A stretch of DNA of 64,000 nt. Source: Leucobacter sp. OH1287. Its GTDB lineage: Bacteria; Actinomycetota; Actinomycetes; Actinomycetales; Microbacteriaceae. Position numbers and translations under genes: made by a program. The stretch is taken from assembly GCF_003859945.1 (NCBI RefSeq), contig NZ_RQYM01000005.1, positions 62,001-126,000 of the forward strand. Reading direction: 5' to 3'. Below are positions 1 to 64,000 of the stretch, in pieces; position 1 is the stretch's first letter; each line of letters begins with the position of its first letter. The notes beneath the pieces are model-generated. The model was not told the DNA's origin, made no database searches, and was given only the letters and a program-made list of their open reading frames with translations.

Positions 1-225
1 TCCTTCGTGGCTCTCGCACGGTTCACAGGCAACCAGATCGCTGGACTGTCAAAGGGCACATGGATCGTGATTATTCTGTTCGGTCAGTTCATCGGCACAA
101 CAGTTTTCCTGGTGATGCTCAGCCGCGAGCAGTCAGCTGAACAGCTGCGTCAACAGCTCACCGCCCAACAGAGCGGCGCACACGGACCGGCTGTCGCCGA
201 AACCGTCTCAAACCTTTACCAGTGA
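1..225 (+). CDS. PLDc_N-type small membrane protein, C-terminal part (YxlE-like)
   Basis: The reading frame is open from the first base of the window and ends at TGA 223-225, so the true start lies upstream. About 74 residues are visible: a short basic stretch, then one hydrophobic segment (TWIVIILFGQFIGTTVFLVM), then a polar Gln-rich tail. The spacing of the Trp, the hydrophobic run and the FxG/IG motif resembles the PLD-nuclease N-terminal (PLDc_N) two-helix membrane domain, of which only the second helix would be in view. An ABC ATPase and a permease follow on the same strand 37 bases downstream, matching the B. subtilis yxlE-yxlF-yxlG order, where YxlE is a membrane regulator of SigY. The family call is an inference from a fragment plus context. 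Confidence 0.6.
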   Translation, partial: SFVALARFTGNQIAGLSKGTWIVIILFGQFIGTTVFLVMLSREQSAEQLRQQLTAQQSGAHGPAVAETVSNLYQ

Positions 226-262
226 CTAAGGTTAGCCAGTTGAATGAGAGGAAATCTACACA

Positions 263-1108
263 GTGAGTGGGGCTACTAAACAAATGATTGTGTCAACAAA
301 CGGCCTGACAAAAAGCTACGGCGGTAGAACCGTCCTAGACAGCGTTGATATTCGCGTACCGGAGGGAGCAATCTACGGTTTTATCGGAGCAAACGGCGCC
401 GGTAAGACTACAACGCTGAAGATTCTAATGGGGCTGATTTCAGCAACATCAGGTGAGGCGACGGTTATGGGGATGGAGCGGGGCAGCCTGCCGGTTAAAC
501 CGCTTGACGGAATCGCCTATCTCCCCGATGTTCCTGAGATCAACTCGTGGCTGACTGCGAGGGAGGCGCTGCTGCTGTTTGGCAGTATCTCCGGCGTAGA
601 CAGGAACACCGCGCCGGATCGCGCGGAGTCGCTGCTGAAACTTGTCGGGCTTGAAAACACCCAGCTGAAAGTCGGCGGTTTTTCTCGCGGTATGAAGCAG
701 CGCCTCGGCATCGCGGTGGCTCTGATGGGAAGCCCCCGTCTGCTAATCCTCGACGAACCAACAAGCGCTCTCGACCCCATCGGCAGGGCGCAGGTGCTGG
801 AGATTATCGAGTCACTGCGGGGTAAAACAACAGTGCTGTTCTCCTCCCACCTGCTCGCTGATGTGCAGCAGGTTTGCTCCCACGTGGGCATCCTAAACCG
901 CGGGCAGCTGCTCTCGCAGGGCACGCTTGAGGAGGTTATCGCGTCTGCCCCGCAGCCAGAAACAAGTATCCGGTTGAGTGGCCAACAGGCGAGCATCGTC
1001 AGGGCAAGAAACCTGCTGGAACGGGAGCTGCCCGAAATCACTATCCAGTCACAAGCGAACTCACTGCAGAACGCCTACACTCACCTGGTGAAGGGAAGGA
1101 ACTCATGA
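263..1108 (+). CDS. ABC transporter ATP-binding protein (YxlF-like)
   Basis: A cytoplasmic ATPase subunit of an ABC-2 type exporter; substrate unknown. The 281-residue protein has Walker A GANGAGKTT (42-50), a variant signature SRGMKQR (141-147) in place of LSGGQ, Walker B LLILDEP (160-166) and the switch His in SSH (195). The SxGMKQR signature and short length are typical of the CcmA/YxlF/NatA drug-antibiotic exporter branch. I chose GTG 263 because GAGAGG lies about 11 bases upstream; an in-frame ATG at 284 is possible and would remove seven residues. The stop overlaps the start of the permease (ATGA), so the two are translationally coupled. Confidence 0.92.
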   Translation: MSGATKQMIVSTNGLTKSYGGRTVLDSVDIRVPEGAIYGFIGANGAGKTTTLKILMGLISATSGEATVMGMERGSLPVKPLDGIAYLPDVPEINSWLTAREALLLFGSISGVDRNTAPDRAESLLKLVGLENTQLKVGGFSRGMKQRLGIAVALMGSPRLLILDEPTSALDPIGRAQVLEIIESLRGKTTVLFSSHLLADVQQVCSHVGILNRGQLLSQGTLEEVIASAPQPETSIRLSGQQASIVRARNLLERELPEITIQSQANSLQNAYTHLVKGRNS

Positions 1109-1917
1109 CAACAGTTGTTAGGCAACCAAGCATCGCCGGCACATCATTCACCGGTTTTGGGAAGCTGCTGCTGCTCAGCCTGCGGGGGTTGACGCGATCC
1201 ACAAGCACCTGGGTGCTGGTCGCAATCGTGGGCTTCACCGCTGTCACTGCTGCTCCCCTCGCGCAGTACACGCCAGCGATTATTGCGGGGCTGCTGGATC
1301 CGGCTGCCGCCACCGCCCTGGAGGGTACCCTGCCGGAGCCCTCATGGCAGGAGGCTTTCGCGAACTGGGCGAAAAACCTTATCCAGATGGCAACGTTCGC
1401 GGTGATCATTATCGGAGCGATTAGTTTCCACGCTCACCTCGCTGGAGGCAGTGTGCCGCTGATCCTCACCCGATTTGTTGGCAGAAAAGCGTATTTGAGC
1501 GCGCACTTTATCGCGTTCAACGTGGTCACCTTCGTAACACAGCTGGTCGCCGCGCTTGTTGCGGTTCTGATCTCTTTGATCTTCTTCAGCGACACCGTGA
1601 TAGCTGCGTTCTTTTACTCGGGTCTTGTCTGGTGGCTTTTCACCGTGTTGCTAACGGCTACGATCTGCCTCGTGGAGTCGCTGCGACTGTCGCTCGGAGT
1701 CTCGCTAGCCTCCGGTCTGGCTGTCTTCTTTGCTCTGTTCATCGGGGGTATTTGGTCCTGGGGTGCCGCTTATACTCCCCTGGGTTTAATGAATCTGATT
1801 GGCAGTATTGCAACGCAGCCGCTTAATCCGCTGCTGCCGGTTGTGACCACGGTTGCGACTGTTGCGGTGCTGGTTATGCTCAGCCTTCGAGCTTACGATC
1901 GCAAGAACATTGAATAG
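1105..1917 (+). CDS. ABC-2 type transporter permease (YxlG-like)
   Basis: Membrane partner of the preceding ATPase, overlapping it by four bases. The 270-residue protein has about six hydrophobic segments, roughly at residues 30-50, 90-110, 135-160, 165-185, 190-215 and 235-262, and a short charged C-terminus. The pattern fits ABC-2 family permeases that work as a dimer with a CcmA-like ATPase. Nothing in the sequence identifies the exported molecule. With the upstream PLDc_N fragment the three genes look like one operon. No good terminator follows; a small CATGC-TTTA-GCATG hairpin lies at 1956-1969. Confidence 0.85.
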   Translation: MTTVVRQPSIAGTSFTGFGKLLLLSLRGLTRSTSTWVLVAIVGFTAVTAAPLAQYTPAIIAGLLDPAAATALEGTLPEPSWQEAFANWAKNLIQMATFAVIIIGAISFHAHLAGGSVPLILTRFVGRKAYLSAHFIAFNVVTFVTQLVAALVAVLISLIFFSDTVIAAFFYSGLVWWLFTVLLTATICLVESLRLSLGVSLASGLAVFFALFIGGIWSWGAAYTPLGLMNLIGSIATQPLNPLLPVVTTVATVAVLVMLSLRAYDRKNIE

Positions 1918-1989
1918 TGATGCTGTGAGCTAGCTCTGTAATAGGGTGTAACGTTCATGCTTTAGCATGTTTATTTAGGCTGTCTGCGT

Positions 1990-1995
1990 TATAAT
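1990..1995 (+). promoter_or_regulatory. Candidate -10 box upstream of the TM2-domain gene
   Basis: TATAAT at 1990-1995 lies 37 bases upstream of the ATG at 2032, a normal distance for a primary-sigma promoter with a short leader. No TTGACA-like -35 stands at 16-18 bases spacing, so support is only the perfect -10. Confidence 0.35.
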
Positions 1996-2031
1996 CAGAT
2001 TGCACTAATTACCCTATGAATGTGAGCAAAA

Positions 2032-2690
2032 ATGTCTGATCAGCAAGATCCAAAGAACGTAAACGATGCCGCCGCTGAGCCTGCAGAGGCACCAGCTGCT
2101 GAGGCACCGGCAGAGCCTGCTGTTGCGGCTGAGCCGGTTGCAGAGCCCGCAGCAGAGCCAGTGGTTGCTGAGCCTGCTGTTGCAGCGGAACCAGCAGCGG
2201 CAGAGCCTGTTGCAGAGCCAGCTCTCAGCCAAGCTATGAGGCACCAGCACAGCCAGTTGCCGAGCCTGCTCAGCCTGGATACGAAGCTCCTGCGCAGCCG
2301 GTTGCCGAGCCTGCACAGCCAAACTACCAGGCTAACTACCAGGCACCATCTCAGCCACAGTACGCTGACAACCAGCAGGCAGCTTACCCAGCTCCTGGCG
2401 CACAGCAGGCTCCTCCTGCATACGGTCAGCCTGTGCAGGCACCAGTGCAGCAGAAGTCTAAGCTTGCTGCCGGTCTGCTCGGTATCCTGCTCGGCACCTT
2501 CGGTGTGCACAACTTCTACCTCGGCTACACCGGTAAAGCTGTTGCGCAGCTGCTTATCTCAGTGCTGTCACTCGGCTTCCTCGCTTTCGTATCAGCGATC
2601 TGGGGCCTGATCGAGGGTATTCTGATCCTCGTTGCACAGCCTGGAACAGCACACAGCGTTGACGCGCGCGGAGTTCCTCTCACACAATAG
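2032..2690 (+). pseudogene. TM2-domain membrane protein gene with an internal frameshift
   Basis: The N-terminal part starts at ATG 2032 and encodes an Ala/Glu/Pro-rich stretch (AEPAVAEPV-type repeats) to about 2225. The frame then turns into Leu/Ser/His-rich nonsense ending at 2610, while the next frame carries a Gln/Pro/Tyr-rich repeat (QPGYEAPAQPVAEPAQP) and then a TM2 domain (KLAAGLLGILLGTFGVHNFY, two membrane helices) to the stop at 2690. Compared with the adjacent repeat unit, the first unit reads gctctcag where the second reads gctcag, so a CT dinucleotide at about 2222-2226 looks inserted. Removing it joins both halves into one protein of about 218 residues. It could be a real mutation, phase variation, a base-calling error, or recoding, since a -1 shift would also join the frames. 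An internal GTG at 2433 could in theory give the TM2 domain alone. Confidence 0.75.
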
Positions 2691-2713
2691 CTGACACCAG
2701 ATAAAACATAACC

Positions 2714-2748
2714 GTTCGGCGCGGTGGCCCCAAGCTACCGCGCCGAAC
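2714..2748 (+). terminator. Intrinsic terminator-like hairpin after the TM2 gene
   Basis: GTTCGGCGCGGT (2714-2725) pairs perfectly with ACCGCGCCGAAC (2737-2748). The stem can extend inward by three more pairs to leave a 5-base loop. TGTGTTTCT follows, a weak U-tract. It separates the TM2 gene from the FMN reductase. Confidence 0.75.
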
Positions 2749-2814
2749 TGTGTTTCTGGCTGGGCAGCGTGATCCACCAGCAAACAAATAGGAAACAAAG
2801 ACAAGGGGTATTAC

Positions 2815-3366
2815 ATGACAAAGATTGCCGTTATCGCTGGATCAAGCCGTGGCGCGCGAATCGGACTGCAGATAACCGAGTGGGTGAAAGCGGTCGCAAA
2901 CAACCCAGCGGTTGAACTGATCGACCTGGCTGAGGAGAACCTGCCGTTCTTTGACGAGCCCGCCTCCCCAAAATCGGGTAACCCATACCAGCACAATCAC
3001 ACAAAGCGCTGGGCTGCAAAGATCGCTGACTATGACGGTTTCGTGTTCGTTTTCCCCGAATACAACGGCAGCTACCCCGCAGTTTTGAAGAACGCGGTTG
3101 ACTACCTCTACCCGGAGTGGAAGAACAAGCCGGTAAGCTACGTCAGCTACGGTTTCGGTGCAGGCAAACGAGCGGCTGCGGCGTTTAGCGCGCTGGCTGA
3201 GAACGTTGATCTGCAACTCACCGAGCAGGTCGCTAACCTGACACTGCGTCCCGAGATTTTCGCCGCAGACGGCAGCATCCAAGACCCCGACGTCGCTTTT
3301 GCGAGCGAAGCCGAGGCCGTCACAAACGCAGTCGGCAGTGTTGTTGCAAAGGCCCAGGCGAGCTAG
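2815..3366 (+). CDS. NADPH-dependent FMN reductase family oxidoreductase
   Basis: A flavodoxin-fold protein of 183 residues that probably binds FMN and reduces quinones, flavins or azo compounds with NAD(P)H. The phosphate-binding loop GSSRGARIG (9-17) and the conserved PEYNGSYPAVLKNAVDYL segment (81 onward) are the hallmarks of the FMN_red family, and the length is normal. An AAGGGG Shine-Dalgarno at 2803-2808 supports ATG 2815. It is a single-gene unit between a terminator upstream and a convergent PEBP gene. The physiological acceptor cannot be read from sequence. Confidence 0.9.
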   Translation: MTKIAVIAGSSRGARIGLQITEWVKAVANNPAVELIDLAEENLPFFDEPASPKSGNPYQHNHTKRWAAKIADYDGFVFVFPEYNGSYPAVLKNAVDYLYPEWKNKPVSYVSYGFGAGKRAAAAFSALAENVDLQLTEQVANLTLRPEIFAADGSIQDPDVAFASEAEAVTNAVGSVVAKAQAS

Positions 3367-3371
3367 CGCGA

Positions 3372-3944
3372 CTAGTTCGCTGGCTGCTCGAAGCTGAACA
3401 CCACGCTACCGCGGGCAATCACGTGCTCACGCAGCATAAAGTGGACGCGCGCCGCAGTCAGGTCAGCCGGCAGGTCAAGCACCGTGTCAAGCGCCTGCAC
3501 AGTGAAGAAATACCTGTGCGGGCCGTGACCGGCCGGCGGCGCAGCCCCAATAAACTCGCGCCCGAGCGCCTCGTTGTACCCGGAAACGGCGGCGGCTGGC
3601 AGACCCTCGCCGCCCGCGGATCCGGCGCCCTCAGGCAGCTCGTTAACATCGGCTGGAATGTTATATACAACCCAGTGCCAGAATCCACTCAGGGTTGGCG
3701 CGTCAGGATCGTAGCAGGTAACCACGTAGCTTGCTGCTCCCGCAACCGGCTCCCAGCTGATCGCAGGTGACAGCTCCTCGCCGCCGTGGCTTTTCCCGAC
3801 GTGCGCAAGCGGCAGTTCACTAACCGCTACGTCACCGCTGTATCCTGCGTTGCTGGTTGTTACACCGGCAACGGTGACCGTCAGCGGCTGTGTTTCACTC
3901 AGCTGCTCGTACGGGTTATTCTGTGGCAGTTTTGCGTTGGACAC
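3372..3944 (-). CDS. YbhB/YbcL family (PEBP-like) protein
   Basis: A 190-residue phosphatidylethanolamine-binding-protein/Raf-kinase-inhibitor homologue, cytoplasmic with no signal peptide. The ligand-pocket motifs are present: DPDAPT (79-84) followed by FWHWVVYNIP (89-97), and GPHRYFFTVQALD (141 onward). The bacterial family is widespread, but its cellular role is poorly defined. The GTG start at 3944 has a strong AAGGAGGG about seven bases upstream. It lies 53 bases downstream of the ABC ATPase on the same strand and ends five bases from the convergent FMN reductase. An Ala/Gly-rich loop (about 106-120) is a minor oddity. Confidence 0.9.
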   Translation of the reverse strand: MSNAKLPQNNPYEQLSETQPLTVTVAGVTTSNAGYSGDVAVSELPLAHVGKSHGGEELSPAISWEPVAGAASYVVTCYDPDAPTLSGFWHWVVYNIPADVNELPEGAGSAGGEGLPAAAVSGYNEALGREFIGAAPPAGHGPHRYFFTVQALDTVLDLPADLTAARVHFMLREHVIARGSVVFSFEQPAN

Positions 3945-3997
3945 TGTGCCCTCCTTCGCTTCTGTTCTTCTCGGTTTAAATCTGTTGGGCGGATCCG

Positions 3998-4849
3998 CTA
4001 GTCCGTCGCGAGCTTTCGTTCGGCGCTCTCGTCATACGCCGTTGCCCGCAGTGCGGCCGCCAGCTGCTGCACATAACGGTGCTCACTCTCGCGGAAGATT
4101 GTGTTGATGTTGCCCGCTCCCACTGTCTGCCCCTGCTGCAGGATCAGCACCTCCTCGGCGAGCTGTTCCAGCGCCGTAATATCGTGGCAGATCAGCAGCA
4201 TTGTGGTTGTGCGCCTCGCACTAAACCACTTCAGCAGCTCAACAATCGCCGGCCTGGCGGTAACGTCTATACCGATCGTTGGCTCGTCGGCGATGAGGGT
4301 GTGCGGTTCGAGCATCAGGGAGCGCATCACCGCGATCCGCTGCCGCTGCCCCTTTGACAGTTCGTGTGGCATCTTCTGCAGCATCGTCAACGGCAGCTGC
4401 ACAATATCGAACATTTCCGTCACAAACTGCCCGACACGGGTTGCGTCATAGCGTTTAAAGTTCTCTCTGACCGGTTGCATTAAAACGTCTGCGATGGTTA
4501 GTTCGGGCGGCAGTTTCGCGCCGTCGTCCTGCGCGAGATAGCCCACCTCGCGCTGCAGGATTGTGCGCTGTTTGCGATTCAGCGAGGCAATGTTTAAACT
4601 CCTGACGGTTGCGGATCCACCAACAATGCGCACCCGGTCAGACTTGCTCTGCGCGTCTTGCCCACGGCCAGCGAGGGTTCTTGCGAGGGTACTTTTGCCG
4701 GATCCGCTCTCACCCAAAAGCGCGAGCACCGCCCCGGGTACCAGGTTGAAACTAACCCCGTGAACAGCGGTGTGTGCCCGTGCCCCATCGTGCGGCGGAT
4801 ATTCAAGTGTCAGATCAGAGACACTGATTTCGTACTTGTTTTCAGTCAT
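3998..4849 (-). CDS. Peptide/nickel-type ABC transporter ATP-binding protein, no permease nearby
   Basis: A 283-residue ATPase of the oligopeptide/dipeptide (OppF/DppF) branch. Walker A GESGSGKST (46-54), signature LSKGQRQR (164-171), Walker B LIADEPT (185-191) and switch His (222) are intact, so it should hydrolyse ATP. The usual partners (binding protein, two permeases, second ATPase) are absent on both sides. Its ATG overlaps the dnaG stop (ATGA), so it is translationally coupled to DNA primase. The C-terminus lacks a clear oligopeptide_HPY extension. It may serve a transporter encoded elsewhere; a non-transport role cannot be excluded. Confidence 0.88.
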   Translation of the reverse strand: MTENKYEISVSDLTLEYPPHDGARAHTAVHGVSFNLVPGAVLALLGESGSGKSTLARTLAGRGQDAQSKSDRVRIVGGSATVRSLNIASLNRKQRTILQREVGYLAQDDGAKLPPELTIADVLMQPVRENFKRYDATRVGQFVTEMFDIVQLPLTMLQKMPHELSKGQRQRIAVMRSLMLEPHTLIADEPTIGIDVTARPAIVELLKWFSARRTTTMLLICHDITALEQLAEEVLILQQGQTVGAGNINTIFRESEHRYVQQLAAALRATAYDESAERKLATD

Positions 4850-6810
4850 TGATTCTCCGGTCGTAGGGAACGCCTCGCGCGCTCGATCATGTCCATCTGC
4901 TGCTGGTAGGCAAGCGATTGAGGGTGTGAGGCGTCGCCGATTCTGAGCATCCGCAGCATCATCTCCCGTTTCAGGCTGCGCAGGTCACGATCAAGCAGCG
5001 CCACAATAATGTCGCGACAGTACCCCGGCAGCCGGTCAGGGCGGGTTTGCTGCAGCGGGGCGATCGCGAGCTCACGCAGCAGGTCACGCAGCGGTTCCGG
5101 TGTGTTCTGCAGCACCAGCTGCAGCCACTGCGGGCTGTTGGCGAGAACCGCCGCCGTCTGTGAGCTGCGCGTTTCTGCGGCGGCCTGCTGCGAAGCGGCG
5201 TCGACACCACTGCCCGGTTCGCTGTTGGATCCGCTGCCCGCCCCGCTGGTTAGCGCGCTAAGGGTTTGCGCGATTGCGTCGCGGATCCCCGCAAGCGGCG
5301 CCAGATCCACCCGCGCCGTAACCGCCTGGGTTAAAAGCTGCTCACCGATCAGATCAGGGTGCTGCAGCATCGCCATCATCGCGTCACGCTCTAACCGTGT
5401 GTCCCCTGTGTGTGGCAGCTGCGCAAGCCTGGGCACCTGTTGCACTGGCTGCGCAGGCAGAGCGGGGGCGGGAGGCTCGGATCCACCCGCTGTATTGCTG
5501 CTTGCAGAACCGTTGACGGCGCGCTGCACCTCCGCTATGTCGAGCCCTAAAAGCCCTGAGAGTTCGCGCACATAGCCGGGACGCAGCGCACTGTCGCGAA
5601 TCCCCGCAACAACCGGGGCTGCTTTGCGCAGCGCTCCGACGCGACCCTCAACCGTGTTCAGGTCGAAGTCGCGGATAACCTGGCGCATCGCAAACTCAAA
5701 CAGCGGCACCCGCTGGTTAAACATTTCGGCGAGGGCCGCATCACCGCGGTGCTGGCGCATATCGCTCGGGTCGAGCCCCTCAGCGTTAACAACCGCGTAG
5801 GTTTGGGCGACAAACTTTTGTTCCTGCCCGAAGGCTTTCAGCGCGGCGTTTTGGCCGGCGGTGTCGGGGTCGAAGGTGAAAATAACCTCAGCGCCAGGAG
5901 AGTCACCGAGCATTCGGCGGAGCACCGTGATGTGGTCGGCTCCGAAGGCGGTGCCACAGGTTGCGATCGCGTGCGGCACACCCGCCAGGTGGCACGCCAT
6001 CACATCGGTGTAGCCCTCAACGATGATCACCCGCTTGTCCTGGCCGATAGCGCGCTTCGCGAGGTCGATGCCGTAGAGCAGCTGTGACTTGTGGTAGATC
6101 GCCGAGTCGGAGCTGTTCAGGTATTTCGGCCCCTGGTCGCTCTCCAGCAGTTTACGGGCACCAAAACCAACAACCTGACCGCTCGCGTCACGGATGGGCC
6201 ACATAATCCGACCGCGAAAAGCGTCGTACACTCCCCTGTTGCCCTCTTTTACAAGGCCAGCGGCGAGCATCTCAACACGGTTGAAGCCAAGCCCGGTCAA
6301 GTGTTTAATCAAGCCGTCCCAGCTGTTTGGTGAGTAGCCAACCCCAAACTGTTGAAGGGCGTGAGCATCGAATCCACGCGCCGCCATAAAATCAACAGCC
6401 TGCCTGCCAGCGGGTGTGGCCAGCTGCGCAACATAGAAGTCAGCGGCGGCCTTTGCGGCGGCGTAGAGCCTGGTTTTGCTCGGGCCACGGTTGGCGTTGT
6501 CACCGTCTTCAACGGTTAACTCCATACCCGCACGAGCGGCCAGCCGCTCAACCGCCTCCGAAAAACTTAAGTGGTCAAGCTTTTGCACAAAGCTGATCAC
6601 ATCACCCGACTCACCGCAGCCAAAGCAGTGGTAGAAACCGGCGCTCGGCCTGACGTGGAAGCTCGGTGAACGCTCATCGTGGAACGGGCAGAGCCCCTTC
6701 ATCGAGTCGGCTCCGGCGCGTTTTAACACCAGGTAGTCGGCAACAACATCAGCAATATTGACGCGCTGTTTAAGCGTCTCAATGTCTCTCGGGCTGATCC
6801 TACCTGCCAT
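4846..6810 (-). CDS. dnaG: DNA primase
   Basis: Synthesises RNA primers at the replication fork. In 654 residues: an N-terminal zinc-binding domain with C41, H44, C62 and C65 (CPFHDERSPSFHV, HCFGCGESGD), the catalytic core, then the Toprim domain with E265 in VEGYTDVM and the acidic FDPDTAGQ (313-320). A Pro/Ser-rich linker (about 440-470) precedes the C-terminal helicase-binding domain. Length is normal for actinobacteria. It lies 26 bases after dgt and overlaps the ABC ATPase start by four bases. The dgt-dnaG pairing is common in actinobacteria. Confidence 0.97.
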   Translation of the reverse strand: MAGRISPRDIETLKQRVNIADVVADYLVLKRAGADSMKGLCPFHDERSPSFHVRPSAGFYHCFGCGESGDVISFVQKLDHLSFSEAVERLAARAGMELTVEDGDNANRGPSKTRLYAAAKAAADFYVAQLATPAGRQAVDFMAARGFDAHALQQFGVGYSPNSWDGLIKHLTGLGFNRVEMLAAGLVKEGNRGVYDAFRGRIMWPIRDASGQVVGFGARKLLESDQGPKYLNSSDSAIYHKSQLLYGIDLAKRAIGQDKRVIIVEGYTDVMACHLAGVPHAIATCGTAFGADHITVLRRMLGDSPGAEVIFTFDPDTAGQNAALKAFGQEQKFVAQTYAVVNAEGLDPSDMRQHRGDAALAEMFNQRVPLFEFAMRQVIRDFDLNTVEGRVGALRKAAPVVAGIRDSALRPGYVRELSGLLGLDIAEVQRAVNGSASSNTAGGSEPPAPALPAQPVQQVPRLAQLPHTGDTRLERDAMMAMLQHPDLIGEQLLTQAVTARVDLAPLAGIRDAIAQTLSALTSGAGSGSNSEPGSGVDAASQQAAAETRSSQTAAVLANSPQWLQLVLQNTPEPLRDLLRELAIAPLQQTRPDRLPGYCRDIIVALLDRDLRSLKREMMLRMLRIGDASHPQSLAYQQQMDMIERARRSLRPENQ

Positions 6811-6836
6811 GCTTCAATTTTAGCGGGTGGCTGCTG

Positions 6837-8111
6837 TTAGAAAAGGGGGACGTCACAAAGTCGTTTCCACCAGCTGAGCGCCGACTGATCGGTGAGGCAG
6901 GCAACCTGATCCACAATCGCCCGCCTCGCAAGCGCCTCATCCGGCGCCGACATATAGTCGGCGTAGAAAGCGGGTTCGAGATGGATAGGATCCGCCCACA
7001 GCGCCTCAAGCACCTCGGTGAGCAGATCCCGCTGTTTCTGGTAGGTTGGTTTGCGTCTGCCGCTGGTCATCACAAACGCCGCAACAATGCCCTTTAGCAC
7101 CGCGATCTCGGCGGCAATATCGCGCGGCACAATAATCGTTGCCCCGTACCTGGCGAGTTTTGTGGACGCCGCGTGCTCACGGGTTGCGGTGATTGCCGCG
7201 CCCGCGAACTTGCCGATAGTTTCGCTCGTGAAGTTCTTTAGTTTAGCCTGATCGAAACGGCTGCCGTCCCAGCGGTCAAGCCACTTGCGGGAGCGCGCCA
7301 GGTTCTCAAACGCCGCCCCGATCTCGTCACCGCTGAAACTGTCGCCGCTCCACTCAACCACCTGCCGAATCAGCGAGTCATGCCCCGACTTGGAGGTGAG
7401 AATCTCCGGGTCGATGTAGCCGCTGACGATCGCGTCCTCAAAATCGTGCACCGAATACGCGATGTCGTCACTGAGATCCATCAGCTGCGCCTCAACACAC
7501 TTGGTGCGGGGTGTGGATCCCTCGCGCAACCACTGAAAAACCGGTTCGTCATCGAGGAAGTACCCGAACTTTTTAACCGGTTTAGCATCAGGATCCGCTC
7601 CGTCAAGGCGCGGCCACGGGTATTTACAGCTGGCGTCGAGGGTTGCACGGGTGAGGTTCAGGCCAACACTCTCACCGTCCCGGGTAAAGCGTTTCGGTTC
7701 AAGCCGGGTGAGGATCCGCAGCGTCTGCGCGTTCCCCTCAAACCCGCCAAAGTTTGCCATCCAGTTATCGAGCGCTGTTTCACCGTTGTGGCCAAACGGT
7801 GGGTGCCCGAGATCGTGGGTTAGGCAGGCGGTGTCGACGAGATCCGCTGAAACACCCAGCGAGTTAGCAAGCTCGCGCCCAATCTGTGCAACCTCCAGCG
7901 AGTGAGTCAGCCGGTTGCGGGCAAAGTCAATGCCTGCGGTTGGGCTTAACACCTGTGTTTTGGCGGCGAGCCTGCGCCAGGCAGAACTGTGAATCACGCG
8001 CGCCCGATCCCGAGCGAAGGCGGTGCGGGCAGCGGTGTGCTGCTCGGGAACGAACCGGGCTATATCAAACTCGCTGTAGTCGCTGTGACCTGCGTGTTCC
8101 AAGTTGATCAT
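6837..8111 (-). CDS. dgt: Deoxyguanosinetriphosphate triphosphohydrolase-like protein
   Basis: An HD-superfamily enzyme that splits dNTPs (classically dGTP) into the deoxynucleoside and triphosphate, helping to set dNTP pools. The metal-binding HD set is visible: H70 in RLTHSLEV and HDLGHPPFGHNGE from residue 99. A later DLSDDIAYSVHDFEDA segment supplies the second conserved Asp. The 424-residue length fits the standard dGTPase subfamily. It lies directly upstream of dnaG in the same direction, suiting a shared role in replication. A 105-base gap separates it from dusB, so a separate promoter is possible. Confidence 0.95.
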   Translation of the reverse strand: MINLEHAGHSDYSEFDIARFVPEQHTAARTAFARDRARVIHSSAWRRLAAKTQVLSPTAGIDFARNRLTHSLEVAQIGRELANSLGVSADLVDTACLTHDLGHPPFGHNGETALDNWMANFGGFEGNAQTLRILTRLEPKRFTRDGESVGLNLTRATLDASCKYPWPRLDGADPDAKPVKKFGYFLDDEPVFQWLREGSTPRTKCVEAQLMDLSDDIAYSVHDFEDAIVSGYIDPEILTSKSGHDSLIRQVVEWSGDSFSGDEIGAAFENLARSRKWLDRWDGSRFDQAKLKNFTSETIGKFAGAAITATREHAASTKLARYGATIIVPRDIAAEIAVLKGIVAAFVMTSGRRKPTYQKQRDLLTEVLEALWADPIHLEPAFYADYMSAPDEALARRAIVDQVACLTDQSALSWWKRLCDVPLF

Positions 8112-8216
8112 TGCTAATATCCTATGGCATGAGAAGCAGCTTGGCTGGGTGGTGCAGTAAACGAACTGCGTTTCACCGGAATCCGGCTGCGTCTAGCCAA
8201 ACCTGTCGGGTCGCGC

Positions 8217-9416
8217 CTAACCGCCGCTGTCGTCCCGCTCGGCGTCCGCGAGCTCGGTGAAATCAATGTTGTCGGAGCTGCGCGACTCCAGCCAGCCGTC
8301 CGGCAGGTGCGGGCGTTTTGCCCTGCCTGCGCGCCCGCGCGGGCCCTCGGCGCCCTGCTCAGGATACGGCAGTGAGCGATCCATCTGCGCAAAAATCTCG
8401 TCCATGTGGGCAAAATCTAAAACCCCAGCAAGCGCCCGCCTGACATCACCGCCGACACTGTAGCCCTTAAAATACCACGCCATGTGCTTGCGAATATCAC
8501 GGTGCGCGTGCGCCTCATCACCGCCGAAGAAATCAACCAGCAGCTCCGTATGACGCCGAACCGCGTCCATTACCTCACCGAGCGGCGGAGCGGCCGCGGC
8601 CGCGTTCGCCTCCTCCCAGCTGATCTCCCCCGCGCGCGCCTTAAAAGCGGCGGTCAGGTCGCCAAACAGCCAGGGCCTGCCGAGACAGCCGCGCCCAACA
8701 ACAACCCCGTCACAACCGGTGTGTTCAACCATGCGGATCGCATCAGCCGCCGACCAAATATCGCCGTTGCCAAGCACCGGCACCCCGTTAACCGCCTGTT
8801 TCAGTTCCGCAATCGCGTCCCAGTCGGCCTTCCCGGAATAGTGCTCAGCCATTGTGCGACCGTGCAGCGCAATCGCGGCAACACCCGCGTCCGCCGCCAT
8901 CTTTCCGGCGTCGAGGAACGTCAGGTGATCCTGGTCGATCCCCTTACGCATTTTGATGGTCAGGGGCAGATTACCCGCCGCCTTCACAGCCTGTTTCACA
9001 ATCGCCGCAAACAGATCCTGTTTCCAGGGCAGGGCGGATCCACCCCCCTTGCGAGTCACCTTGGGAACCGGGCACCCGAAGTTGAGGTCGATGTGGTCCG
9101 CGAGATCATCGTCAACAATCATTGTCACAGCCTGAGCAATGGTTTTCGGGTCAACCCCGTAAAGCTGGATTGAGCGGGGTTTTTCAGACTCGTGGAACTG
9201 GATCAGCCGCAGCGTGTTCGGGGTGCGCTCAACGAGGGCGCGGCTGGTAATCATCTCGCTAACAAACAGTCCCTCACCGTATTCGCGGCACAGTCTCCGG
9301 TAGGCGGTGTTTGTGATCCCCGCCATCGGCGCGAGCTCAACCGGCACGGGCAGCTCAATATTGCCGATCCGCAGTTTTTCTGCAGTCACAGCTGTGGGTT
9401 TTAGGGACTCTATCAT
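8217..9416 (-). CDS. dusB: tRNA-dihydrouridine synthase, DusB type
   Basis: An FMN-dependent enzyme that reduces uridines in the tRNA D-loop with NADPH. The TIM-barrel core begins at IELPVPVELAPMAGITN. The catalytic Cys is C115 in NFGCPVPKV (numbered from ATG 9416), followed by RKGGGSAL, and GNGDIWS and VVGRGCLGRPW are the usual FMN-phosphate loops. The frame is open to 9491, but that would overlap the end of uppS, so I place the start at ATG 9416, 16 bases after the uppS stop. The last 50 or so residues are polar and charged and extend past the family core. Confidence 0.93.
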   Translation of the reverse strand: MIESLKPTAVTAEKLRIGNIELPVPVELAPMAGITNTAYRRLCREYGEGLFVSEMITSRALVERTPNTLRLIQFHESEKPRSIQLYGVDPKTIAQAVTMIVDDDLADHIDLNFGCPVPKVTRKGGGSALPWKQDLFAAIVKQAVKAAGNLPLTIKMRKGIDQDHLTFLDAGKMAADAGVAAIALHGRTMAEHYSGKADWDAIAELKQAVNGVPVLGNGDIWSAADAIRMVEHTGCDGVVVGRGCLGRPWLFGDLTAAFKARAGEISWEEANAAAAAPPLGEVMDAVRRHTELLVDFFGGDEAHAHRDIRKHMAWYFKGYSVGGDVRRALAGVLDFAHMDEIFAQMDRSLPYPEQGAEGPRGRAGRAKRPHLPDGWLESRSSDNIDFTELADAERDDSGG

Positions 9417-9432
9417 AGGGCGTCTGCTCTCG

Positions 9433-10212
9433 CTAGCTCGGCTGGTCGGTTGCGCCGCCGAAACGGCGATCGCGTTTGGTGTAACTGTCAATGCACTGCC
9501 AGAGGTCCTCGCGGGTGAAATCTGGCCAGAGGGTTTCTGTGAACATCAGCTCCGCGTAGGCGCTCTGCCACATCAAAAAATTGCTTGTCCGCTGCTCTCC
9601 GGAGGTGCGGATCATCAGGTCAACGTTCGGCATCTCGGGCACATACAGGTGTTTTTCGATTGTCCGCTCACTTATGCGTGAAGGGGTTAGGGTGCCCTCG
9701 GCAACCTCGGCGGCGATGCTGCGAACCGCGTCAACCAGTTCGTTGCGGCCGCCGTAGTTAACGCACATGGAGAGGGTTAAACCGGTGTTGCCGCGGGTGC
9801 GCTCCTCGGCAACCCTGAGCTCTTTTAACACGCTCAGCCACAGCCGCGGCTTCCGGCCAGCCCAGCGCATGCGGACGTTCCAGCTGTGCAGCTGTTCCCG
9901 GCGATCGCGTAAAACCTGACGGTTAAAGCCCATTAAAAAACGCACCTCATCGGGTGATCGCCGCCAGTTCTCGGTTGAGAAGGCGTAAACGCTGAGGTGT
10001 TTAACCCCCGCTTGGACAGCGCCGGCAACAACGTCGAGCAGCGCTTTTTCGCCCTGTTTGTGACCCTCAACCCGGGTGAGGCCGCGCTGGTTTGCCCACC
10101 TGCCGTTACCGTCCATCACAATCGCGATGTGCTGGGGCACCTCACCGACAAACTGGGATGGCCTAACGCCGGTCCAGTCGACCGGTAACAGCTCAGTAGC
10201 GCGCTTGGGCAT
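9433..10212 (-). CDS. uppS: Isoprenyl transferase (undecaprenyl/decaprenyl diphosphate synthase)
   Basis: A cis-prenyltransferase that condenses isopentenyl units to make the polyprenyl carrier for peptidoglycan and other wall polymers. The catalytic Asp is in MDGNGRWA (33-40), substrate-binding FSTENW is at 78-83, and the C-terminal [15 protein letters not shown] stretch (from 202) carries the conserved RxSGExR motif. It has 259 residues, normal for the family. The Shine-Dalgarno AGGAGGGG lies unusually close to the ATG. It sits 25 bases after recO; recO-uppS is a common actinobacterial pair. Product chain length cannot be predicted here. Confidence 0.95.
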
Positions 10213-10237
10213 ACCCCTCCTAACTCAACCTGTAATT

Positions 10238-10960
10238 TTAGTGCATTACCGTGCTATACGATTTTAAGCCGCGCTCAAGCTGCCATTTTACGTGCGCGGC
10301 AACAATCGCCGCCGCCTGGTTCGCCTCCCCCTGGGTTGCGTTCACGGTCTGTTGCCAGTCACCGCGTGAGAGGGCGCGAAGCAGCAGCATAACCTCCTTT
10401 GTAACCGCTACCGCACCGGGTTTGTGGCAGTTAGCACACAGCACCCCGCCGTGAGCAACAGAGAAATAGGCGAGATCCGCCCGTGAGCCACAAACAACGC
10501 AGCTGTCATAGTTGAGCGCCCAACCCGAGAGCGCGAGGGCCCGCAGCAGATATGAGTCGCGGATCAGGCCGGTCGGCGCCAGACCGCCTGCAAGCGCCTT
10601 TAACCCACCGGCGAGCAGATGAAACTGGTGGGCTGAGGCCTCAACCTCGGTGAGCTGCGCGGCCGTTTCAACCATAATGCTCGCCGCTTGATAGCTGCTC
10701 AGCTCGCCGCTGAGCGCGGGCGCGTAGAGGGCGATGCTCTCAACCTGTGTGATTGTGTCGAGGCTCCTGCCATGAAAGCACATAACGTCAATGTGCGAGA
10801 AAGGCTCAAGTCGTGCCCCAAACTTTGATGCGGTGCGTCTAACGCCTTTAGCAACCGCGCGAACAAGCCCGTGATTCGGCGTGAGCATTGTGATAATGCG
10901 GTCTGCCTCACCGAGTTTGTGGGTGCGTAAAACCACTGCCTGATCCCGATAGCTCGCCAC
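10238..10960 (-). CDS. recO: DNA repair protein RecO
   Basis: A mediator that loads RecA on SSB-coated single strands and anneals DNA in the RecFOR pathway. The N-terminal OB fold begins YRDQAVVLRTHKLGEADRII; a helical middle and a four-Cys zinc site (C154, C157, C175, C178) follow. Length 240 residues is normal. The start is GTG at 10960 with a weak AACAGG upstream. It lies 33 bases after ruvC, so two recombination genes are adjacent. Confidence 0.95.
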   Translation of the reverse strand: MASYRDQAVVLRTHKLGEADRIITMLTPNHGLVRAVAKGVRRTASKFGARLEPFSHIDVMCFHGRSLDTITQVESIALYAPALSGELSSYQAASIMVETAAQLTEVEASAHQFHLLAGGLKALAGGLAPTGLIRDSYLLRALALSGWALNYDSCVVCGSRADLAYFSVAHGGVLCANCHKPGAVAVTKEVMLLLRALSRGDWQQTVNATQGEANQAAAIVAAHVKWQLERGLKSYSTVMH

Positions 10961-10993
10961 CTGTTTACCCGTCCGTTAAACTATCTGCTTTAA

Positions 10994-11689
10994 CTATCTG
11001 CCGCCCGAACGGCGCGCGTTCTTGCGTCGTTTGCCGGCGCGCTGCTCAGCGGCCGCCCACACCTGCTGGGCGGGGGTGAGAGATCCTGCCGCGCTCCTCA
11101 CGGCGGGGTTTGCGGATCCACCCGCGCCCGCTGCTGCGGCGTTTAACCCGCCGGTGAACCGGTCGCGGTTTTGGCGCGCACCCGCGGAGGTGGCGCCCGC
11201 TCCGGTTACCCTCGACAGATGGTAGGCGTGGGTTAGCGCAAGCGCCAGCGCGTCGGCGGCGTCAGCGGGTTTCGGCGGTTTCGCGAGCCCGAGCATCCGG
11301 GTGACCATCGTCGCAACCTGGGTTTTATCGGCGGCGCCGTAACCGGTAACCTGCATTTTCACCTCGTTTGGGGTGTAGAGCGTCACCGGAATCTCGCGCT
11401 GCGCGGCAAGGAACATAACAATGCCCGAGATTTGCGCAACGCCCATAACACTCGGCAGGTTCTGCTGCGCAAAAACCCGTTCGAGTGCGACAGCGGCGGG
11501 TGGATCCGGCGAGTCCAGGATCCGCGCGATTGCAGACCCGAGCATGTTGAGGCGCTGCTGCAGTGGATCATCGGGTGAGCTCTGCAGCACCTCAACGTGC
11601 TCAAACTCTACCCGGCGACCTCCGAGAGCGCGCACAACCCCGATCCCACACCTTGTGAGACCGGGGTCGATGCCTAAGATCCGAGTCAT
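10994..11689 (-). CDS. ruvC: Holliday junction resolvase RuvC with a basic C-terminal extension
   Basis: A dimeric endonuclease that cuts Holliday junctions. The catalytic acids D7 (GIDPGLTRCG), E70 (ALERVFAQQN), D143 and D146 (ADAADALALALTHAY) are all present. The RuvC core ends near residue 160. A further 70 residues of low-complexity Ala/Gly/Arg follow, ending in GKRRKNARRSGGR, which could add non-specific DNA binding. It lies 20 bases downstream of yebC, as usual, but the usual followers ruvA and ruvB are absent and recO comes next. Confidence 0.95.
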   Translation of the reverse strand: MTRILGIDPGLTRCGIGVVRALGGRRVEFEHVEVLQSSPDDPLQQRLNMLGSAIARILDSPDPPAAVALERVFAQQNLPSVMGVAQISGIVMFLAAQREIPVTLYTPNEVKMQVTGYGAADKTQVATMVTRMLGLAKPPKPADAADALALALTHAYHLSRVTGAGATSAGARQNRDRFTGGLNAAAAGAGGSANPAVRSAAGSLTPAQQVWAAAEQRAGKRRKNARRSGGR

Positions 11690-11709
11690 TGGCTAACAGG
11701 ATCCGACGG

Positions 11710-12474
11710 TTAGCTGTCCTCTGCCAGCTCCGCCATAACCTCCGCAGACAGGCTGAAGTTTGAGTAGACGTTCTGCACGTCGTCCTGGTCTTCCAGTGCC
11801 TCGATGAGACGGAAAACCTTGCGAGCGGTTTCAGCGTCAATCTCAACCTTCAGGTCGGCAACAAACTCAACCTCGGCTGAGTCGTAGTCGATTCCCGCGT
11901 CAGTGAGTGCCTGGCGTGCAGCGTTCAGATCGTTGGGCTCGGTGAGCACCTCGAAGGCTTCGCCGTTTGGGGTTTCAGCAACCTCTTCTGCGCCCGCCTC
12001 CAGCACCGCGAGCATCACATCGTCCTCGCTTGTGTCTGCAGCACCGACGGTGATTACGCCCTTGCGAGCAAAGTTGTATGACACACTGCCCGGATCCGCC
12101 ATGTTGCCGCCGTTGCGGCTGACCGCGGTGCGCACCTCGGTTGCTGCGCGGTTGCGATTGTCAGTGAGACACTCAATCAATAGAGCGACACCGTTCGGGC
12201 CGTACCCCTCGTACATAATCGTCTCGTAGTTAACCGCGTCTCCGGTGAGGCCGGCACCGCGTTTAATCGCGCGATCAATGTTGTCGTTCGGCATCGACTG
12301 CTTCTTTGCCTTGTGCACAGCAAGCTCAAGCGCCGGGTTACCCTCAACGTCTGGTCCACCGATGCGAGCAGCAACCTCGATGTTTTTGGCGAGCTTCGCA
12401 AAAATGTTTGCGCGCTTCGCGTCAAGCGCTGCCTTCTTGTGTTTGGTTGTGGCCCACTTGGAGTGACCTGCCAT
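11710..12474 (-). CDS. YebC/PmpR-family protein
   Basis: A 254-residue three-domain protein starting [20 protein letters not shown], the diagnostic family opening. Members have been described as transcriptional regulators and, more recently, as factors that relieve ribosome stalling; which applies here is not decided by sequence. The acidic C-terminus ([18 protein letters not shown]) is conserved. AAGGAAA upstream of ATG 12474 is a good ribosome site. It lies between the HIT gene and ruvC in the leftward gene train; yebC-ruvC linkage is widespread. Confidence 0.95.
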
Positions 12475-12514
12475 ATTGTTTCCTTCTTATCGCTGTGTTC
12501 TGTTTAAAAAGCTG

Positions 12515-13108
12515 TTAAATTCTATCCCAGGCTGCTGCGAGTTTCTCGCGAACCTCACCGAGCAGCTGCGGCACTGCTTTTGTGCGCGCAACAATCGGCA
12601 GGAAGTTTGCGTCACCGTGCCAGCGTGGCACAATGTGCTGGTGCAGGTGCGCTGCAATCCCGGCACCGGCAACCTCTCCCTGGTTCATGCCGATGTTGTA
12701 GCCGTGGCAGCCACTCACTTCTTTTAACACCTCCATCGCCCGCTGGGTTAGCTCCGCAATCTCGGCGGTTTCTGCAGCGGTTGCCTCCGTGTAGCTGGCA
12801 ATATGCCGGTATGGGCATACCAGCAGGTGTCCGCCGTTGTAGGGGTAGAGGTTTAGCAGCACAAAAGCGGTTTTGCCGCGCGCAACGATCAGGCCGCGCT
12901 CGTCCTCGCCCGCAGGCGCTGCACAAAACGGGCAGTTGCTCTCGTCCGCCTGCGTGTGGTCGCCAACATAAACCATGCGGTGAGGAACCCACAGCCGGGA
13001 AAACCCGTCGGGGGCTCCGGCAGCGAACTCCGCTTCGCGGTGGATCAGCGGATCCGCCCCGCCCGTCTCGTGCTCAGCCATACTAGATTCCCGATCAGTT
13101 AGCTTCAC
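12515..13108 (-). CDS. HIT-family hydrolase/phosphorylase (Ap4A phosphorylase-like)
   Basis: The histidine-triad motif HLHQHIVP (154-161) and upstream LNLYPYNGGHLLVCPYRH segment define a nucleotide-binding HIT protein. A CPFC pair (59-62) suggests a zinc site, as in the actinobacterial diadenosine tetraphosphate phosphorylase branch, whose gene also lies next to thrS in Mycobacterium. The frame starts at GTG 13108, 21 bases after the thrS stop; ATG at 13081 would give a 188-residue protein and is also plausible. Cleavage of Ap4A-type dinucleotides made by aminoacyl-tRNA synthetases would suit its place behind thrS, but this is inference. Confidence 0.9.
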   Translation of the reverse strand: MKLTDRESSMAEHETGGADPLIHREAEFAAGAPDGFSRLWVPHRMVYVGDHTQADESNCPFCAAPAGEDERGLIVARGKTAFVLLNLYPYNGGHLLVCPYRHIASYTEATAAETAEIAELTQRAMEVLKEVSGCHGYNIGMNQGEVAGAGIAAHLHQHIVPRWHGDANFLPIVARTKAVPQLLGEVREKLAAAWDRI

Positions 13109-13129
13109 TGTTGTTAACTTCGCAGTCCG

Positions 13130-15094
13130 CTAGTCTTGCCAGGCGGTGTTGACCTGCTCGTGCGATTTGATCGCGTTAACGATCCGCTCAATCGCCTCAG
13201 CAACCGGCACACCGTTAAGCTGTGAGCCGTCACGGAAGCGGAAGCTGACCGCGCCAGCGGAGCGATCATCCTCACCGGCGATCAGCTGGAACGGCACCTT
13301 AGCTTTGGTGTGGGTGCGAATCTTCTTCGGCATCCGGTCAAAGCTGTGGTCAACCTCGGCGCGCACGCCACGCTCCCGCAGCTGCGCGATAACACCGTCA
13401 AGATACTCTCCGTACTCCTCAGCTACCGGGATGCCAACAACCTGCTGCGGCGCTAGCCAAACAGGGAAGGCTCCCGCGTAGTGCTCTAGCAGAATCGCAA
13501 AGAAGCGCTCAATCGAGCCGAGCAGGGCGCGGTGGATCATAACCGGCCGCTTCCTGGTGCCGTCGGCGGCTGCATACTCCAGCTCAAACAGCTCCGGCTG
13601 GTTGAAATCAAGCTGCACGGTGCTCAGCTGCCAGGTGCGGCCGATTGCGTCGCGCGCCTGGACCGAGATCTTCGGACCGTAGAACGCTGCGCCGCCCGGA
13701 TCCGCCACCAAATCAAGACCGGATTCTTCACCAATCTTTTGCAGCATCGCCTCGGCTGTCTCCCACTGCTCAACAGAGCCGACAAACTTTTCTGGATCGC
13801 GGGTTGACAGCTCCAGGTAGAAGTCGCTGAGGCCGTAGCCGCGCAGGGTCTCAAACACGAACTCTAGCTGGCGTTTAATCTCGTCGCTCACCTGCTCGTC
13901 GGTGACGTAGATGTGTGCGTCATCCTGGGTGAGGCCGCGCACGCGGGTGAGGCCTGCGAGGGTGCCGCTCTTTTCGTAGCGGTAGACGGTGCCGAACTCC
14001 GCGAGCCGGAGCGGCAGTTCACGGTAGCTTCTAGCGCGTGCCCGATAGATCAGGTTGTGGAACGGGCAGTTCATCGGCTTCAGGTAGTAGTCCTGACCGG
14101 GCTTAATCACCTTACCCGCGTCGTCCTTCACCTCGTCCAGGTGCATCGCCGGGAACATTCCATCTTTGTACCAGTTGAGGTGCTGGCTGGTTTCAAACAG
14201 CTGACCCTTGGTGATGTGCGGGGTGTTAACCAGCTCATAGTCTGCCTTCAGCAGCTGCTCACGCAGGTAGTTCTCCATCTCGTGGCGGATAATGCCGCCC
14301 TTCGGGTGGAACACGGCAAGGCCAGAGCCGATCTCGTCGGGGAAGCTGAACAGGTCAAGCTCGACACCGAGTTTGCGGTGGTCGCGCTTCAGCGCCTCCT
14401 CCAGGCGGGTCTGGTAGTCGCGCAGCTCTTCCTTGGTTGGCCACGCGGTTCCGTAAACACGCTGCAGCTGCGGGTTCTTCTCACTGCCACGCCAGTATGC
14501 GGCGGCGGTGCGCATCAGCGCCCAGCCGTTACCGATCAACCGGGTGTTTGGCAGGTGCGGCCCGCGACAGAGGTCCTTCCAGCAGACCTCGCCGGTTTTT
14601 GGATCCACATTGTCGTAGATGGTTAGCTCAGCGCCGCCAACCTCAACGCTCTCGTTATCGTCACCCGGGTTGCTGCCTTTTAGACCGATCAGCTCCAGTT
14701 TGTAGGGCTCGCTGGCGAGCTCAGCGCGTGCTTCTTCCTCGGTGACAACCCGGCGAACAAACCGCTGCCCCTGTTTGATGATGCGCTGCATCTCCTTAGT
14801 CAGCGCCTTCAAATCCTCCGGGGTGAACGCCTCCTCCGGGTCGAAGTCGTAGTAGAAACCGTCTTTAATCGGCGGACCAATTCCGAGCTTGGTTTCGGGG
14901 TTGATGTTCTGCACCGCCTGCGCGAGCACGTGCGCAGCGCTGTGCCTGAGAATGTCTAGTCCGTCAGGCGAATCGATTATTACAGGTTCAACAGCGTCAC
15001 CGTCGGTCACGGTTGCTGCAAGGTCTTTCAGCTCACCGTTAACACGCATCGCAACGACGTTGCGGTCAGAAAACAGTTCAAAACCGTCTGCCAC
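13130..15094 (-). CDS. thrS: Threonyl-tRNA synthetase
   Basis: Charges tRNA-Thr. In 654 residues: a compact N-terminal TGS-like domain, the editing domain with [10 protein letters not shown] (51-60) and DLCRGPH (174-180), the class II catalytic core with the zinc-binding [12 protein letters not shown] segment, and the C-terminal anticodon-binding domain ([13 protein letters not shown] onward). The GTG start at 15094 has GGAG nine bases upstream. It heads the long leftward gene train. The 71-base gap to the divergent dsbA-like gene is too short for a T-box leader and I see none. Confidence 0.97.
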
Positions 15095-15165
15095 CTGGAT
15101 CTCCTAGCAAAGAAAATTTACAATTTAACCCTACAAGTTTACAGGCGTAAGCTAGGCTTGTCTCT

Positions 15166-15897
15166 GTGAACACCGCAGAGAACAGCAACAGAAATTTGAA
15201 GCGACTGGTTTTCGCACTCTTCGGCGTTGTCGTGGTTTTGGCCGCGCTGCTGATTGTGCAGCTCACTCGCCAGTCTCCGGCAACACTAGAAAACCAGCCG
15301 TCAACAGGCACAACCGCGGATGCCGCGAAGGGTGATAGCGCCAGCGGCGGCAATGCCGGGCAGGTAAGCACACACCCCGCAGCGATGACTATCGGCGACC
15401 CGGACGCACCGGTTGTGCTGCGGGAGTGGGTTGATATGGGCTGCCCTTACTGTGCCCTGTTTACCACCGACACGCTGCCAACACTAATTTCCGAGTATGT
15501 TGACACCAAGCAGGTTCGCATCGAAGTGAATGTTGTTTCCTTCTTCGGCGAGGGATCCGACCGCGGCGCCGTGGCTGCCCACGAGGCCGCTGACCAGGGA
15601 CGTTTCAAGGAGTTCCTTGACGTCGTGTACGCGGCAGCCCCGGAGGGTAAACACCCGGATCTCACCGAGGCAGAACTGGTTGAGTTCGCGAAACAGGCTG
15701 GGATTAAAGACATTACGGCTTTTGAGGCGGCGCTTGCGGATCCTGCAAACCTGGCACGTGTGCAGAAAGAAACCGCAGCCGCCCAAGCTGTCGGTGTCAC
15801 CAGTGTGCCGTTCTTTGCAATCGGTAATCAGGGAATTGCTGGCGCGCAGCCGGTCAGCGTGTTCCGTGATTTTATTAGCTCACAGGGCGGCAGTTAA
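15166..15897 (+). CDS. Membrane-anchored DsbA/thioredoxin-fold oxidoreductase
   Basis: A thiol-disulfide oxidoreductase facing outside the cell. A basic N-terminus is followed by one membrane helix (about 13-33), a disordered Thr/Ser/Gly linker (40-70), then a thioredoxin fold with active-site CPYC (93-96) and a cis-Pro in VTSVPFF near residue 215. The 243-residue layout matches actinobacterial DsbA-like proteins. GTG 15166 has no strong Shine-Dalgarno, and a possible -10 (TAGGCT) lies close to it, so the transcript may be nearly leaderless. The ccdA gene starts three bases after its stop, so the pair should be co-transcribed. Confidence 0.9.
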   Translation: MNTAENSNRNLKRLVFALFGVVVVLAALLIVQLTRQSPATLENQPSTGTTADAAKGDSASGGNAGQVSTHPAAMTIGDPDAPVVLREWVDMGCPYCALFTTDTLPTLISEYVDTKQVRIEVNVVSFFGEGSDRGAVAAHEAADQGRFKEFLDVVYAAAPEGKHPDLTEAELVEFAKQAGIKDITAFEAALADPANLARVQKETAAAQAVGVTSVPFFAIGNQGIAGAQPVSVFRDFISSQGGS

Positions 15898-15900
15898 ACC

Positions 15901-16740
15901 GTGCAGCTGACACTGCTCGGTGCTTTCGTGGGCGGGGTGCTAACGCTGTTAAGCCCCTGCTCGGCGATGCTGCTACCCGCGTTTTTCGCCTACGCCTTTA
16001 ACGCGCCCGGCAGGCTGGTTCAGCGAACCCTCGTGTTCTTTCTCGGGCTCTGCACAACCCTTGTGCCGCTCGGTGTGCTCGCTTCATCGCTCGGCGCGCT
16101 GCTCAATCAGCATCGTTTCCTGCTGGTGAATCTCGGCGGTGCGCTGTTAATCGTGCTCGGTCTGGTGCTGCTTTTTGACATTCAGCTGCCGATAATCGGC
16201 AGGCTGTTTGGTGCGAGCAGATCACAGGTGAGACAGGGAACGGGTGCCGCCGCCGTGTTTGCTCTCGGCACAATCTACGGGCTCGCGGGCGTTTGCGCGG
16301 GTCCGCTTCTCGGTGCCGCACTCACCTTCGCGGCTTTCTCCCCCAGTGTGTTCAGCGGTGCGCTGATCCTTGCGGTGTTCGCGCTCGGAATGACCGCGCC
16401 GTTGCTGCTGCTCAGCCTGCTGTGGCAGCGGGTGCCCGCGATCCGCGACCTGGTAAGGCCTAGAGAGATTAAAATCGGGCGTATCCACACAACCCTGACC
16501 GCTGTAATCGGCGGGCTTCTAACCATCGCCGTGGGTGTTTTAATGATTGTTTCCCGAGGCACAACCGCGCTCGGCGGACTGCTGCCAACGGCAACACAGT
16601 CGCAGCTTGAAAACTGGGTGCTGGAGCACACAAACGCCGCACCGGGCTGGCTGTTCCCGGTTATTGCCGCTGCTGTTTTGCTTGGCTATTTTGGGTCGCG
16701 GATCCTTTACAAGCGGCGCCTTGTAGCACCTGACAAATAA
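15901..16740 (+). CDS. ccdA: CcdA/DsbD-like cytochrome c biogenesis membrane protein
   Basis: Carries electrons across the membrane from cytoplasmic thioredoxin to an outside thiol protein, probably the DsbA-like partner immediately upstream. It has about six to seven membrane helices in 279 residues, with the paired redox Cys in SPCSAMLLP (C20) and GVCAGPLLG (C132). The start is GTG 15901. No cytochrome c assembly genes (resB, resC) are next to it, so a general role in extracytoplasmic disulfide control is as likely as heme attachment. Confidence 0.9.
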   Translation: MQLTLLGAFVGGVLTLLSPCSAMLLPAFFAYAFNAPGRLVQRTLVFFLGLCTTLVPLGVLASSLGALLNQHRFLLVNLGGALLIVLGLVLLFDIQLPIIGRLFGASRSQVRQGTGAAAVFALGTIYGLAGVCAGPLLGAALTFAAFSPSVFSGALILAVFALGMTAPLLLLSLLWQRVPAIRDLVRPREIKIGRIHTTLTAVIGGLLTIAVGVLMIVSRGTTALGGLLPTATQSQLENWVLEHTNAAPGWLFPVIAAAVLLGYFGSRILYKRRLVAPDK

Positions 16741-16917
16741 CGCATCAATTCCCCCGCTGCTCTATTTAAAACTACGGGTCAAAGCGGTTTTTAGTTTCTT
16801 CCTGGGCTCTCTGTTTGTTAGTATTTAACCAGCGTGCTAACCGCTGTTTACTGTGATGTTAACGCCGGTTAAAACGTAATGGTTACAGTGTGGTTGTCAT
16901 TACCAGGAAGGAACACC

Positions 16918-19272
16918 TTGAAAACCCGATCCCTATCTCAGCGGCGTGCAGCCGCTGTCACCGTGGCGGTTACCGCTACCCTCTGTGGCGCGCTGGCACT
17001 AAGCCCCGCTGCCGCCGCGGCAACAGAACCCGTGCCGCCGACTGACCCGTCAACCGCAGCCGGTGCAGCGACAGCGGGCGAAACCCCGGCAGTTAGCGAG
17101 GCTGCCCCAGCGCCCGCTGCGAACCCGAACGGCGCACCAGCTAGCGGCTCTGCAGCAGTAGCAGCTCCGGCTGACGCGGCCACCCCAGGAGCGCCAAGTG
17201 GCACACCAGACACAGCACCAGACAACCCAGGCGCTAACAACCCGGGTGCCACCGGGGTGAGCCCTGGGGATCCGGGGGTTAATGACGGCGGCGGTAGCGG
17301 ATCCACCGACGCAACCGCGGCAGAAAGCACTGCGCCGCAGCCTGATCCCGCTCGCGATCTAAAGAATGTTGATACGCGGATCACAAACGTGGTGCTGGGG
17401 GTAGGATCCACCAACTCGGAACGCTACCTGGTTTGGTACACAGACCTTGCCCACTCTACCGCGCCGGTTGTTGAGGTGATCCGCCACGACCAGCTTGTTA
17501 ACGGTCAGTTCCCGGAGGCTGGGGCGACCCGGTATGACGGTGCGCAGATTGTTTCGATCCACTCTGGGCAGGGTAAATCGCGCGGATTTGAGGCGTTCAG
17601 CAACAAAACCGTGTTGCGTGATCTCGCGCCGGACACCCGCTACAGCTACCGTATCGGAGACGGTAGCATCTGGCTCGGGCAGTGGAGTTTCACTACCGAG
17701 GCGATTAAGAACGATTGGAGTTTCTTCTACTTTGGTGACGCGCAGATCGGCGCAAAATCCGGTTATCGGAACGCTAATCCGATGGAATCAAGCCTGCAGG
17801 GTGACGCCGACGGTTGGCAGCAGACCCTGAACGTGGCAACCGAGAAATACCCGTGGATCCGCACCATGGTCTCAGCCGGTGACCAGATCGAATCGACCAA
17901 CAAGATCAAACAACACGAGTATGACAGCGTTAAGAACCCGACCGAGCGGGAATATCTCGGATACACAGCGCCAAATCAGCTCAAGGAGCTGCAGCACGCA
18001 GTAAGTCATGGCAACCACGACTGGTACTACGGCGCCGAGGATACATACACTGAGCACTGGAACATTCCTAACTACGATGAGCAGACAATGAACTATTGGT
18101 GGGGGCAGAACAACGTACTATTCCTACATCTAAACACAGAGTTCAATCGCGAACAGCACGCTCCGCTTCATGATTCATGGATGCAGAAGATCATCGCCGA
18201 GCAGGGCAGCAAGTATCAGCACATCGCGGTTGTGATGCACCGCCCGCTCAACTCGGTTGGTGACTTCCACTCGGTTTCACCCGCAACCGATCGGGTGCGG
18301 CGAGTGTTTGGGCCGCTCTTGAAAAAACACGGGATCAACATTCTTTTCACCGGTCACGACCACACCTATTCGCGCTCACACCCGGTAGATAACTACTACC
18401 CTGGTGTCTTTAAGGACGGCGAGTGGACCGGTGCAACAGGTAATTATTACAACCTTGGAACAGGCGATAACGCGCCCAAGGAAATCTATCTAACCGGTGA
18501 CCAGTTCGTGTCGATTGTGGCAAACTCCTCGTCCGGCTCGAAATACTACGATGTGCACCAGACCGCAAACCACGTCTACACCGCGGTTATTAACCAGGAC
18601 TATGTTCCCGAGTACACGGTTGTTGATGTCACCCAGTGCTCACTCACCTACCGCACGCACCGCGCCCAGGCGGTTGGTGCGCACGCGCTGCACAGCATTG
18701 TCGACGAGTTCAAGGTCTACCTGCCGTATGCTCGTCCAACCCTGGCAGCAATGCCGGACATCACCGTCACCCAATCTGAGGCAGCACGTCTGAACCTCAC
18801 CGCTGATGTCACAAGCAGTGTCTGCTATCCCGAAAAATACCCGGTTGTTGTCTCCGGCAGCATTAACACCGAGCTGTTGAACACGCCGCAAACCGTCGAG
18901 TACGCGATCGCCCCGGGCACACCGTGGGAGGTTAAACAGAGCCGCACCGTGACGGTTGTGGCGGATCCGCTGGCCCCGACAACCTCGCAGACACCTGCCT
19001 CAGCACCCACTGCCGCAGCACCCGGCGAGTCTAGCGTCGAGACGGTAACACCGCGTGCTGCTGAGCCCGGCGTCACGGCAGCCGTGAGCGCTGGCGGTGA
19101 GGGCGCGGATGCGCGCCCGGCAACCAGCGGCAGCCACAGCGCCTCACAGCCTGCTGGGCTGGCAAAAACCGGCGCAGCAGCTGGCGATGTAACACTCGCG
19201 GCTCTGGTTGCCGCGGCACTGACTGTTCTCGGCGCAGGCTCGCTTTTGCGGCGACGCCAGCAGCAGGGCTAG
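16918..19272 (+). CDS. Secreted purple-acid-phosphatase-like metallophosphoesterase with LAKTG wall-sorting signal
   Basis: An exported phosphoesterase of about 784 residues. I place the start at TTG 16918 because AGGAAGG stands just upstream and it gives a clean signal peptide (MKTRSLSQRRAAAV then a hydrophobic core ending AAAAATE); the frame is open from ATG 16879. Order: signal peptide, about 110 residues of Ala/Pro/Gly/Thr-rich linker, an Fn3-like domain, then the calcineurin-like core with GDAQIG (273-278), AGDQ (320-323), GNHD (365-368), H441 in VMHRP and GHDH (479-482). The end has LAKTG (748-752), a hydrophobic helix and RRRQQQG, a sortase signal of the LAxTG kind associated with class E sortases. 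No sortase gene lies in the window. Likely role is phosphate scavenging at the surface. Confidence 0.9.
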   Translation: MKTRSLSQRRAAAVTVAVTATLCGALALSPAAAAATEPVPPTDPSTAAGAATAGETPAVSEAAPAPAANPNGAPASGSAAVAAPADAATPGAPSGTPDTAPDNPGANNPGATGVSPGDPGVNDGGGSGSTDATAAESTAPQPDPARDLKNVDTRITNVVLGVGSTNSERYLVWYTDLAHSTAPVVEVIRHDQLVNGQFPEAGATRYDGAQIVSIHSGQGKSRGFEAFSNKTVLRDLAPDTRYSYRIGDGSIWLGQWSFTTEAIKNDWSFFYFGDAQIGAKSGYRNANPMESSLQGDADGWQQTLNVATEKYPWIRTMVSAGDQIESTNKIKQHEYDSVKNPTEREYLGYTAPNQLKELQHAVSHGNHDWYYGAEDTYTEHWNIPNYDEQTMNYWWGQNNVLFLHLNTEFNREQHAPLHDSWMQKIIAEQGSKYQHIAVVMHRPLNSVGDFHSVSPATDRVRRVFGPLLKKHGINILFTGHDHTYSRSHPVDNYYPGVFKDGEWTGATGNYYNLGTGDNAPKEIYLTGDQFVSIVANSSSGSKYYDVHQTANHVYTAVINQDYVPEYTVVDVTQCSLTYRTHRAQAVGAHALHSIVDEFKVYLPYARPTLAAMPDITVTQSEAARLNLTADVTSSVCYPEKYPVVVSGSINTELLNTPQTVEYAIAPGTPWEVKQSRTVTVVADPLAPTTSQTPASAPTAAAPGESSVETVTPRAAEPGVTAAVSAGGEGADARPATSGSHSASQPAGLAKTGAAAGDVTLAALVAAALTVLGAGSLLRRRQQQG

Positions 19273-19315
19273 GCAGCCGCAGTAAAATCAACGCGATCCG
19301 ACACGGAAAGTCTGA

Positions 19316-19351
19316 CGGGGTGGCACACTGGATAACCGGTGTGTCACCCCG
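19316..19351. terminator. Hairpin between the phosphoesterase gene and the tRNA operon
   Basis: CGGGGTGGCACAC (19316-19328) pairs with GTGTGTCACCCCG (19339-19351) over 13 base pairs with one G-U pair and a 10-base loop. It could end transcripts from either side. There is no T-run after it on either strand. Confidence 0.5.
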
Positions 19352-19354
19352 CTG

Positions 19355-19492
19355 CTACGACAGCGGGTAGCGCAGCCGGAATCGCTCAACAACAATTGGT
19401 ACAGCAGGGGGCAGCTCCGGCAAAGCGCGCCTAGCAGCAGTCCAAAACTCTGCAACCGCCTCGGCGGTGTGTGGATCAGTGTTGTCTGTCAC
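19355..19492 (-). CDS. Short ORF (45 aa) downstream of the tRNA-Val gene
   Basis: GTG 19492 is preceded at seven bases by GGGGAG, and the frame runs 45 codons to TAG 19355-19357, just before the hairpin at 19316-19351. The peptide starts MTDNTDPHTAEAVAEFWTAA and ends with an Arg/Leu/Tyr segment. The AEAVAEFWTAARRALPELP stretch loosely resembles the first helix of ASCH-domain proteins, whose remaining 100 or so residues are not present. It may be a real small protein or the stump of a degraded gene. Good ribosome site and position argue for translation; the family link is weak. Confidence 0.5.
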   Translation of the reverse strand: MTDNTDPHTAEAVAEFWTAARRALPELPPAVPIVVERFRLRYPLS

Positions 19493-19559
19493 GGTTAAAC
19501 TCCCCTGTTAAAACCGGGAACACCAAAAGAGCCTTTCAGCCCGGGTGTTTTGGAAGAAG

Positions 19560-19637
19560 TGGTGGGCGATACTGGATTCGAACCAGCGACCTCTTCCGTG
19601 TCAAGGAAACGCGCTAACCAGACTGCGCCAATCGCCC
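19560..19637 (-). tRNA. tRNA-Val (GAC)
   Basis: The acceptor GGGCGAT at 19637-19631 pairs with ATCGCCC at 19570-19564, the discriminator is A at 19563, and CCA is encoded at 19562-19560. The anticodon loop TTGACAC gives GAC. The D-arm (GGCGCAGTCTGGTTAGCGC) and T-arm (GCTGGTTCGAATCCAGT) are canonical. It is third in the Gly-Cys-Val cluster. Confidence 0.95.
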
Positions 19638-19647
19638 TAAAAAGGAG

Positions 19648-19718
19648 AGGTGGCGACGGGATTCGAACCCGTGTATACGGCTTTGCAGGCCGCTGCCTCG
19701 CCTCTCGGCCACGCCACC
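19648..19718 (-). tRNA. tRNA-Cys (GCA)
   Basis: Acceptor GGTGGCG at 19718-19712 pairs with CGCCACC at 19655-19649; the discriminator is U (19648), the cysteine identity base. The anticodon loop CTGCAAA gives GCA. No CCA is encoded. It has 71 bases, as usual for tRNA-Cys. Confidence 0.95.
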
Positions 19719-19756
19719 GCAGTGGTTGCCACTACATATTGGTTTTAGAAAACCAG

Positions 19757-19829
19757 AGCGGATGACGAGACTCGAACTCGCGACCCTCACCTTGGCAAGG
19801 TGATGCGCTACCAACTGCGCTACATCCGC
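19757..19829 (-). tRNA. tRNA-Gly (GCC)
   Basis: Acceptor GCGGATG at 19829-19823 pairs with CATCCGC at 19764-19758, with U as discriminator at 19757. The anticodon loop TTGCCAA gives GCC, and the T-arm carries GTTCGAG. It is first in the transcribed order; no CCA is encoded. Confidence 0.95.
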
Positions 19830-19864
19830 ATTTCATCGCGGGGCTGTGCCCTGCAACTTCATCT

Positions 19865-19893
19865 ACTATAGTGCGGTTTTTTCAGATTCTCAA
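19865..19893 (-). promoter_or_regulatory. Primary-sigma promoter of the Gly-Cys-Val tRNA cluster
   Basis: On the minus strand TTGAGA (19893-19888) and TATAGT (19870-19865) are separated by exactly 17 bases. The -10 ends 35 bases upstream of the tRNA-Gly 5' end. This is the best -35/-10 pair I found in the window. Confidence 0.7.
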
Positions 19894-20066
19894 ATCTCCG
19901 CAAAGGGGCGGCGTGTCGAGCGTGTTTTCACCGTCTTTTCACGCCGCTCGCAAACAGTCCTTGACCGCCCGATTTTGCGTACCGGGGCGACACCGGAGAA
20001 AGAAATTAACAGCTACCTGTGGCAGCTTCCATAAACATTTAAGAATTACAGTGCAAACTAGGTTAT

Positions 20067-21065
20067 ATGAGTTCAAAAGTGCGCAAGGTAATCAAACGCG
20101 CCTTTTGGCTGACCCTGGTGAGCCTGCTTATCGCCTCCGGGGTTATTGCTTACATCAACCGGGTTGAGATCCAAAACCGCATCAACGCGGCAAACTATCA
20201 CCCAGACGAGGTGATGTTAAACGTCATTGAGAGTATTTCCCTAACCGACAAGGGCGATCTGCTGATCCGATCCACCCACCCGAATATCACCGACGGCGAA
20301 AACTTTAGAAACAACTGCTCCAAGGTGGACCACTCGGAGAACGGGCACATTCTCGGCTGTTACCTGCCGGACAGTCACGAGATCCACCTGCTGCTCGTCA
20401 CCGATGAGCGCCTGAAGGGCATCGTTGAGGTGACGGCCGCTCACGAGATGCTGCACGCCGCCTGGGCGCAGATGCCCGACAATTTCCGGCACCGGCTCTC
20501 GAAGCGGATCAAAAACTACTACGACGGCATCAAAGACAGCAACCCGGTGCTCGCCGAGCGGATGCAGGTGTATGAGCATCTGAAACAGCGCGACTTCGTC
20601 AACGAACTGCACAGTGTGCTCGGAACCGAGGTTGCGGAACTGCCCGACTGGCTGGAGGAGCACTACGCGCAGTGGCTGAAGAACCGCAAACAGGTTGTTG
20701 AGCTCTACGAAAACTACCGCCAAATCTTCGTTGACCTGCAAAACGAGGCGGACGAGCTGCAGCGGCAGATGAAGGAGCAGCGCGCGGACATTGAGGCGCG
20801 CTCAGAGGCATACAAAACCGCGGTCGCAGACTTTAACGCGGCGGTTGTGACCTTCAACACCGACGTCGAAAACGGCCGGTACGACAACGACCGCGATACC
20901 CAGCGGCGGATCGCAAACGACCTCACCCAGCAAAAGACCGCGCTGGAGGCAACCGGCGAGGCGATTAACAGTGACATCGCCGACTACGAGGAGAAACGGC
21001 AGCGCCTGCTGGAGATCAGCGAAATCTCCGGTGAGCTCTACCGCAACCTCGACTCAATCGACTAG
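20067..21065 (+). CDS. Membrane-anchored HExxH putative metallopeptidase with a C-terminal coiled coil
   Basis: A 332-residue protein I cannot assign to a named family. Visible: a basic N-terminus and one membrane helix (12-30); an outside domain with a Cys pair (C84, C98) and TDERLKGIVEVTAAHEMLHA, where HEMLH (126-130) is an HExxH zinc-protease signature; then a long charged, heptad-like region (about 200-332) that should form a coiled coil. I recall similar EVTAAHEMLHAA segments in uncharacterised proteins of other Gram-positives and Saccharibacteria, from memory only. A third zinc ligand is not obvious; E140-160 region candidates are unclear. It stands alone between the tRNA promoter region and a convergent MazF-fold gene. 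A role in envelope remodelling is speculation. Confidence 0.7.
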   Translation: MSSKVRKVIKRAFWLTLVSLLIASGVIAYINRVEIQNRINAANYHPDEVMLNVIESISLTDKGDLLIRSTHPNITDGENFRNNCSKVDHSENGHILGCYLPDSHEIHLLLVTDERLKGIVEVTAAHEMLHAAWAQMPDNFRHRLSKRIKNYYDGIKDSNPVLAERMQVYEHLKQRDFVNELHSVLGTEVAELPDWLEEHYAQWLKNRKQVVELYENYRQIFVDLQNEADELQRQMKEQRADIEARSEAYKTAVADFNAAVVTFNTDVENGRYDNDRDTQRRIANDLTQQKTALEATGEAINSDIADYEEKRQRLLEISEISGELYRNLDSID

Positions 21066-21123
21066 ATGGCGACGCCAAATCCCCTAGGGCCGCAAAATCG
21101 CCTAGCGCCACAAGCCTCGACCC

Positions 21124-21795
21124 CTAGAGCTTTCGACCGTGCACAGCGGAAACAGCCTGCAACGCCTGCTGATACTGCTGCAGGGTGACAAGATCGCCCT
21201 CGCGTCGCATCCCGTGCGTTGTGACGCGCAGCAGCCGCTCCGGGTTCAGGTAGCTGTCGCGGTTTTGCGGATCCCATCCCCCGCGCCCGATCGCGGCAAA
21301 ACCCTGATGATACTTCGAGGAGAGGTAGCAGGCGGCAACGCTTGTGTCGTCAATCCGACCGAGCACCAGCACCGGCCGATCCTTCCCGCGTCCGTCATTC
21401 TCGGCGTAGGGCACCCAGGTCCACACAACCTCGCCCGGATCGGGGTCACCGTCGGGGTTTGGGGCATAACCGGTGCGGATCCGAGAAAGCTCCGCCGCGC
21501 TCAGATCGCGGGTTGCGGTGCTGCCATAGCGGCCGGGGGTTTCTGAGGCGAGGACGGTGGATCCACCAGCGCGCTCGCCGTTTTGGCCAGCGCCCCTGGA
21601 ACCACTGTTTGTGTTACCGGACAGCCCACCGAGCACCTGCTCGATGGTGCTCTGAATACCGCCGAGACCACCGCTGTTGCTACTGCCTGAACCGTAGCCG
21701 CCGCGAGAGGACTGTGAACCGCTGTTGCCTCGGTTGCGCATATAGTCGGTGACAATACTCTTACCGATTTTGAACAGCATACTCTTCAGACTCAT
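21124..21795 (-). CDS. PemK/MazF-fold family protein with a long disordered N-terminus
   Basis: The last 110 or so residues (DPDPGEVVWTWVPYAENDG from 117, then KDRPVLVLGR) match the MazF/PemK barrel. The first 110 residues are Gly/Ser/Asn-rich and probably disordered after a short amphipathic start (MSLKSMLFKIGKSIVTDYMR). No antitoxin gene is next to it, and such stand-alone, extended members are common in actinobacterial core genomes, so a classic toxin role is doubtful. It lies 54 bases downstream of zapE on the same strand. Whether the RNA-cleaving residues are kept I cannot tell. Confidence 0.8.
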   Translation of the reverse strand: MSLKSMLFKIGKSIVTDYMRNRGNSGSQSSRGGYGSGSSNSGGLGGIQSTIEQVLGGLSGNTNSGSRGAGQNGERAGGSTVLASETPGRYGSTATRDLSAAELSRIRTGYAPNPDGDPDPGEVVWTWVPYAENDGRGKDRPVLVLGRIDDTSVAACYLSSKYHQGFAAIGRGGWDPQNRDSYLNPERLLRVTTHGMRREGDLVTLQQYQQALQAVSAVHGRKL

Positions 21796-21849
21796 GGACC
21801 TCTCCAGGGGTTAGTCAGGACGTTTACGCGACAAGTTTGCTAGATCAGC

Positions 21850-22923
21850 TTATGATTCGGCTGTGAGAGCGTTTGCGCGTGACATGCAGCGCAGGTATTT
21901 CTTGCGGTAACCGCCGTCGAGCATTCCGCCGCCAAAGATCATGTTCAGTGGCACACCCGAGGAGATAATGGGGATTTGTGCGTCGTAGACACGGTCGATG
22001 AAGGCGACAAAGCGCAGAGCCGCTGACTGGTCGGTGAGCTCAAAAACGTCGCTCAACGCGATCGTTTCAACACCGTCAAGCAGCGCCGCGTAGCTTGACG
22101 GGTGCACTGTTTTCAGGTGGTCGAGCAGCTGCTCGAAACCGTCATTGCTGACGATCTTGCCGTTCTCGGCGGCGGTAGAAACAGCGTCCGCAAACTCGGC
22201 GTCGCCGTAAACCTTTGCTGCACCCTCCAGGTGGCGCTGCCGATAGTCTTGACCGTCGATTCTCAGGGTCACAAACTTATCGCTCATCGCCTGAATCTCC
22301 CGCAGGAAGTCGGCGGCGGCAAAGCGTCCCTCACCGAGCGCGTTGGGCGGGGTGTTGGAGGTTGCGATAATCTTCGTGCCGGACGAGGTGAGATCCTTAA
22401 TCAGACGGGTCATCAGCATTGTGTCGCCCGGATCATCGAGCTCGAACTCGTCAATGCAAACCAGCTTCGCACCGCGCAGCGCGTTAACCGCGCCGTCATA
22501 GCCGAGAGCACCAACCAGCGCCGTGTACTCAATAAAGGTGCCGAAGTATTTGCGACCGGCCTGGCTGTGCCACGCAGCAGCCAAAAGGTGGGTTTTACCA
22601 ACACCGAAACCACCGTCGAGATAAACACCCGGCTTGGTGATCGCCGCTGAGCTGTCCTGCGCCGCGCTCGCCTCAGCCGCAGCCGCCTTCTTCTTACGCC
22701 CGAAGCCGAAGAATCCGCCGCCACCACTCGGCTGCGCAGCTTTAGCGCCGCTTGTGAACTTGCGCAACAGATCCCGTGCCTGCCCCTGCGAGGGGTGATC
22801 GGGATCCGGCCGATAAGAATCAAAGGTTGCCTCGGCAAACTGCGGAGGCGGGGTCATCATAGCTACGAGCTGTTCGCCAGAAACACGCGGGTTTCGCTCA
22901 ACGATCCTGATAGTTTTAGTCAC
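21850..22923 (-). CDS. zapE: Cell division protein ZapE (AFG1-like ATPase)
   Basis: An AAA-type ATPase; in E. coli ZapE associates with the Z ring. In 357 residues: Walker A GGFGVGKT (104-111), Walker B LVCIDEFEL (154-162), sensor ATSNTPPN, and the family C-terminus with FIDRVYDAQIP. A charged Gly/Lys/Ala-rich insert (about 60-93) sits just before Walker A. It is divergent from the DUF3000 gene with only 25 bases between starts, so the two promoters must overlap or lie inside the genes. Confidence 0.9.
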   Translation of the reverse strand: MTKTIRIVERNPRVSGEQLVAMMTPPPQFAEATFDSYRPDPDHPSQGQARDLLRKFTSGAKAAQPSGGGGFFGFGRKKKAAAAEASAAQDSSAAITKPGVYLDGGFGVGKTHLLAAAWHSQAGRKYFGTFIEYTALVGALGYDGAVNALRGAKLVCIDEFELDDPGDTMLMTRLIKDLTSSGTKIIATSNTPPNALGEGRFAAADFLREIQAMSDKFVTLRIDGQDYRQRHLEGAAKVYGDAEFADAVSTAAENGKIVSNDGFEQLLDHLKTVHPSSYAALLDGVETIALSDVFELTDQSAALRFVAFIDRVYDAQIPIISSGVPLNMIFGGGMLDGGYRKKYLRCMSRANALTAES

Positions 22924-22948
22924 TCAAACAAGTTTATACCCCGCCAGC

Positions 22949-23653
22949 GTGAAGCAAAACAACCACCGTGAAATCGCCCCGCGGCGGGCACAATCTAAAA
23001 TGGCGGCGTGGCTAGAGCATAAATTAAGCCGCGCTGGTCATACTGTGTTTGTGACCACAACCCACCAACTACTGCCAACCGCCTTTGTGGCGGCGAGCGA
23101 GCGGATCCGCACCGCCAAGATTCGTAGCGAGCTCAGCGTCCAAGAGATTGCGGCCCCGGAGCAGATCGCTCCCCACGCTATCGCGCTCGGTGCCGGTGTT
23201 TCACTCACCGGTGAGGAGGCAAGTCTCGATTCTGTGCACGGGGCGGGACGGCTGATTCTGCTGCACGATCCGAAAATGGCCGCTGAGTGGGGCAACGAGT
23301 TCCGGTTTGTCTGTTACGCGCAGGCTCCTCTGGAGATTGAGATTGGCACGGATCCGTTTATCGCGGATGTTGCCTGGTCGTGGCTAACCGACGCTCTCGA
23401 CGACCGCGGCGTGAAATATACAGCGATCGCCGGCACCGCGACGAAAACCATTTCAACCGGTTACGGGCAGCTATCACACCAGCCAGACGGCGCACAGCTG
23501 CAGCTGCGGGCATCGTGGACACCGCTGGAAACAGACTACGAGAACCACGTTGAGGCGTGGTCGGAGTTGCTCTGTTTAATCGCCGGTCTCCCCCACGATG
23601 AGGGGCTGACCTCGCTTGATGCGCACCGCCACAAACAACAAACACAACACTAG
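22949..23653 (+). CDS. DUF3000 domain protein
   Basis: An actinobacteria-specific protein of unknown function, normally encoded directly before the RNase D gene, as here (23 bases). Conserved segments seen include IRSELSVQEIAAPEQIAPHA, GRLILLHDPKMAAEW and DVAWSWLTDALDDRG. The GTG 22949 start gives 234 residues; an in-frame ATG at 23000 would remove 17 and may be the true start because the first residues are poorly conserved-looking. There is no signal peptide or membrane helix. The pairing with an RNase suggests a link to RNA metabolism, by context only. Confidence 0.85.
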   Translation: MKQNNHREIAPRRAQSKMAAWLEHKLSRAGHTVFVTTTHQLLPTAFVAASERIRTAKIRSELSVQEIAAPEQIAPHAIALGAGVSLTGEEASLDSVHGAGRLILLHDPKMAAEWGNEFRFVCYAQAPLEIEIGTDPFIADVAWSWLTDALDDRGVKYTAIAGTATKTISTGYGQLSHQPDGAQLQLRASWTPLETDYENHVEAWSELLCLIAGLPHDEGLTSLDAHRHKQQTQH

Positions 23654-23676
23654 AGACTAGAGACAATAAGGGATTT

Positions 23677-24918
23677 ATGAGACAGCAGTCTGATCTCAGC
23701 TTCAGCTGGCAGCTGATTACAACACAGCAGCAGCTGGATGAAGCGATCCGCGATTTGGCGGGCGGATCCGGTCCCCTCTATGTTGATACGGAGCGCGCCT
23801 CCGGGTTCACCTACTCTAACAGCGCCTGCCTGATCCAGATCGGCAGGAAGGGCGCACCAAATCTGCTGATTGATCCCTTCCAGATAAATAATTTTGGTGG
23901 GCTTGCCGAGCTATTTGCGAGCAGCGAGTGTGTGCTCCACGCCGCCTCCCAGGATCTCCCCTGCCTCGCCGAGCTCGGCCTCACCCCTGAACTCCTCTGG
24001 GACACAGAACTCGCTGCCAGACTGCTCGGTTTAGAGACCGCGTCACTCGGCGGACTGTGCGAGCTGCTGCTTAATCTCGAGCTGGAGAAAGCATACTCGG
24101 GGGTTAACTGGTCCACCCGCCCGCTGCCCGAGGAGTGGCTTGAGTATGCCTGCCTCGATATTGTTGTGCTGCCGGAGCTGCATCACGCGCTCGCGAGCGA
24201 GGCGGTAAAGCAGGGGAAAACAGACCGGCTAACGCAGGAGTTTCAAAACGCCCTGACGAAGAAACCGAAACCGCCGAGGGCTGAGCCGTGGCGGCGGGTG
24301 AAGGGGCTTGGTTCGCTAACGCTTCCTCGAAGCAGGGTGATTGCGCTGGAGCTGTCCCGTGAACGGGATGCTTTTGCTCGCGAGTTTGATATTGCGCCGT
24401 CCCGGGTGCTGCCCGACTCATCGATTATTGTTGCGGCGCAGGCTCTTCCCCGGTCGATCGAGAATCTGGAGCGGCTGCGTGGTTTCCGTGGCGCCTACAG
24501 CAAAAGCGAGATTGCTCGCTGGTGGCGGGCAATTCTGCGCGCAAAGAAAGCACCGCTTGACAGTTTCAAGCGGGAGCCGCTGCGTGGACACTACAGCGGT
24601 GAGCTGACTGAGACGGCCGAGGACGGATCCGCACCCCGCCAGATACCACCGCAGGTGCAGTGGGAGCGACGCAACCCCGCCGCCCTCAAGCGCCTGCAGC
24701 TGTTACGCGAGGAGCTTAATCAGGCCGCCGAGTCTGAGGGCATTGAGGCGTGGCTGCTGCTGGACGCGCAGACGCAGCGTGAGGTCTGCTGGGAACCCGC
24801 CGGTGTCAGTGTTAACGCGATCACTGAACAGCTGCGTGACCTCGGGGCGCGCGACTGGCAAATCACCAGGGTTGCCCCAATTATTTCGAGAGTTTTCAGC
24901 AAGATCGTGGCAAAATAG
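23677..24918 (+). CDS. rnd: Ribonuclease D-like 3'-5' exonuclease with HRDC domain
   Basis: A DEDD-family exonuclease that trims RNA 3' ends. Exo I is DTE (37-39), exo II lies in HAASQDLPCLAELG and exo III in YACLDIVVLPEL, so the DEDDy catalytic set appears complete. A C-terminal HRDC-like helical region follows (from about residue 215). Length 413 is normal for the actinobacterial form. AAGGGA lies before ATG 23677. It is co-directional with DUF3000. Confidence 0.92.
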   Translation: MRQQSDLSFSWQLITTQQQLDEAIRDLAGGSGPLYVDTERASGFTYSNSACLIQIGRKGAPNLLIDPFQINNFGGLAELFASSECVLHAASQDLPCLAELGLTPELLWDTELAARLLGLETASLGGLCELLLNLELEKAYSGVNWSTRPLPEEWLEYACLDIVVLPELHHALASEAVKQGKTDRLTQEFQNALTKKPKPPRAEPWRRVKGLGSLTLPRSRVIALELSRERDAFAREFDIAPSRVLPDSSIIVAAQALPRSIENLERLRGFRGAYSKSEIARWWRAILRAKKAPLDSFKREPLRGHYSGELTETAEDGSAPRQIPPQVQWERRNPAALKRLQLLREELNQAAESEGIEAWLLLDAQTQREVCWEPAGVSVNAITEQLRDLGARDWQITRVAPIISRVFSKIVAK

Positions 24919-24974
24919 TAGTACGATTCACAGTCCCGGCGCACACCCGCGCCACAACACACATAGGAGGCAAA

Positions 24975-26177
24975 GTGGCCAGCTCACGAAAGGTAGTTTT
25001 CGTTGATGGAGTGCGCACGCCGTTTGGTCGTGCGGGCGAAAAGGGAATGTATTGGCAGACCCGCGCAGACGATTTGGCGGTGAAAGCCACACAGGGGCTG
25101 CTGCAGCGCAACCCGGAGCTCCCGCTCGAAGAGATCGACGACGTCGGCATCGCGGCAACTACCCAGCAGGGCGACCAGGGTCTCACCCTCGGCCGCACCG
25201 TTGGTGTGCTCGCCGGGCTGCCACTGTCCGTCCCAGGTTTCGCGCTCGACCGAATGTGTGCCGGCGCGATGACAACCACGGCGCTGCTGAGCGGATCCAT
25301 CGCCTCCGGCATGTATAACGTTGCGCTCGCGGGCGGTGTTGAGCACATGGGCCGTCACCCGATGGGCTTTGATGCGGATCCAAACCCCCGCTTTGTTGCG
25401 GAGAAACTCGTTGCGCCTGACGCGCTGAACATGGGAATCACAGCGGAGCGTCTGCACGACCGCTTCCCGCACCTGACCAAGCAGCGGGCGGACCAGTTTG
25501 CGATGGCGAGCCAGCAGAAGGTGCAGGCCGCATACGACCGCGGCGATATTCAGCCTGACCTGGTGCCGGTTGCGATCCGCACAGCTAACGGCTGGGGTCT
25601 TGCAACCGAGGATGAGGGTCGCCGCCCAGAGACAACGCTTGAGGGTCTCGCCGGTTTGAAGACCCCGTTCCGCCCGCACGGTCGAGTCACCGCGGGTAAC
25701 GCTTCCCCGCTGACCGACGGCGCAACCATGGCGCTGATCGCTGGCAGCGACACCGCCAAGCAGTTCGGGCTTGGCACCAAGATGATCCTGCGCAGCTGGG
25801 CGTTCGCCGGTGTGCAGCCGGAGGTTATGGGTCTCGGACCTGTTCCGGCAACCGAGAAGGCGCTGAAGCTCGCAGGTCTTGACATCACAGACATTGGACT
25901 GTTTGAGCTGAACGAGGCGTTCGCCATCCAGGTGCTGTCGTTCACCGACCACTTCGGTATCGACGATGACGATCCGCGCGTTAACCCGTGGGGTGGCGCA
26001 ATCGCTCTCGGTCACCCGCTCGCATCAAGCGGTGTGCGCCTGATGATTCAGCTGGCACGCCAGTTTGAGCAGCGCCCAGACGTACAGTTCGGTGTCACAG
26101 CAATGTGTGTTGGTCTCGGACAGGGCGGATCAATGATCTGGGAGAACCCACACTTTGACGGCAAGAAGAGAAAGTAA
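24975..26177 (+). CDS. fadA: Acetyl-CoA C-acyltransferase (thiolase)
   Basis: Last step of beta-oxidation: thiolytic cleavage of 3-ketoacyl-CoA. The 400-residue protein has nucleophile C95 (DRMCAGAM), catalytic H347 in ALGHPLASSG and C378 in AMCVGLGQGGS, the full thiolase triad. A perfect TAGGAGG stands before GTG 24975. fadB starts six bases after its stop, so the two are one operon, and in this arrangement the proteins usually form a trifunctional-type complex. Confidence 0.95.
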   Translation: MASSRKVVFVDGVRTPFGRAGEKGMYWQTRADDLAVKATQGLLQRNPELPLEEIDDVGIAATTQQGDQGLTLGRTVGVLAGLPLSVPGFALDRMCAGAMTTTALLSGSIASGMYNVALAGGVEHMGRHPMGFDADPNPRFVAEKLVAPDALNMGITAERLHDRFPHLTKQRADQFAMASQQKVQAAYDRGDIQPDLVPVAIRTANGWGLATEDEGRRPETTLEGLAGLKTPFRPHGRVTAGNASPLTDGATMALIAGSDTAKQFGLGTKMILRSWAFAGVQPEVMGLGPVPATEKALKLAGLDITDIGLFELNEAFAIQVLSFTDHFGIDDDDPRVNPWGGAIALGHPLASSGVRLMIQLARQFEQRPDVQFGVTAMCVGLGQGGSMIWENPHFDGKKRK

Positions 26178-26183
26178 CGGGCA

Positions 26184-28301
26184 ATGACTGACTACACAAA
26201 GATTGACTTCTCTGGACTGGTTGCAGCCTCAGCGGATGAGGTTGTTACCGAGGCGCTCAGCCAAGACATTAAGCTGCCATCCGGTGCGAAGCTGCTGTTG
26301 ATAACACTCGACAACGGCCGGGATCACAAGCGTCCCAACACGCTCGGCCCTCGCAGCCTGGAGTCACTGCAGAACGCGATTAACACCGCTAGGGAGCGTG
26401 CCGCGGCGGGCGAGATTCAGGCGGTTGCTGTCACCGGTAAACCGTGGATTTTTGCGGCCGGCGCTGACCTGTCAAAGGTGAGCACCCTTGCAACCCGCGA
26501 TAACGCACTGCTGATGGCACAGTACGGTCACCACGTGCTCGGCCAGCTGAGCAACCTCGCTGTGCCGTCGTTCGCGTTTGTTAACGGCCTGGCACTCGGC
26601 GGCGCAATGGAGATCGCGCTCAACTGTAACTACCGCACGGTTGACGAAACCGCTGCCGCGCTCGCCTTCCCCGAGGTGTTCCTCGGCATTATCCCCGGCT
26701 GGGGTGGCGCAACGATTGTGCCGAACCTGATCGGAATCGAAAAAGCGATCGAGATTATTGTCTCGAACCCGCTGAAGAACAACCGGATGCTGAAGCCTCG
26801 CCAGGCGTACGAGCTTGGCCTGTTCGACGAGATCTTTGGCGCGGCAAGCTTCCTGGAGCAGTCGCTTGCCTGGGCGGATCGCGTTATCACCGGTGAAATC
26901 AAGGTTAAGCGCAGTAATGAACCGGGTAAGCTGGAGCGTCTGACCAAGTGGCCGCTCGCGATTAAAATCGCCCGCGATACACTGCGCGGCAAACTCGGCA
27001 CCGCGGCTAAAGCACCGTATGTTGCGCTTGACCTGCTCGCTGCCGCCAGTGACGGCAAGATTGAGAAGGGCTTCGAGCGTGAGGATCAGGCACTCGCTGA
27101 GCTGATCTCCAGCGACCAGTTTAAGGCGTCAATCTACGCCTTCGATCTGGTGCAGAAGCGCGCAAAGAACCCGGCGGGCGCACCTGACAAGTCGCTCGCG
27201 CAGCCGATTAAGAAGGTCGGCATTATCGGTGCCGGTTTAATGGCGAGCCAGTTCGCGCTGCTGTTTGTGCGGAAACTGCGTGTCCCTGTGCTGATCACCG
27301 ACCTGGATCAGGCTCGCGTCGATAAGGGCGTCGCCTATATTCACGGTGAGATTGACAAGCTGCTCGGCAAGGGCCGTATCGACTCTGACACCGCAAACCA
27401 GTTGAAGGCGCTTGTGCACGGCACAACCGACAAGTCTGAGTACGCGGACTGTGGCTGGGTTATTGAGGCTGTTTTCGAGGAGCTCGGCGTTAAACAGACC
27501 GTCTTTAAGGAGATTGAGCCGATCATCTCCCCGGAGGCGATTATCGCAACCAACACCTCTTCCCTGTCAGTTGCCGAGATCGGTTCGGTGCTGAAGCACC
27601 CTGAGCGACTGCTCGGCTTCCACTTCTTCAACCCGGTTGCGATTATGCCGCTGGTTGAGGTTGTGCGCGTCGATTCAACAAGCGATGAGGCGCTTGCAAC
27701 CGCCATGAATGTTGCAAAACTGCTAGGCAAGAGCGCCGTTATTACAGCGGATCGCCCAGGCTTTGTGGTTAACCGGCTGCTCGCCAAGATTATGGGTGAG
27801 CCTGCTCGCGCAATCGATTTTGGCACTCCGATGGAGACTGTTGAGCGCTCACTTGACCCGATCGGCCTGCCGATGGGACCGTTTGAGCTGATCGACCTTG
27901 TCGGTTGGAAGGTTGCAGCCCACGTGCAGGACACAATGGTTGCCGCCTTCCCGGAGCGTTTCTACGCAACCGAGAGCCTGCACAGGCTCGCCGAGGTTGA
28001 GGATCCGCTGGTGAAGAACAAGCACGGCAAGGTTGAGGCGTTTACAAGCGCCGGCGCTAAAGCCGTGAAAACCGAGAAGTCGCCGCTCACAAGCGAGGAG
28101 ATTCAGCAGCGTGTTGAGGATGAGCTCGCGAAGGAGATCAAGATTATGCTCGACGAGGGCGTGGTCGCGGCAGCTGAGGACATTGACCTCTGCCTGATTC
28201 TCGGCGCTGGCTTCCCGTTCCAGGCCGGTGGCATCACCAAATACCTGGATCGTGTGGGTGCTTCAGAGCGGGTTAACGGTAAGAAGTTCCACGACGAATA
28301 A
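26184..28301 (+). CDS. fadB: 3-hydroxyacyl-CoA dehydrogenase / enoyl-CoA hydratase fusion
   Basis: A two-domain beta-oxidation enzyme of 705 residues. The N-terminal crotonase domain (to about 300) has FAAGADLSKV and NGLALGGAMEIAL for the oxyanion hole, and FPEVFLGIIPGWGG with the catalytic Glu. The C-terminal dehydrogenase has the NAD site VGIIGAGLMASQ (about 343-354) and GFHFFNPVAIMPLVEVV. It hydrates enoyl-CoA and oxidises the 3-hydroxy product, feeding FadA immediately upstream. No acyl-CoA dehydrogenase or ligase is in the window. A strong terminator closes the operon. Confidence 0.95.
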   Translation: MTDYTKIDFSGLVAASADEVVTEALSQDIKLPSGAKLLLITLDNGRDHKRPNTLGPRSLESLQNAINTARERAAAGEIQAVAVTGKPWIFAAGADLSKVSTLATRDNALLMAQYGHHVLGQLSNLAVPSFAFVNGLALGGAMEIALNCNYRTVDETAAALAFPEVFLGIIPGWGGATIVPNLIGIEKAIEIIVSNPLKNNRMLKPRQAYELGLFDEIFGAASFLEQSLAWADRVITGEIKVKRSNEPGKLERLTKWPLAIKIARDTLRGKLGTAAKAPYVALDLLAAASDGKIEKGFEREDQALAELISSDQFKASIYAFDLVQKRAKNPAGAPDKSLAQPIKKVGIIGAGLMASQFALLFVRKLRVPVLITDLDQARVDKGVAYIHGEIDKLLGKGRIDSDTANQLKALVHGTTDKSEYADCGWVIEAVFEELGVKQTVFKEIEPIISPEAIIATNTSSLSVAEIGSVLKHPERLLGFHFFNPVAIMPLVEVVRVDSTSDEALATAMNVAKLLGKSAVITADRPGFVVNRLLAKIMGEPARAIDFGTPMETVERSLDPIGLPMGPFELIDLVGWKVAAHVQDTMVAAFPERFYATESLHRLAEVEDPLVKNKHGKVEAFTSAGAKAVKTEKSPLTSEEIQQRVEDELAKEIKIMLDEGVVAAAEDIDLCLILGAGFPFQAGGITKYLDRVGASERVNGKKFHDE

Positions 28302-28317
28302 ACCCGTCTAAAACACT

Positions 28318-28358
28318 AAAAAGTGGGAGTGTAAAGCAATTTTACACTCCCACTTTTT
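28318..28358. terminator. Strong intrinsic terminator after fadB, symmetrical
   Basis: An 18-bp perfect stem (28318-28335 with 28341-28358) around a 5-base loop, with GTGGGAGTGTAAA at its core, flanked by A-run on the left and T-run on the right. It should work in both directions. Confidence 0.93.
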
Positions 28359-28446
28359 GCTTGCCCCGGGCCTCGCGCGGGCGATGGCTGCACCGGCCGC
28401 CACCGGTCACTGTCAGCCACCGCACGGGCCGCCAGTCAGTGCCGGT

Positions 28447-28485
28447 CGCGGCACCGCCCGGCTACTAACCAGCTGCGGTGCCGCG
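28447..28485 (-). terminator. GC-rich inverted repeat just downstream of acnA
   Basis: CGCGGCACCGC (28447-28457) and GCGGTGCCGCG (28475-28485) form an 11-bp perfect stem with a 17-base loop, 13 bases past the acnA stop. No U-tract follows. The stretch 28359-28497 is unusually GC-rich and holds no gene. Confidence 0.45.
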
Positions 28486-28497
28486 CGGCTTTACCGG

Positions 28498-31194
28498 CTA
28501 GACGAGTGAGCGCAGCACATACTGCAGGATGCCGCCGTTGCGGTAGTAGTCTGCCTCACCCGGTGTGTCGATGCGAACAACCGCGTCAAACTCGGTGACG
28601 GTGCCGTTCGGGTGGGTTGCTTTCACGCTAACGGTTTTTGGTGTGCGTCCCTCGTTCAGTTCGGTGATACCGCTGATGTCGAAGGTTTCGGTGCCGTCAA
28701 GCCCGAGCGAGTCTGCGCTCTCGCCTGCCGGGAACTGCAGCGGCAAAACACCCATACCGATCAGGTTTGAGCGGTGGATCCGCTCGTATGACTCGGTGAT
28801 AACCGCGCGCACACCGAGCAGCGCGGTGCCCTTTGCTGCCCAGTCACGGGATGAACCGGATCCGTACTCTTTACCGCCGAGCACAACCAGCGGAATACCC
28901 GCAGCACGGTAGTTAACGGCTGCGTCGTAGACTGCCGCCTGCTCTCCCCCGTTGGTGAAGTCGCGGGTGAATCCACCCTCAACGCCGTCAAGCAGCTGGT
29001 TCTTGATGCGAATGTTGGCGAAGGTGCCGCGGATCATCACCTCGTGGTTACCACGACGTGAACCGTAGCTGTTGAAGTCCTTCGGTGAGACACCGTTCTC
29101 GGTGAGGTATCGACCTGCCGGGGTGTCGGCGCGGAATGATCCAGCCGGTGAAATGTGGTCGGTTGTTACCGAGTCGCCGAGCTTCAAAAGCACCCGAGCG
29201 TTTGCAATATCGGTGACAGGAGTGGTTTCGACTGTCATACCCTCGAAGTATGGCGGTTTGCGGACGTAGGTTGAGTCCTGATCCCAGGCGAAGGTATCAC
29301 CGAGCGGGGTTTCAAGGTTCTGCCAGCGCTCGTCACCGTCGAAGATGGTGTCGTATTTGCTCTTAAACATCTCGGTGTCGATTGACTCGTCGATGATCTG
29401 CTGCACCTCACCCGAGTCTGGCCAGATCTCACGCAGGTAGACGTCGTTACCGTCTGGATCCTGCCCGAGCGGTTCAGTCTCGAAGTCGAAGTCCATTGAA
29501 CCGGCAAGCGCGTAGGCGATAACCAGCGGCGGTGACGCCAGGTAGTTCATTTTCACGTCAGGGTTGATGCGACCCTCAAAGTTGCGGTTGCCCGACAGCA
29601 CAGCGGTTGCCGCGAGGTCGTTCTGCTGGATCGCCTGTGAAATCTCGGCCTCCAGCGGGCCAGAGTTACCGATACAGGTGGCACAGCCATAACCGACAGT
29701 GTAGAAGTTGATCGCCTCAAGGTCCTTCAACAGACCGGACTTCTCGTAGTAGTCGGTAACAACCTTTGAGCCCGGTGCGAGCGAGGTTTTAACCCACGGC
29801 TTTGAGGTCAGTCCGCGCCTAACCGCGTTCCTCGCGAGCACACCGGCCGCAACCATCACTGACGGGTTGGAGGTGTTGGTGCAGGAGGTGATTGAGGCGA
29901 TGGAGACGAGGCCGTGGTCGATCTCGAACTCCCTGCCGTCGGCGGTGGCTACCGGGATCCGCTGCGAAGGCCGCCCGATGCCCTTAACGTCGCTGCTGTC
30001 TGAAACATAGTTGACCAGGTCGCTGCGGAACTGCTCCTTGGAGCCGCTCAGCTCGATCCGGTCCTGCGGGCGTTTAGGGCCTGCGATTGACGGCACAACG
30101 GTTGACAGGTCAAGCTCCAGGTACTCAGAGTAGTGTGCTTCCTGCGATGGATCGTGCCATAGCCCCTGCTTCTTAGCGTACTCGCGCACCAGCTCAATCT
30201 GCTGTTCGTCACGACCGGTGAGGCGCAGGTAGTCGAGGGTGACCTCGTCGATTGGGAAGATCGCGGCGGTTGAACCAAACTCGGGGCTCATGTTACCGAT
30301 GGTTGCGCGGTTTGCGAGCGGCACAGAGCCTACGCCCTCGCCGTAGAACTCAACAAACTTGCCAACAACGCCGTGCTGACGCAGCATCTGGGTGATGGTC
30401 AAAACAACGTCGGTTGCGGTTGCGCCCGCCGGGATTTTACCGGAGAGCTTGAAGCCAACAACGCGCGGGATCAGCATCGAAACCGGCTGGCCGAGCATCG
30501 CAGCCTCCGCCTCAATACCGCCAACACCCCAGCCGAGCACGCCGAGACCGTTAACCATGGTTGTGTGCGAGTCGGTTCCCACACAGGTGTCTGGGTAGGC
30601 GCGAAGCACACCATCAACCTCGCGGGTCATAATAATCCGAGCCAGGTACTCGATGTTAACCTGGTGGACAATACCCATGCCCGGCGGCACAACCTTAAAA
30701 TCATCAAACGCGGTCTGGCCCCAGCGCAGGAACTGGTAGCGCTCACCGTTGCGCTGGTACTCAATATCCATGTTGCGCTCTACGGCGTTGGCGGATCCAA
30801 ACACATCGATCTGCACGGAGTGGTCAATAACCATCTCAGCCGGGGCGAGCGGGTTGATGCGCTTCGGGTCACCACCGAGATCGGCGACTGCCTCACGCAT
30901 GGTTGCAAGGTCAACAACACACGGCACGCCGGTGAAGTCCTGCATAATTACGCGGGCAGGGGTGAACTGAATCTCGGTGTCTGGCTGGGCGTTAGGATCC
31001 CAGTTGCCGAGCGCCCGAATGTGTTCGGCTGTGATGTTGGCACCATCCTCGGTGCGCAACAGGTTCTCCAGCAGCACCTTCAGGCTGTATGGAAGCTTTT
31101 CTGAGCCAGGCACCCTGTCGAGGCGATAAATCTCAAAACTATTACCAGCGACGCTCAGCGTGTCTTTAGCATCAAAGGTGTTTACCTTGCTCAT
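28498..31194 (-). CDS. acnA: Aconitate hydratase A
   Basis: A 4Fe-4S enzyme of the TCA cycle that isomerises citrate to isocitrate. Cluster-binding Cys are in [14 protein letters not shown] and [12 protein letters not shown]; the swivel domain follows ([19 protein letters not shown]). I start at ATG 31194, where CGGAGA stands upstream and the conserved opening [15 protein letters not shown] begins, giving 898 residues; the frame is open to 31290 but those extra residues look non-coding. A TTGACA lies at about 31256 on the minus strand without a convincing -10. No acnR regulator is adjacent. Confidence 0.96.
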
Positions 31195-31380
31195 CTGTAT
31201 CTCCGTTTTCCGTTGTGGGGTTGCAAGCTGTAACAGCGACACAACATATTTTGATGTCAAGATAATTCTACACCCGTTTTGGGTGGTCACTTGACACCTC
31301 AGATCAGCGTGTTTTCAAGCGAAACCCGGGATACATCTGATGAAGGCGCGGCTAACTTAAAAGTTAAAACCGTGGCCTGT

Positions 31381-32037
31381 TTAGCGCTTCTTCAGCGCGC
31401 TCGCGAAGATTTGCCAGGTCGCGAGCACAAACAGTGCGTAGAGCGGCACACCCATCACCAGGCGTGCAACGCCCAGCGCCTCAACCGCGCCGGCGTAGTA
31501 GAGCGGTAACTGCACAGCGAGTCTCGCCGCAAACAGCAGGATCCACGCGAGAGTGCAGATAACCGAGGTTTTAAAGATCAGCCGGTCTTTGCGCCAGCCC
31601 TTATAGTCACCGGTGAAAGCCCCGACGATAACACCGAGCAGCGGCCAGCGCACCAGCAGTGAGACGGTGAGGATCGTGATCCACGCCGCGTTAATCCAGA
31701 AACCAGGCTCGTAGTAGGCGACCGCGTTGCCGTTCCAGAGCATCCACACCGCACAGAAAACCACCGCGATAACCGCCGAGATTGCGGGCATCAAGGGTTC
31801 TTTGCGGATCAGCCTGACCAGCAGCAGCACAAGCGCAACAGCGCCAGCAGCAATTGCGCTCCACAGCGCCTGTTTAGTGAACGAGTAGCTGAGCAGGAAG
31901 AGAATACCCGGCGCCGAGGTTTCAATAAAGCCCCGCACACCCCCGACCATTGCAACAACGTCGGAGGTGTTTGCCTGTTTGCCTGCCATCGCCTCGCCGA
32001 CGGCGGCAGCAACGCCGGATTTTGGTTTCTCAGCCAT
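31381..32037 (-). CDS. DUF3159 membrane protein
   Basis: An actinobacterial integral membrane protein of 218 residues with about five to six hydrophobic segments from residue 42. Conserved-looking segments are GGVRGFIETSAPGILF and GDYKGWRKDRLIFKTSVICT. Function unknown. It lies 29 bases downstream of the DUF3710 gene, the usual order behind dut. Confidence 0.88.
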   Translation of the reverse strand: MAEKPKSGVAAAVGEAMAGKQANTSDVVAMVGGVRGFIETSAPGILFLLSYSFTKQALWSAIAAGAVALVLLLVRLIRKEPLMPAISAVIAVVFCAVWMLWNGNAVAYYEPGFWINAAWITILTVSLLVRWPLLGVIVGAFTGDYKGWRKDRLIFKTSVICTLAWILLFAARLAVQLPLYYAGAVEALGVARLVMGVPLYALFVLATWQIFASALKKR

Positions 32038-32066
32038 GCTCTGTGTTCTTTTGCTTCTTATGCTTC

Positions 32067-32795
32067 TTAGCTCTCGATTGCGGTCTCAGCTGTGTCACCC
32101 TCTGGTTTTCCAACCGCGGCCGGCACCTTCAGCGGCAACAGCTCACTCGGCGGCATCGGGTTCTCACCGCGCACAACCACGGTGTCACGGAAGATCGCAG
32201 AGATTGCGGCGGCCTTTTGCGGATCCACCGCAGCAGGCCCAACAATAACGCCGCGCAGCATCCAGCGCGGGCCGTCAACACCAACAAAGCGCACGGTCTG
32301 CGCCTGGCCGTTTTCACCCTGCTGGGCGGCAACGAGCAGCTCCGGGCCGAACTCGCCCTGCTGCTCCTTCACGGTTGCGTTCTGTGCGCGCAGTCCCTGC
32401 TGCAGCTGCTCACGCACCGAGTGCCAGAGACCCTTCGATTTGGGGGCCGCGAACGCCTGCAGCTGCAGAACTGAGCCGTCAAAGTCGAGCGACACGGCCA
32501 TCACCCGGTTGGTGCTCTGGTCAACATCGAGGCGGAGCCCGAGACCCTCGCGCGGCACAACCTTGATGCTGCCGAGATCCACGTACGGACGCATCTGCGG
32601 GGTTTCGGAGGCATCGTATGGGCCGTTCTCAGCGCGATCCTGCGGAGCAGATTTTGCCTCTTTCGCCGCGGCCTGCGCCGCTGCATCCTCGGCTGAGCTG
32701 TTTGCGAGCTCGCTTCCCGCTGACTTGCTGTCAACAGACTTCTTAGCGGTCGCCTTCTCGGCTGCCTGCTCTTGTTTACGTTTCTTGCCAAACAT
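32067..32795 (-). CDS. DUF3710 domain protein
   Basis: A soluble actinobacterial protein of 242 residues of unknown function. The first 60 residues are Lys/Ala/Glu-rich and disordered; the folded part begins YVDLGSIKVVPREGLGLRLD, with DGPRWMLRGVIVG and FRDTVVVRGENPMPP as typical later segments. It lies between dut and DUF3159, the normal neighbourhood in actinobacteria. The 167 bases between it and dut hold no gene that I can see. Confidence 0.88.
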   Translation of the reverse strand: MFGKKRKQEQAAEKATAKKSVDSKSAGSELANSSAEDAAAQAAAKEAKSAPQDRAENGPYDASETPQMRPYVDLGSIKVVPREGLGLRLDVDQSTNRVMAVSLDFDGSVLQLQAFAAPKSKGLWHSVREQLQQGLRAQNATVKEQQGEFGPELLVAAQQGENGQAQTVRFVGVDGPRWMLRGVIVGPAAVDPQKAAAISAIFRDTVVVRGENPMPPSELLPLKVPAAVGKPEGDTAETAIES

Positions 32796-32962
32796 TCTTA
32801 TTTAATCCTTACCTCTATACAGTCTGCCTGCAGGGGCAATAGCTATCTAATCGTACCGAATTGTGAGACCGGTGGCTACGCGGTTTGCGGATCCGTGTCA
32901 GTCACCGAGCATCGGCGGTTTTGCCTCGGCGGCTAAGGGCTTGCCTGCCTGGCTTTACCGGT

Positions 32963-33400
32963 TTATACACCGGTTGAGCCGAAGCCACCCTCTCCCCGAT
33001 CGCTGGTCGGCAGCTCTGTCACGCTGATGAAGTTCACAGCGGGAACAGCCATAACCACCAGCTGCGCGATCCGGTCACCCTTTTTAATCTCGAAGGCGTG
33101 CTCTCTATCGTGGTTAATCAGCGGCACAAAGATTTCACCGCGGTAGCCGGAGTCAACAACGCCGGGAGCATTAAGCACCGTCACACCGTGTTTCGCTGCC
33201 AAACCGCTGCGCGGCATGACAAACAGCGCGAAGCCCTCCGGCAGCGCAACCCGCACACCGGTTGGCACAAGTGCCCGGTCACCGGGCTGCAGAACAAAAT
33301 CCGCTGCCGCCTTCAGATCGGCTCCCGCGTCACCCGGTTTTGCGTAAACCGGCGCCTCCTCGGCAACCAGTTGAATATCTACTGAATTAGTCACCATCAC
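32963..33400 (-). CDS. dut: dUTP diphosphatase
   Basis: A trimeric enzyme that turns dUTP into dUMP and pyrophosphate, keeping uracil out of DNA. Of the five dUTPase motifs, GDAGADL (23-29), PRSGLAAK (63-70), GVVDSGYRGE and the C-terminal RGEGGFGSTG are clear in 145 residues. The start region reads GTG-ATG-GTG, so 33400, 33397 and 33394 are all possible; AGG spacing slightly favours the ATG at 33397. Confidence 0.95.
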   Translation of the reverse strand: MMVTNSVDIQLVAEEAPVYAKPGDAGADLKAAADFVLQPGDRALVPTGVRVALPEGFALFVMPRSGLAAKHGVTVLNAPGVVDSGYRGEIFVPLINHDREHAFEIKKGDRIAQLVVMAVPAVNFISVTELPTSDRGEGGFGSTGV

Positions 33401-33455
33401 AGCCTAGCTGATAACGCTCAGCTTTCTCTGTGATTCGACTTAGATAATTGGTTCT

Positions 33456-33926
33456 GTGAATAACAGCAAAACCCTTTATAAAGAGCGCCTCTGGGCAACC
33501 CCCTGGCTTTATGTGATCACGCTGCTGTTAGTGCCAGCTGTTGCGTTAATGCTGATGCCACTCAACCGCACACTCGGGCTGGTGCTTGCGCCGCTTGTCT
33601 ATGCGATTGTGGCTGTTTTATTAACCGTGTCAGCGCCGCGAGTTACTGTTACAGAAAAAGAGTTCACCGCAGGTTACGCCAATATTCCCGTGACGTACCT
33701 CGGTAATATCACCGTGCTAAACCGTGATGAGCGGCAGGTTGCTATCGGCCCGGGCGCCGATGCCCGTGCGTTTATGCTGCTGCGCAGCTGGATACCCACC
33801 TCGCTGAAGATTGAGAACACGGATCCGACGGATCCAGCCCCCTACTGGCTTATTTCAACCCGCAAGCCAGAGGAGCTGCGAAGCGTTTTAACAAGCGCCG
33901 CTGCGAACGCGGCAAAAACCCGCTAG
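33456..33926 (+). CDS. DUF3093 membrane protein
   Basis: Unknown-function actinobacterial protein, 156 residues. Two hydrophobic helices (about 18-38 and 40-60) are followed by a soluble domain with TAGYANIPVTYLGNI and the C-terminal PYWLISTRKPEEL, typical of DUF3093. Start GTG 33456 gives the family N-terminus YKERLWATPWLY. It is divergent from dut across a 55-base gap, a conserved arrangement. Confidence 0.87.
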   Translation: MNNSKTLYKERLWATPWLYVITLLLVPAVALMLMPLNRTLGLVLAPLVYAIVAVLLTVSAPRVTVTEKEFTAGYANIPVTYLGNITVLNRDERQVAIGPGADARAFMLLRSWIPTSLKIENTDPTDPAPYWLISTRKPEELRSVLTSAAANAAKTR

Positions 33927-34014
33927 CGCGGTTGACGCTTTAATTAGGCTGCGCCGCCCTAGAAAACAGGCTGCGCCGTCGTGGCGCGCACTCGCGTAAA
34001 TCAGTTGTGTGCGG

Positions 34015-34308
34015 TTAGGCTGCGCACTCGCGGCAGACCGGGCCGAACTCGCCCTGGTGATCGAGCTGTGACTGGTGTCGAACAATAAAGCAGCTCATGC
34101 AGGTGAACTCGTTGTCCTGCTGTGGCACAACAACCACGTCCAGCTCAACGTTGGAGAGATCGGCACCGGCAAGCTCGAAACCGCTGTTGTCGGATTCGTC
34201 AACATCAATTGAGGTTGCCTGGTTGTCGCTGCGGCGCTCCTTCAGCGCCTCAATTGAGTCAGTCTCATCTTCGGCTGATTTACGTGGGGCATCGTAGTCA
34301 GTCGCCAT
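34015..34308 (-). CDS. DUF4193 zinc-ribbon-like protein
   Basis: A small acidic actinobacterial protein. Starting at ATG 34308 (GGGA upstream) it has 97 residues; the frame is open to 34338. The family opening MATDYDAPRK and DSIEALKERR are present, and C70, C73, C92 and C95 form a two-CxxC zinc ribbon (FTCMSCFIVRH, VCRECA). Function is unknown; relatives in Mycobacterium are called RbpA-neighbour or DUF4193 proteins without assigned role. It is divergent from sepH across 225 bases, which contain AT-rich sequence with -10-like TAATAAT on the minus strand. Confidence 0.87.
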   Translation of the reverse strand: MATDYDAPRKSAEDETDSIEALKERRSDNQATSIDVDESDNSGFELAGADLSNVELDVVVVPQQDNEFTCMSCFIVRHQSQLDHQGEFGPVCRECAA

Positions 34309-34533
34309 AAAATTTCCCAATTCTCTCGTGTTTAGCAAAACTAAGGTATGCCGCCATATTATTACCGACTATTTTTCAAAATGCAACTTTGACACTGCTT
34401 GACCGTAATCTTTATCCGCGAAACAGACTGCATTTTTGCTCAATTAATCCTCACAGTTTGGCGCGTTACCCAGACAGTCACAAGAAAAGCTGTAACACTT
34501 ATTTATAGATTAACCGGCTAAAGAGAGTGGGAC

Positions 34534-35958
34534 ATGGCAATGGAAGAACTTGGATTTGACCGCCGAGAGGGAAACACACTCATCTTCTTTGACGCTTCAG
34601 GAACCGAGTTTGAACTGGTCGCCGACGAGGCGCTGCTGCACGAGGTTCGTGCCGCTGTGCGAGCAAACCAGGCACCGAGTTCCGTCAGCGCCGCACAGGT
34701 GCAGGCGCTGCTGCGTCAGGGTAATAGCCGAGCCGAGGTTGCTCTGCAGCTGGGCTGCGATCCAGCCGATGTTGAGCCGTATGAGCACCCGGTGATCGCC
34801 GAAATCGAGTTCACGGTTTCGCGCGCCAAGCAGGCGCAGGTTCGTGTCACCGGTCACGGAGCCGACGCAACCCAGGAGTTCGGCGATGTGCTCACCGACC
34901 GCCTCCGCAAAATCGGTGCCGACCAGATTAACTGGACTGCCCGCAAAGACCTGGAGCTCGGCTGGCAGGTGCTGCTCGAGTTTGTTCTGCAGGGTCAAAC
35001 CCGCACCGCTATCTGGAACTTTGAACTGCCAACCCAGACTCTCACCCCCGCAAATCAGGACGCCGTTTCCATCACCAAACAGGGTAACGTCGCTGACGCG
35101 CTCATCCCGAAACTGCGCGCGATTAACACCGACCAGGTTGATGGCGAGGCTGCCAGCGGCGGCGCTGACGGATCCACCGCGGAGAGCGAGGAGGACAGCG
35201 CAGACGACGCTGACGGGTTTCAACCCGACGAGCACGACACACTAGATTTCCCACAGCTTGATGAGCAGCTGCTCGACCACACCAAACGCCTGGTGCAGCA
35301 GTCGGCAACCAGCAACGCCGAGAACGCTTTCGGTGATGCCGCAACCGGCAGGGCTGGTGAGGACCGCGCCGCCGAATCATCCGAGACACAGGATCTGCTT
35401 GATGCGCTGCGTCGCAAGCGCGGCGGCCGGGCGGGTGGATCCGGGCACCCCGCAGCTGGTCACACCGATGCCGAAATTGCTGAGACACCGCTGCCGAATC
35501 CCGACTCGCTGCCCGAGTTTAGGGAGGCGCAGCAGGCCGCTGCTCAGGTATCTGATGTGCAGCCCGAGCTAGACAGCGCTTTTGCCGGTGCTAACAGCGG
35601 CGAGGCGTTCAGTGTTTTCGACGAGTCAGAGTTTGACGACTCCGAGTTTGAGCCGTGGAACATCACCGGTGTGAACGGTAACACTGCCGAAAACGGCGGC
35701 GATGGATCCGTTAGCCCGCAGACCCCGGGTAACTCAACCGCCGAAATATATCTGGAGGGTACAGCGGTTACGGAGCCGCCGAGTGACGAGCCCGCAGCCA
35801 ATCAGCCAGCCCCGGATACAGCAGCAGGAGCGGGCTCTGGCGCGGGCGCTAAAGCAGACGGTAACGCGGGCTCGGCAGCTAAGAAGCGCCGCCGCAAGGC
35901 GATGCCGAGTTGGGACGATATTCTCTTCGGCACTCGCAGCGACGAGGATCCGAGCTAA
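34534..35958 (+). CDS. sepH: Septation protein SepH (DUF3071)
   Basis: An actinobacterial FtsZ-interacting division protein (SepH stimulates FtsZ assembly in Streptomyces and Mycobacterium). The N-terminal DUF3071 region (to about 200) contains the helix-turn-helix-like VQALLRQGNSRAEVALQLG, followed by EPYEHPVIAEIEF. A long acidic, disordered middle (about 205-440) leads to the conserved basic tail KKRRRKAMPSWDDILFGTR, typical of the family. ATG 34534 and ATG 34540 are both usable; homologues usually start at a position like the second. Confidence 0.88.
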   Translation: MAMEELGFDRREGNTLIFFDASGTEFELVADEALLHEVRAAVRANQAPSSVSAAQVQALLRQGNSRAEVALQLGCDPADVEPYEHPVIAEIEFTVSRAKQAQVRVTGHGADATQEFGDVLTDRLRKIGADQINWTARKDLELGWQVLLEFVLQGQTRTAIWNFELPTQTLTPANQDAVSITKQGNVADALIPKLRAINTDQVDGEAASGGADGSTAESEEDSADDADGFQPDEHDTLDFPQLDEQLLDHTKRLVQQSATSNAENAFGDAATGRAGEDRAAESSETQDLLDALRRKRGGRAGGSGHPAAGHTDAEIAETPLPNPDSLPEFREAQQAAAQVSDVQPELDSAFAGANSGEAFSVFDESEFDDSEFEPWNITGVNGNTAENGGDGSVSPQTPGNSTAEIYLEGTAVTEPPSDEPAANQPAPDTAAGAGSGAGAKADGNAGSAAKKRRRKAMPSWDDILFGTRSDEDPS

Positions 35959-35979
35959 CCCCGAAGGACCTAAGCTAGC

Positions 35980-37092
35980 CTAAAACTGCCCCGGCTGAAA
36001 TGCCCCGGCGGTTATCACGGGCACGCCGCGCTCAACATCATCAAAACCGCCGTGGTGGCCGAGCAGATTAAACATGCCCGGCTCCTCCTGGCGTGTCATA
36101 TAGAGAATCCGTTTCCGCGGAACCAGCACAACATCGCCGATCCGGCGAGCCACCTCGTCGGCGACACTCCCCCACAGGCCCGTGCTGATCCAGTCCTGTC
36201 TTGTGCCAACCCAGGCGTTTTTCCTCTCGCTGTTTCGCAGCCGCTCAGTCACCTCAGCGGCGTCTGCCGGATCCGCCAAATAGAGCATTCTAAACCGAGG
36301 CTCGCCGCCAACCTTCTCAACGCCCTCGGTTAGTCCCTCATCCTCGAGCACCCTGCCAGTGACGGCGGGGTCTAACTGCAGCATACCGTGATCGGCGGTG
36401 ATTAAAACTCCGATGCCGCCCGGGAGGCTGCGCAAAAAATCGCCGAGGGCGGTGTCAAACTGTTCAAGCCAGTAAGCCCACTCATTACTGTCGGGGCCGA
36501 ACTTGTGGCCTGCGCGATCCAGCTCGTCAACATAGAGGTAAATGAGTTTACTGCCGTCCTGACGCACAAGCTCGCTCGCCTCGGCAAAGCGATCGGTTAT
36601 CGTTGCCGCTGGCAGGTAGTGTGCGCCGGTTAAAACCGCCCGGGTAAAACCTCCGTGAGCGTGATTGGGCCTGCCAATCGCGTATGCGTTTACATCTTGC
36701 TCAGCCGCCCGCTCGAACACAGTTTCAGCAGGCTGCCAGTCCCTCACCCGCTCAATCTCACCCCAGTCGCTTAAACACTTGGTGATTGTGCCAGTGCTGG
36801 GATTTTTGATGCGATAGCCGATTAACCCGTGCTGCCCGGGCAGAACGCCGGTTGTGAACGCGGTGATCGCGGCGCAGGTTGTGCTGGGCGCAACCGTCTC
36901 GATCCGTTTGCGACTCAGCTGACGCAGGTTCGGGGCGTGAGCGAGCCGGTCTTTCAGGTTTGCCCACCCGAGACCGTCAACAACGATCATCACCGCCGTT
37001 TTCACCTCACCGCTAACAACTTGCTGCAGAGCGGTTTCGCTGAGCGCGGCTAGTCTCTGCCCGTTATCTGAAATCACAGGTAGCATATACAT
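35980..37092 (-). CDS. Alkaline phosphatase superfamily phosphodiesterase (nucleotide pyrophosphatase type)
   Basis: A two-metal hydrolase of 370 residues with no signal peptide. Metal ligands and nucleophile are recognisable: D39 in VVDGLGW, Thr nucleophile in PSTTCAA (69-75), DELDRAGHKFGPD with D192 and H196, ADHGM near 235 and GHHGG near 350. The substrate is unknown. Across actinobacteria this gene commonly sits near sigA/parC/parE, as here. It is divergent from parC with a 36-base gap and convergent with sepH. The Cys next to the Thr pair is unusual against the common STTAA form. Confidence 0.88.
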   Translation of the reverse strand: MYMLPVISDNGQRLAALSETALQQVVSGEVKTAVMIVVDGLGWANLKDRLAHAPNLRQLSRKRIETVAPSTTCAAITAFTTGVLPGQHGLIGYRIKNPSTGTITKCLSDWGEIERVRDWQPAETVFERAAEQDVNAYAIGRPNHAHGGFTRAVLTGAHYLPAATITDRFAEASELVRQDGSKLIYLYVDELDRAGHKFGPDSNEWAYWLEQFDTALGDFLRSLPGGIGVLITADHGMLQLDPAVTGRVLEDEGLTEGVEKVGGEPRFRMLYLADPADAAEVTERLRNSERKNAWVGTRQDWISTGLWGSVADEVARRIGDVVLVPRKRILYMTRQEEPGMFNLLGHHGGFDDVERGVPVITAGAFQPGQF

Positions 37093-37128
37093 ATCGTATC
37101 GATCATAACTGACAGGAACTAGCAGAGT

Positions 37129-39693
37129 TTGACCAGCACAACAGCAATCACACCGGCTGATGAACGCATCGAGGATATTGACATATCCTCAGAACTCGAG
37201 ACCTCGTTTCTAGAGTACTCGTACTCGGTTATTTACTCCCGTGCTCTGCCTGACGCGCGCGACGGCCTGAAGCCTGTGCAGCGGCGGATCATCTACATGA
37301 TGGGTGATATGGGGCTCCGCCCAGACAAGGGTCACGTGAAAAGCGCCCGCGTTGTCGGTGAGGTGATGGGTAAGCTGCACCCGCACGGTGACAGCGCCAT
37401 CTATGACGCGCTGGTTCGGCTCGCACAGCCGTTTGCGATGCGCACCCCGCTGGTTGACGGTCACGGCAACTTTGGTTCCCTGGATGACGGCCCCGCGGCA
37501 TCTCGTTACACGGAGGCGAGGCTCGCTGCGGCGGCGCTGGAGATGATCCGCGACCTCGATGAGGACGTTGTTGATTTCGTCCCAAACTACGATGATTCGC
37601 ACCAGCAGCCCGCGGTTTTGCCGAGCGCCTTCCCCAACCTGCTGGTTAACGGCGGCAGCGGTATCGCGGTTGGTATGGCGACCAATATGGCGCCGCACAA
37701 TCTCGCGGAGGTGATTGCCGGGGTCCGCCACCTGATGGCCCACCCGGACGCAACCCTCGACGCGGTTATGGAGCACATTCCCGGCCCCGATTTCCCGTCG
37801 GGCGGTGTGCTAACCGGTTTAGAGGGTATTCGTGAGGCATATGAGACGGGGCGTGGATCCGTCCGGGTGCGTGCCCGCGCCAATATTGAGGCGATAAATC
37901 CCCGCCGCAAAACGATTGTGATAACCGAGCTGCCCTACCAGGTTGGGCCAGAGAAGGTTATTGAGAAGATTAAACAGGGTGTGCAGGCGAAGAAGATTGA
38001 GGGCATTAGCGACCTCAACGATTTCACGGATCGCAAAAACGGCCTGAAGCTGGTTATCACCGTGAAAAGCAGTTACTCACCGGAGGCTGTTTTGGAGCAG
38101 CTCTACCGGCTCACCCCGCTGGAGAGCAGCTTTTCGATTAACAACGTCTGCCTGGTTGACGGCCAGCCGCAGACGCTCGGGCTGCTTGACCTGTTGCGTG
38201 TTTATATTGATCACCGGATCAGCGTTTTTCGCCGTCGCAGCGAGTTTAGGCTGAACCGGGCACAGGCGCGCCTGCACCTTGTGACCGGTCTGTTAATCGC
38301 GATCGCCGACATTGACGAGGTTATTCAGGTTATCCGCAGCAGCGACAACTCGGAGAGCGCGAAATCTCGGCTGATGCAGATTTTCGACCTGTCAGAGGCG
38401 CAGGCGGAGTACATTCTGGAGCTGCGACTGCGCAGGCTGACAAAGTTCTCGCGGATTGAGCTTGAGGCTGAGCGTGACGAACTGGAGAAGAGCATCGCGC
38501 ACCTGACACAGCTGCTCGCGAGTGAGGAACTGCTGCGGCAGACCGTCAGCGATGAGCTCGCTGAAGTTTCAGAGAAGTTTGCGGACGACCGCCGCACAAC
38601 CCTGTTAAACGCGCTGACCGGGCAGACAACCGGTAAGCAGCAGCTCGGTGCGAGCCTGCGGGTTGCCGATAATCCCTGCACGGTGCTACTCTCCGCAACC
38701 GGCAGACTGCTGCGGGTTGACGCGACCCCAGAGGCAGGCGGCGATGCAGCCGGTGACGCAGTGGGCGCAGGCGCAGCGGGTGGCGAATCCGGCGCTGCCG
38801 GTGGTGACGCTGCCGGTGTGTTTGCGGGTGCCCGCCTGATCGCGCCTAGCCGCCGCACCAAACACGACGCAATTATCGGTCGCGTAAACACAACCGTCAG
38901 GGGTGAGATTGCGGCGCTAACCGAGAGCGGCCGGGTGCTAAAGTTCAGCCCCGTCGACCTGCCGAGCGCCGCACCAAACTCTGTGCAGCTCGCGGCCGGG
39001 GCAAAAATCGCCCAGTATATTGACGGCCTTGGGAAGCAGGAGCGGGTTGTTGCGCTGCTCAGTGAAGCGGATCCACGCCCCCTCGCGATTGCAACCGCGC
39101 AGGGTGTTATCAAACGGGTGGCGCCGGGTGACTGGGCGCGCGGCAATGATTTCAGTCTGATCAGTCTGCGTGACGGTGACCAGATTGTGCACGCGGCCTA
39201 CGCAACAGACGATTCTGAGCTTGTGTTTGTCACCTCAAACGCGCAGCTGCTGCGCTTCGGCGCCGAACTGGTTCGGCCACAGGGCCGCGGTGCGAGCGGC
39301 ATGGCGGGTATTAAGCTCGCGCCGGGCGCTGCGGTTATCAGCTTCAACGTGGTTGCCGCAGAGCAGGAGTGCCTGGTTGCGACCTTCGCTAAAGAGGCCG
39401 CGACCGCGAACGAGACACTGTTTGACACAGCGGGCCGCGTCGGCAGCATCAAGCTGTCATCTCTCGCTGAGTTCCCGCCTAAGGGCAGGGCAACCGGCGG
39501 CGTTCGGGCACACCGGTTTACCGCTGGTGAGCTGGAGTTGACGGCGGCATGGGTTGGATCCGCACCTCGCGCCCTCGGGAAGGATGGCTCGCTCAGGCAG
39601 CTGCCAACCGAGCTGGCCAAGCGTGACGGATCGGGTGAGCCGGTGCAGCAGCTGTTTGAGTGCTTCGGTGACGCAATCGCAACCGAGCAATAG
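37129..39693 (+). CDS. parC: DNA topoisomerase IV subunit A
   Basis: Breakage-reunion subunit of topoisomerase IV, which unlinks daughter chromosomes. Catalytic Y127 is in AASRYTEA, and the quinolone region [10 protein letters not shown] (84-93) has the susceptible-type Ser and Asp. The C-terminal beta-pinwheel lacks an obvious GyrA box, which with the parE partner supports ParC over GyrA. The start is TTG 37129. A run of about 33 residues of Ala/Gly/Asp/Glu (about 534-567) interrupts the pinwheel. It is convergent with parE. Confidence 0.93.
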
Positions 39694-39722
39694 CGCTAAC
39701 TGAGCTCCTTGCGAGTTAGCGC
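39693..39722. terminator. Hairpin between convergent parC and parE
   Basis: GCGCTAACT (39693-39701) pairs with AGTTAGCGC (39714-39722) over nine bases with a 12-base loop, in the 51-base gap between the two stops. No T-run is present. Confidence 0.5.
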
Positions 39723-39744
39723 CAGCCGCGTGCCAGCTAACGAG

Positions 39745-41820
39745 CTAGGCGTCGATGTTGGCGGCCGAGATCTGGCTGCTGCCGGAGACAATAAAGTCTC
39801 TGCGCGGCGGCACCTCGCGACCCATCAGCAGGTCAAAGACTTCTTCGGCGCGCTCCGCGTCTGCAACGGTGACACGGCGCAGCAGTCGCTTGGAGCGATC
39901 CATTGTTGTCTCCTCCAGCTGTTTCGCGTCCATTTCACCGAGACCCTTGTAGCGCTGAATCGGCTCCTGATATTTCTTGTTGCTGCGCTTCAGTTTCGTA
40001 AGCAGCCGGTTAAGCTCCGCCTCCGAGTAGGTGTAAACCACCTCGTTGGGTTTTGATCCCGGGTTGATAATCACCACGCGGTGCAGCGGCGGAACGGCAG
40101 CAAACACGCGCCCGGCCTCAACCAGCGGCCGCATGTAGCGGAAGAACAGGGTTAGAAGCAGCGTCCGAATGTGGGCGCCGTCGACGTCGGCGTCGCTCAT
40201 CAGCACAATCTTGCCGTAGCGCGCTGAGGAGAGATCGAAGCTGCGGCCGGATCCACCCCCGACAACCTGGATAATGTTTGCGCACTCGGCGTTGGCGAGC
40301 ATCTCGGCAACCGTCGACTTTTGCACGTTTAAGATCTTGCCTCGGATCGGCAGCAGCGCCTGATAGCCGGAGTCGCGAGCGAGTTTCGCGGTTCCGAGAG
40401 CGGAGTCACCCTCGACAATAAACAGTTCACTCTCGTCGACATTGTTACTGCGGCAGTCAACAAGTTTCGCGGGAAGCGAGGAGTTTTCAAGCGCGTTTTT
40501 GCGGCGCTGTGTATCCCGCTGGGTGCGGGCCGCGATCCGCGATTTCATCTCATTAACAACCTTCTCGAGCAGTCTGGCGGTCTGCGCCTTGTCTGCTTTG
40601 CTGGTTGATTCGAATCGCGCGAGCAGTGCCTCGCTGACAACCCTTGAAACGATCTGGCGGATCGCAGCGGTTCCGAGCACCTCTTTTGTCTGCCCCTCAA
40701 ACTGCGGCTCCGGGAATCGCACCGTCACAATCGCTGTCAGGCCGGCGAGCACATCGTCTTTTTCTGGCCGGTCGCTGCCCGCTTTAAGCTTGCGGGAGTT
40801 TGCCTCAACCTGCTTCCTAATGGTTTTCAGCACAGCCTGCTCAAAACCGGCGAGGTGGGTGCCGCCCTTCGGGGTTGCAATAATGTTGACGAAGCTTTGC
40901 ACCTTGGTTTCAAAACCGGTGCCCCAGCGCAGCGCAATATCGACGCTGCAGTCACGGGTCACCTCTCGCGACTCCATTGTGCCGGTTTCCTCGTTTTGCA
41001 CCGGCACAGTCTCTTTAAACTCGCGGTTGCTCTGGATCCGCCAAATATCTGTCACTGCGTCATCGTGTGACAGGTGGTCAACAAACTCGGAGATGCCGCC
41101 GTCAAACTTGAAACTGTGGGTGCGGATCTCGTCCTCACGCTCATCGGTGATTACGATCTCAAGACCCGGCACCAAAAAGGCGGTCTGTCTGGCTCTGTTG
41201 AGCAGTGCCTGTGTCTCAAACTCTGCCTCTTTTAGGAAGATCTGCGGATCCGCCCAGTAGCGCACTCGGGTTCCCGTGTTTGCCTTGGCAACCCGCTTAC
41301 CCTTTTGCAGAGCGGCCCCCGGTTTGCTCGGGGTGAATGGCGCGTCTGCTGCCTCTCCCGCAAACTCGCCGGGAACTCCGTGACGGAACGACATCGTCCA
41401 GGTTGCGCCATCGCGGCACACCGTCACATCGAGACGCTGCGAGAGCGCGTTCACAACGGAGGCACCAACGCCGTGCAGACCACCGGCGGAGCCGTAGGAG
41501 GATCCACCAAATTTGCCGCCCGCGTGAAGTTTTGTAAACACCAGCTCAACACCGCTGAGCCCGGTTTTTGGTTCTTTATCAACCGGCACGCCACGGCCCG
41601 AGTCGGCGACGCTGACGCTGCCGTCACGGTGCAGGGTTATGTCGATCCGCTCACCAAAACCGGCAAGCGCCTCGTCAACCGAGTTATCGATAATCTCCCA
41701 GAGGCAGTGCATCAGACCGCGCGAGTCGGTTGAGCCGATATACATGCCGGGGCGTTTGCGAACCGCCTCAAGCCCCTCTAAAACGAGCAGGTTCTTTGCT
41801 GAATAGTCTGATTGCGCCAT
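39745..41820 (-). CDS. parE: DNA topoisomerase IV subunit B
   Basis: ATPase subunit of topoisomerase IV. The GHKL ATP site is visible as EIIDNSVDEALAG, DSGRGVPVD and GGLHGVGASVVNALS; the Toprim part carries EGDSALGTAK and the DADVDGAHIRTLLLTLF metal site. The opening KNLLVLEGLEAVRKRPGMYIG is diagnostic. At 691 residues it is normal. It lies 15 bases after murE on the same strand, so it is probably expressed with sigA and murE. Confidence 0.94.
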   Translation of the reverse strand: MAQSDYSAKNLLVLEGLEAVRKRPGMYIGSTDSRGLMHCLWEIIDNSVDEALAGFGERIDITLHRDGSVSVADSGRGVPVDKEPKTGLSGVELVFTKLHAGGKFGGSSYGSAGGLHGVGASVVNALSQRLDVTVCRDGATWTMSFRHGVPGEFAGEAADAPFTPSKPGAALQKGKRVAKANTGTRVRYWADPQIFLKEAEFETQALLNRARQTAFLVPGLEIVITDEREDEIRTHSFKFDGGISEFVDHLSHDDAVTDIWRIQSNREFKETVPVQNEETGTMESREVTRDCSVDIALRWGTGFETKVQSFVNIIATPKGGTHLAGFEQAVLKTIRKQVEANSRKLKAGSDRPEKDDVLAGLTAIVTVRFPEPQFEGQTKEVLGTAAIRQIVSRVVSEALLARFESTSKADKAQTARLLEKVVNEMKSRIAARTQRDTQRRKNALENSSLPAKLVDCRSNNVDESELFIVEGDSALGTAKLARDSGYQALLPIRGKILNVQKSTVAEMLANAECANIIQVVGGGSGRSFDLSSARYGKIVLMSDADVDGAHIRTLLLTLFFRYMRPLVEAGRVFAAVPPLHRVVIINPGSKPNEVVYTYSEAELNRLLTKLKRSNKKYQEPIQRYKGLGEMDAKQLEETTMDRSKRLLRRVTVADAERAEEVFDLLMGREVPPRRDFIVSGSSQISAANIDA

Positions 41821-41835
41821 TTTAGCCAGCCCCTT

Positions 41836-43395
41836 TTAGTTTTCTTTCTCGCTTGTCTGCGCCGCAGCAACGGTTTTTTCGCGCGGATCCAAAGCCCGCG
41901 GATCCTCGCCGGCAATCGCCGCTCTCACCGCCGCTTGTTCGTCGATTGTGATGGTGCCCGCGCCGCCCGCTTGGATCAGCGTGTTTTGGTGGCCGATGCC
42001 GGTGATTAGCACGGTGTCGCCGAACTGTTTTGCCCGGGCAACAGCCTGCCCGATCGCGTCCCAGCGGTTTGGCACAAGCTGCCAGTCGGCGCCGTCAGTG
42101 TTTAGCTGATCGCTCGCAACCCTAAAGCACTCTTCCAGGGTGCTCTCTTTCATATCGTCCTCGGTGAGGATAACGTGATCGGCTGTTTCGGCTGCGGTGT
42201 GCGCGAGACGCCGCCAGCCCGCCTCTCCCCTGTCACCGGGCACGCCAAACACCAGGGTTAGCGCGTTGTTGCTGAGCGCTTTCAGCGAGCTTACCGCGGT
42301 TGCGATCGCGTCGGGCGTGTGCGCATAGTCAATAAAAATGTGCAGTCCGGCGCTGTTTGCAACCGGTTTGGTGCGGCCGGGAACAATGTCGGCGACCGCG
42401 AGAGCATAGAGTGCGTCACTTTTTTTGATGCCGAGCAGGTCAGCAACAACCAGCGCGAGCAGCGAGTTACTGATGTTGTGAACACCCAGCCAACTGGTTT
42501 CTGCCCCGGCGTTTTCACCGGTCAGCTTGTTTACAACGGTGAACCGGCTGCCGTTTAGGTCGGTTGTTATCTCGGTTGCGATTGTGTCCGCCGCGGGTGA
42601 GGCGTGCGCGGAGGTTGTAATCACCCGCCGTTCCGGGTTTTCTTCGCGCAGTTCTTTCGCGAGCCGCGCACCATATTCGGTGTCAATGTCGATCACCGCG
42701 GGGGTTTCCGGGTGTTCGCTAAATAGCTGTTTCTTGGAGAGATAGTAGCTCTCCATGGTGCCGTGAAAATCGAGATGTTCCTCGCTGAGGTTCGTAAACA
42801 CCAGCGCACTGAATCTAACGCCGGTGACGCGGTGCAGGTCGAGCGCGTGTGAGCTCACCTCCATTACGGTGTGGGTGGATCCGTGATCCGCCACCCGTTT
42901 CAGCTCGCGCATTAGCGTGGTTGCTTCGGGGGTTGTGTTGCCGGTGTAGTTGATGTTTTTGCCGTCATCAACCCCGAGTGTGCCGATAGTTGTTGTGTTC
43001 TTCCCCGCTGCCCGCAGCAGGTTGCTGAGCAGATAGGCGACGCTTGTTTTACCGTTTGTCCCGGTGACACCAATAATCTGCTGTCCGCTGTCGGGTTCGC
43101 CATAGATTCTGCGGGCGATTGGCCCGATCACGGCTCGCACGTTTTTTACCCGTAGAAAGTTGACGGCCGGATCCAGCTGCTCAGGCAGCTCTTCGCAAAC
43201 CACCGCAACGGCTCCCGCATCGATTGCGTCGGCGATAAAATGGCGGGCGTCCTGTTTGAATCCGGGTACGGCAAAGAACAGGTCTCCCGGCTGCACTCTG
43301 CGAGAGTCGTGGGTTGCGCCGGTTATTTCAGCGTCTGGGTTACTCTCGACCAGCTGCTCCGGGAGAATATCCTGTATCGCACTTCTGATCTGCAC
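41836..43395 (-). CDS. murE: MurE-type UDP-N-acetylmuramyl-tripeptide synthetase with altered substrate motif
   Basis: A Mur ligase that adds the third residue to UDP-MurNAc-L-Ala-D-Glu. In 519 residues: ATP loop TGTNGKT (111-117), VMEVSSHALDLHRVTG (177 onward), FTNLSEEHLDFHGTMESYY and the carbamylated Lys (K221), so the catalytic machinery is intact. The motif that selects the amino acid, DNPR (413-416) in meso-diaminopimelate enzymes, reads DDMK here inside TEDDMKES. Family members with DNPR-less loops use Lys, Orn or other residues, so the third peptide residue is probably not meso-A2pm. It starts three bases after the sigA stop and lies away from any division and wall cluster. It could also be a second, divergent MurE. 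Confidence 0.85.
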   Translation of the reverse strand: MQIRSAIQDILPEQLVESNPDAEITGATHDSRRVQPGDLFFAVPGFKQDARHFIADAIDAGAVAVVCEELPEQLDPAVNFLRVKNVRAVIGPIARRIYGEPDSGQQIIGVTGTNGKTSVAYLLSNLLRAAGKNTTTIGTLGVDDGKNINYTGNTTPEATTLMRELKRVADHGSTHTVMEVSSHALDLHRVTGVRFSALVFTNLSEEHLDFHGTMESYYLSKKQLFSEHPETPAVIDIDTEYGARLAKELREENPERRVITTSAHASPAADTIATEITTDLNGSRFTVVNKLTGENAGAETSWLGVHNISNSLLALVVADLLGIKKSDALYALAVADIVPGRTKPVANSAGLHIFIDYAHTPDAIATAVSSLKALSNNALTLVFGVPGDRGEAGWRRLAHTAAETADHVILTEDDMKESTLEECFRVASDQLNTDGADWQLVPNRWDAIGQAVARAKQFGDTVLITGIGHQNTLIQAGGAGTITIDEQAAVRAAIAGEDPRALDPREKTVAAAQTSEKEN

Positions 43396-43398
43396 TGT

Positions 43399-45390
43399 TT
43401 ACTCGAGGTAGTCCCGCAGCTGCTGTGACCGTGATGGGTGACGCAGTTTCGCCATCGTTTTTGACTCTATTTGGCGGATCCGCTCACGGGTGACCCCGAA
43501 GGTGTCACCGATCTGGTCGAGTGTTTTTGGCATACCGTCGCCGAGCCCGAAGCGCATTTTAATCACGCCTGCTTCACGCTCTGACAGGGAGTCGAGCAGC
43601 TGTTCAAGCTGCTGCTGCAGCATCGTGAATCCTACAGCCTCTGCCGGAACGATCGCCTCGGTGTCCTCGATCAGGTCACCGAACTCGCTGTCGCCGTCCT
43701 CACCGAGCGGGGTGTGCAGGGAGATTGGCTCGCGGCCGTACTTCTGCACCTCAACAACCTTCTCAGGGGTCATGTCGAGTTCGAGGCTCAGCTCTTCCGG
43801 GGTTGGTTCACGGCCAAGATCCTGCAGCATCTGCCGCTGCACTCGGGCGAGCTTGTTAATCACCTCAACCATGTGGACCGGGATACGAATTGTGCGCGCC
43901 TGGTCGGCCATCGCACGGGTGATCGCCTGCCTAATCCACCAGGTTGCGTAGGTGGAGAACTTGAAGCCCTTGGTGTAGTCGAATTTTTCGACGGCGCGGA
44001 TCAGACCGAGGTTACCCTCCTGGATCAGGTCGAGGAACTGCATTCCACGGCCGGTGTAGCGTTTCGCGAGCGACACAACCAGACGCAGGTTCGCGCCCAG
44101 CAGGTGCTTTTTGGCTTTCTGACCGTCACGGGCAACCCACTTCAGCTCACGGACGAGCTTCCGCGGCAGGTCTTTCTCGGTCGCGAGTTTATCCTCGGCA
44201 AAGAGACCCGCCTCGATCCGCTTCGCCAGCTCCACCTCTTCGGCGGCGTTGAGCAGCGAAACCTTACCGATCTGTTTCAGGTAGTCCTTAACCGGGTCCG
44301 CTGTTGCACCGGGGATTGCGGTGCTCTGCAGCGGCACGTCCTCCTCATCGGTGGAGCGAATAACCATCGCCCCGCTGCTGGCTTTTGCGTCATCCTCAAT
44401 CGCCTGTTGCGCTTCTTCGGGTGCGTCGGTGGATCCGCCATCAGCCGAGTCATCAACCTCGTCAGTTGCGACATCGAGCGCCTCTTCGAGGCCCTCGTCC
44501 TCACTCTTCTTTGCCCCACGCCCCCGCTTCGCGGTTGTTTTGCTCGCGGTTTTTGCGGTGGACTTAGCGGCGGTTTTCGCTGTCGCCCGCTTGGTTGTCG
44601 ACTTGGCCGCGGTTTTTGTACTCTTTGCCGCGGTCGGTGCTGCCTCGGTCTGCTCCTCAGCTGTTACCTCAGCAGCTGCTGCGTCGCTCGCCTTGGCGCG
44701 GCTTGCCTTCGCCTTGGCTGCGGTTGTTTTTGCAGCAGTAGATTTTGCTGCTGTGGTTTTGGCAGCGGTTGTCTTTGCTGCTGTGCTCTTAGCGGTTGCA
44801 GACTTAGCCGCGGTGGTTTTCGTCGCTGCTGACTTACTCGCTGCTGACTTGGTCGCTGTTGATTTTGCCGCAGTTGATTTAGCTGCTGTGCTCTTGGCAG
44901 TGGTTTTCTTAGCGGTGCTAGCCTTGGCAGCGGTTGTTTTAGCCGAGGTGGATTTGGCTGCGGCTGTTTTACTAGCCGTCGACTTAGCGGCGGTGGATTT
45001 GCTCGCGGTTGTCTTAGCAGCGGTTGTCTTAGTTGCCGCTGATTTCGCAGCGGCGGTTTTAGTCGCGGTGCTCTTCGCAGCGGCGGTCTTAGTTGCGATG
45101 CTCTTCGCAGCGGCGGTCTTTGACGCAGCTGTTTTTGTTGTTGTCTTAGCAGCGGTTGTTTTCGCCGCAGTGGTTTTCGCGGTCGCGGTTTTAGCGCTGC
45201 TAGCTTTTGCAGCGGTCGTCTTGCTTGTTGTTTTTGCCGCCGCTGACTTAGCGGCCGCTGTCTTGGTGGTCGGTGCTTTTGCCGCGGCTGTCTTTTTGGT
45301 CGCCGCAGCAGTCTTTCTCGCTGGTTTTTCAGCAACTGCTGAGTCTGTCTTTACCGACTCCGCAGCTGTGGCCTTTTTTGAAGTTGCCAC
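43399..45390 (-). CDS. sigA: Primary RNA polymerase sigma factor with a long Lys/Ala/Thr-rich N-terminus
   Basis: Housekeeping sigma factor (RpoD/HrdB) that directs transcription of most genes. From about residue 361 it has regions 1.2 to 4: [55 protein letters not shown] (region 2), and the region 4 helix [18 protein letters not shown]. The first 300 residues are nearly all Lys, Ala, Thr and Ser in KSTAAK-like units, like the C-tails of histone H1, then an acidic stretch. Many actinobacterial HrdB proteins have a shorter version. The GTG start at 45390 has GAGG about eight bases upstream. murE and parE follow closely. The antisense strand has long open frames due only to the repeats. Confidence 0.95.
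44490..45320 (-). repeat. Coding repeat array: KxAAKxTAAK-type units in the sigma factor N-terminus
   Basis: Degenerate 9-15 base units reading GCC-GCT-AAG-ACC-ACT and variants repeat for about 830 bases, encoding Lys every 4-6 residues. The third codon positions vary, so the protein pattern is kept better than the DNA, which argues for selection on the peptide. Confidence 0.85.
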
Positions 45391-45722
45391 GCAACCGCCT
45401 CTCTATAAAATAACCCGAAAAGTTAGCCGGCAAGTCCCGCTATCCAAAACCGGCAAACACATCTCTAATGCGCCGCTAGCCCTGCACACCCGCAATGCCC
45501 AAATAGTCAGTTTGCTAACACATAAGCTAAGCAAATTAACTAGCAGCGCATCCCAAAAAAACTTGCGTAACTGGATTAATCCCGTGTCAAGTGCCCAAGA
45601 AGGGCGCCCGCACGGGAAGCTAGATACATTATACACACACGGCGAAGCGACCCAGCCGTAAATACGCTGTGTCAACCAACTATTTCAACCCTTTCAGCTA
45701 CGGAAGCTAACCAGCTGAGGGC
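45391..45722 (-). other. Non-coding leader/promoter region of sigA (332 bases)
   Basis: No gene is seen. On the minus strand are a TATAAT (45633-45628), TTGACA boxes (45675-45670 and 45590-45585) and an interrupted inverted repeat TCCCGTG/CACGGGA (45580-45617) with an inner GCCC/GGGC hairpin. None of the boxes forms a 16-18 base pair, so the promoter is not settled. The hairpin may end the PAC2 transcript. Confidence 0.5.
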
Positions 45723-46676
45723 CTAGAATGCCTGATCGTCGCCGGTGTCGGGATCCGCCCCACCCTCATCTGAAATAGCGGCAGCCAGATACTGCTCAAA
45801 CTCGTCTGCGATCTCATCGGCTGACGGGATGCTCTCGCCCTCGCCGAGGATTGGGCTGAGACCGCTGTTTTCTTTCTCGTGCTGCAGGGCGTCGAAACGC
45901 TGCTCGAGGGAAATAACCATTTCGCGGTGCTCGTCATTCTCGGCGACCTGGCGATCCACCTGCTGATTAAAGCGCTGCGAACGCTCCAGCAGCTCCTCGG
46001 TTGCGAAGATTAGGCCGGTGATGCTCGACAGCACCGAGATCGCGGCGAGCAGGCCGTCAGGGTACTCGGTTGATGACAGATAGTGTGGCAGCGAGAGTGT
46101 GCAACCAACAACAGGTTTATTAAGGTTGGTGAGCTGGAACTCAAGCAGGTGAACGATTGACGCTGACAGGCGTGTGTCGGGGTTCCAGTCGGAGAATTCC
46201 TCGATCAGCTCCGGTTTTGTACCACTAATTGTTTTTACGAGCGGACGAGTGTGCGGAACCGGCATCGGCAGCGCCTGCACCCAGCTGGTAACGGAGACAT
46301 CGAGCTCGCGAATCAGCAGCAGCACAACCTCGGTGAAACGCTCCCAGCGGTAGTCTGGCTCGAAACCGCTGAGCACCAGGAATTGCGCACCAAGCTCGTC
46401 GGTTGCCAGGGCGAGCACCAGCTCGTCAGGCTCGTAGGCGGTGAAGCGGTTGCCCTCAAACTTCATCAGCGGCCTGCGTGAGCGGTAGTCCAGGAGCAGA
46501 TCAGGTTTGAAGCGCAGCACAACTCGTGGATCGCAGTTGTCCCAAATATACCTGTCGAGCCCGCCAACTACGCCGCCGCTGTCGCTTGCGCCGAGCATGG
46601 TGATGATCAGGGGCAAGCCCCTGGGCACCTCTTTACCGAGGTCTTCCACTTCTAGACTGAACAAAGATACAGGCAC
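45723..46676 (-). CDS. PAC2-family protein
   Basis: A 317-residue protein related to eukaryotic proteasome assembly chaperone 2, common in actinobacteria. The PAC2 core spans about 20-235 (LPLIITMLGASDSGGVVGGL, LVLSGFEPDYRWERF, VGCTLSLPHYLSSTEYPDG), followed by a charged coiled-coil-like tail (240-317). Function is unknown; whether this organism has a proteasome cannot be told from the window. The start is GTG 46676. It is divergent from lpd across about 190 bases. Confidence 0.88.
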   Translation of the reverse strand: MPVSLFSLEVEDLGKEVPRGLPLIITMLGASDSGGVVGGLDRYIWDNCDPRVVLRFKPDLLLDYRSRRPLMKFEGNRFTAYEPDELVLALATDELGAQFLVLSGFEPDYRWERFTEVVLLLIRELDVSVTSWVQALPMPVPHTRPLVKTISGTKPELIEEFSDWNPDTRLSASIVHLLEFQLTNLNKPVVGCTLSLPHYLSSTEYPDGLLAAISVLSSITGLIFATEELLERSQRFNQQVDRQVAENDEHREMVISLEQRFDALQHEKENSGLSPILGEGESIPSADEIADEFEQYLAAAISDEGGADPDTGDDQAF

Positions 46677-46863
46677 AAGTACAGTCTATTAAATTTCGGC
46701 TGACTGTGTACCCCAGTTTCGCTCAAGGTGTAATGACATTTTTCAGACAATCTCTAGTAGGATTAGACCCAAAGCAATTTATGCTTGTATTGCTGCGTAG
46801 CAGTCACATCAAGCAGCCCGATTGTGGTTCATCTATTTAACTCGCAACACCAGGGAGTATCTG

Positions 46864-48237
46864 TTGGCAGATCAGCAGTTTGACATCGTTGTTCTAGGCG
46901 GCGGAAGCGCCGGTTACGCAACAGCAATTCGCGCAACACAGCTTGGCATGACAGCGGCTGTAATTGAAAAAGACAAACTCGGTGGCACCTGCCTGCATCG
47001 CGGTTGTGTTCCAACAAAGGCGATGCTGCACGCTGCTGAGTTGGCTGATAACGTCCGTGAGGCGGGCAGCTACGGGATCCAGGCGCTGCTCACCGGCATC
47101 GACATTAATGCCGTTGCGGCTCAGCGCGACGGCATTGTTTCTGCCAAGTTTAAGGGCCTGCAGGGTCTGCTGAAGGCGGTCGGTGTGACCGTTATCGCAG
47201 GCGAGGGCAAACTGGTTGCACCAAACACTGTGCAGGTAGGTGAGGATCGCATCACCGGCAAAAACATCGTGCTCGCGACCGGATCCTACTCGCGCAGCCT
47301 GCCGGGTCTCGACATCACCGGTCGGGTTATTACAAGCGAGCAGGCACTGCAGCTTGATGTTATCCCGCAGCGGGTTGCAATCCTCGGCGGCGGTGTTATC
47401 GGCGTAGAGTTCGCGAGTGTTTGGCGCTCATTCGGTGCTGAGGTAACCATTATTGAGGGTCTCCCTCACCTCGTGCCGAACGAGGAAGAGTCCATCTCTA
47501 AACAGCTGGAGCGCGCCTTTAAGAAGCGCGGCATTGGCTACAAACTCGGTGTTCGGTTCCAGTCTGTAACCCAGGACGCTAACGGTGTCACCGTAACCCT
47601 CGAGGACGGTTCAACCGTTGCCGCAGACTACCTGCTCGTTGCTGTCGGTCGCGGTCCCGCAACCGCTGGCATCGGCCTGGAAGAGGTTGGTGTAACAACC
47701 GATCGCGGCTTCGTGCTCACCAACGAGCGTCTACAGACCAACGTTCCTGGCGTTTGGGCGGTTGGCGACATTGTTCCTGGCCTGCAGCTTGCTCACCGCG
47801 GCTACCAGCAGGGTATTTTTGTTGCCGAGGAGATCGCGGGCTTAAACCCGATCGTTGTCGCTGACACAAACATTCCAAAGGTCACCTACTGCGATCCAGA
47901 GATCGCCTCTGTCGGTCTCACCGAGGCTAAAGCAAAAGAGCAGTTCGGTGTGGATCGCGTCACCAGCTACGAATACAACCTTGCGGGCAACGCCAAAAGC
48001 TCAATCCTCGGCACTGCCGGATCCGTTAAGGTTGTGCGCGAGGTTGACGGCCCGGTTCTTGGTGTTCACATGATCGGCGCCCGCGTCGGTGAGCTCGTCG
48101 GTGAGGCGCAGCTGATCGTCAACTGGGACGCCCAGCCTGAGGACGTTGCGCCGTTTATTCACGGTCACCCAACCCAAAATGAGACAATCGGTGAGGCGAT
48201 GCTAAAGCTTGCCGGCAAACCACTTCACGGAATTTAA
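46864..48237 (+). CDS. lpd: Dihydrolipoyl dehydrogenase (E3)
   Basis: Flavoenzyme that reoxidises lipoyl groups of 2-oxoacid dehydrogenases with NAD. FAD loop GGGSAG (12-17), redox disulfide C43/C48 in GGTCLHRGCVPTK, a second NAD loop ILGGGVIGVEFAS and the C-terminal HGHPTQNE with the active-site His-Glu are all present. I choose TTG 46864 with GGGAG ten bases upstream (457 residues); the frame opens at ATG 46822, which would add 14 residues ahead of the FAD strand. The E2 gene follows 31 bases later. A candidate -10 TAGGAT (46758-46763) lies upstream with a loosely placed ATGACA. Confidence 0.95.
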   Translation: MADQQFDIVVLGGGSAGYATAIRATQLGMTAAVIEKDKLGGTCLHRGCVPTKAMLHAAELADNVREAGSYGIQALLTGIDINAVAAQRDGIVSAKFKGLQGLLKAVGVTVIAGEGKLVAPNTVQVGEDRITGKNIVLATGSYSRSLPGLDITGRVITSEQALQLDVIPQRVAILGGGVIGVEFASVWRSFGAEVTIIEGLPHLVPNEEESISKQLERAFKKRGIGYKLGVRFQSVTQDANGVTVTLEDGSTVAADYLLVAVGRGPATAGIGLEEVGVTTDRGFVLTNERLQTNVPGVWAVGDIVPGLQLAHRGYQQGIFVAEEIAGLNPIVVADTNIPKVTYCDPEIASVGLTEAKAKEQFGVDRVTSYEYNLAGNAKSSILGTAGSVKVVREVDGPVLGVHMIGARVGELVGEAQLIVNWDAQPEDVAPFIHGHPTQNETIGEAMLKLAGKPLHGI

Positions 48238-48268
48238 GCTTTACCGCACAGGAAACGGAGATTAGATC

Positions 48269-49699
48269 ATGAGTCAGGAAGTAACCCTTCCAGCCCTCGG
48301 CGAGAGCGTAACCGAGGGAACAGTCACACAGTGGCTAAAAAACATTGGGGACACAGTAGAGGTTGACGAGCCACTGCTGGAGGTTTCAACTGACAAGGTT
48401 GACACCGAGGTTCCTTCACCGTTTGCGGGCGTACTCGAAGAGATTCTCGTGCAGGAGGACGAAACCGTCGAGGTTGGCGGCGTGCTCGCACGAATCGGCG
48501 ACGGATCCGGTGCTGCTGCGCCGGCCGCTACCCCAGAACCTGCTGCGGAACCAGAACCAGTTCCAGAGCCTGAGCCAGCACCGGCACCAGCTCCTGAGCC
48601 AGCGCCAGAGCCTGCTCCGGCGCCTGCGCCAGCTCCCGCTCACGCTGCTCCTGAGCCACCCCTGTCACCGGCCGCTGTTTCCAGCGCCGCTGCCCCTGCA
48701 CAGGCGTTTGACAAGCTTCCGGATCCACCAGCAGCTCCTGCAGCACCAGCTGCCCCTGCGGCTCCGGCAGCACCGGCTGCTCAGCCAGCGGCTGCCCCAG
48801 CTGCTGCCGCTGGTGGATCCGGTTACGTCACCCCGATTGTGCGCAAGCTCGCCTCTGAGCTCGGCGTTGATCTGAGCAAGGTGGTTGGCACCGGCATCGG
48901 TGGCAGGATCCGCAAAGAAGATGTTAAGGCAGCAGCCTCACAGGAGCAGCCAGCTGACGCACCAGCACCGCTTGAGGTTTCACCGCTGCGCGGTACAACC
49001 GTCAAGATGAGCCGCCTGCGCAAGGTTGTTGCCGAGCGCGCTGTTGCCTCAATGCAGCAGACCGCACAGCTGACAACCGTTGTGAAGGTTGATGTCACCA
49101 AGGTTGCGCAGCTGCGTGCTGCAAAGAAGGAGGAGTTCCTGGCAAAAACCGGCAACAAACTATCGTTTATGCCGTTCTTCGCTGTTGCCGCAACCGAGGC
49201 GCTGCAGACCTACCCGATTATCAACTGCACCGTTGACGGCGACAGCATTGTCTACCCTGCGAGTGAGAACATCAGCATCGCGGTTGACACCGAGCGTGGT
49301 CTGCTCACCCCGGTGATTCGCAACGCAGCTGGCAAGAACATTGCCCAGTTCGCTGCTGAGATCGCTGACCTGGCTGAGCGCACCCGCAACAACCAGCTGA
49401 AACCAGACGAGCTCGCTGGCGGTACCTTCACACTGACCAACACGGGTTCACGCGGTGCTCTGTTTGACACCCCGGTTGTGTTCCTACCACAGTCTGCAAT
49501 CCTCGGCACCGGCGCTGTTATTAAAGAGCCCGGCGTTGTGAAAACAGACGAGGGTGAGACAATCGGTATCCGTTCCTACGTCTACCTTGCGCTGTCATAC
49601 GATCACCGGATCATTGACGGCGCGGACGCTGCTCGCTTCCTCTCACAGATCAAGCAGCGTCTTGAGGCAGGCCAGTTCTCAAGAGATTTGGGAATCTAA
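48269..49699 (+). CDS. sucB: Dihydrolipoamide acyltransferase E2 (2-oxoglutarate dehydrogenase type)
   Basis: Core subunit of a 2-oxoacid dehydrogenase complex. One lipoyl domain with K43 in STDKVDTEV, a long Ala/Pro/Glu linker (about 80-182), a peripheral-subunit-binding domain ([15 protein letters not shown], 186 onward) and the acyltransferase core with H446 and D450 in [10 protein letters not shown]. Many actinobacterial E2 proteins carry two lipoyl domains; this has one. It follows lpd closely. The genes for E1 are not in the window, so 2-oxoglutarate versus pyruvate use is inferred from family similarity. A terminator follows. Confidence 0.9.
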
Positions 49700-49726
49700 C
49701 CCCGCTTAAAACCACTAAAATCTAGG

Positions 49727-49759
49727 CGGCTGTGGCGCAGAAAACCTGCGTCGCAGCCG
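49727..49759 (+). terminator. Intrinsic terminator after the E2 gene
   Basis: CGGCTGTGGCGCAG (49727-49740) pairs over 14 bases with CTGCGTCGCAGCCG (49746-49759), with two G-U pairs and a 5-base loop, followed by TTTACTTTTA. It closes the lpd-sucB unit. Confidence 0.85.
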
Positions 49760-49876
49760 TTTACTTTTACCCCAGGGTCGTAGAGAGCCTCCAGGGCCGC
49801 TGGGAATGTTCAGGGCCGCTGTAAGAGCACGGAAAACAGCCACTTTTCACGGCCGGTAAACCGTTGTTAACAGCCC

Positions 49877-49907
49877 GGAAAACTGCCGCAGTTGACAGCA
49901 GTTTTCC
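49877..49907. repeat. Perfect 10-bp inverted repeat upstream of the unrecognised ORF
   Basis: GGAAAACTGC (49877-49886) and GCAGTTTTCC (49898-49907) flank 11 bases. It lies 54 bases before ATG 49961, so it could be an operator or a hairpin. GGAAAAC also occurs at about 49840. TTTTCCACA inside the right arm fits the loose DnaA-box consensus but stands alone. Confidence 0.6.
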
Positions 49908-49960
49908 ACAGTTTGAAGCAGCCCTCACCGCCATGGCTCCCCCGCTGCCATGATTGGGCT

Positions 49961-50476
49961 ATGAAACACAACAACCCACAGCAAACAAACAACTGGCGAT
50001 GCGCCCACGTTGCCTGGCTGTTACTGCAGCTTACCTCGGCCGCAGAAAACAGTCGGCTACCGCAGCAGACACTGCGGCAAGCAGACCTCAGCCGTTTACG
50101 CTACCGAGACGGCAAACTGCAGCTCATCCTCAGCGAACACCCGCTGGCAAAACTGGCGAGGTTACGGCGCCGGCGCGCTGACAAGAACCGCGAGTCCACA
50201 CTCCCCACCAGAGCATTCGCGAAACGCCTCTATAAACAGCAGCTTCCCGCTCTGTTAAAACAGCCCGGTAGCTACCAATTACTGCAGGAGGCGGTGAGCG
50301 ATACAGAAACCTTCCAGCGGCAGGCGGCGAGGGGCGGATCCGCTGGCTTAGCCACCAGGCAGCGGCGATACACAACCGCGACTGTTTTAACGGCTGAGAT
50401 AAACGCCCGAATCACACCACAAAAACCGGAGTGGATCGAGAAACTCCCTTGCTTGAGAAGCAGGTTGCTGTGCTAA
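49961..50476 (+). CDS. Unrecognised ORF, 171 aa, Gln/Leu/Arg-rich
   Basis: I do not recognise this protein. From ATG 49961 it has 171 residues; TTG 49892 would lengthen it but lies inside the inverted repeat. It is basic and rich in Gln, Leu and Arg, with a hydrophobic AHVAWLLLQLTSAAE segment, an Arg cluster LARLRRRRADK and predicted helices; no signal peptide, Cys motif or catalytic signature. Codon use is shifted towards A-ending codons (AAA, CAA, CGA, ACA, TTA) against its neighbours, suggesting acquisition or weak selection. It occupies the place between the E2 gene and DUF4191 where lipB and lipA usually lie in related genomes. It may not be a real gene. Confidence 0.5.
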   Translation: MKHNNPQQTNNWRCAHVAWLLLQLTSAAENSRLPQQTLRQADLSRLRYRDGKLQLILSEHPLAKLARLRRRRADKNRESTLPTRAFAKRLYKQQLPALLKQPGSYQLLQEAVSDTETFQRQAARGGSAGLATRQRRYTTATVLTAEINARITPQKPEWIEKLPCLRSRLLC

Positions 50477-50592
50477 CATTTCGCAAGTCTGTCCGGTGGA
50501 TCCACCTGCGCAATCACGCTGTTAGCTAACATGCGGCAAAAACCAGCAAATCAGTTACATAAAACCCAAAGCTACAGGGTATCCTAGAAAAC

Positions 50593-51297
50593 ATGGCGAA
50601 AGAGAAGCAGCAGAAAGAACCCGGCCGCATCAAACAAATGGTGCAGGTCTATAAGACTACGAAGGCACACGACAAGAACCTGACGCTGATGATGCTGTTG
50701 GCGTTCCTGGCGCCAATTCTGGTTGCTACGCTGCTCGCGGTGCTGCTGCCGGGAGGGATTGTTGCCTACATCCTGTGGCCACTCACCGGTGCTTTAGTCG
50801 GCGTTTTGCTCGCGACTATTGTGCTCGGTCGCCGCGCCGAGAAGGCCGCCTACGAGCAGATTGAGGGTCGCCCCGGTGCCGCAGGCGCTGTTGTTTCTGG
50901 TGGACTTCGCAGGTCATACCGCGGATCAGAAAAACCGGTCGCGATTGAGGCTCGTAGCCAGACCTATGTTTACCGCGCGGTTGGTCGCGGCGGCATTGTG
51001 CTTGTTGCGGAGGGCGCGAGCGCCAAGGCGAAGGACCTAATGGTGAAAGAGGAGAGGCGGATCCGCCGCTCTGCAGCGCTCAGCAACATCCCGGTGACGA
51101 AGATCCACGTTGGTCGTGAACCAGATCAGACTCCCCTGCCGGAGCTGCCGAAAACCATCTACAAGATTAAGCGCAGCCTTAACCGCGCAGAGGTGCAGGA
51201 GGTTTATAACCGTCTGCAGACGCTGAAGCAGGAACCGCTCGGCATTCCAAAGGGAATCGACCCAATGCGGATGCGGCGCCCAAGCAGGCCACGCTAA
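50593..51297 (+). CDS. DUF4191 membrane protein
   Basis: Actinobacterial protein of unknown function, 234 residues. A basic N-terminus (RIKQMVQVYKTTKAHDKNL) is followed by two membrane helices (about 32-52 and 55-76) and a soluble domain with YVYRAVGRGGIVLVAEG and the basic tail PMRMRRPSRPR. It lies in the normal place before the RDD gene and glnA. The tail and the regularly spaced Arg may bind nucleic acid or lipid; this is a guess. Confidence 0.88.
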   Translation: MAKEKQQKEPGRIKQMVQVYKTTKAHDKNLTLMMLLAFLAPILVATLLAVLLPGGIVAYILWPLTGALVGVLLATIVLGRRAEKAAYEQIEGRPGAAGAVVSGGLRRSYRGSEKPVAIEARSQTYVYRAVGRGGIVLVAEGASAKAKDLMVKEERRIRRSAALSNIPVTKIHVGREPDQTPLPELPKTIYKIKRSLNRAEVQEVYNRLQTLKQEPLGIPKGIDPMRMRRPSRPR

Positions 51298-51311
51298 ACA
51301 CGCACCGGCTG

Positions 51312-51334
51312 GCCAGCCTGACGAACAGGCTGGC
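51312..51334. terminator. Hairpin between convergent DUF4191 and RDD genes
   Basis: GCCAGCCTG (51312-51320) and CAGGCTGGC (51326-51334) form a perfect 9-bp stem with a 5-base loop in the 68-base gap between stops. No T-run on either side. Confidence 0.55.
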
Positions 51335-51365
51335 TAAACTAAACTCAGCAGTTGGCCAAAATAGG

Positions 51366-51794
51366 TTAAACGCGAACCAGCACGGTTCCCGGGATTTTAT
51401 CGTGGAAGGCGCGCTGGTCTGAGTCCCAAACAAGCACCGGCACAACAATGCACAGCAGTAGGGTTCTGGCCAGCGCCTTCAAGAAACCGGCAGATTGGCC
51501 GCTGAGGGTTATAACCCGCAAGCCAAACATGTAGTGACCCGCGGATCCGCCAATAAAGGTGATAAACAGCACCTGTAAAACAGCGAAAATACCGAGCGTG
51601 CCAAAAGATGTCCACGGTGCGGGGATAAAAAACATTGAGATAACCGAGGCGATCAGCCAGTCAACACAGATCGCGAGCACCCGCCTACCGAAACGCGCAA
51701 CCGACCCTGGGCCGGACTCTGGCAAACCTAAACGCTCACCGGGAAACTTACTCGGCTCTAGATCCCCGAATTTAATCTGCTGTTGGCCTGTCAT
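51366..51794 (-). CDS. RDD-family membrane protein
   Basis: Small integral membrane protein with the RDD domain: SVARFGRRVLAICVDWLIAS carries the family Arg and Asp, then further helices and FGLRVITLSG, and the terminal DQRAFHDKIPGTVLV. I start at ATG 51794 (142 residues); the frame is open to 51854 but the extra residues look non-coding. Function is unknown; some RDD proteins are ion antiporters. It is convergent with DUF4191 and divergent from glnA, the conserved arrangement. Confidence 0.87.
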   Translation of the reverse strand: MTGQQQIKFGDLEPSKFPGERLGLPESGPGSVARFGRRVLAICVDWLIASVISMFFIPAPWTSFGTLGIFAVLQVLFITFIGGSAGHYMFGLRVITLSGQSAGFLKALARTLLLCIVVPVLVWDSDQRAFHDKIPGTVLVRV

Positions 51795-51982
51795 GCTAAC
51801 AATTCTAGCAGCGCAGCCACGCCAGGCTGGCCGGTAAAAACCCGCTTTAAGCACGAAGTTAGCGGTGAATTTAGCGGGAATGACAACAAACCCAGCCGCG
51901 GCAGCGTAAAATTAGATTGTGCGTGTTAACCGGCAGGCAGTGCCGGGCACCATTTCAAGTTTTTGCGCCATGAAGGAGTTTC

Positions 51983-53410
51983 ATGTTTAGTACACCGCAG
52001 GAGATGCTTGACTACATCGCCGAAAACGATGTCAAGTTTGTAGATATTCGCTTCACAGACCTTCCGGGTGTGCAGCAGCACTTTAATATTCCCGCCGCGT
52101 CCGTTGACGAAGACTTCTTCACCAACGGTCAAATGTTTGACGGCTCATCAATCAGGGGTTTTGTCGGAATTGCTGAATCAGACCTGCAGCTGATCCCCGA
52201 CGTCACAACCTGTTACATTGATCAGTTCCGCGCCGAGAAAACCCTAATCGTTATCTGCGACATCTACAACCCGCGGACCGGTGAAATCTTCCACAAGGAT
52301 CCACGCCAGGTTGCTAAAAAGGCAGAGCAGTACCTCAGCTCAACTGGCATCGCCGACACCGCTTTCTTTGCACCGGAGGCAGAGTTCTACATCTTCGATT
52401 CGATTAAGGTGCGTAACCTGCCACAGGCGACAGGCTACGAGCTAAACGGCGAAGAAGCTCCGTGGACCGCCTACGACAGCGAGCTCGGTGACGCTAACCT
52501 CGGCCACAAAACCCCGGTTAAGGGCGGTTACTTCCCGGTAACACCAACCGACAAGCAGGCTGACCTGCGCGACGATATCTCACTGCGTCTCATCGACGCG
52601 GGCCTCACCCTTGAACGCTCCCACCACGAGGTTGGAATCCCCGGTCAGGCAGAGATTAACTACCGTTTCAACACAATGGTTGCAGCAGCCGATGACGTGC
52701 TGAAGTTCAAGTACATCGTGAAAAACACCTGCGAGCAGTGGGGCAAAACCGCTACCTTCATGCCGAAGCCTGTGCAGGGCGATAACGGCTCCGGTATGCA
52801 CACCCACATGTCACTGTGGGCAAACGGCGAGCCACTGTTCTACGACGAGAACGGCTACGCTGGCCTGTCAGACACAGCACGCTGGTTCATCGGCGGTATT
52901 CTAAAGCACGCACCGGCTGTGCTCGCGTTCACAAACCCAACCATTAACAGCTACCGTCGCCTGGTGAAGGGCTACGAGGCGCCGGTTAACCTCGCCTACT
53001 CAGCTGGCAACCGCTCTGCTGCGATCCGCATTCCAATCACCGGCTCAAACCCGAAGGCGAAGCGCATCGAGTTCCGCGCACCAGATGCTTCAGGCAACCC
53101 GTATCTCGCGTTTGCCGCGCAGCTGATGGCCGGCCTCGACGGCATCAGAAACCGGATTGAGCCGCTCGCACCAATCGACAAGGACCTTTACGAGCTGCCA
53201 CCGGAGGAAGCAAAGAACATCCCGCAGGTTCCGGGCGATCTCGCTGAGGCGCTGGAGGCGCTTGAGGCGGATCACGAGTTCCTGCTGCAGGGTGGTGTGT
53301 TCACCAAGGAGCTGATCGACGCCTGGATCGAGTACAAGCGTGAAGCAGAGCTCGCACCGATGGCGCTCCGGCCGCACCCGTTCGAGTTCGAGCTCTACTA
53401 CGGTGTCTAG
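51983..53410 (+). CDS. glnA: Glutamine synthetase, type I (GlnA1)
   Basis: Makes glutamine from glutamate, ammonia and ATP; forms dodecamers. In 475 residues: the N-terminal latch [17 protein letters not shown], metal-binding [11 protein letters not shown], active-site [11 protein letters not shown] and [10 protein letters not shown], and the adenylylation-site Tyr in [10 protein letters not shown] (about 403). The match to that loop and the presence of glnE next door indicate control by adenylylation. AAGGAG lies just before ATG 51983. It ends in a terminator built from two GGATCC words. Confidence 0.96.
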
Positions 53411-53430
53411 CCGCTAGCAGCCGCAAGCAA

Positions 53431-53460
53431 CAGGGGTGGATCCACACGGATCCGCCCCTG
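53431..53460. terminator. Terminator between glnA and glnE made of paired GGATCC words
   Basis: A 13-bp stem (53431-53443 with 53448-53460, one G-U pair) around loop ACAC; each arm contains GGATCC (53438-53443 and 53448-53453). TTTGTTAA follows on the plus strand. The two genes are convergent, so it may serve both. Confidence 0.85.
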
Positions 53461-53464
53461 TTTG

Positions 53465-56400
53465 TTAATAGCCGTAGTCTGCCCCGGCGCTGACGCCCTC
53501 ACCGAAGAACTCGCGCTCAAACACGCGGCGCGCTTTTCTCGCGGTTGTTAGCCAGCGCTCCTCTAGCGCGGTTGTGTGATCGGGCGGTAGGCCGAGGATC
53601 CGCGCGATGCCCTCAAGCTCGAAACGGTTGTGAGAGAGCACGTCGGTGCTCCTGCCGAGCCACAGTTTCTCGGCGGAACGCAGTGAGCTTGCCAGCCGCC
53701 ACGCCTCCCGCAGCCTGTCGGCGTCGGTTGCCTCACACAGTCCCTCTTTCACGGCAACCTCAAGCGCCGCCAGCGTGCTGGTGGTTTTAAACTCGGGGAT
53801 CCTCGCCGCACACTGCAACTGCCACAGCTGCACAAGCCACTCGGTGTCAGAGATACCGCCCGGTCCCAGCTTCAGATGCCGTGTCGGTTCGACGCCGCGC
53901 GGCAGCCGCTCGCTCTCCATACGCGCCTTCAAAAGTCGAATCTCGCGCATATCGGTTTCGCTCAAACCCGCCTCCGGGTATCGAACCGTGTTCGCGATGG
54001 CGATAAACTCCGCCCCCAGCTCGCCACTGCCGGCAATCGGCCGGGCACGCAGCAGCGCCTGCGCCTCCCAGGTGAGCGACCATTTTTGATAGTAGGCGGC
54101 GTACCCCTCTAGTGTCCGGGCAAAAGCACCGTTTTTACCCTCGGGGCGCAGATCGAAATCCAATTCGACGGGGAATCGCGGATCCGCCACCAGCGCTTTC
54201 AACTGCTGCACCAGATGCTCGGCATCCCGCCTCGCCTCGGCACGCTCGGGCACTGCCCGGTAAACCACGATCAAATCCAGGTCGGAGCTGAACCCGAGTT
54301 CCTGACCACCAAACCTGCCGAGCGCGATCAGCGAAATCTCTAGCCCGCTGTAGCGCGGATCCAGCCGCTGCAGCTGCTCAAGCAGGACCTCCAGCAGGGC
54401 GCTGTGGGCTGCGTCGAGCCCCATCGCAACAGCGGCCTCGTCGTTAACGCCAACAACCCTGCCCATTGCGAGCCGCAGAATCTCGCGGCGGTGGATTGCA
54501 CGCAGCTGCTCAGCAACCTCCCCAATCACTTCACGGCGCTGCGCAACGGCGCGCATCTCGTCAAGGATCAGACTGTGGGAGCGTGGCCGCAGTGTCTCGT
54601 CACTCTCCAACCAGGCGACCGATTCCGGCCTTGTTTCAAGCAGGTCAGCGGTGAAACGTGATCCAGACAGGATAGCGGTTAAACGCTCAGCAACCTCGGT
54701 GCCGTCGCGCAAAAGCCGAAGATACCAGTGCTGTTTAGCGTTCGCGTCGCTGATCCGGCGGAAGGCAACAAGCCCGTAATCGGGGTCAGCCCCTTGCGCA
54801 AGCCACTGCAGCAGCACCGGCAAGAGGTTTCGCTGAATTGTGGCGCGCCGGGAGGTGCCGCTTGTGAGCGCGCCAAGGTGCGCAAGCGCGCTCTGTGGAT
54901 CCCTAAACCCGATGCTGCTGAGCCGCTCGGCCGCAGCCTGGTTGGTGAGCACAAACTCCTCTGTGCCGAGGCCTGCGACAGCGCTGAGAAGCGGCGCATA
55001 AAAAATCTTAAGGTGGAGGCTGCGCACCCTGATCTTGTTGTGTTCCCAGGCGTTAACCATCTCGCTTGCGCCCTGGTAGCCGCTCGCGCGGGCGAGTATC
55101 CGCTGCGCATCCTCATCACGGGGCATCAGCGCGGTGCGCTGTAGTTTGCGCAGTTGCAGCCGGTGCTCCAAAACCCGCAGCTCACTGTAGGCGATAATCA
55201 GTTCCTGGCCGTCGCTGCGCGCAATATAGCCGCCCGCGATCAGTGCCCTGAGCGATTCGAGAGTGCCCCGCAGCCGCAGCGATTCATCAATTTCGCCGTG
55301 CACAAGCTGCAGCAGCTGCACACTAAACTCTACGTCTCGCAAGCCGCCGGGGCCGAGTTTTATCTGATAGTCAATATCCTCGGGGTCGAGATACTCGGTG
55401 ACGCGCTCGCGCATCCGCTGCACACTGCCAACGAAATCCTCCCGCTGTCTGGATGCCCAAACGAGTGGCCGGGTGGCTTCAACGAACGCCTCACCGATCG
55501 CCATATCGCCGGCGATCGCCCGCGCCTTTAACAGCGCCTGAAACTCCCACGCCTGCGCCCAGTTGTTGTAGTAGTTGAGGCACGAGCCGAGGGTTCGAAC
55601 GAGCGGACCGTTCTTCCCCTCCGGTCTGAGGTTCGCGTCCAACTGCCAGAGCGGCGGCTCAATCGCCGGATCGTGAATCACCCGCATCGTCTCGGACGCC
55701 AGCCGAGTTGTCGCTTTTAGCAGCGCATCACCCTTCAGCGCCCCTTCAGTCTGCAGCTCGTCGGTGATAAAGATCACATCAACGTCGGAGACCACGTTTA
55801 GTTCCTGCGCCCCGCACTTACCCATCGCAACAATCGCGAGCGGCGCCTGTTTAGCGTGCTCAACCGGAATCGGCAGCCCATTCCCTTGCCCAGCAACGAG
55901 CGTTGCCCTGGCAATCTCCAGCGCAACAGAGATCGCGCCCGCAGCGAGCTCAGACAGCGCGACACTGATCCGCTCAAACATTGCTGCGCCGTTAACCGCC
56001 GCCGACCCTTCAAGGTCCGCGCAAACAACCGCCGCCAGCAGCTCGCGGTAGCGAATCCGCAGCGCGTTCCAGCCCGCCGCCCCGGTTTTTATTGCGGATC
56101 CGTCAGCCACCGCCGCTTTCAGCTCCTCGGTGATCTGGTGCTGCTGCGGAATAAATCCGCCCTCTTTTTGAAAACGCGTAAGCGACTGCGGGTTTCGCTG
56201 CCAAAACTCGAGCAGCGCCGGGGACGCTCCCCCGACCAGGCAGAATCGCTGCCACTGCTCGGGTGTGAAACCGCGAAGCTGCCCCTGGTCTGCAAGCACG
56301 AGCGTGTGATTGAGCGCGGTGTCGGGATCCGCCGCCAGCTCAAAATAGCTGAGCAGCTCGACTGTTTCAATCCCGGTTTTGTTAGCTAGTTCGCCGAGCA

Positions 56401-56476
56401 TTTCACGGGCACGTGACAGCTCTGCAAAGCCCGCTTTTGCGATCAGGCTGAGGGTTAAACCGGCGGAGCGTGTCAT
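53465..56476 (-). CDS. glnE: Bifunctional glutamine synthetase adenylyltransferase/deadenylylase
   Basis: Adds and removes AMP on the GlnA Tyr according to nitrogen status. The 1003-residue protein has two nucleotidyltransferase halves, recognised by NVVSDVDVIFITDE (N-terminal, deadenylylating) and GFSSDLDLIVVYR (C-terminal, adenylylating), each followed by LRPEGKNGPL or LRPEGKNGAF. Length is normal. It starts five bases after glnA2 and is convergent with glnA, so enzyme, paralogue and modifier are together. Confidence 0.96.
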   Translation of the reverse strand: MTRSAGLTLSLIAKAGFAELSRAREMLGELANKTGIETVELLSYFELAADPDTALNHTLVLADQGQLRGFTPEQWQRFCLVGGASPALLEFWQRNPQSLTRFQKEGGFIPQQHQITEELKAAVADGSAIKTGAAGWNALRIRYRELLAAVVCADLEGSAAVNGAAMFERISVALSELAAGAISVALEIARATLVAGQGNGLPIPVEHAKQAPLAIVAMGKCGAQELNVVSDVDVIFITDELQTEGALKGDALLKATTRLASETMRVIHDPAIEPPLWQLDANLRPEGKNGPLVRTLGSCLNYYNNWAQAWEFQALLKARAIAGDMAIGEAFVEATRPLVWASRQREDFVGSVQRMRERVTEYLDPEDIDYQIKLGPGGLRDVEFSVQLLQLVHGEIDESLRLRGTLESLRALIAGGYIARSDGQELIIAYSELRVLEHRLQLRKLQRTALMPRDEDAQRILARASGYQGASEMVNAWEHNKIRVRSLHLKIFYAPLLSAVAGLGTEEFVLTNQAAAERLSSIGFRDPQSALAHLGALTSGTSRRATIQRNLLPVLLQWLAQGADPDYGLVAFRRISDANAKQHWYLRLLRDGTEVAERLTAILSGSRFTADLLETRPESVAWLESDETLRPRSHSLILDEMRAVAQRREVIGEVAEQLRAIHRREILRLAMGRVVGVNDEAAVAMGLDAAHSALLEVLLEQLQRLDPRYSGLEISLIALGRFGGQELGFSSDLDLIVVYRAVPERAEARRDAEHLVQQLKALVADPRFPVELDFDLRPEGKNGAFARTLEGYAAYYQKWSLTWEAQALLRARPIAGSGELGAEFIAIANTVRYPEAGLSETDMREIRLLKARMESERLPRGVEPTRHLKLGPGGISDTEWLVQLWQLQCAARIPEFKTTSTLAALEVAVKEGLCEATDADRLREAWRLASSLRSAEKLWLGRSTDVLSHNRFELEGIARILGLPPDHTTALEERWLTTARKARRVFEREFFGEGVSAGADYGY

Positions 56477-56481
56477 AGGTT

Positions 56482-57819
56482 TTATAGCCGGTCGAGGTTG
56501 TGTTCCAGCTCCCAGGGCGTGACCTGTCTGCGATACTGGTCAGCCTCGTTGTATTTATCACGTAGGAAGTAGGCGAATGCCTGCTCCCCGAGCGCATCCG
56601 CAACCAGGTCGGAGTTCTCCATAACGTGCAGTGCCTGGTCGAGACTTCCCGGCAGCGCGTCAACGCCCATTGCGCGGCGCTCCAGTCGGGTGAGCTCCCA
56701 AACGTTCTCCTCCGCCTCGGGCGGCAGCTCGTACTCCTCCGTTATCCCCTTCAGACCAGCGGCGAGCAGCACCGAGTATGCCAGGTAGGGATTGCAGGCG
56801 CTGTCGATTGCGCGGTATTCGATTCTGGCGCTGCTGGCTTTACCGGTTTTAAAGCTCGGCACGCGAACAAGCGCGGAACGGTTGAGGTGACCCCAGGCGG
56901 CGTAGGAGGGCGCCTCATCGCCTCCCCACAGGCGCTTGTAGGAGTTAACGTACTGGTTTGTGACGGCGGTGATCTCGCGGGCGTGTTTTAACAGCCCTGC
57001 AACGAAGCGGCGGCCGGTCACCGACAGCTGATATTTCGCGCCCGGATCGTAAAAGGCGTTCTGCTCCCCCTCAAACAGTGACAGATGGGTGTGCATACCA
57101 GAACCCGGGGCATCAGCAAAGGGTTTCGGCATAAATGTTGCTCGCACGCCCTGGGAGATCGCAACCTCCTTCACAACCGCGCGGAACGTCATAATGTTGT
57201 CCGCCATTGTTAGCGCGTCAGCGTAGCGCAGGTCAATCTCGTTCTGGCCGGGGCCGCCCTCGTGGTGACTGAACTCGACGGTGATGCCGAGATCCTCTAG
57301 CATGTTAACGCTTGCACGCCGAAAATCGTGGGCTGTGCCACCCGGCACATTGTCAAAGTAGCCTGCACGGTCGACGGGAATCGGCTCACCGTTAACACCG
57401 GTCTCGTTCTTTAACAAATAGAACTCGATCTCGGGATGGGTGTAGAAGGTGAAACCCAGATCCTCTGCCTTCGCGAGCTGCTTTTTGAGCACGTGGCGCG
57501 GGTCAAAAACCGCGGGTTCACCGTTTGGGGTGCGGATGTCGCAGAACATGCGCCCGGTTGGTTCAACGCCACTGCGGTATGGCAGCAGCTGGAAGGTGCT
57601 CGCGTCCGGCACAGCCAAAAGGTCAGACTCGAAGGCTCGGGTCATTCCCTCAATCGCGCTGCCGTCAAAACCGATACCCTCACTGAACGCGCCCTCAACC
57701 TCTGCCGGGGCGAGCGAAACCGATTTTAGTGTTCCCTGAATATCTGCGAACCAGAGCCGCACAAAGCGCACATTCTTCTCTTCGATTGTGCGCAGCACAT
57801 TATCCCGCTGTTTAGACAT
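56482..57819 (-). CDS. glnA2: Glutamine synthetase family protein GlnA2
   Basis: A second type I glutamine synthetase homologue of 445 residues, the usual actinobacterial GlnA2 next to glnE. FDGSAIEGMTRAFESDL, HPEIEFYLLK, GSGMHTHLSLF and NRSALVRVP mark a complete active site. The region matching the GlnA adenylylation loop differs (YELPPEAEENVWEL with no Tyr in the same context), so it is probably not modified. I start at ATG 57819, 14 bases after the upstream stop; the frame is open to 57864. Confidence 0.93.
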   Translation of the reverse strand: MSKQRDNVLRTIEEKNVRFVRLWFADIQGTLKSVSLAPAEVEGAFSEGIGFDGSAIEGMTRAFESDLLAVPDASTFQLLPYRSGVEPTGRMFCDIRTPNGEPAVFDPRHVLKKQLAKAEDLGFTFYTHPEIEFYLLKNETGVNGEPIPVDRAGYFDNVPGGTAHDFRRASVNMLEDLGITVEFSHHEGGPGQNEIDLRYADALTMADNIMTFRAVVKEVAISQGVRATFMPKPFADAPGSGMHTHLSLFEGEQNAFYDPGAKYQLSVTGRRFVAGLLKHAREITAVTNQYVNSYKRLWGGDEAPSYAAWGHLNRSALVRVPSFKTGKASSARIEYRAIDSACNPYLAYSVLLAAGLKGITEEYELPPEAEENVWELTRLERRAMGVDALPGSLDQALHVMENSDLVADALGEQAFAYFLRDKYNEADQYRRQVTPWELEHNLDRL

Positions 57820-57833
57820 CTTTGGCCCGGTGT

Positions 57834-58037
57834 CTAGTCTTCTGCTTCTTCTTCGGCAGCCCACTCGGCTGCGCGCTGTTTCGCCAGATCCATCGCGCCT
57901 GCTGCCTGCTCAGCTGTATCGAAGGGACCCATCCGGTATGGCGCAGCAGACTGCTTACCCTGCTCAACCTGTCCTGTCTTGGTGTTAAACCAGTATTGCA
58001 GTTCAGGATCCTCAATACCCCAGTCTTCTGTAGCCAC
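57834..58037 (-). CDS. Small SPOR-like actinobacterial protein
   Basis: A 67-residue acidic protein from GTG 58037, placed by AAGGAGG four bases upstream; the frame extends to 58082 without support. ELQYWFNTKTGQVEQG and YRMGPFDTAEQAAGAMDLA match the short SPOR-like protein commonly encoded beside glnA2 in actinobacteria. Function is unknown. It precedes glnA2 by 14 bases and follows the RNase P RNA gene. Confidence 0.82.
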   Translation of the reverse strand: MATEDWGIEDPELQYWFNTKTGQVEQGKQSAAPYRMGPFDTAEQAAGAMDLAKQRAAEWAAEEEAED

Positions 58038-58102
58038 AACGCCTCCTTCAAGACAGCACGAGTTGATAAACGTTCTTAACAACTAGCCTATCGGATTTGG
58101 GT

Positions 58103-58497
58103 GTGATGTGGGCTAGATCATACGCCGGGTTCTGTGCGGTGACACCCGCGGGTGTCACCGTGACAGCTATCTATCTCGGCTTACCGTTACCGGATAAGCT
58201 CTAGCAACCTACCCGAGCACTTTCAGCGGGGCGCCTAATAGCGTGCTCTACATGGTCTTGCTCCGAACGAGGTTTACCTAGCCGCCTGTGTCACCACAAA
58301 CGCTGGTGGTCTCTTACACCACCCTTTCACCCTTACTGCGCCGAAAAAATCAGCGCAGCGGTCTACTCTCTGTTGCACTTTCTCGCGGGTTACCCCGGGT
58401 GGCCGTTAGCCACCGTTCTCCCCTGCGGAGCCCGGACGTTCCTCGGTAGCGCAGGTAAAACCGGCGCTAACGCAGCTGTCTCACCAGCCCACATCAC
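58103..58497 (-). ncRNA. rnpB: RNase P RNA (class A)
   Basis: Catalytic RNA that matures tRNA 5' ends. The ends pair as P1: GTGATGTGGGCT at the 5' side (58497-58486) with AGCCCACATCAC at the 3' side (58114-58103). Universally conserved elements are in order on the minus strand: GAGGAACGTCCGGGCTCC near the start, AGAAAGTGCAACAGAGAG and GTAGACCGC in the middle, and CAGAACCCGGCGTATG near the end. The ends are set by P1 and may be a few bases off. A TAGACT -10-like box lies at 58511-58506. Confidence 0.95.
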
Positions 58498-58522
58498 CCT
58501 TAAAGTCTATTACCTCACAGTG

Positions 58523-59338
58523 TTAAACACGAAACACCCACGGATCAGTGTTGATCTCGCTGACCGTGATGGTTATCTCCGGCAGCAACTCACCCAGCTG
58601 CTTTGCCGCGGTTGCAAGCCACAGCGACTCGGCCGCCCAGTGAGAAATGTCGATCAGCGCTGGTCCTCCGGCAACCAGGTGCTGTTCGAGAGCCTCCTGC
58701 GCCGGGTGGTGACGCAGGTCACTCGTGACATACACATCGGCGGTCAACACCCGCTGATTGTTTAGCAGGCTGTCTCCCGCTCCGCCGCACAGCGCAACCC
58801 GTTTCACCATTTGCTTTTCGGATCCAGCAACCCTGACGCCGCCCGCTGTTTCCGGCAGAATCTCCGAGAGCATCTCAGCAAACTTTCGCAGCGGTAGCGG
58901 ATCCGCCAGCTCACCAACCCGGCCAATCCCTGTCTGCTCAGTCTCGCCGGGTTCAAGCGGCTCCAGGTTATTTAGCCCGAGGCGGTGAGCGATCTCTGCC
59001 GATACGCCCTCCATTGCCTGGTCTGCGTTGGTGTGCGCGGCGATCTGTGCAATGTTTGCCCTGATTAGCGCGGCGGCGAGGGATCCCTTCGCGGTGTCTT
59101 CGGCGAGGCTGTGCACACCGCGCAAAAGCAGCGGGTGGTGGGTTAGCAGCAGGTCTGCTCCGCGCTCTTTTGCCTCGGCGACGATCTGGCGTGTGACGTC
59201 AACCGCCAGCAGCGCATGGGTTACCGGCTGTTCGGGGTTGCCGATTGCCAGCCCCACCCGGTCCCAGCCAGCTGCCGTTGACTCGTCCCAGAGCTGGTTG
59301 ATGGTCTGCCTTACTTCGCGGAGTGTGTAACTTGCCAT
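58523..59338 (-). CDS. Nif3-like dinuclear metal centre protein
   Basis: A conserved metal-binding protein (NIF3/YqfO/YbgI family), sometimes annotated GTP cyclohydrolase I type 2; its in-vivo reaction is unsettled. Metal ligands appear in LLLTHHPLLLRGV, AAHTNADQAM and the C-terminal ISHWAAE. From ATG 59338 it has 271 residues; the frame is open to 59374. The zinc-ribbon gene that often follows is absent and the RNase P RNA comes next. It is divergent from gap. Confidence 0.92.
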   Translation of the reverse strand: MASYTLREVRQTINQLWDESTAAGWDRVGLAIGNPEQPVTHALLAVDVTRQIVAEAKERGADLLLTHHPLLLRGVHSLAEDTAKGSLAAALIRANIAQIAAHTNADQAMEGVSAEIAHRLGLNNLEPLEPGETEQTGIGRVGELADPLPLRKFAEMLSEILPETAGGVRVAGSEKQMVKRVALCGGAGDSLLNNQRVLTADVYVTSDLRHHPAQEALEQHLVAGGPALIDISHWAAESLWLATAAKQLGELLPEITITVSEINTDPWVFRV

Positions 59339-59473
59339 AGTTTCTAGATTAGTCGCTTGCCACCGTTCACACACCGCAAACTTATAGCGCTTCTCCAGTT
59401 TGCTCTGAGATAATTACTGTGTGACCGAAGCAGGCACCGGCGGGCAGGCCGTTCTTTTGTTCAAGTCCCAGAA

Positions 59474-60928
59474 ATGTTAGGTACCATGACCCAAAAATCA
59501 CTTGACCACCTTGATAACTGGAATCAGAAAGTGCAGCTTGCTGAAGAGCTGATACCCCTGATCGGAAACCTCTACCGCAACAACGATATTGTGCTGTCTG
59601 TTCACGGTCGCACTCTCGTTAGCAAGTCCCCGATCGAAATTATTGGCGCGCACCGTTTTGCTCGCAAAATTGATGAGGTTGAGCTGCCTCTGGAGGCTTC
59701 TAGCGCTATTGTGAAGGCGCTGGTTGAGCTTAACCCAGAGAATCCTGTTTCACTCGACCTTGCGCTGTTGCAGAGCGGCTTTGAGCAGCACGGCGGTGAC
59801 TTAAAAGAGTACCTGGCTGAGCAGATCGCGGCCGCGAACCCAACCCCCGCTCCTACTGGCACAGATGTTGTGCTCTACGGTTTTGGGCGGATCGGCCGTC
59901 TGCTCGCTCGCATTCTGATCTCCCACACCGGCAGTGGTAACGGCCTCAACCTGCGTGCGATTGTTGTGCGCAAGGGCAGCGAGAACGACCTTGACAAGCG
60001 TGCTAGCCTGCTGCGTCGCGACTCTGTTCACGGCCCGTTCAACGGCAGCATTGATGTGGATCACGAAAACAACGTACTAATCGCCAACGGTGTCCGCATC
60101 CAGGTTATCTACTCAAACGATCCAACCACCGTTGACTACACCGCATACGGTATTAACGACGCGATCGTGGTTGACAACACTGGCCGCTGGCGTGACGAGG
60201 CTGGCCTGGCTCAGCACCTTGAAGCTCGCGGTGTTGCTCGCGTGCTCTTGACCGCACCCGGCAAGGGCGATCTGAAGAACATTGTTTACGGCATCAACCA
60301 GGATGTGATCACCCCGGAGGATAAGATCCTTTCGGCTGCATCCTGCACAACCAACGCGATCACCCCGGTTTTGAAGGTTATCAACGACAAGTACGGTGTG
60401 AAGCACGGCCATGTTGAGACCGTCCACTCATACACTAACGACCAGAACCTGATCGATAACTTCCACAAGGGTGACCGTCGCGGACGCGGCGCGGCTCTCA
60501 ACATGGTTATCACCGAGACCGGTGCTGCTAAGGCTGTTGCTAAGGCACTGCCTGAGTTCGCTGGCAAGCTGACCGGTAGCGCGATCCGCGTCCCAACCCC
60601 GGATGTGTCACTCGCGATCCTTAACCTGCAGCTTGAAAAAGCTGCTGATCGTGACGAACTGAACAACTACCTGCGTGATATTTCACTCACCGGTAAGCTT
60701 CGTCCACAGATCGACTATGTTGAGTCACCGGAGATTGTGTCAACCGATTTTGTTGGCTCAAATCGCGCTGGTGTGGTTGACGGACTGGCAACCATTATCA
60801 CCTGCGACACCGCAATTGTTTATGTTTGGTACGACAACGAGTACGGCTACAGCTGCCAGGTTGTGCGTGTACTCGAGAACATCGCAGGTGTTCACCCCGT
60901 TCATATTCCTGCGACTTCAGAGCAGTAG
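59474..60928 (+). CDS. gap: Glyceraldehyde-3-phosphate dehydrogenase, long form
   Basis: Oxidises or reduces glyceraldehyde-3-phosphate/1,3-bisphosphoglycerate. The protein has about 120 extra N-terminal residues ahead of the NAD loop YGFGRIGRLLARI, the layout of the 480-residue actinobacterial form. Catalytic C291 is in SAASCTTNAIT, and VHSYTNDQN and the C-terminal WYDNEYGYSCQV are standard. ATG 59474 and ATG 59486 are both possible. Some long-form enzymes act mainly in the gluconeogenic direction; this cannot be decided here. Confidence 0.93.
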   Translation: MLGTMTQKSLDHLDNWNQKVQLAEELIPLIGNLYRNNDIVLSVHGRTLVSKSPIEIIGAHRFARKIDEVELPLEASSAIVKALVELNPENPVSLDLALLQSGFEQHGGDLKEYLAEQIAAANPTPAPTGTDVVLYGFGRIGRLLARILISHTGSGNGLNLRAIVVRKGSENDLDKRASLLRRDSVHGPFNGSIDVDHENNVLIANGVRIQVIYSNDPTTVDYTAYGINDAIVVDNTGRWRDEAGLAQHLEARGVARVLLTAPGKGDLKNIVYGINQDVITPEDKILSAASCTTNAITPVLKVINDKYGVKHGHVETVHSYTNDQNLIDNFHKGDRRGRGAALNMVITETGAAKAVAKALPEFAGKLTGSAIRVPTPDVSLAILNLQLEKAADRDELNNYLRDISLTGKLRPQIDYVESPEIVSTDFVGSNRAGVVDGLATIITCDTAIVYVWYDNEYGYSCQVVRVLENIAGVHPVHIPATSEQ

Positions 60929-60980
60929 CAGCAAACCCCTGCGCTGGTCTTAAAAACGCCTACCCTAGAAAGGAAGCAAA

Positions 60981-61844
60981 ATGGCTGAAAAAATTGTTAT
61001 CGGAGTTGACGGCTCAGAACAGAGCAGGGCGGCACTGCGCTGGGGTCTTGAGCGCGCAAAAAGCCACAAAGCAACGGTTGAGCTGTTGCACGTCACAGAC
61101 GATTCGTTTCTTTCTGACTCCCCTGCCTTCCTCTCTGAGGGGCAGCGGATCAGTGAAAAGCTGCTAGCCGCCGAGATTGAGCACTGCCGTGAACTCGGCT
61201 ATAGCGGCGATATTGAAAGCACCGCCGTTGTGGGTCACCCGGTTGCTGAGGTTGAGAAAGCTTCCAAGCGCGCCGACCTCGTGGTTTTGGGCGCCCACCA
61301 CGGCGGCAAGCTCGCGGGCAGCTTCTTTGGCACCCGCGCGGTTAAGATCGCTGCTGTTGCTCACTGCCCGGTCGCGGTTGTGCCGCTGATTGAAGAGGAG
61401 CCGACCAAGGGCATCGTTGTTGGTGTTGACGGATCAGAGTCATCACGGCTCGCGGTTGCAACCGCCGCTGAGGAGGCAAGCAAGCGCGGTGTTGAACTGC
61501 ACGCAGTCTATGCGTGGATGACGCCGATCACCCCCGGGTTTGAGAATCTGTGGAGTGACGAGCTGCTCAACGCACAGCGTGAGGCCGCTGAGGAGGCGAT
61601 TGCGATCGGCACCGCCGGTATCAGTACTCGCTACCCTGATCTCACGATTAAGCGGGAGATTATGCAGGATCCACCGGTTACCGCGCTTGTGAAGGCAGCG
61701 ACCGGGGCGACCGCGCTCGTTGTTGGTAGCCGCGGCAGGAACGCGATCTCTCGTCTGCTTTTGGGATCCGTCAGCCACGGTGTTTTACAGTCACTGCCAT
61801 GCCCGGTGATTGTCACACGCGAGGTTGCCAAGCGCGCAAACTAG
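60981..61844 (+). CDS. Universal stress protein, two tandem Usp domains
   Basis: A 287-residue cytoplasmic protein with two Usp domains (about 3-140 and 147-283). The second ends with the ATP-binding pattern GSRGRNAISRLLLGSVSH; the first has GAHHGGKLAGSFFGTRA, a slightly altered form. Such proteins bind ATP and are induced on starvation or stress. AAAGGAAG precedes ATG 60981. It lies 52 bases after gap and may be read through from it. Confidence 0.92.
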   Translation: MAEKIVIGVDGSEQSRAALRWGLERAKSHKATVELLHVTDDSFLSDSPAFLSEGQRISEKLLAAEIEHCRELGYSGDIESTAVVGHPVAEVEKASKRADLVVLGAHHGGKLAGSFFGTRAVKIAAVAHCPVAVVPLIEEEPTKGIVVGVDGSESSRLAVATAAEEASKRGVELHAVYAWMTPITPGFENLWSDELLNAQREAAEEAIAIGTAGISTRYPDLTIKREIMQDPPVTALVKAATGATALVVGSRGRNAISRLLLGSVSHGVLQSLPCPVIVTREVAKRAN

Positions 61845-61917
61845 CTAGCTTAGTCGCATAGCTACAGCAGCCGAAAACCTGCTCAGCGGATCGCTGAGTC
61901 TGCTGTGACAGCTAGAG

Positions 61918-61951
61918 AGGGCGCGGTGGGAGAAGACTCCTGCCGCGCCCT
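61918..61951 (+). terminator. Intrinsic terminator after the universal stress protein gene
   Basis: AGGGCGCGGTGGGAG (61918-61932) pairs with CTCCTGCCGCGCCCT (61937-61951) over 15 bases with two G-U pairs and a 4-base loop, followed by TTTGCTGTG. A second nested hairpin (ACAGCAG 61864-61870 with CTGCTGT 61900-61906, inner CTCAGCG/CGCTGAG) lies just upstream. Confidence 0.8.
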
Positions 61952-62086
61952 TTGCTGTGCTCACGGCTAGCGTCCTTCCGCTATCCGGGAAAACCGCCTT
62001 GACCGGAAGAATAAGCGTTACAATTTTCAGCTTTTTGTCATCTAACACACATACTCCGCATGATTTGCGAGAGCAAAATAGCAGTT

Positions 62087-62797
62087 ATGCAAAAGAAGAC
62101 AAAAGTAGCACTAATTACAATTGGCAGCATTATTGCTTTGGGGGTGATTGCGGCTATCGCTGTGCCACCTATCTACAGCAACTTCGTGTCGAGGAACGCC
62201 GCGGATAGACCGAGCGTCACCGCATCCTCCGGTGATAGCAGTTCAGAGGGCAGCTCTAGCGATTCCGGCAGCGACTATGCCGGCACTTGGAACATTAAAA
62301 CCGGTTCTGAGGCTGGCTACCGCCTCAACGAGGTTCTCAACGGCACCGATGTTGTTGTGACCGGCCGTACCAGTGACGTCACAGGCACTCTCACCATTGA
62401 CGATGACAACAAGACTCTCAGCGCCGCAGAGATTGAGGTTGATGTTACAACCATCAAAACAGACAATGACAGGCGTGACAACTATTTCAGAACCAACACG
62501 GTTAACACCGCAGAAAACCCGAAGGGCACTTTTAAGCTCACCAAACCGGTGACGCTGAAAGAGGAACTGACCGGTAGCGCGGTTGTGACAGCGGAGGTGA
62601 CCGGTGACCTGACACTAAACGGTGTAACTAAAGAGGTGACCTTAAACGTGGATGTCGCCAAAAAGGGCAGCAACATTCAGGTTGCGGGTGTTATCCCAAT
62701 CACCTTTGCCGACTACAACATTGAGGCTCCAAGCCTCGGGTTTGTGTCGGTGGAGCCAACCGGTGACGTCGAGTTCCAACTGCTTGCAAACAAGTAG
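62087..62797 (+). CDS. Membrane-anchored YceI-family protein
   Basis: YceI proteins are lipocalin-like barrels that bind polyisoprenoid or other amphiphilic molecules. From ATG 62087 the protein has 236 residues: a basic start MQKKTK, a membrane helix (about 7-28), a Ser/Gly/Asp-rich linker (43-63) and the YceI barrel from YAGTWNIKTGSEAGYRL to the end. ATG 62060 gives nine more residues and has no ribosome site; GAGAGC before 62087 is modest. It is followed by a terminator. Confidence 0.87.
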   Translation: MQKKTKVALITIGSIIALGVIAAIAVPPIYSNFVSRNAADRPSVTASSGDSSSEGSSSDSGSDYAGTWNIKTGSEAGYRLNEVLNGTDVVVTGRTSDVTGTLTIDDDNKTLSAAEIEVDVTTIKTDNDRRDNYFRTNTVNTAENPKGTFKLTKPVTLKEELTGSAVVTAEVTGDLTLNGVTKEVTLNVDVAKKGSNIQVAGVIPITFADYNIEAPSLGFVSVEPTGDVEFQLLANK

Positions 62798-62882
62798 TTC
62801 CAGCTGCTGCAAACAAGCAGTTAATGCCCGCTCACAGCTTTACCAGCTTATGAAGCGAGTAGATTCAATAGCGAAACTAAAA

Positions 62883-62919
62883 GCTGTGGGGTGCTATCAA
62901 AACGGTAGCACCCCACAGC
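62883..62919. terminator. Terminator between convergent YceI and membrane-protein genes
   Basis: GCTGTGGGGTGCTA (62883-62896) pairs perfectly with TAGCACCCCACAGC (62906-62919) over 14 bases, loop nine bases. Upstream AAAA on the plus strand gives U's in the leftward transcript. Confidence 0.8.
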
Positions 62920-62934
62920 CTTGCCTGCTGAAAA

Positions 62935-63324
62935 CTATGCCTGCTTCTTCATAAACTCTAGCCAGGCAAGCACAGCGCTTGCACCAACGGTTAGGACAGC
63001 ACCTATCTCAATTGCCAGGTGTGCCGCAGACTCATTCACTGAGCTGAAAAACAACCCGGTTGCTCCCAGCAGCAGACCGGCCGCAATCACGAACACGATC
63101 GCTCGTTTGCTCAGTGCAATATTCTCCCCTGCCGCTTTCCGCTTCTGCAGCAGGGGAACCTCAACCCGCAGGTAGGTAACGGACACAATTGCTGCGCCGA
63201 GAAGGCAAACAATCGCCTGCAACAGATAGTTTTCGAAAGCCGCGGCAGTAAAAGCCAAGACGAGTGATATTAAACCGGTTGAGATAACCAGTGTGACGTA
63301 CCACTTAGGAAGCCTGCTCACCAT
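62935..63324 (-). CDS. Small four-helix membrane protein, unknown
   Basis: 129 residues with hydrophobic segments at about 10-30, 34-53, 73-92 and 101-122, a short basic loop (LLQKRKAAGENIALSKR) between helices 2 and 3 and the tail EFMKKQA. I do not recognise a family. AAGGAG before ATG 63324 is a good ribosome site. It is 47 bases downstream of the siderophore-interacting protein gene and may be co-transcribed with it. Confidence 0.75.
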   Translation of the reverse strand: MVSRLPKWYVTLVISTGLISLVLAFTAAAFENYLLQAIVCLLGAAIVSVTYLRVEVPLLQKRKAAGENIALSKRAIVFVIAAGLLLGATGLFFSSVNESAAHLAIEIGAVLTVGASAVLAWLEFMKKQA

Positions 63325-63371
63325 TGTAAAGCTCCTTCTATAAGATGTTTACCTGTTTTTGTATTTTATTT

Positions 63372-64000
63372 CTAAACACCATCCTCTTCGAATCGGCGCT
63401 CCAGCTCCGAGAGGTCACCACCGGACGCAAGGGTTTCACGCACCTGCCGCATCCGATTTACGTCAAGCGCTGTTGTTGTCAGTCCCCGTTTCCAGTAGCC
63501 ATAAACCTGCGTGTTCTGCTTGGCAAAGCCCAGCGTTTTCCGAGTGTGGGTGCGCAACGGTTTCATCTCCGCCGTTTCACCAGCAGCCCAGACAGACTCA
63601 AGCCCCGACCAGTCACGAGCCGTGAACTCGTTTGCGAGCTGGCCCGGATCCGCACCCGCCATAATAACCTCAACCCCCTCTAGGAAGTCGTAATTGTGGT
63701 CAAGTTCGTCGGCGGGAGCGCTCGTGATTAGTCCGGCAACCAGCTCAGTCGGGGTGGTGCGCAGAATACTGAGGGCAGCGGGGAGGGCGGTTGCGTCCGC
63801 AATGAACACGGTTTTGGTGCCTGCCAGCGGCACCCGATGCTGCTGCGGCGCCCAGGTGTAGATTGTGTCATCGACGGCAACCCGCTCTAGCCAGCGCATC
63901 ACAGGCGAGGTGGATCCGTGCGTTACGAAATCAATCGCGATCTCCCCCGTCTCCGCAGACACCTCCGCAACCGTGTAGGCGCGTGACGCAGTCTCCGGGG
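63372..64000 (-). CDS. Siderophore-interacting protein (FAD-binding ferric-siderophore reductase), 5' end missing
   Basis: The frame is open through base 64000, so the N-terminus lies beyond the window. Visible: ASRAYTVAEV, the FAD-isoalloxazine motif of the SIP family, DFVTHGSTSPVMRW, the NAD(P)H-binding SIP domain with FIADATALPAALSIL, AGADPGQLANEF, and RKTLGFAKQNTQVYGYWKRG near the end. These enzymes reduce ferric siderophores to release iron in the cytoplasm. The pattern WAAGETAEMKPLR is characteristic. No siderophore transporter is in the window. Confidence 0.88.
   Translation of the reverse strand, partial: PETASRAYTVAEVSAETGEIAIDFVTHGSTSPVMRWLERVAVDDTIYTWAPQQHRVPLAGTKTVFIADATALPAALSILRTTPTELVAGLITSAPADELDHNYDFLEGVEVIMAGADPGQLANEFTARDWSGLESVWAAGETAEMKPLRTHTRKTLGFAKQNTQVYGYWKRGLTTTALDVNRMRQVRETLASGGDLSELERRFEEDGV

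Follow-up and report, generated by a model that had tools for sequence, protein, structure and literature searches.

A putative membrane-anchored zincin peptidase family of Saccharibacteria, also found in part of the Microbacteriaceae

Results

The gene and its surroundings

The window, that is the whole stretch of 64,000 nucleotides of Leucobacter sp. OH1287 DNA analysed here, contains at 20067-21065 (+ strand) a complete gene which, read from its ATG start, codes for a protein of 332 residues and is present in a single copy in the source assembly, a Microbacteriaceae genome of 1.9 Mb. Basic residues precede the sole hydrophobic segment of this protein (residues about 12-30; 20100-20156), which hydropathy and charge predict to be a transmembrane anchor of N-in/C-out orientation and which lies in a helix (3-30) of the structural model. 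The anchor is followed by a predicted zincin-like extracytoplasmic domain (residues 42-206; 20190-20684) and by an antiparallel coiled-coil hairpin (residues 207-328; 20685-21050) modelled with a pLDDT of about 98. The domain carries the only two cysteines of the protein, C84 (20316-20318) and C98 (20358-20360), and, within the segment E121-W133 (EVTAAHEMLHAAW), the motif HEMLH (residues 126-130; 20442-20456), in which H126 and H130 are putative zinc ligands and E127 a putative catalytic residue. Further along are Y169 (20571-20573), a candidate transition-state tyrosine by analogy with Y178 of PPEP-1, and E180 (20604-20606), a candidate third zinc ligand.

An earlier note on this DNA had described a single membrane anchor, a Cys pair, a zinc-protease motif and a long coiled coil. 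The anchor and the two cysteines are indeed present, and the numbering given there for H126 and E127 is exact. The description of the tail is correct in that it is helical, but the prediction shows a pair of long helices (207-268 and 276-328) running antiparallel, hence a hairpin instead of a single simple coil.

Upstream of the gene, an array of tRNA-Val(gac), tRNA-Cys and tRNA-Gly (19560-19829, - strand) flanks the insertion site discussed below. The ORFs that overlie it (19550-19765), such as MEEVVGDTGFEPATSSVSRKRA, are almost certainly not real coding sequences but translated tRNA genes. The reading frame at 16879-19272 codes for a purple-acid-phosphatase-like protein with an N-terminal signal and a LAKTG-type C-terminal anchor, which is probably attached to the cell wall. 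On the other side, the product of 21124-21795 (- strand) has a C-terminal PemK/MazF-like domain scoring just under the Pfam cut-off, and its gene adjoins that of an AFG1/ZapE-like ATPase.

Conservation and topology of the family

Conservation was counted in an alignment of 125 family sequences. C84, G97, C98, E127, H130 and E180 are the same in all of them, 121 sequences retain H126 and 124 retain Y169, and T187, L196, E197, Y200 and R207 are nearly invariant. The poor conservation of the motif that the earlier note had named as an argument against its own reading is therefore not what the family displays, and the third zinc ligand that it advised looking for has a candidate in the invariant E180, on a predicted helix (174-188) that comes after that of the motif. 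The exceptions at H126 are four Saccharimonadia sequences (L133, L134, L137 and L141) in which a Tyr takes its place (TAAYEMLHA), while E127, H130 and E180 are retained. These members possibly represent a lineage with an altered metal site or a lost activity, and catalysis would thus not be required everywhere. The loss of activity considered in the earlier note is accordingly an idea that may hold for these four, but it is unlikely for the Leucobacter copy.

The hydrophobic anchor pattern is found in 119 of the 120 main-family members and the distribution of charge is that of an N-in protein in 111 of these 119, the basic residues ahead of the anchor predicting an N-in/C-out orientation for the family. 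The invariant Cys pair fits an extracytoplasmic C84-C98 disulfide. A route to such a bond would be offered by the DsbA-like and DsbD/CcdA-like genes found at 15166-16740 of the window, 4 kb upstream. The length of the hairpin is well kept, both main groups having a median of 131-132 residues beyond R207. On the other hand, the saccharibacterial paralogues keep HExxH, the Cys pair and E180 with only 12-15 residues after R207 and almost no coil, which rules out the coil as the defining feature of the family.

Other arrangements were also encountered. Coil-less second copies of the domain (L125, 3174-3902, - strand; L126, 2831-3682, + strand) occur in Saccharimonadia genomes that also have a tailed copy. 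In other Patescibacteria (genomes G583 and G565), L123 (2701-3891, + strand) and L124 (2967-4352, + strand) represent a different family architecture, in which the zincin domain is preceded by a long N-terminal extension that carries a separate anchor and a segment containing Cys. Two full-length copies of the gene stand in tandem in one Microbacteriaceae genus (G802:C1:509761-511878 and G907:C216:3204-5325).

Predicted fold and sequence-profile searches

AlphaFold2 models built with an alignment of 85 sequences reached a pLDDT of 96.2 for the whole protein (pTM 0.88) and for residues 42-216 (pTM 0.92), with HEMLH on a helix at 119-135. Fold comparison of the full-length model was dominated by the hairpin and returned generic coiled coils of the PDB (PI3K p85 iSH2 etc.). 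When the domain was compared without the coil, the top-ranked solved structures were zincin metallopeptidases or proteins of their fold, with moderate Z-scores of up to 8.5; the Foldseek E-values against the PDB were weak (best 0.12, none significant). The Pro-Pro endopeptidases PPEP-2 (6fpc; Z 7.3 over 138 residues, 3.9 Å) and PPEP-1 (6.5) were followed by IrrE/PprI (6.1), Wss1/SPRTN (about 5) and the M13 peptidases (about 4.6), and in a viral library the domain resembled zincin-like domains of phage proteins (best E 0.0016). We read the domain of residues 42-206 as a predicted zincin fold. The earlier note would have been contradicted by an HExxH helix buried, without a metal site, in the predicted fold; the predicted fold is zincin-like and not an unrelated one.

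No Pfam or NCBIfam model names the family when the 332-residue protein and 85 relatives are searched; the matches obtained were all weak and were set aside as noise from the coiled coil or as faint echoes of HExxH (DUF2268, M8, DUF6237, the Hvo_1808 family and MXAN_6640). A profile search of PDB sequences returned coiled coils only and no homologue of the domain. With 85 domain sequences and E-values up to 1, no PPEP/M34-type model was present among the 25 most frequent families listed, and since no sequence model of M34 matched we claim no membership in it. A weak profile similarity to LemA (PF04011) over residues 206-268, which 6 of 16 members show with an E-value of 0.0018 at best, is probably a generic coiled-coil likeness; membership in LemA was rejected, the score being 16 bits for a gathering cut-off of 26.2. 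The literature on Saccharibacteria does not mention the protein in the text searched. We hold with high confidence that the family is real and conserved and that its members share a domain of predicted zincin-like fold.

Distribution, gene order and origin

The gene is carried by 16 of 59 genomes searched, all 16 being Microbacteriaceae. A scan of genome contigs with the single sequence gave no match; when GTDB contigs were scanned with an alignment, 522 related loci emerged. The distribution was read from the best 80 of these 522, which belong to Microbacteriaceae (Leucobacter, Canibacter, Klugiella, Salinibacterium, Rathayibacter, Subtercola and others) or to Saccharibacteria, apart from a few loosely labelled MAGs (bacterium, Patescibacteria, Nomurabacteria, Micrococcales, actinobacterium); beyond the best 80, a few family members may occur in other phyla. 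The likeness to proteins of Saccharibacteria that the earlier note pointed out is borne out, these organisms accounting for nearly all the non-Microbacteriaceae among the best 80 of 522 loci, while the "other Gram-positives" that it mentioned narrow to the Microbacteriaceae in the sampled genomes.

Among Saccharimonadia, 170 of 195 genomes have a match with E ≤ 0.001, which is only a weak one in about eight. A sample of the wider phylum yielded few strong matches, mostly Saccharimonadia drawn again, together with shorter-tailed relatives (genomes G600, G583 and G565). About one third of the Microbacteriaceae genomes match (91 of 249), a few of them through the coil alone; the matches are spread over 38 of 85 genera. 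In 296 genomes sampled from the Actinomycetota at large there was no further strong match, the remaining ones being to the coil region, and no carrier of the gene was found among plasmid, phage and IMG/VR sequences. The protein of one genome of the same genus (L004) is identical to that of Canibacter zhoujuaniae (L022) in the trimmed tree alignment, so that the window probably stems from a species of the Canibacter type. In one Microbacteriaceae genus, a suspicion of pseudogenes with internal stops was dismissed, the gene being open in both genomes checked.

In Saccharibacteria the gene occupies a widespread order, in which names are given by sequence reading: nusA, clpC, the gene, radA, a PIN/TRAM (YacL-like) gene and, on the opposite strand, a penicillin-binding-protein-like gene. 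Taken in its longest reading frame, the gene overlaps the end of clpC by a median of 21 bases; radA starts a median of 16 bases past the end of the gene. Of 35 further copies from diverse Saccharimonadia, 31 are preceded by clpC and 27 are followed by radA. The clpC neighbourhood suggests a possible link to protein quality control.

In the Microbacteriaceae lineage of Leucobacter, Canibacter and Klugiella the gene adjoins the Val-Cys-Gly tRNA array, and in other lineages of the family it is found at different sites. In Leucobacter and Klugiella it sits between the tRNA-Gly of the array and a tRNA-Val(cac); the window is devoid of the latter downstream. Across the family, the gap between these two tRNA genes measures 1189-1392 bp with the gene inside (5 genomes) as against 98-688 bp, with a median of 172, in 44 others. 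In trees rooted on the paralogues and other Patescibacteria, the Microbacteriaceae are nested within Saccharimonadia, with 98/93 in the more careful one, and the Saccharimonadia form one side of a branch in none of its bootstrap trees. A single saccharimonadial clade was not rejected by the AU test (p 0.237 and 0.108), so that the direction of transfer is based mainly on gene order and distribution. For a gene that nearly all genomes of one class carry in a syntenic position and that is scattered patchily through one family, the simplest explanation is a transfer from Saccharibacteria to Microbacteriaceae. This family includes a known Saccharibacteria host, Leucobacter aridicollis (PMC11452946), and the gene probably passed from the parasite to the lineage of its host; L016 may represent a second, weakly supported transfer. 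The reverse history, in which the gene would be old in Actinomycetota and would have moved from Microbacteriaceae to Saccharibacteria, appears very improbable to us. It is compatible with the outcome of the AU test, but it would require a gene from one lineage of a single family to have entered the stem of an entire class, whereas the domain was not found elsewhere in the sampled Actinomycetota, and the Microbacteriaceae copies are patchy, those of one lineage occupying a gap that is short elsewhere.

Discussion

The model that we propose, and that we consider reasonably probable as a whole, is that of a zinc peptidase of the gluzincin type, clan MA(E), of saccharibacterial origin, anchored in the membrane and acting outside the cytoplasm on the envelope of the cell that makes it. 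H126 and H130 of HEMLH would hold the zinc together with E180, with E127 activating the water molecule and Y169 stabilising the transition state, in a domain that the C84-C98 disulfide would brace. Since the hairpin is dispensable in the paralogues, we take the zincin domain as the core of the protein; the hairpin would either determine how far from the membrane the active site can act or serve for the docking of a partner. That the protein is an active peptidase is put forward with moderate confidence from its conserved residues and modelled fold. Its substrates would most likely, but with low confidence, be proteins of the cell's own envelope, whose cleavage or trimming would contribute to the processing, the release or the quality control of surface proteins. 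The family, whose gene is co-linear in Saccharibacteria with clpC and radA, would have arisen in these organisms and moved once or twice into the Microbacteriaceae, in which it would be partly retained.

Part of these observations would also be accounted for by a structural scaffold, in which the zincin residues are kept for stability or for metal-dependent folding and the hairpin is the working part, as a spacer in the envelope or a rod on which a partner docks. Such a protein could well tolerate the YExxH of the four Saccharimonadia members, the rest of which is kept, and would call for a hairpin of well-conserved length. Against it stand E127, invariant in all the aligned sequences including the YExxH members without being a zinc ligand, and the paralogues, in which HExxH, the Cys pair and E180 are preserved and the coil is almost absent; we regard a scaffold as unlikely.

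The substrates could also belong to another cell, the peptidase of the epibiont acting on the host or that of the host on the epibiont. The protein is predicted to be tethered to the membrane rather than secreted, its gene is ordered with the housekeeping genes clpC and radA, many of the Microbacteriaceae that carry it are free-living, and nothing points to contact-dependence. These features make such a role quite improbable in our view, in spite of the predicted extracytoplasmic location, the near-universal presence in an epibiotic class and the presence of the gene in Leucobacter, a genus with a known Saccharibacteria host (PMC11452946). The chances are likewise small that a core envelope peptidase of the epibiont, captured by the family that contains some of its hosts, now acts at the host-epibiont interface; if this were so, it could for instance process or shed the surface structures used by the epibiont.

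A peptidase of the cell's own envelope, the reading that we prefer, would provide a putative function and testable residues for a protein which is common to most Saccharibacteria, beside clpC and radA, and which is unnamed in the libraries searched. The study also brings forward a candidate gene transfer from a parasite to the lineage of its host, with a visible empty site. Furthermore, culturable Leucobacter species carry the gene, so that ordinary genetics becomes possible outside epibionts that are hard to grow.

Relation to known systems

The best structural matches of the domain are to the lethal-factor-type fold (M34), with Z-scores of 7.5-8.5 over 136-156 residues at 8-14% identity, many of the best rows aligning to a different, N-terminal domain of lethal factor and not to its catalytic domain. 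Unlike lethal factor, the Leucobacter protein has no multidomain architecture and no binding domain, and nothing hints at a toxin role. IrrE/PprI, SprT/Wss1 and the minigluzincins (selecase, abylysin) have the zincin core with HExxH in common with it, but they are cytosolic or soluble, have other third-ligand arrangements and match with lower Z-scores (4-6). LemA, a membrane-anchored helical bundle often encoded beside M48 peptidases, has a weak profile likeness below the curated cut-off.

The secreted Pro-Pro endopeptidases PPEP-1 (Zmp1) and PPEP-2 have a zincin domain similar in extent to the predicted one (Z 6.5 to 6r5b and 7.3 to 6fpc, in a range of 5.8-7.3 that lies below the decisive level), and no match is seen at the level of sequence. 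The membrane tether, the coiled-coil hairpin and the Cys pair distinguish the Leucobacter protein from them. In PPEP-1, the Glu zinc ligand follows HExxH and the Tyr. The same succession of HExxH, Tyr and Glu is found in the Leucobacter protein, in which the catalytic Glu and the Tyr are 42 residues apart, as against 35 in PPEP-1 (from the mutant names E143A/Y178F). PPEP-1 frees adhesins from the surface of its own cell (PMC6447587).
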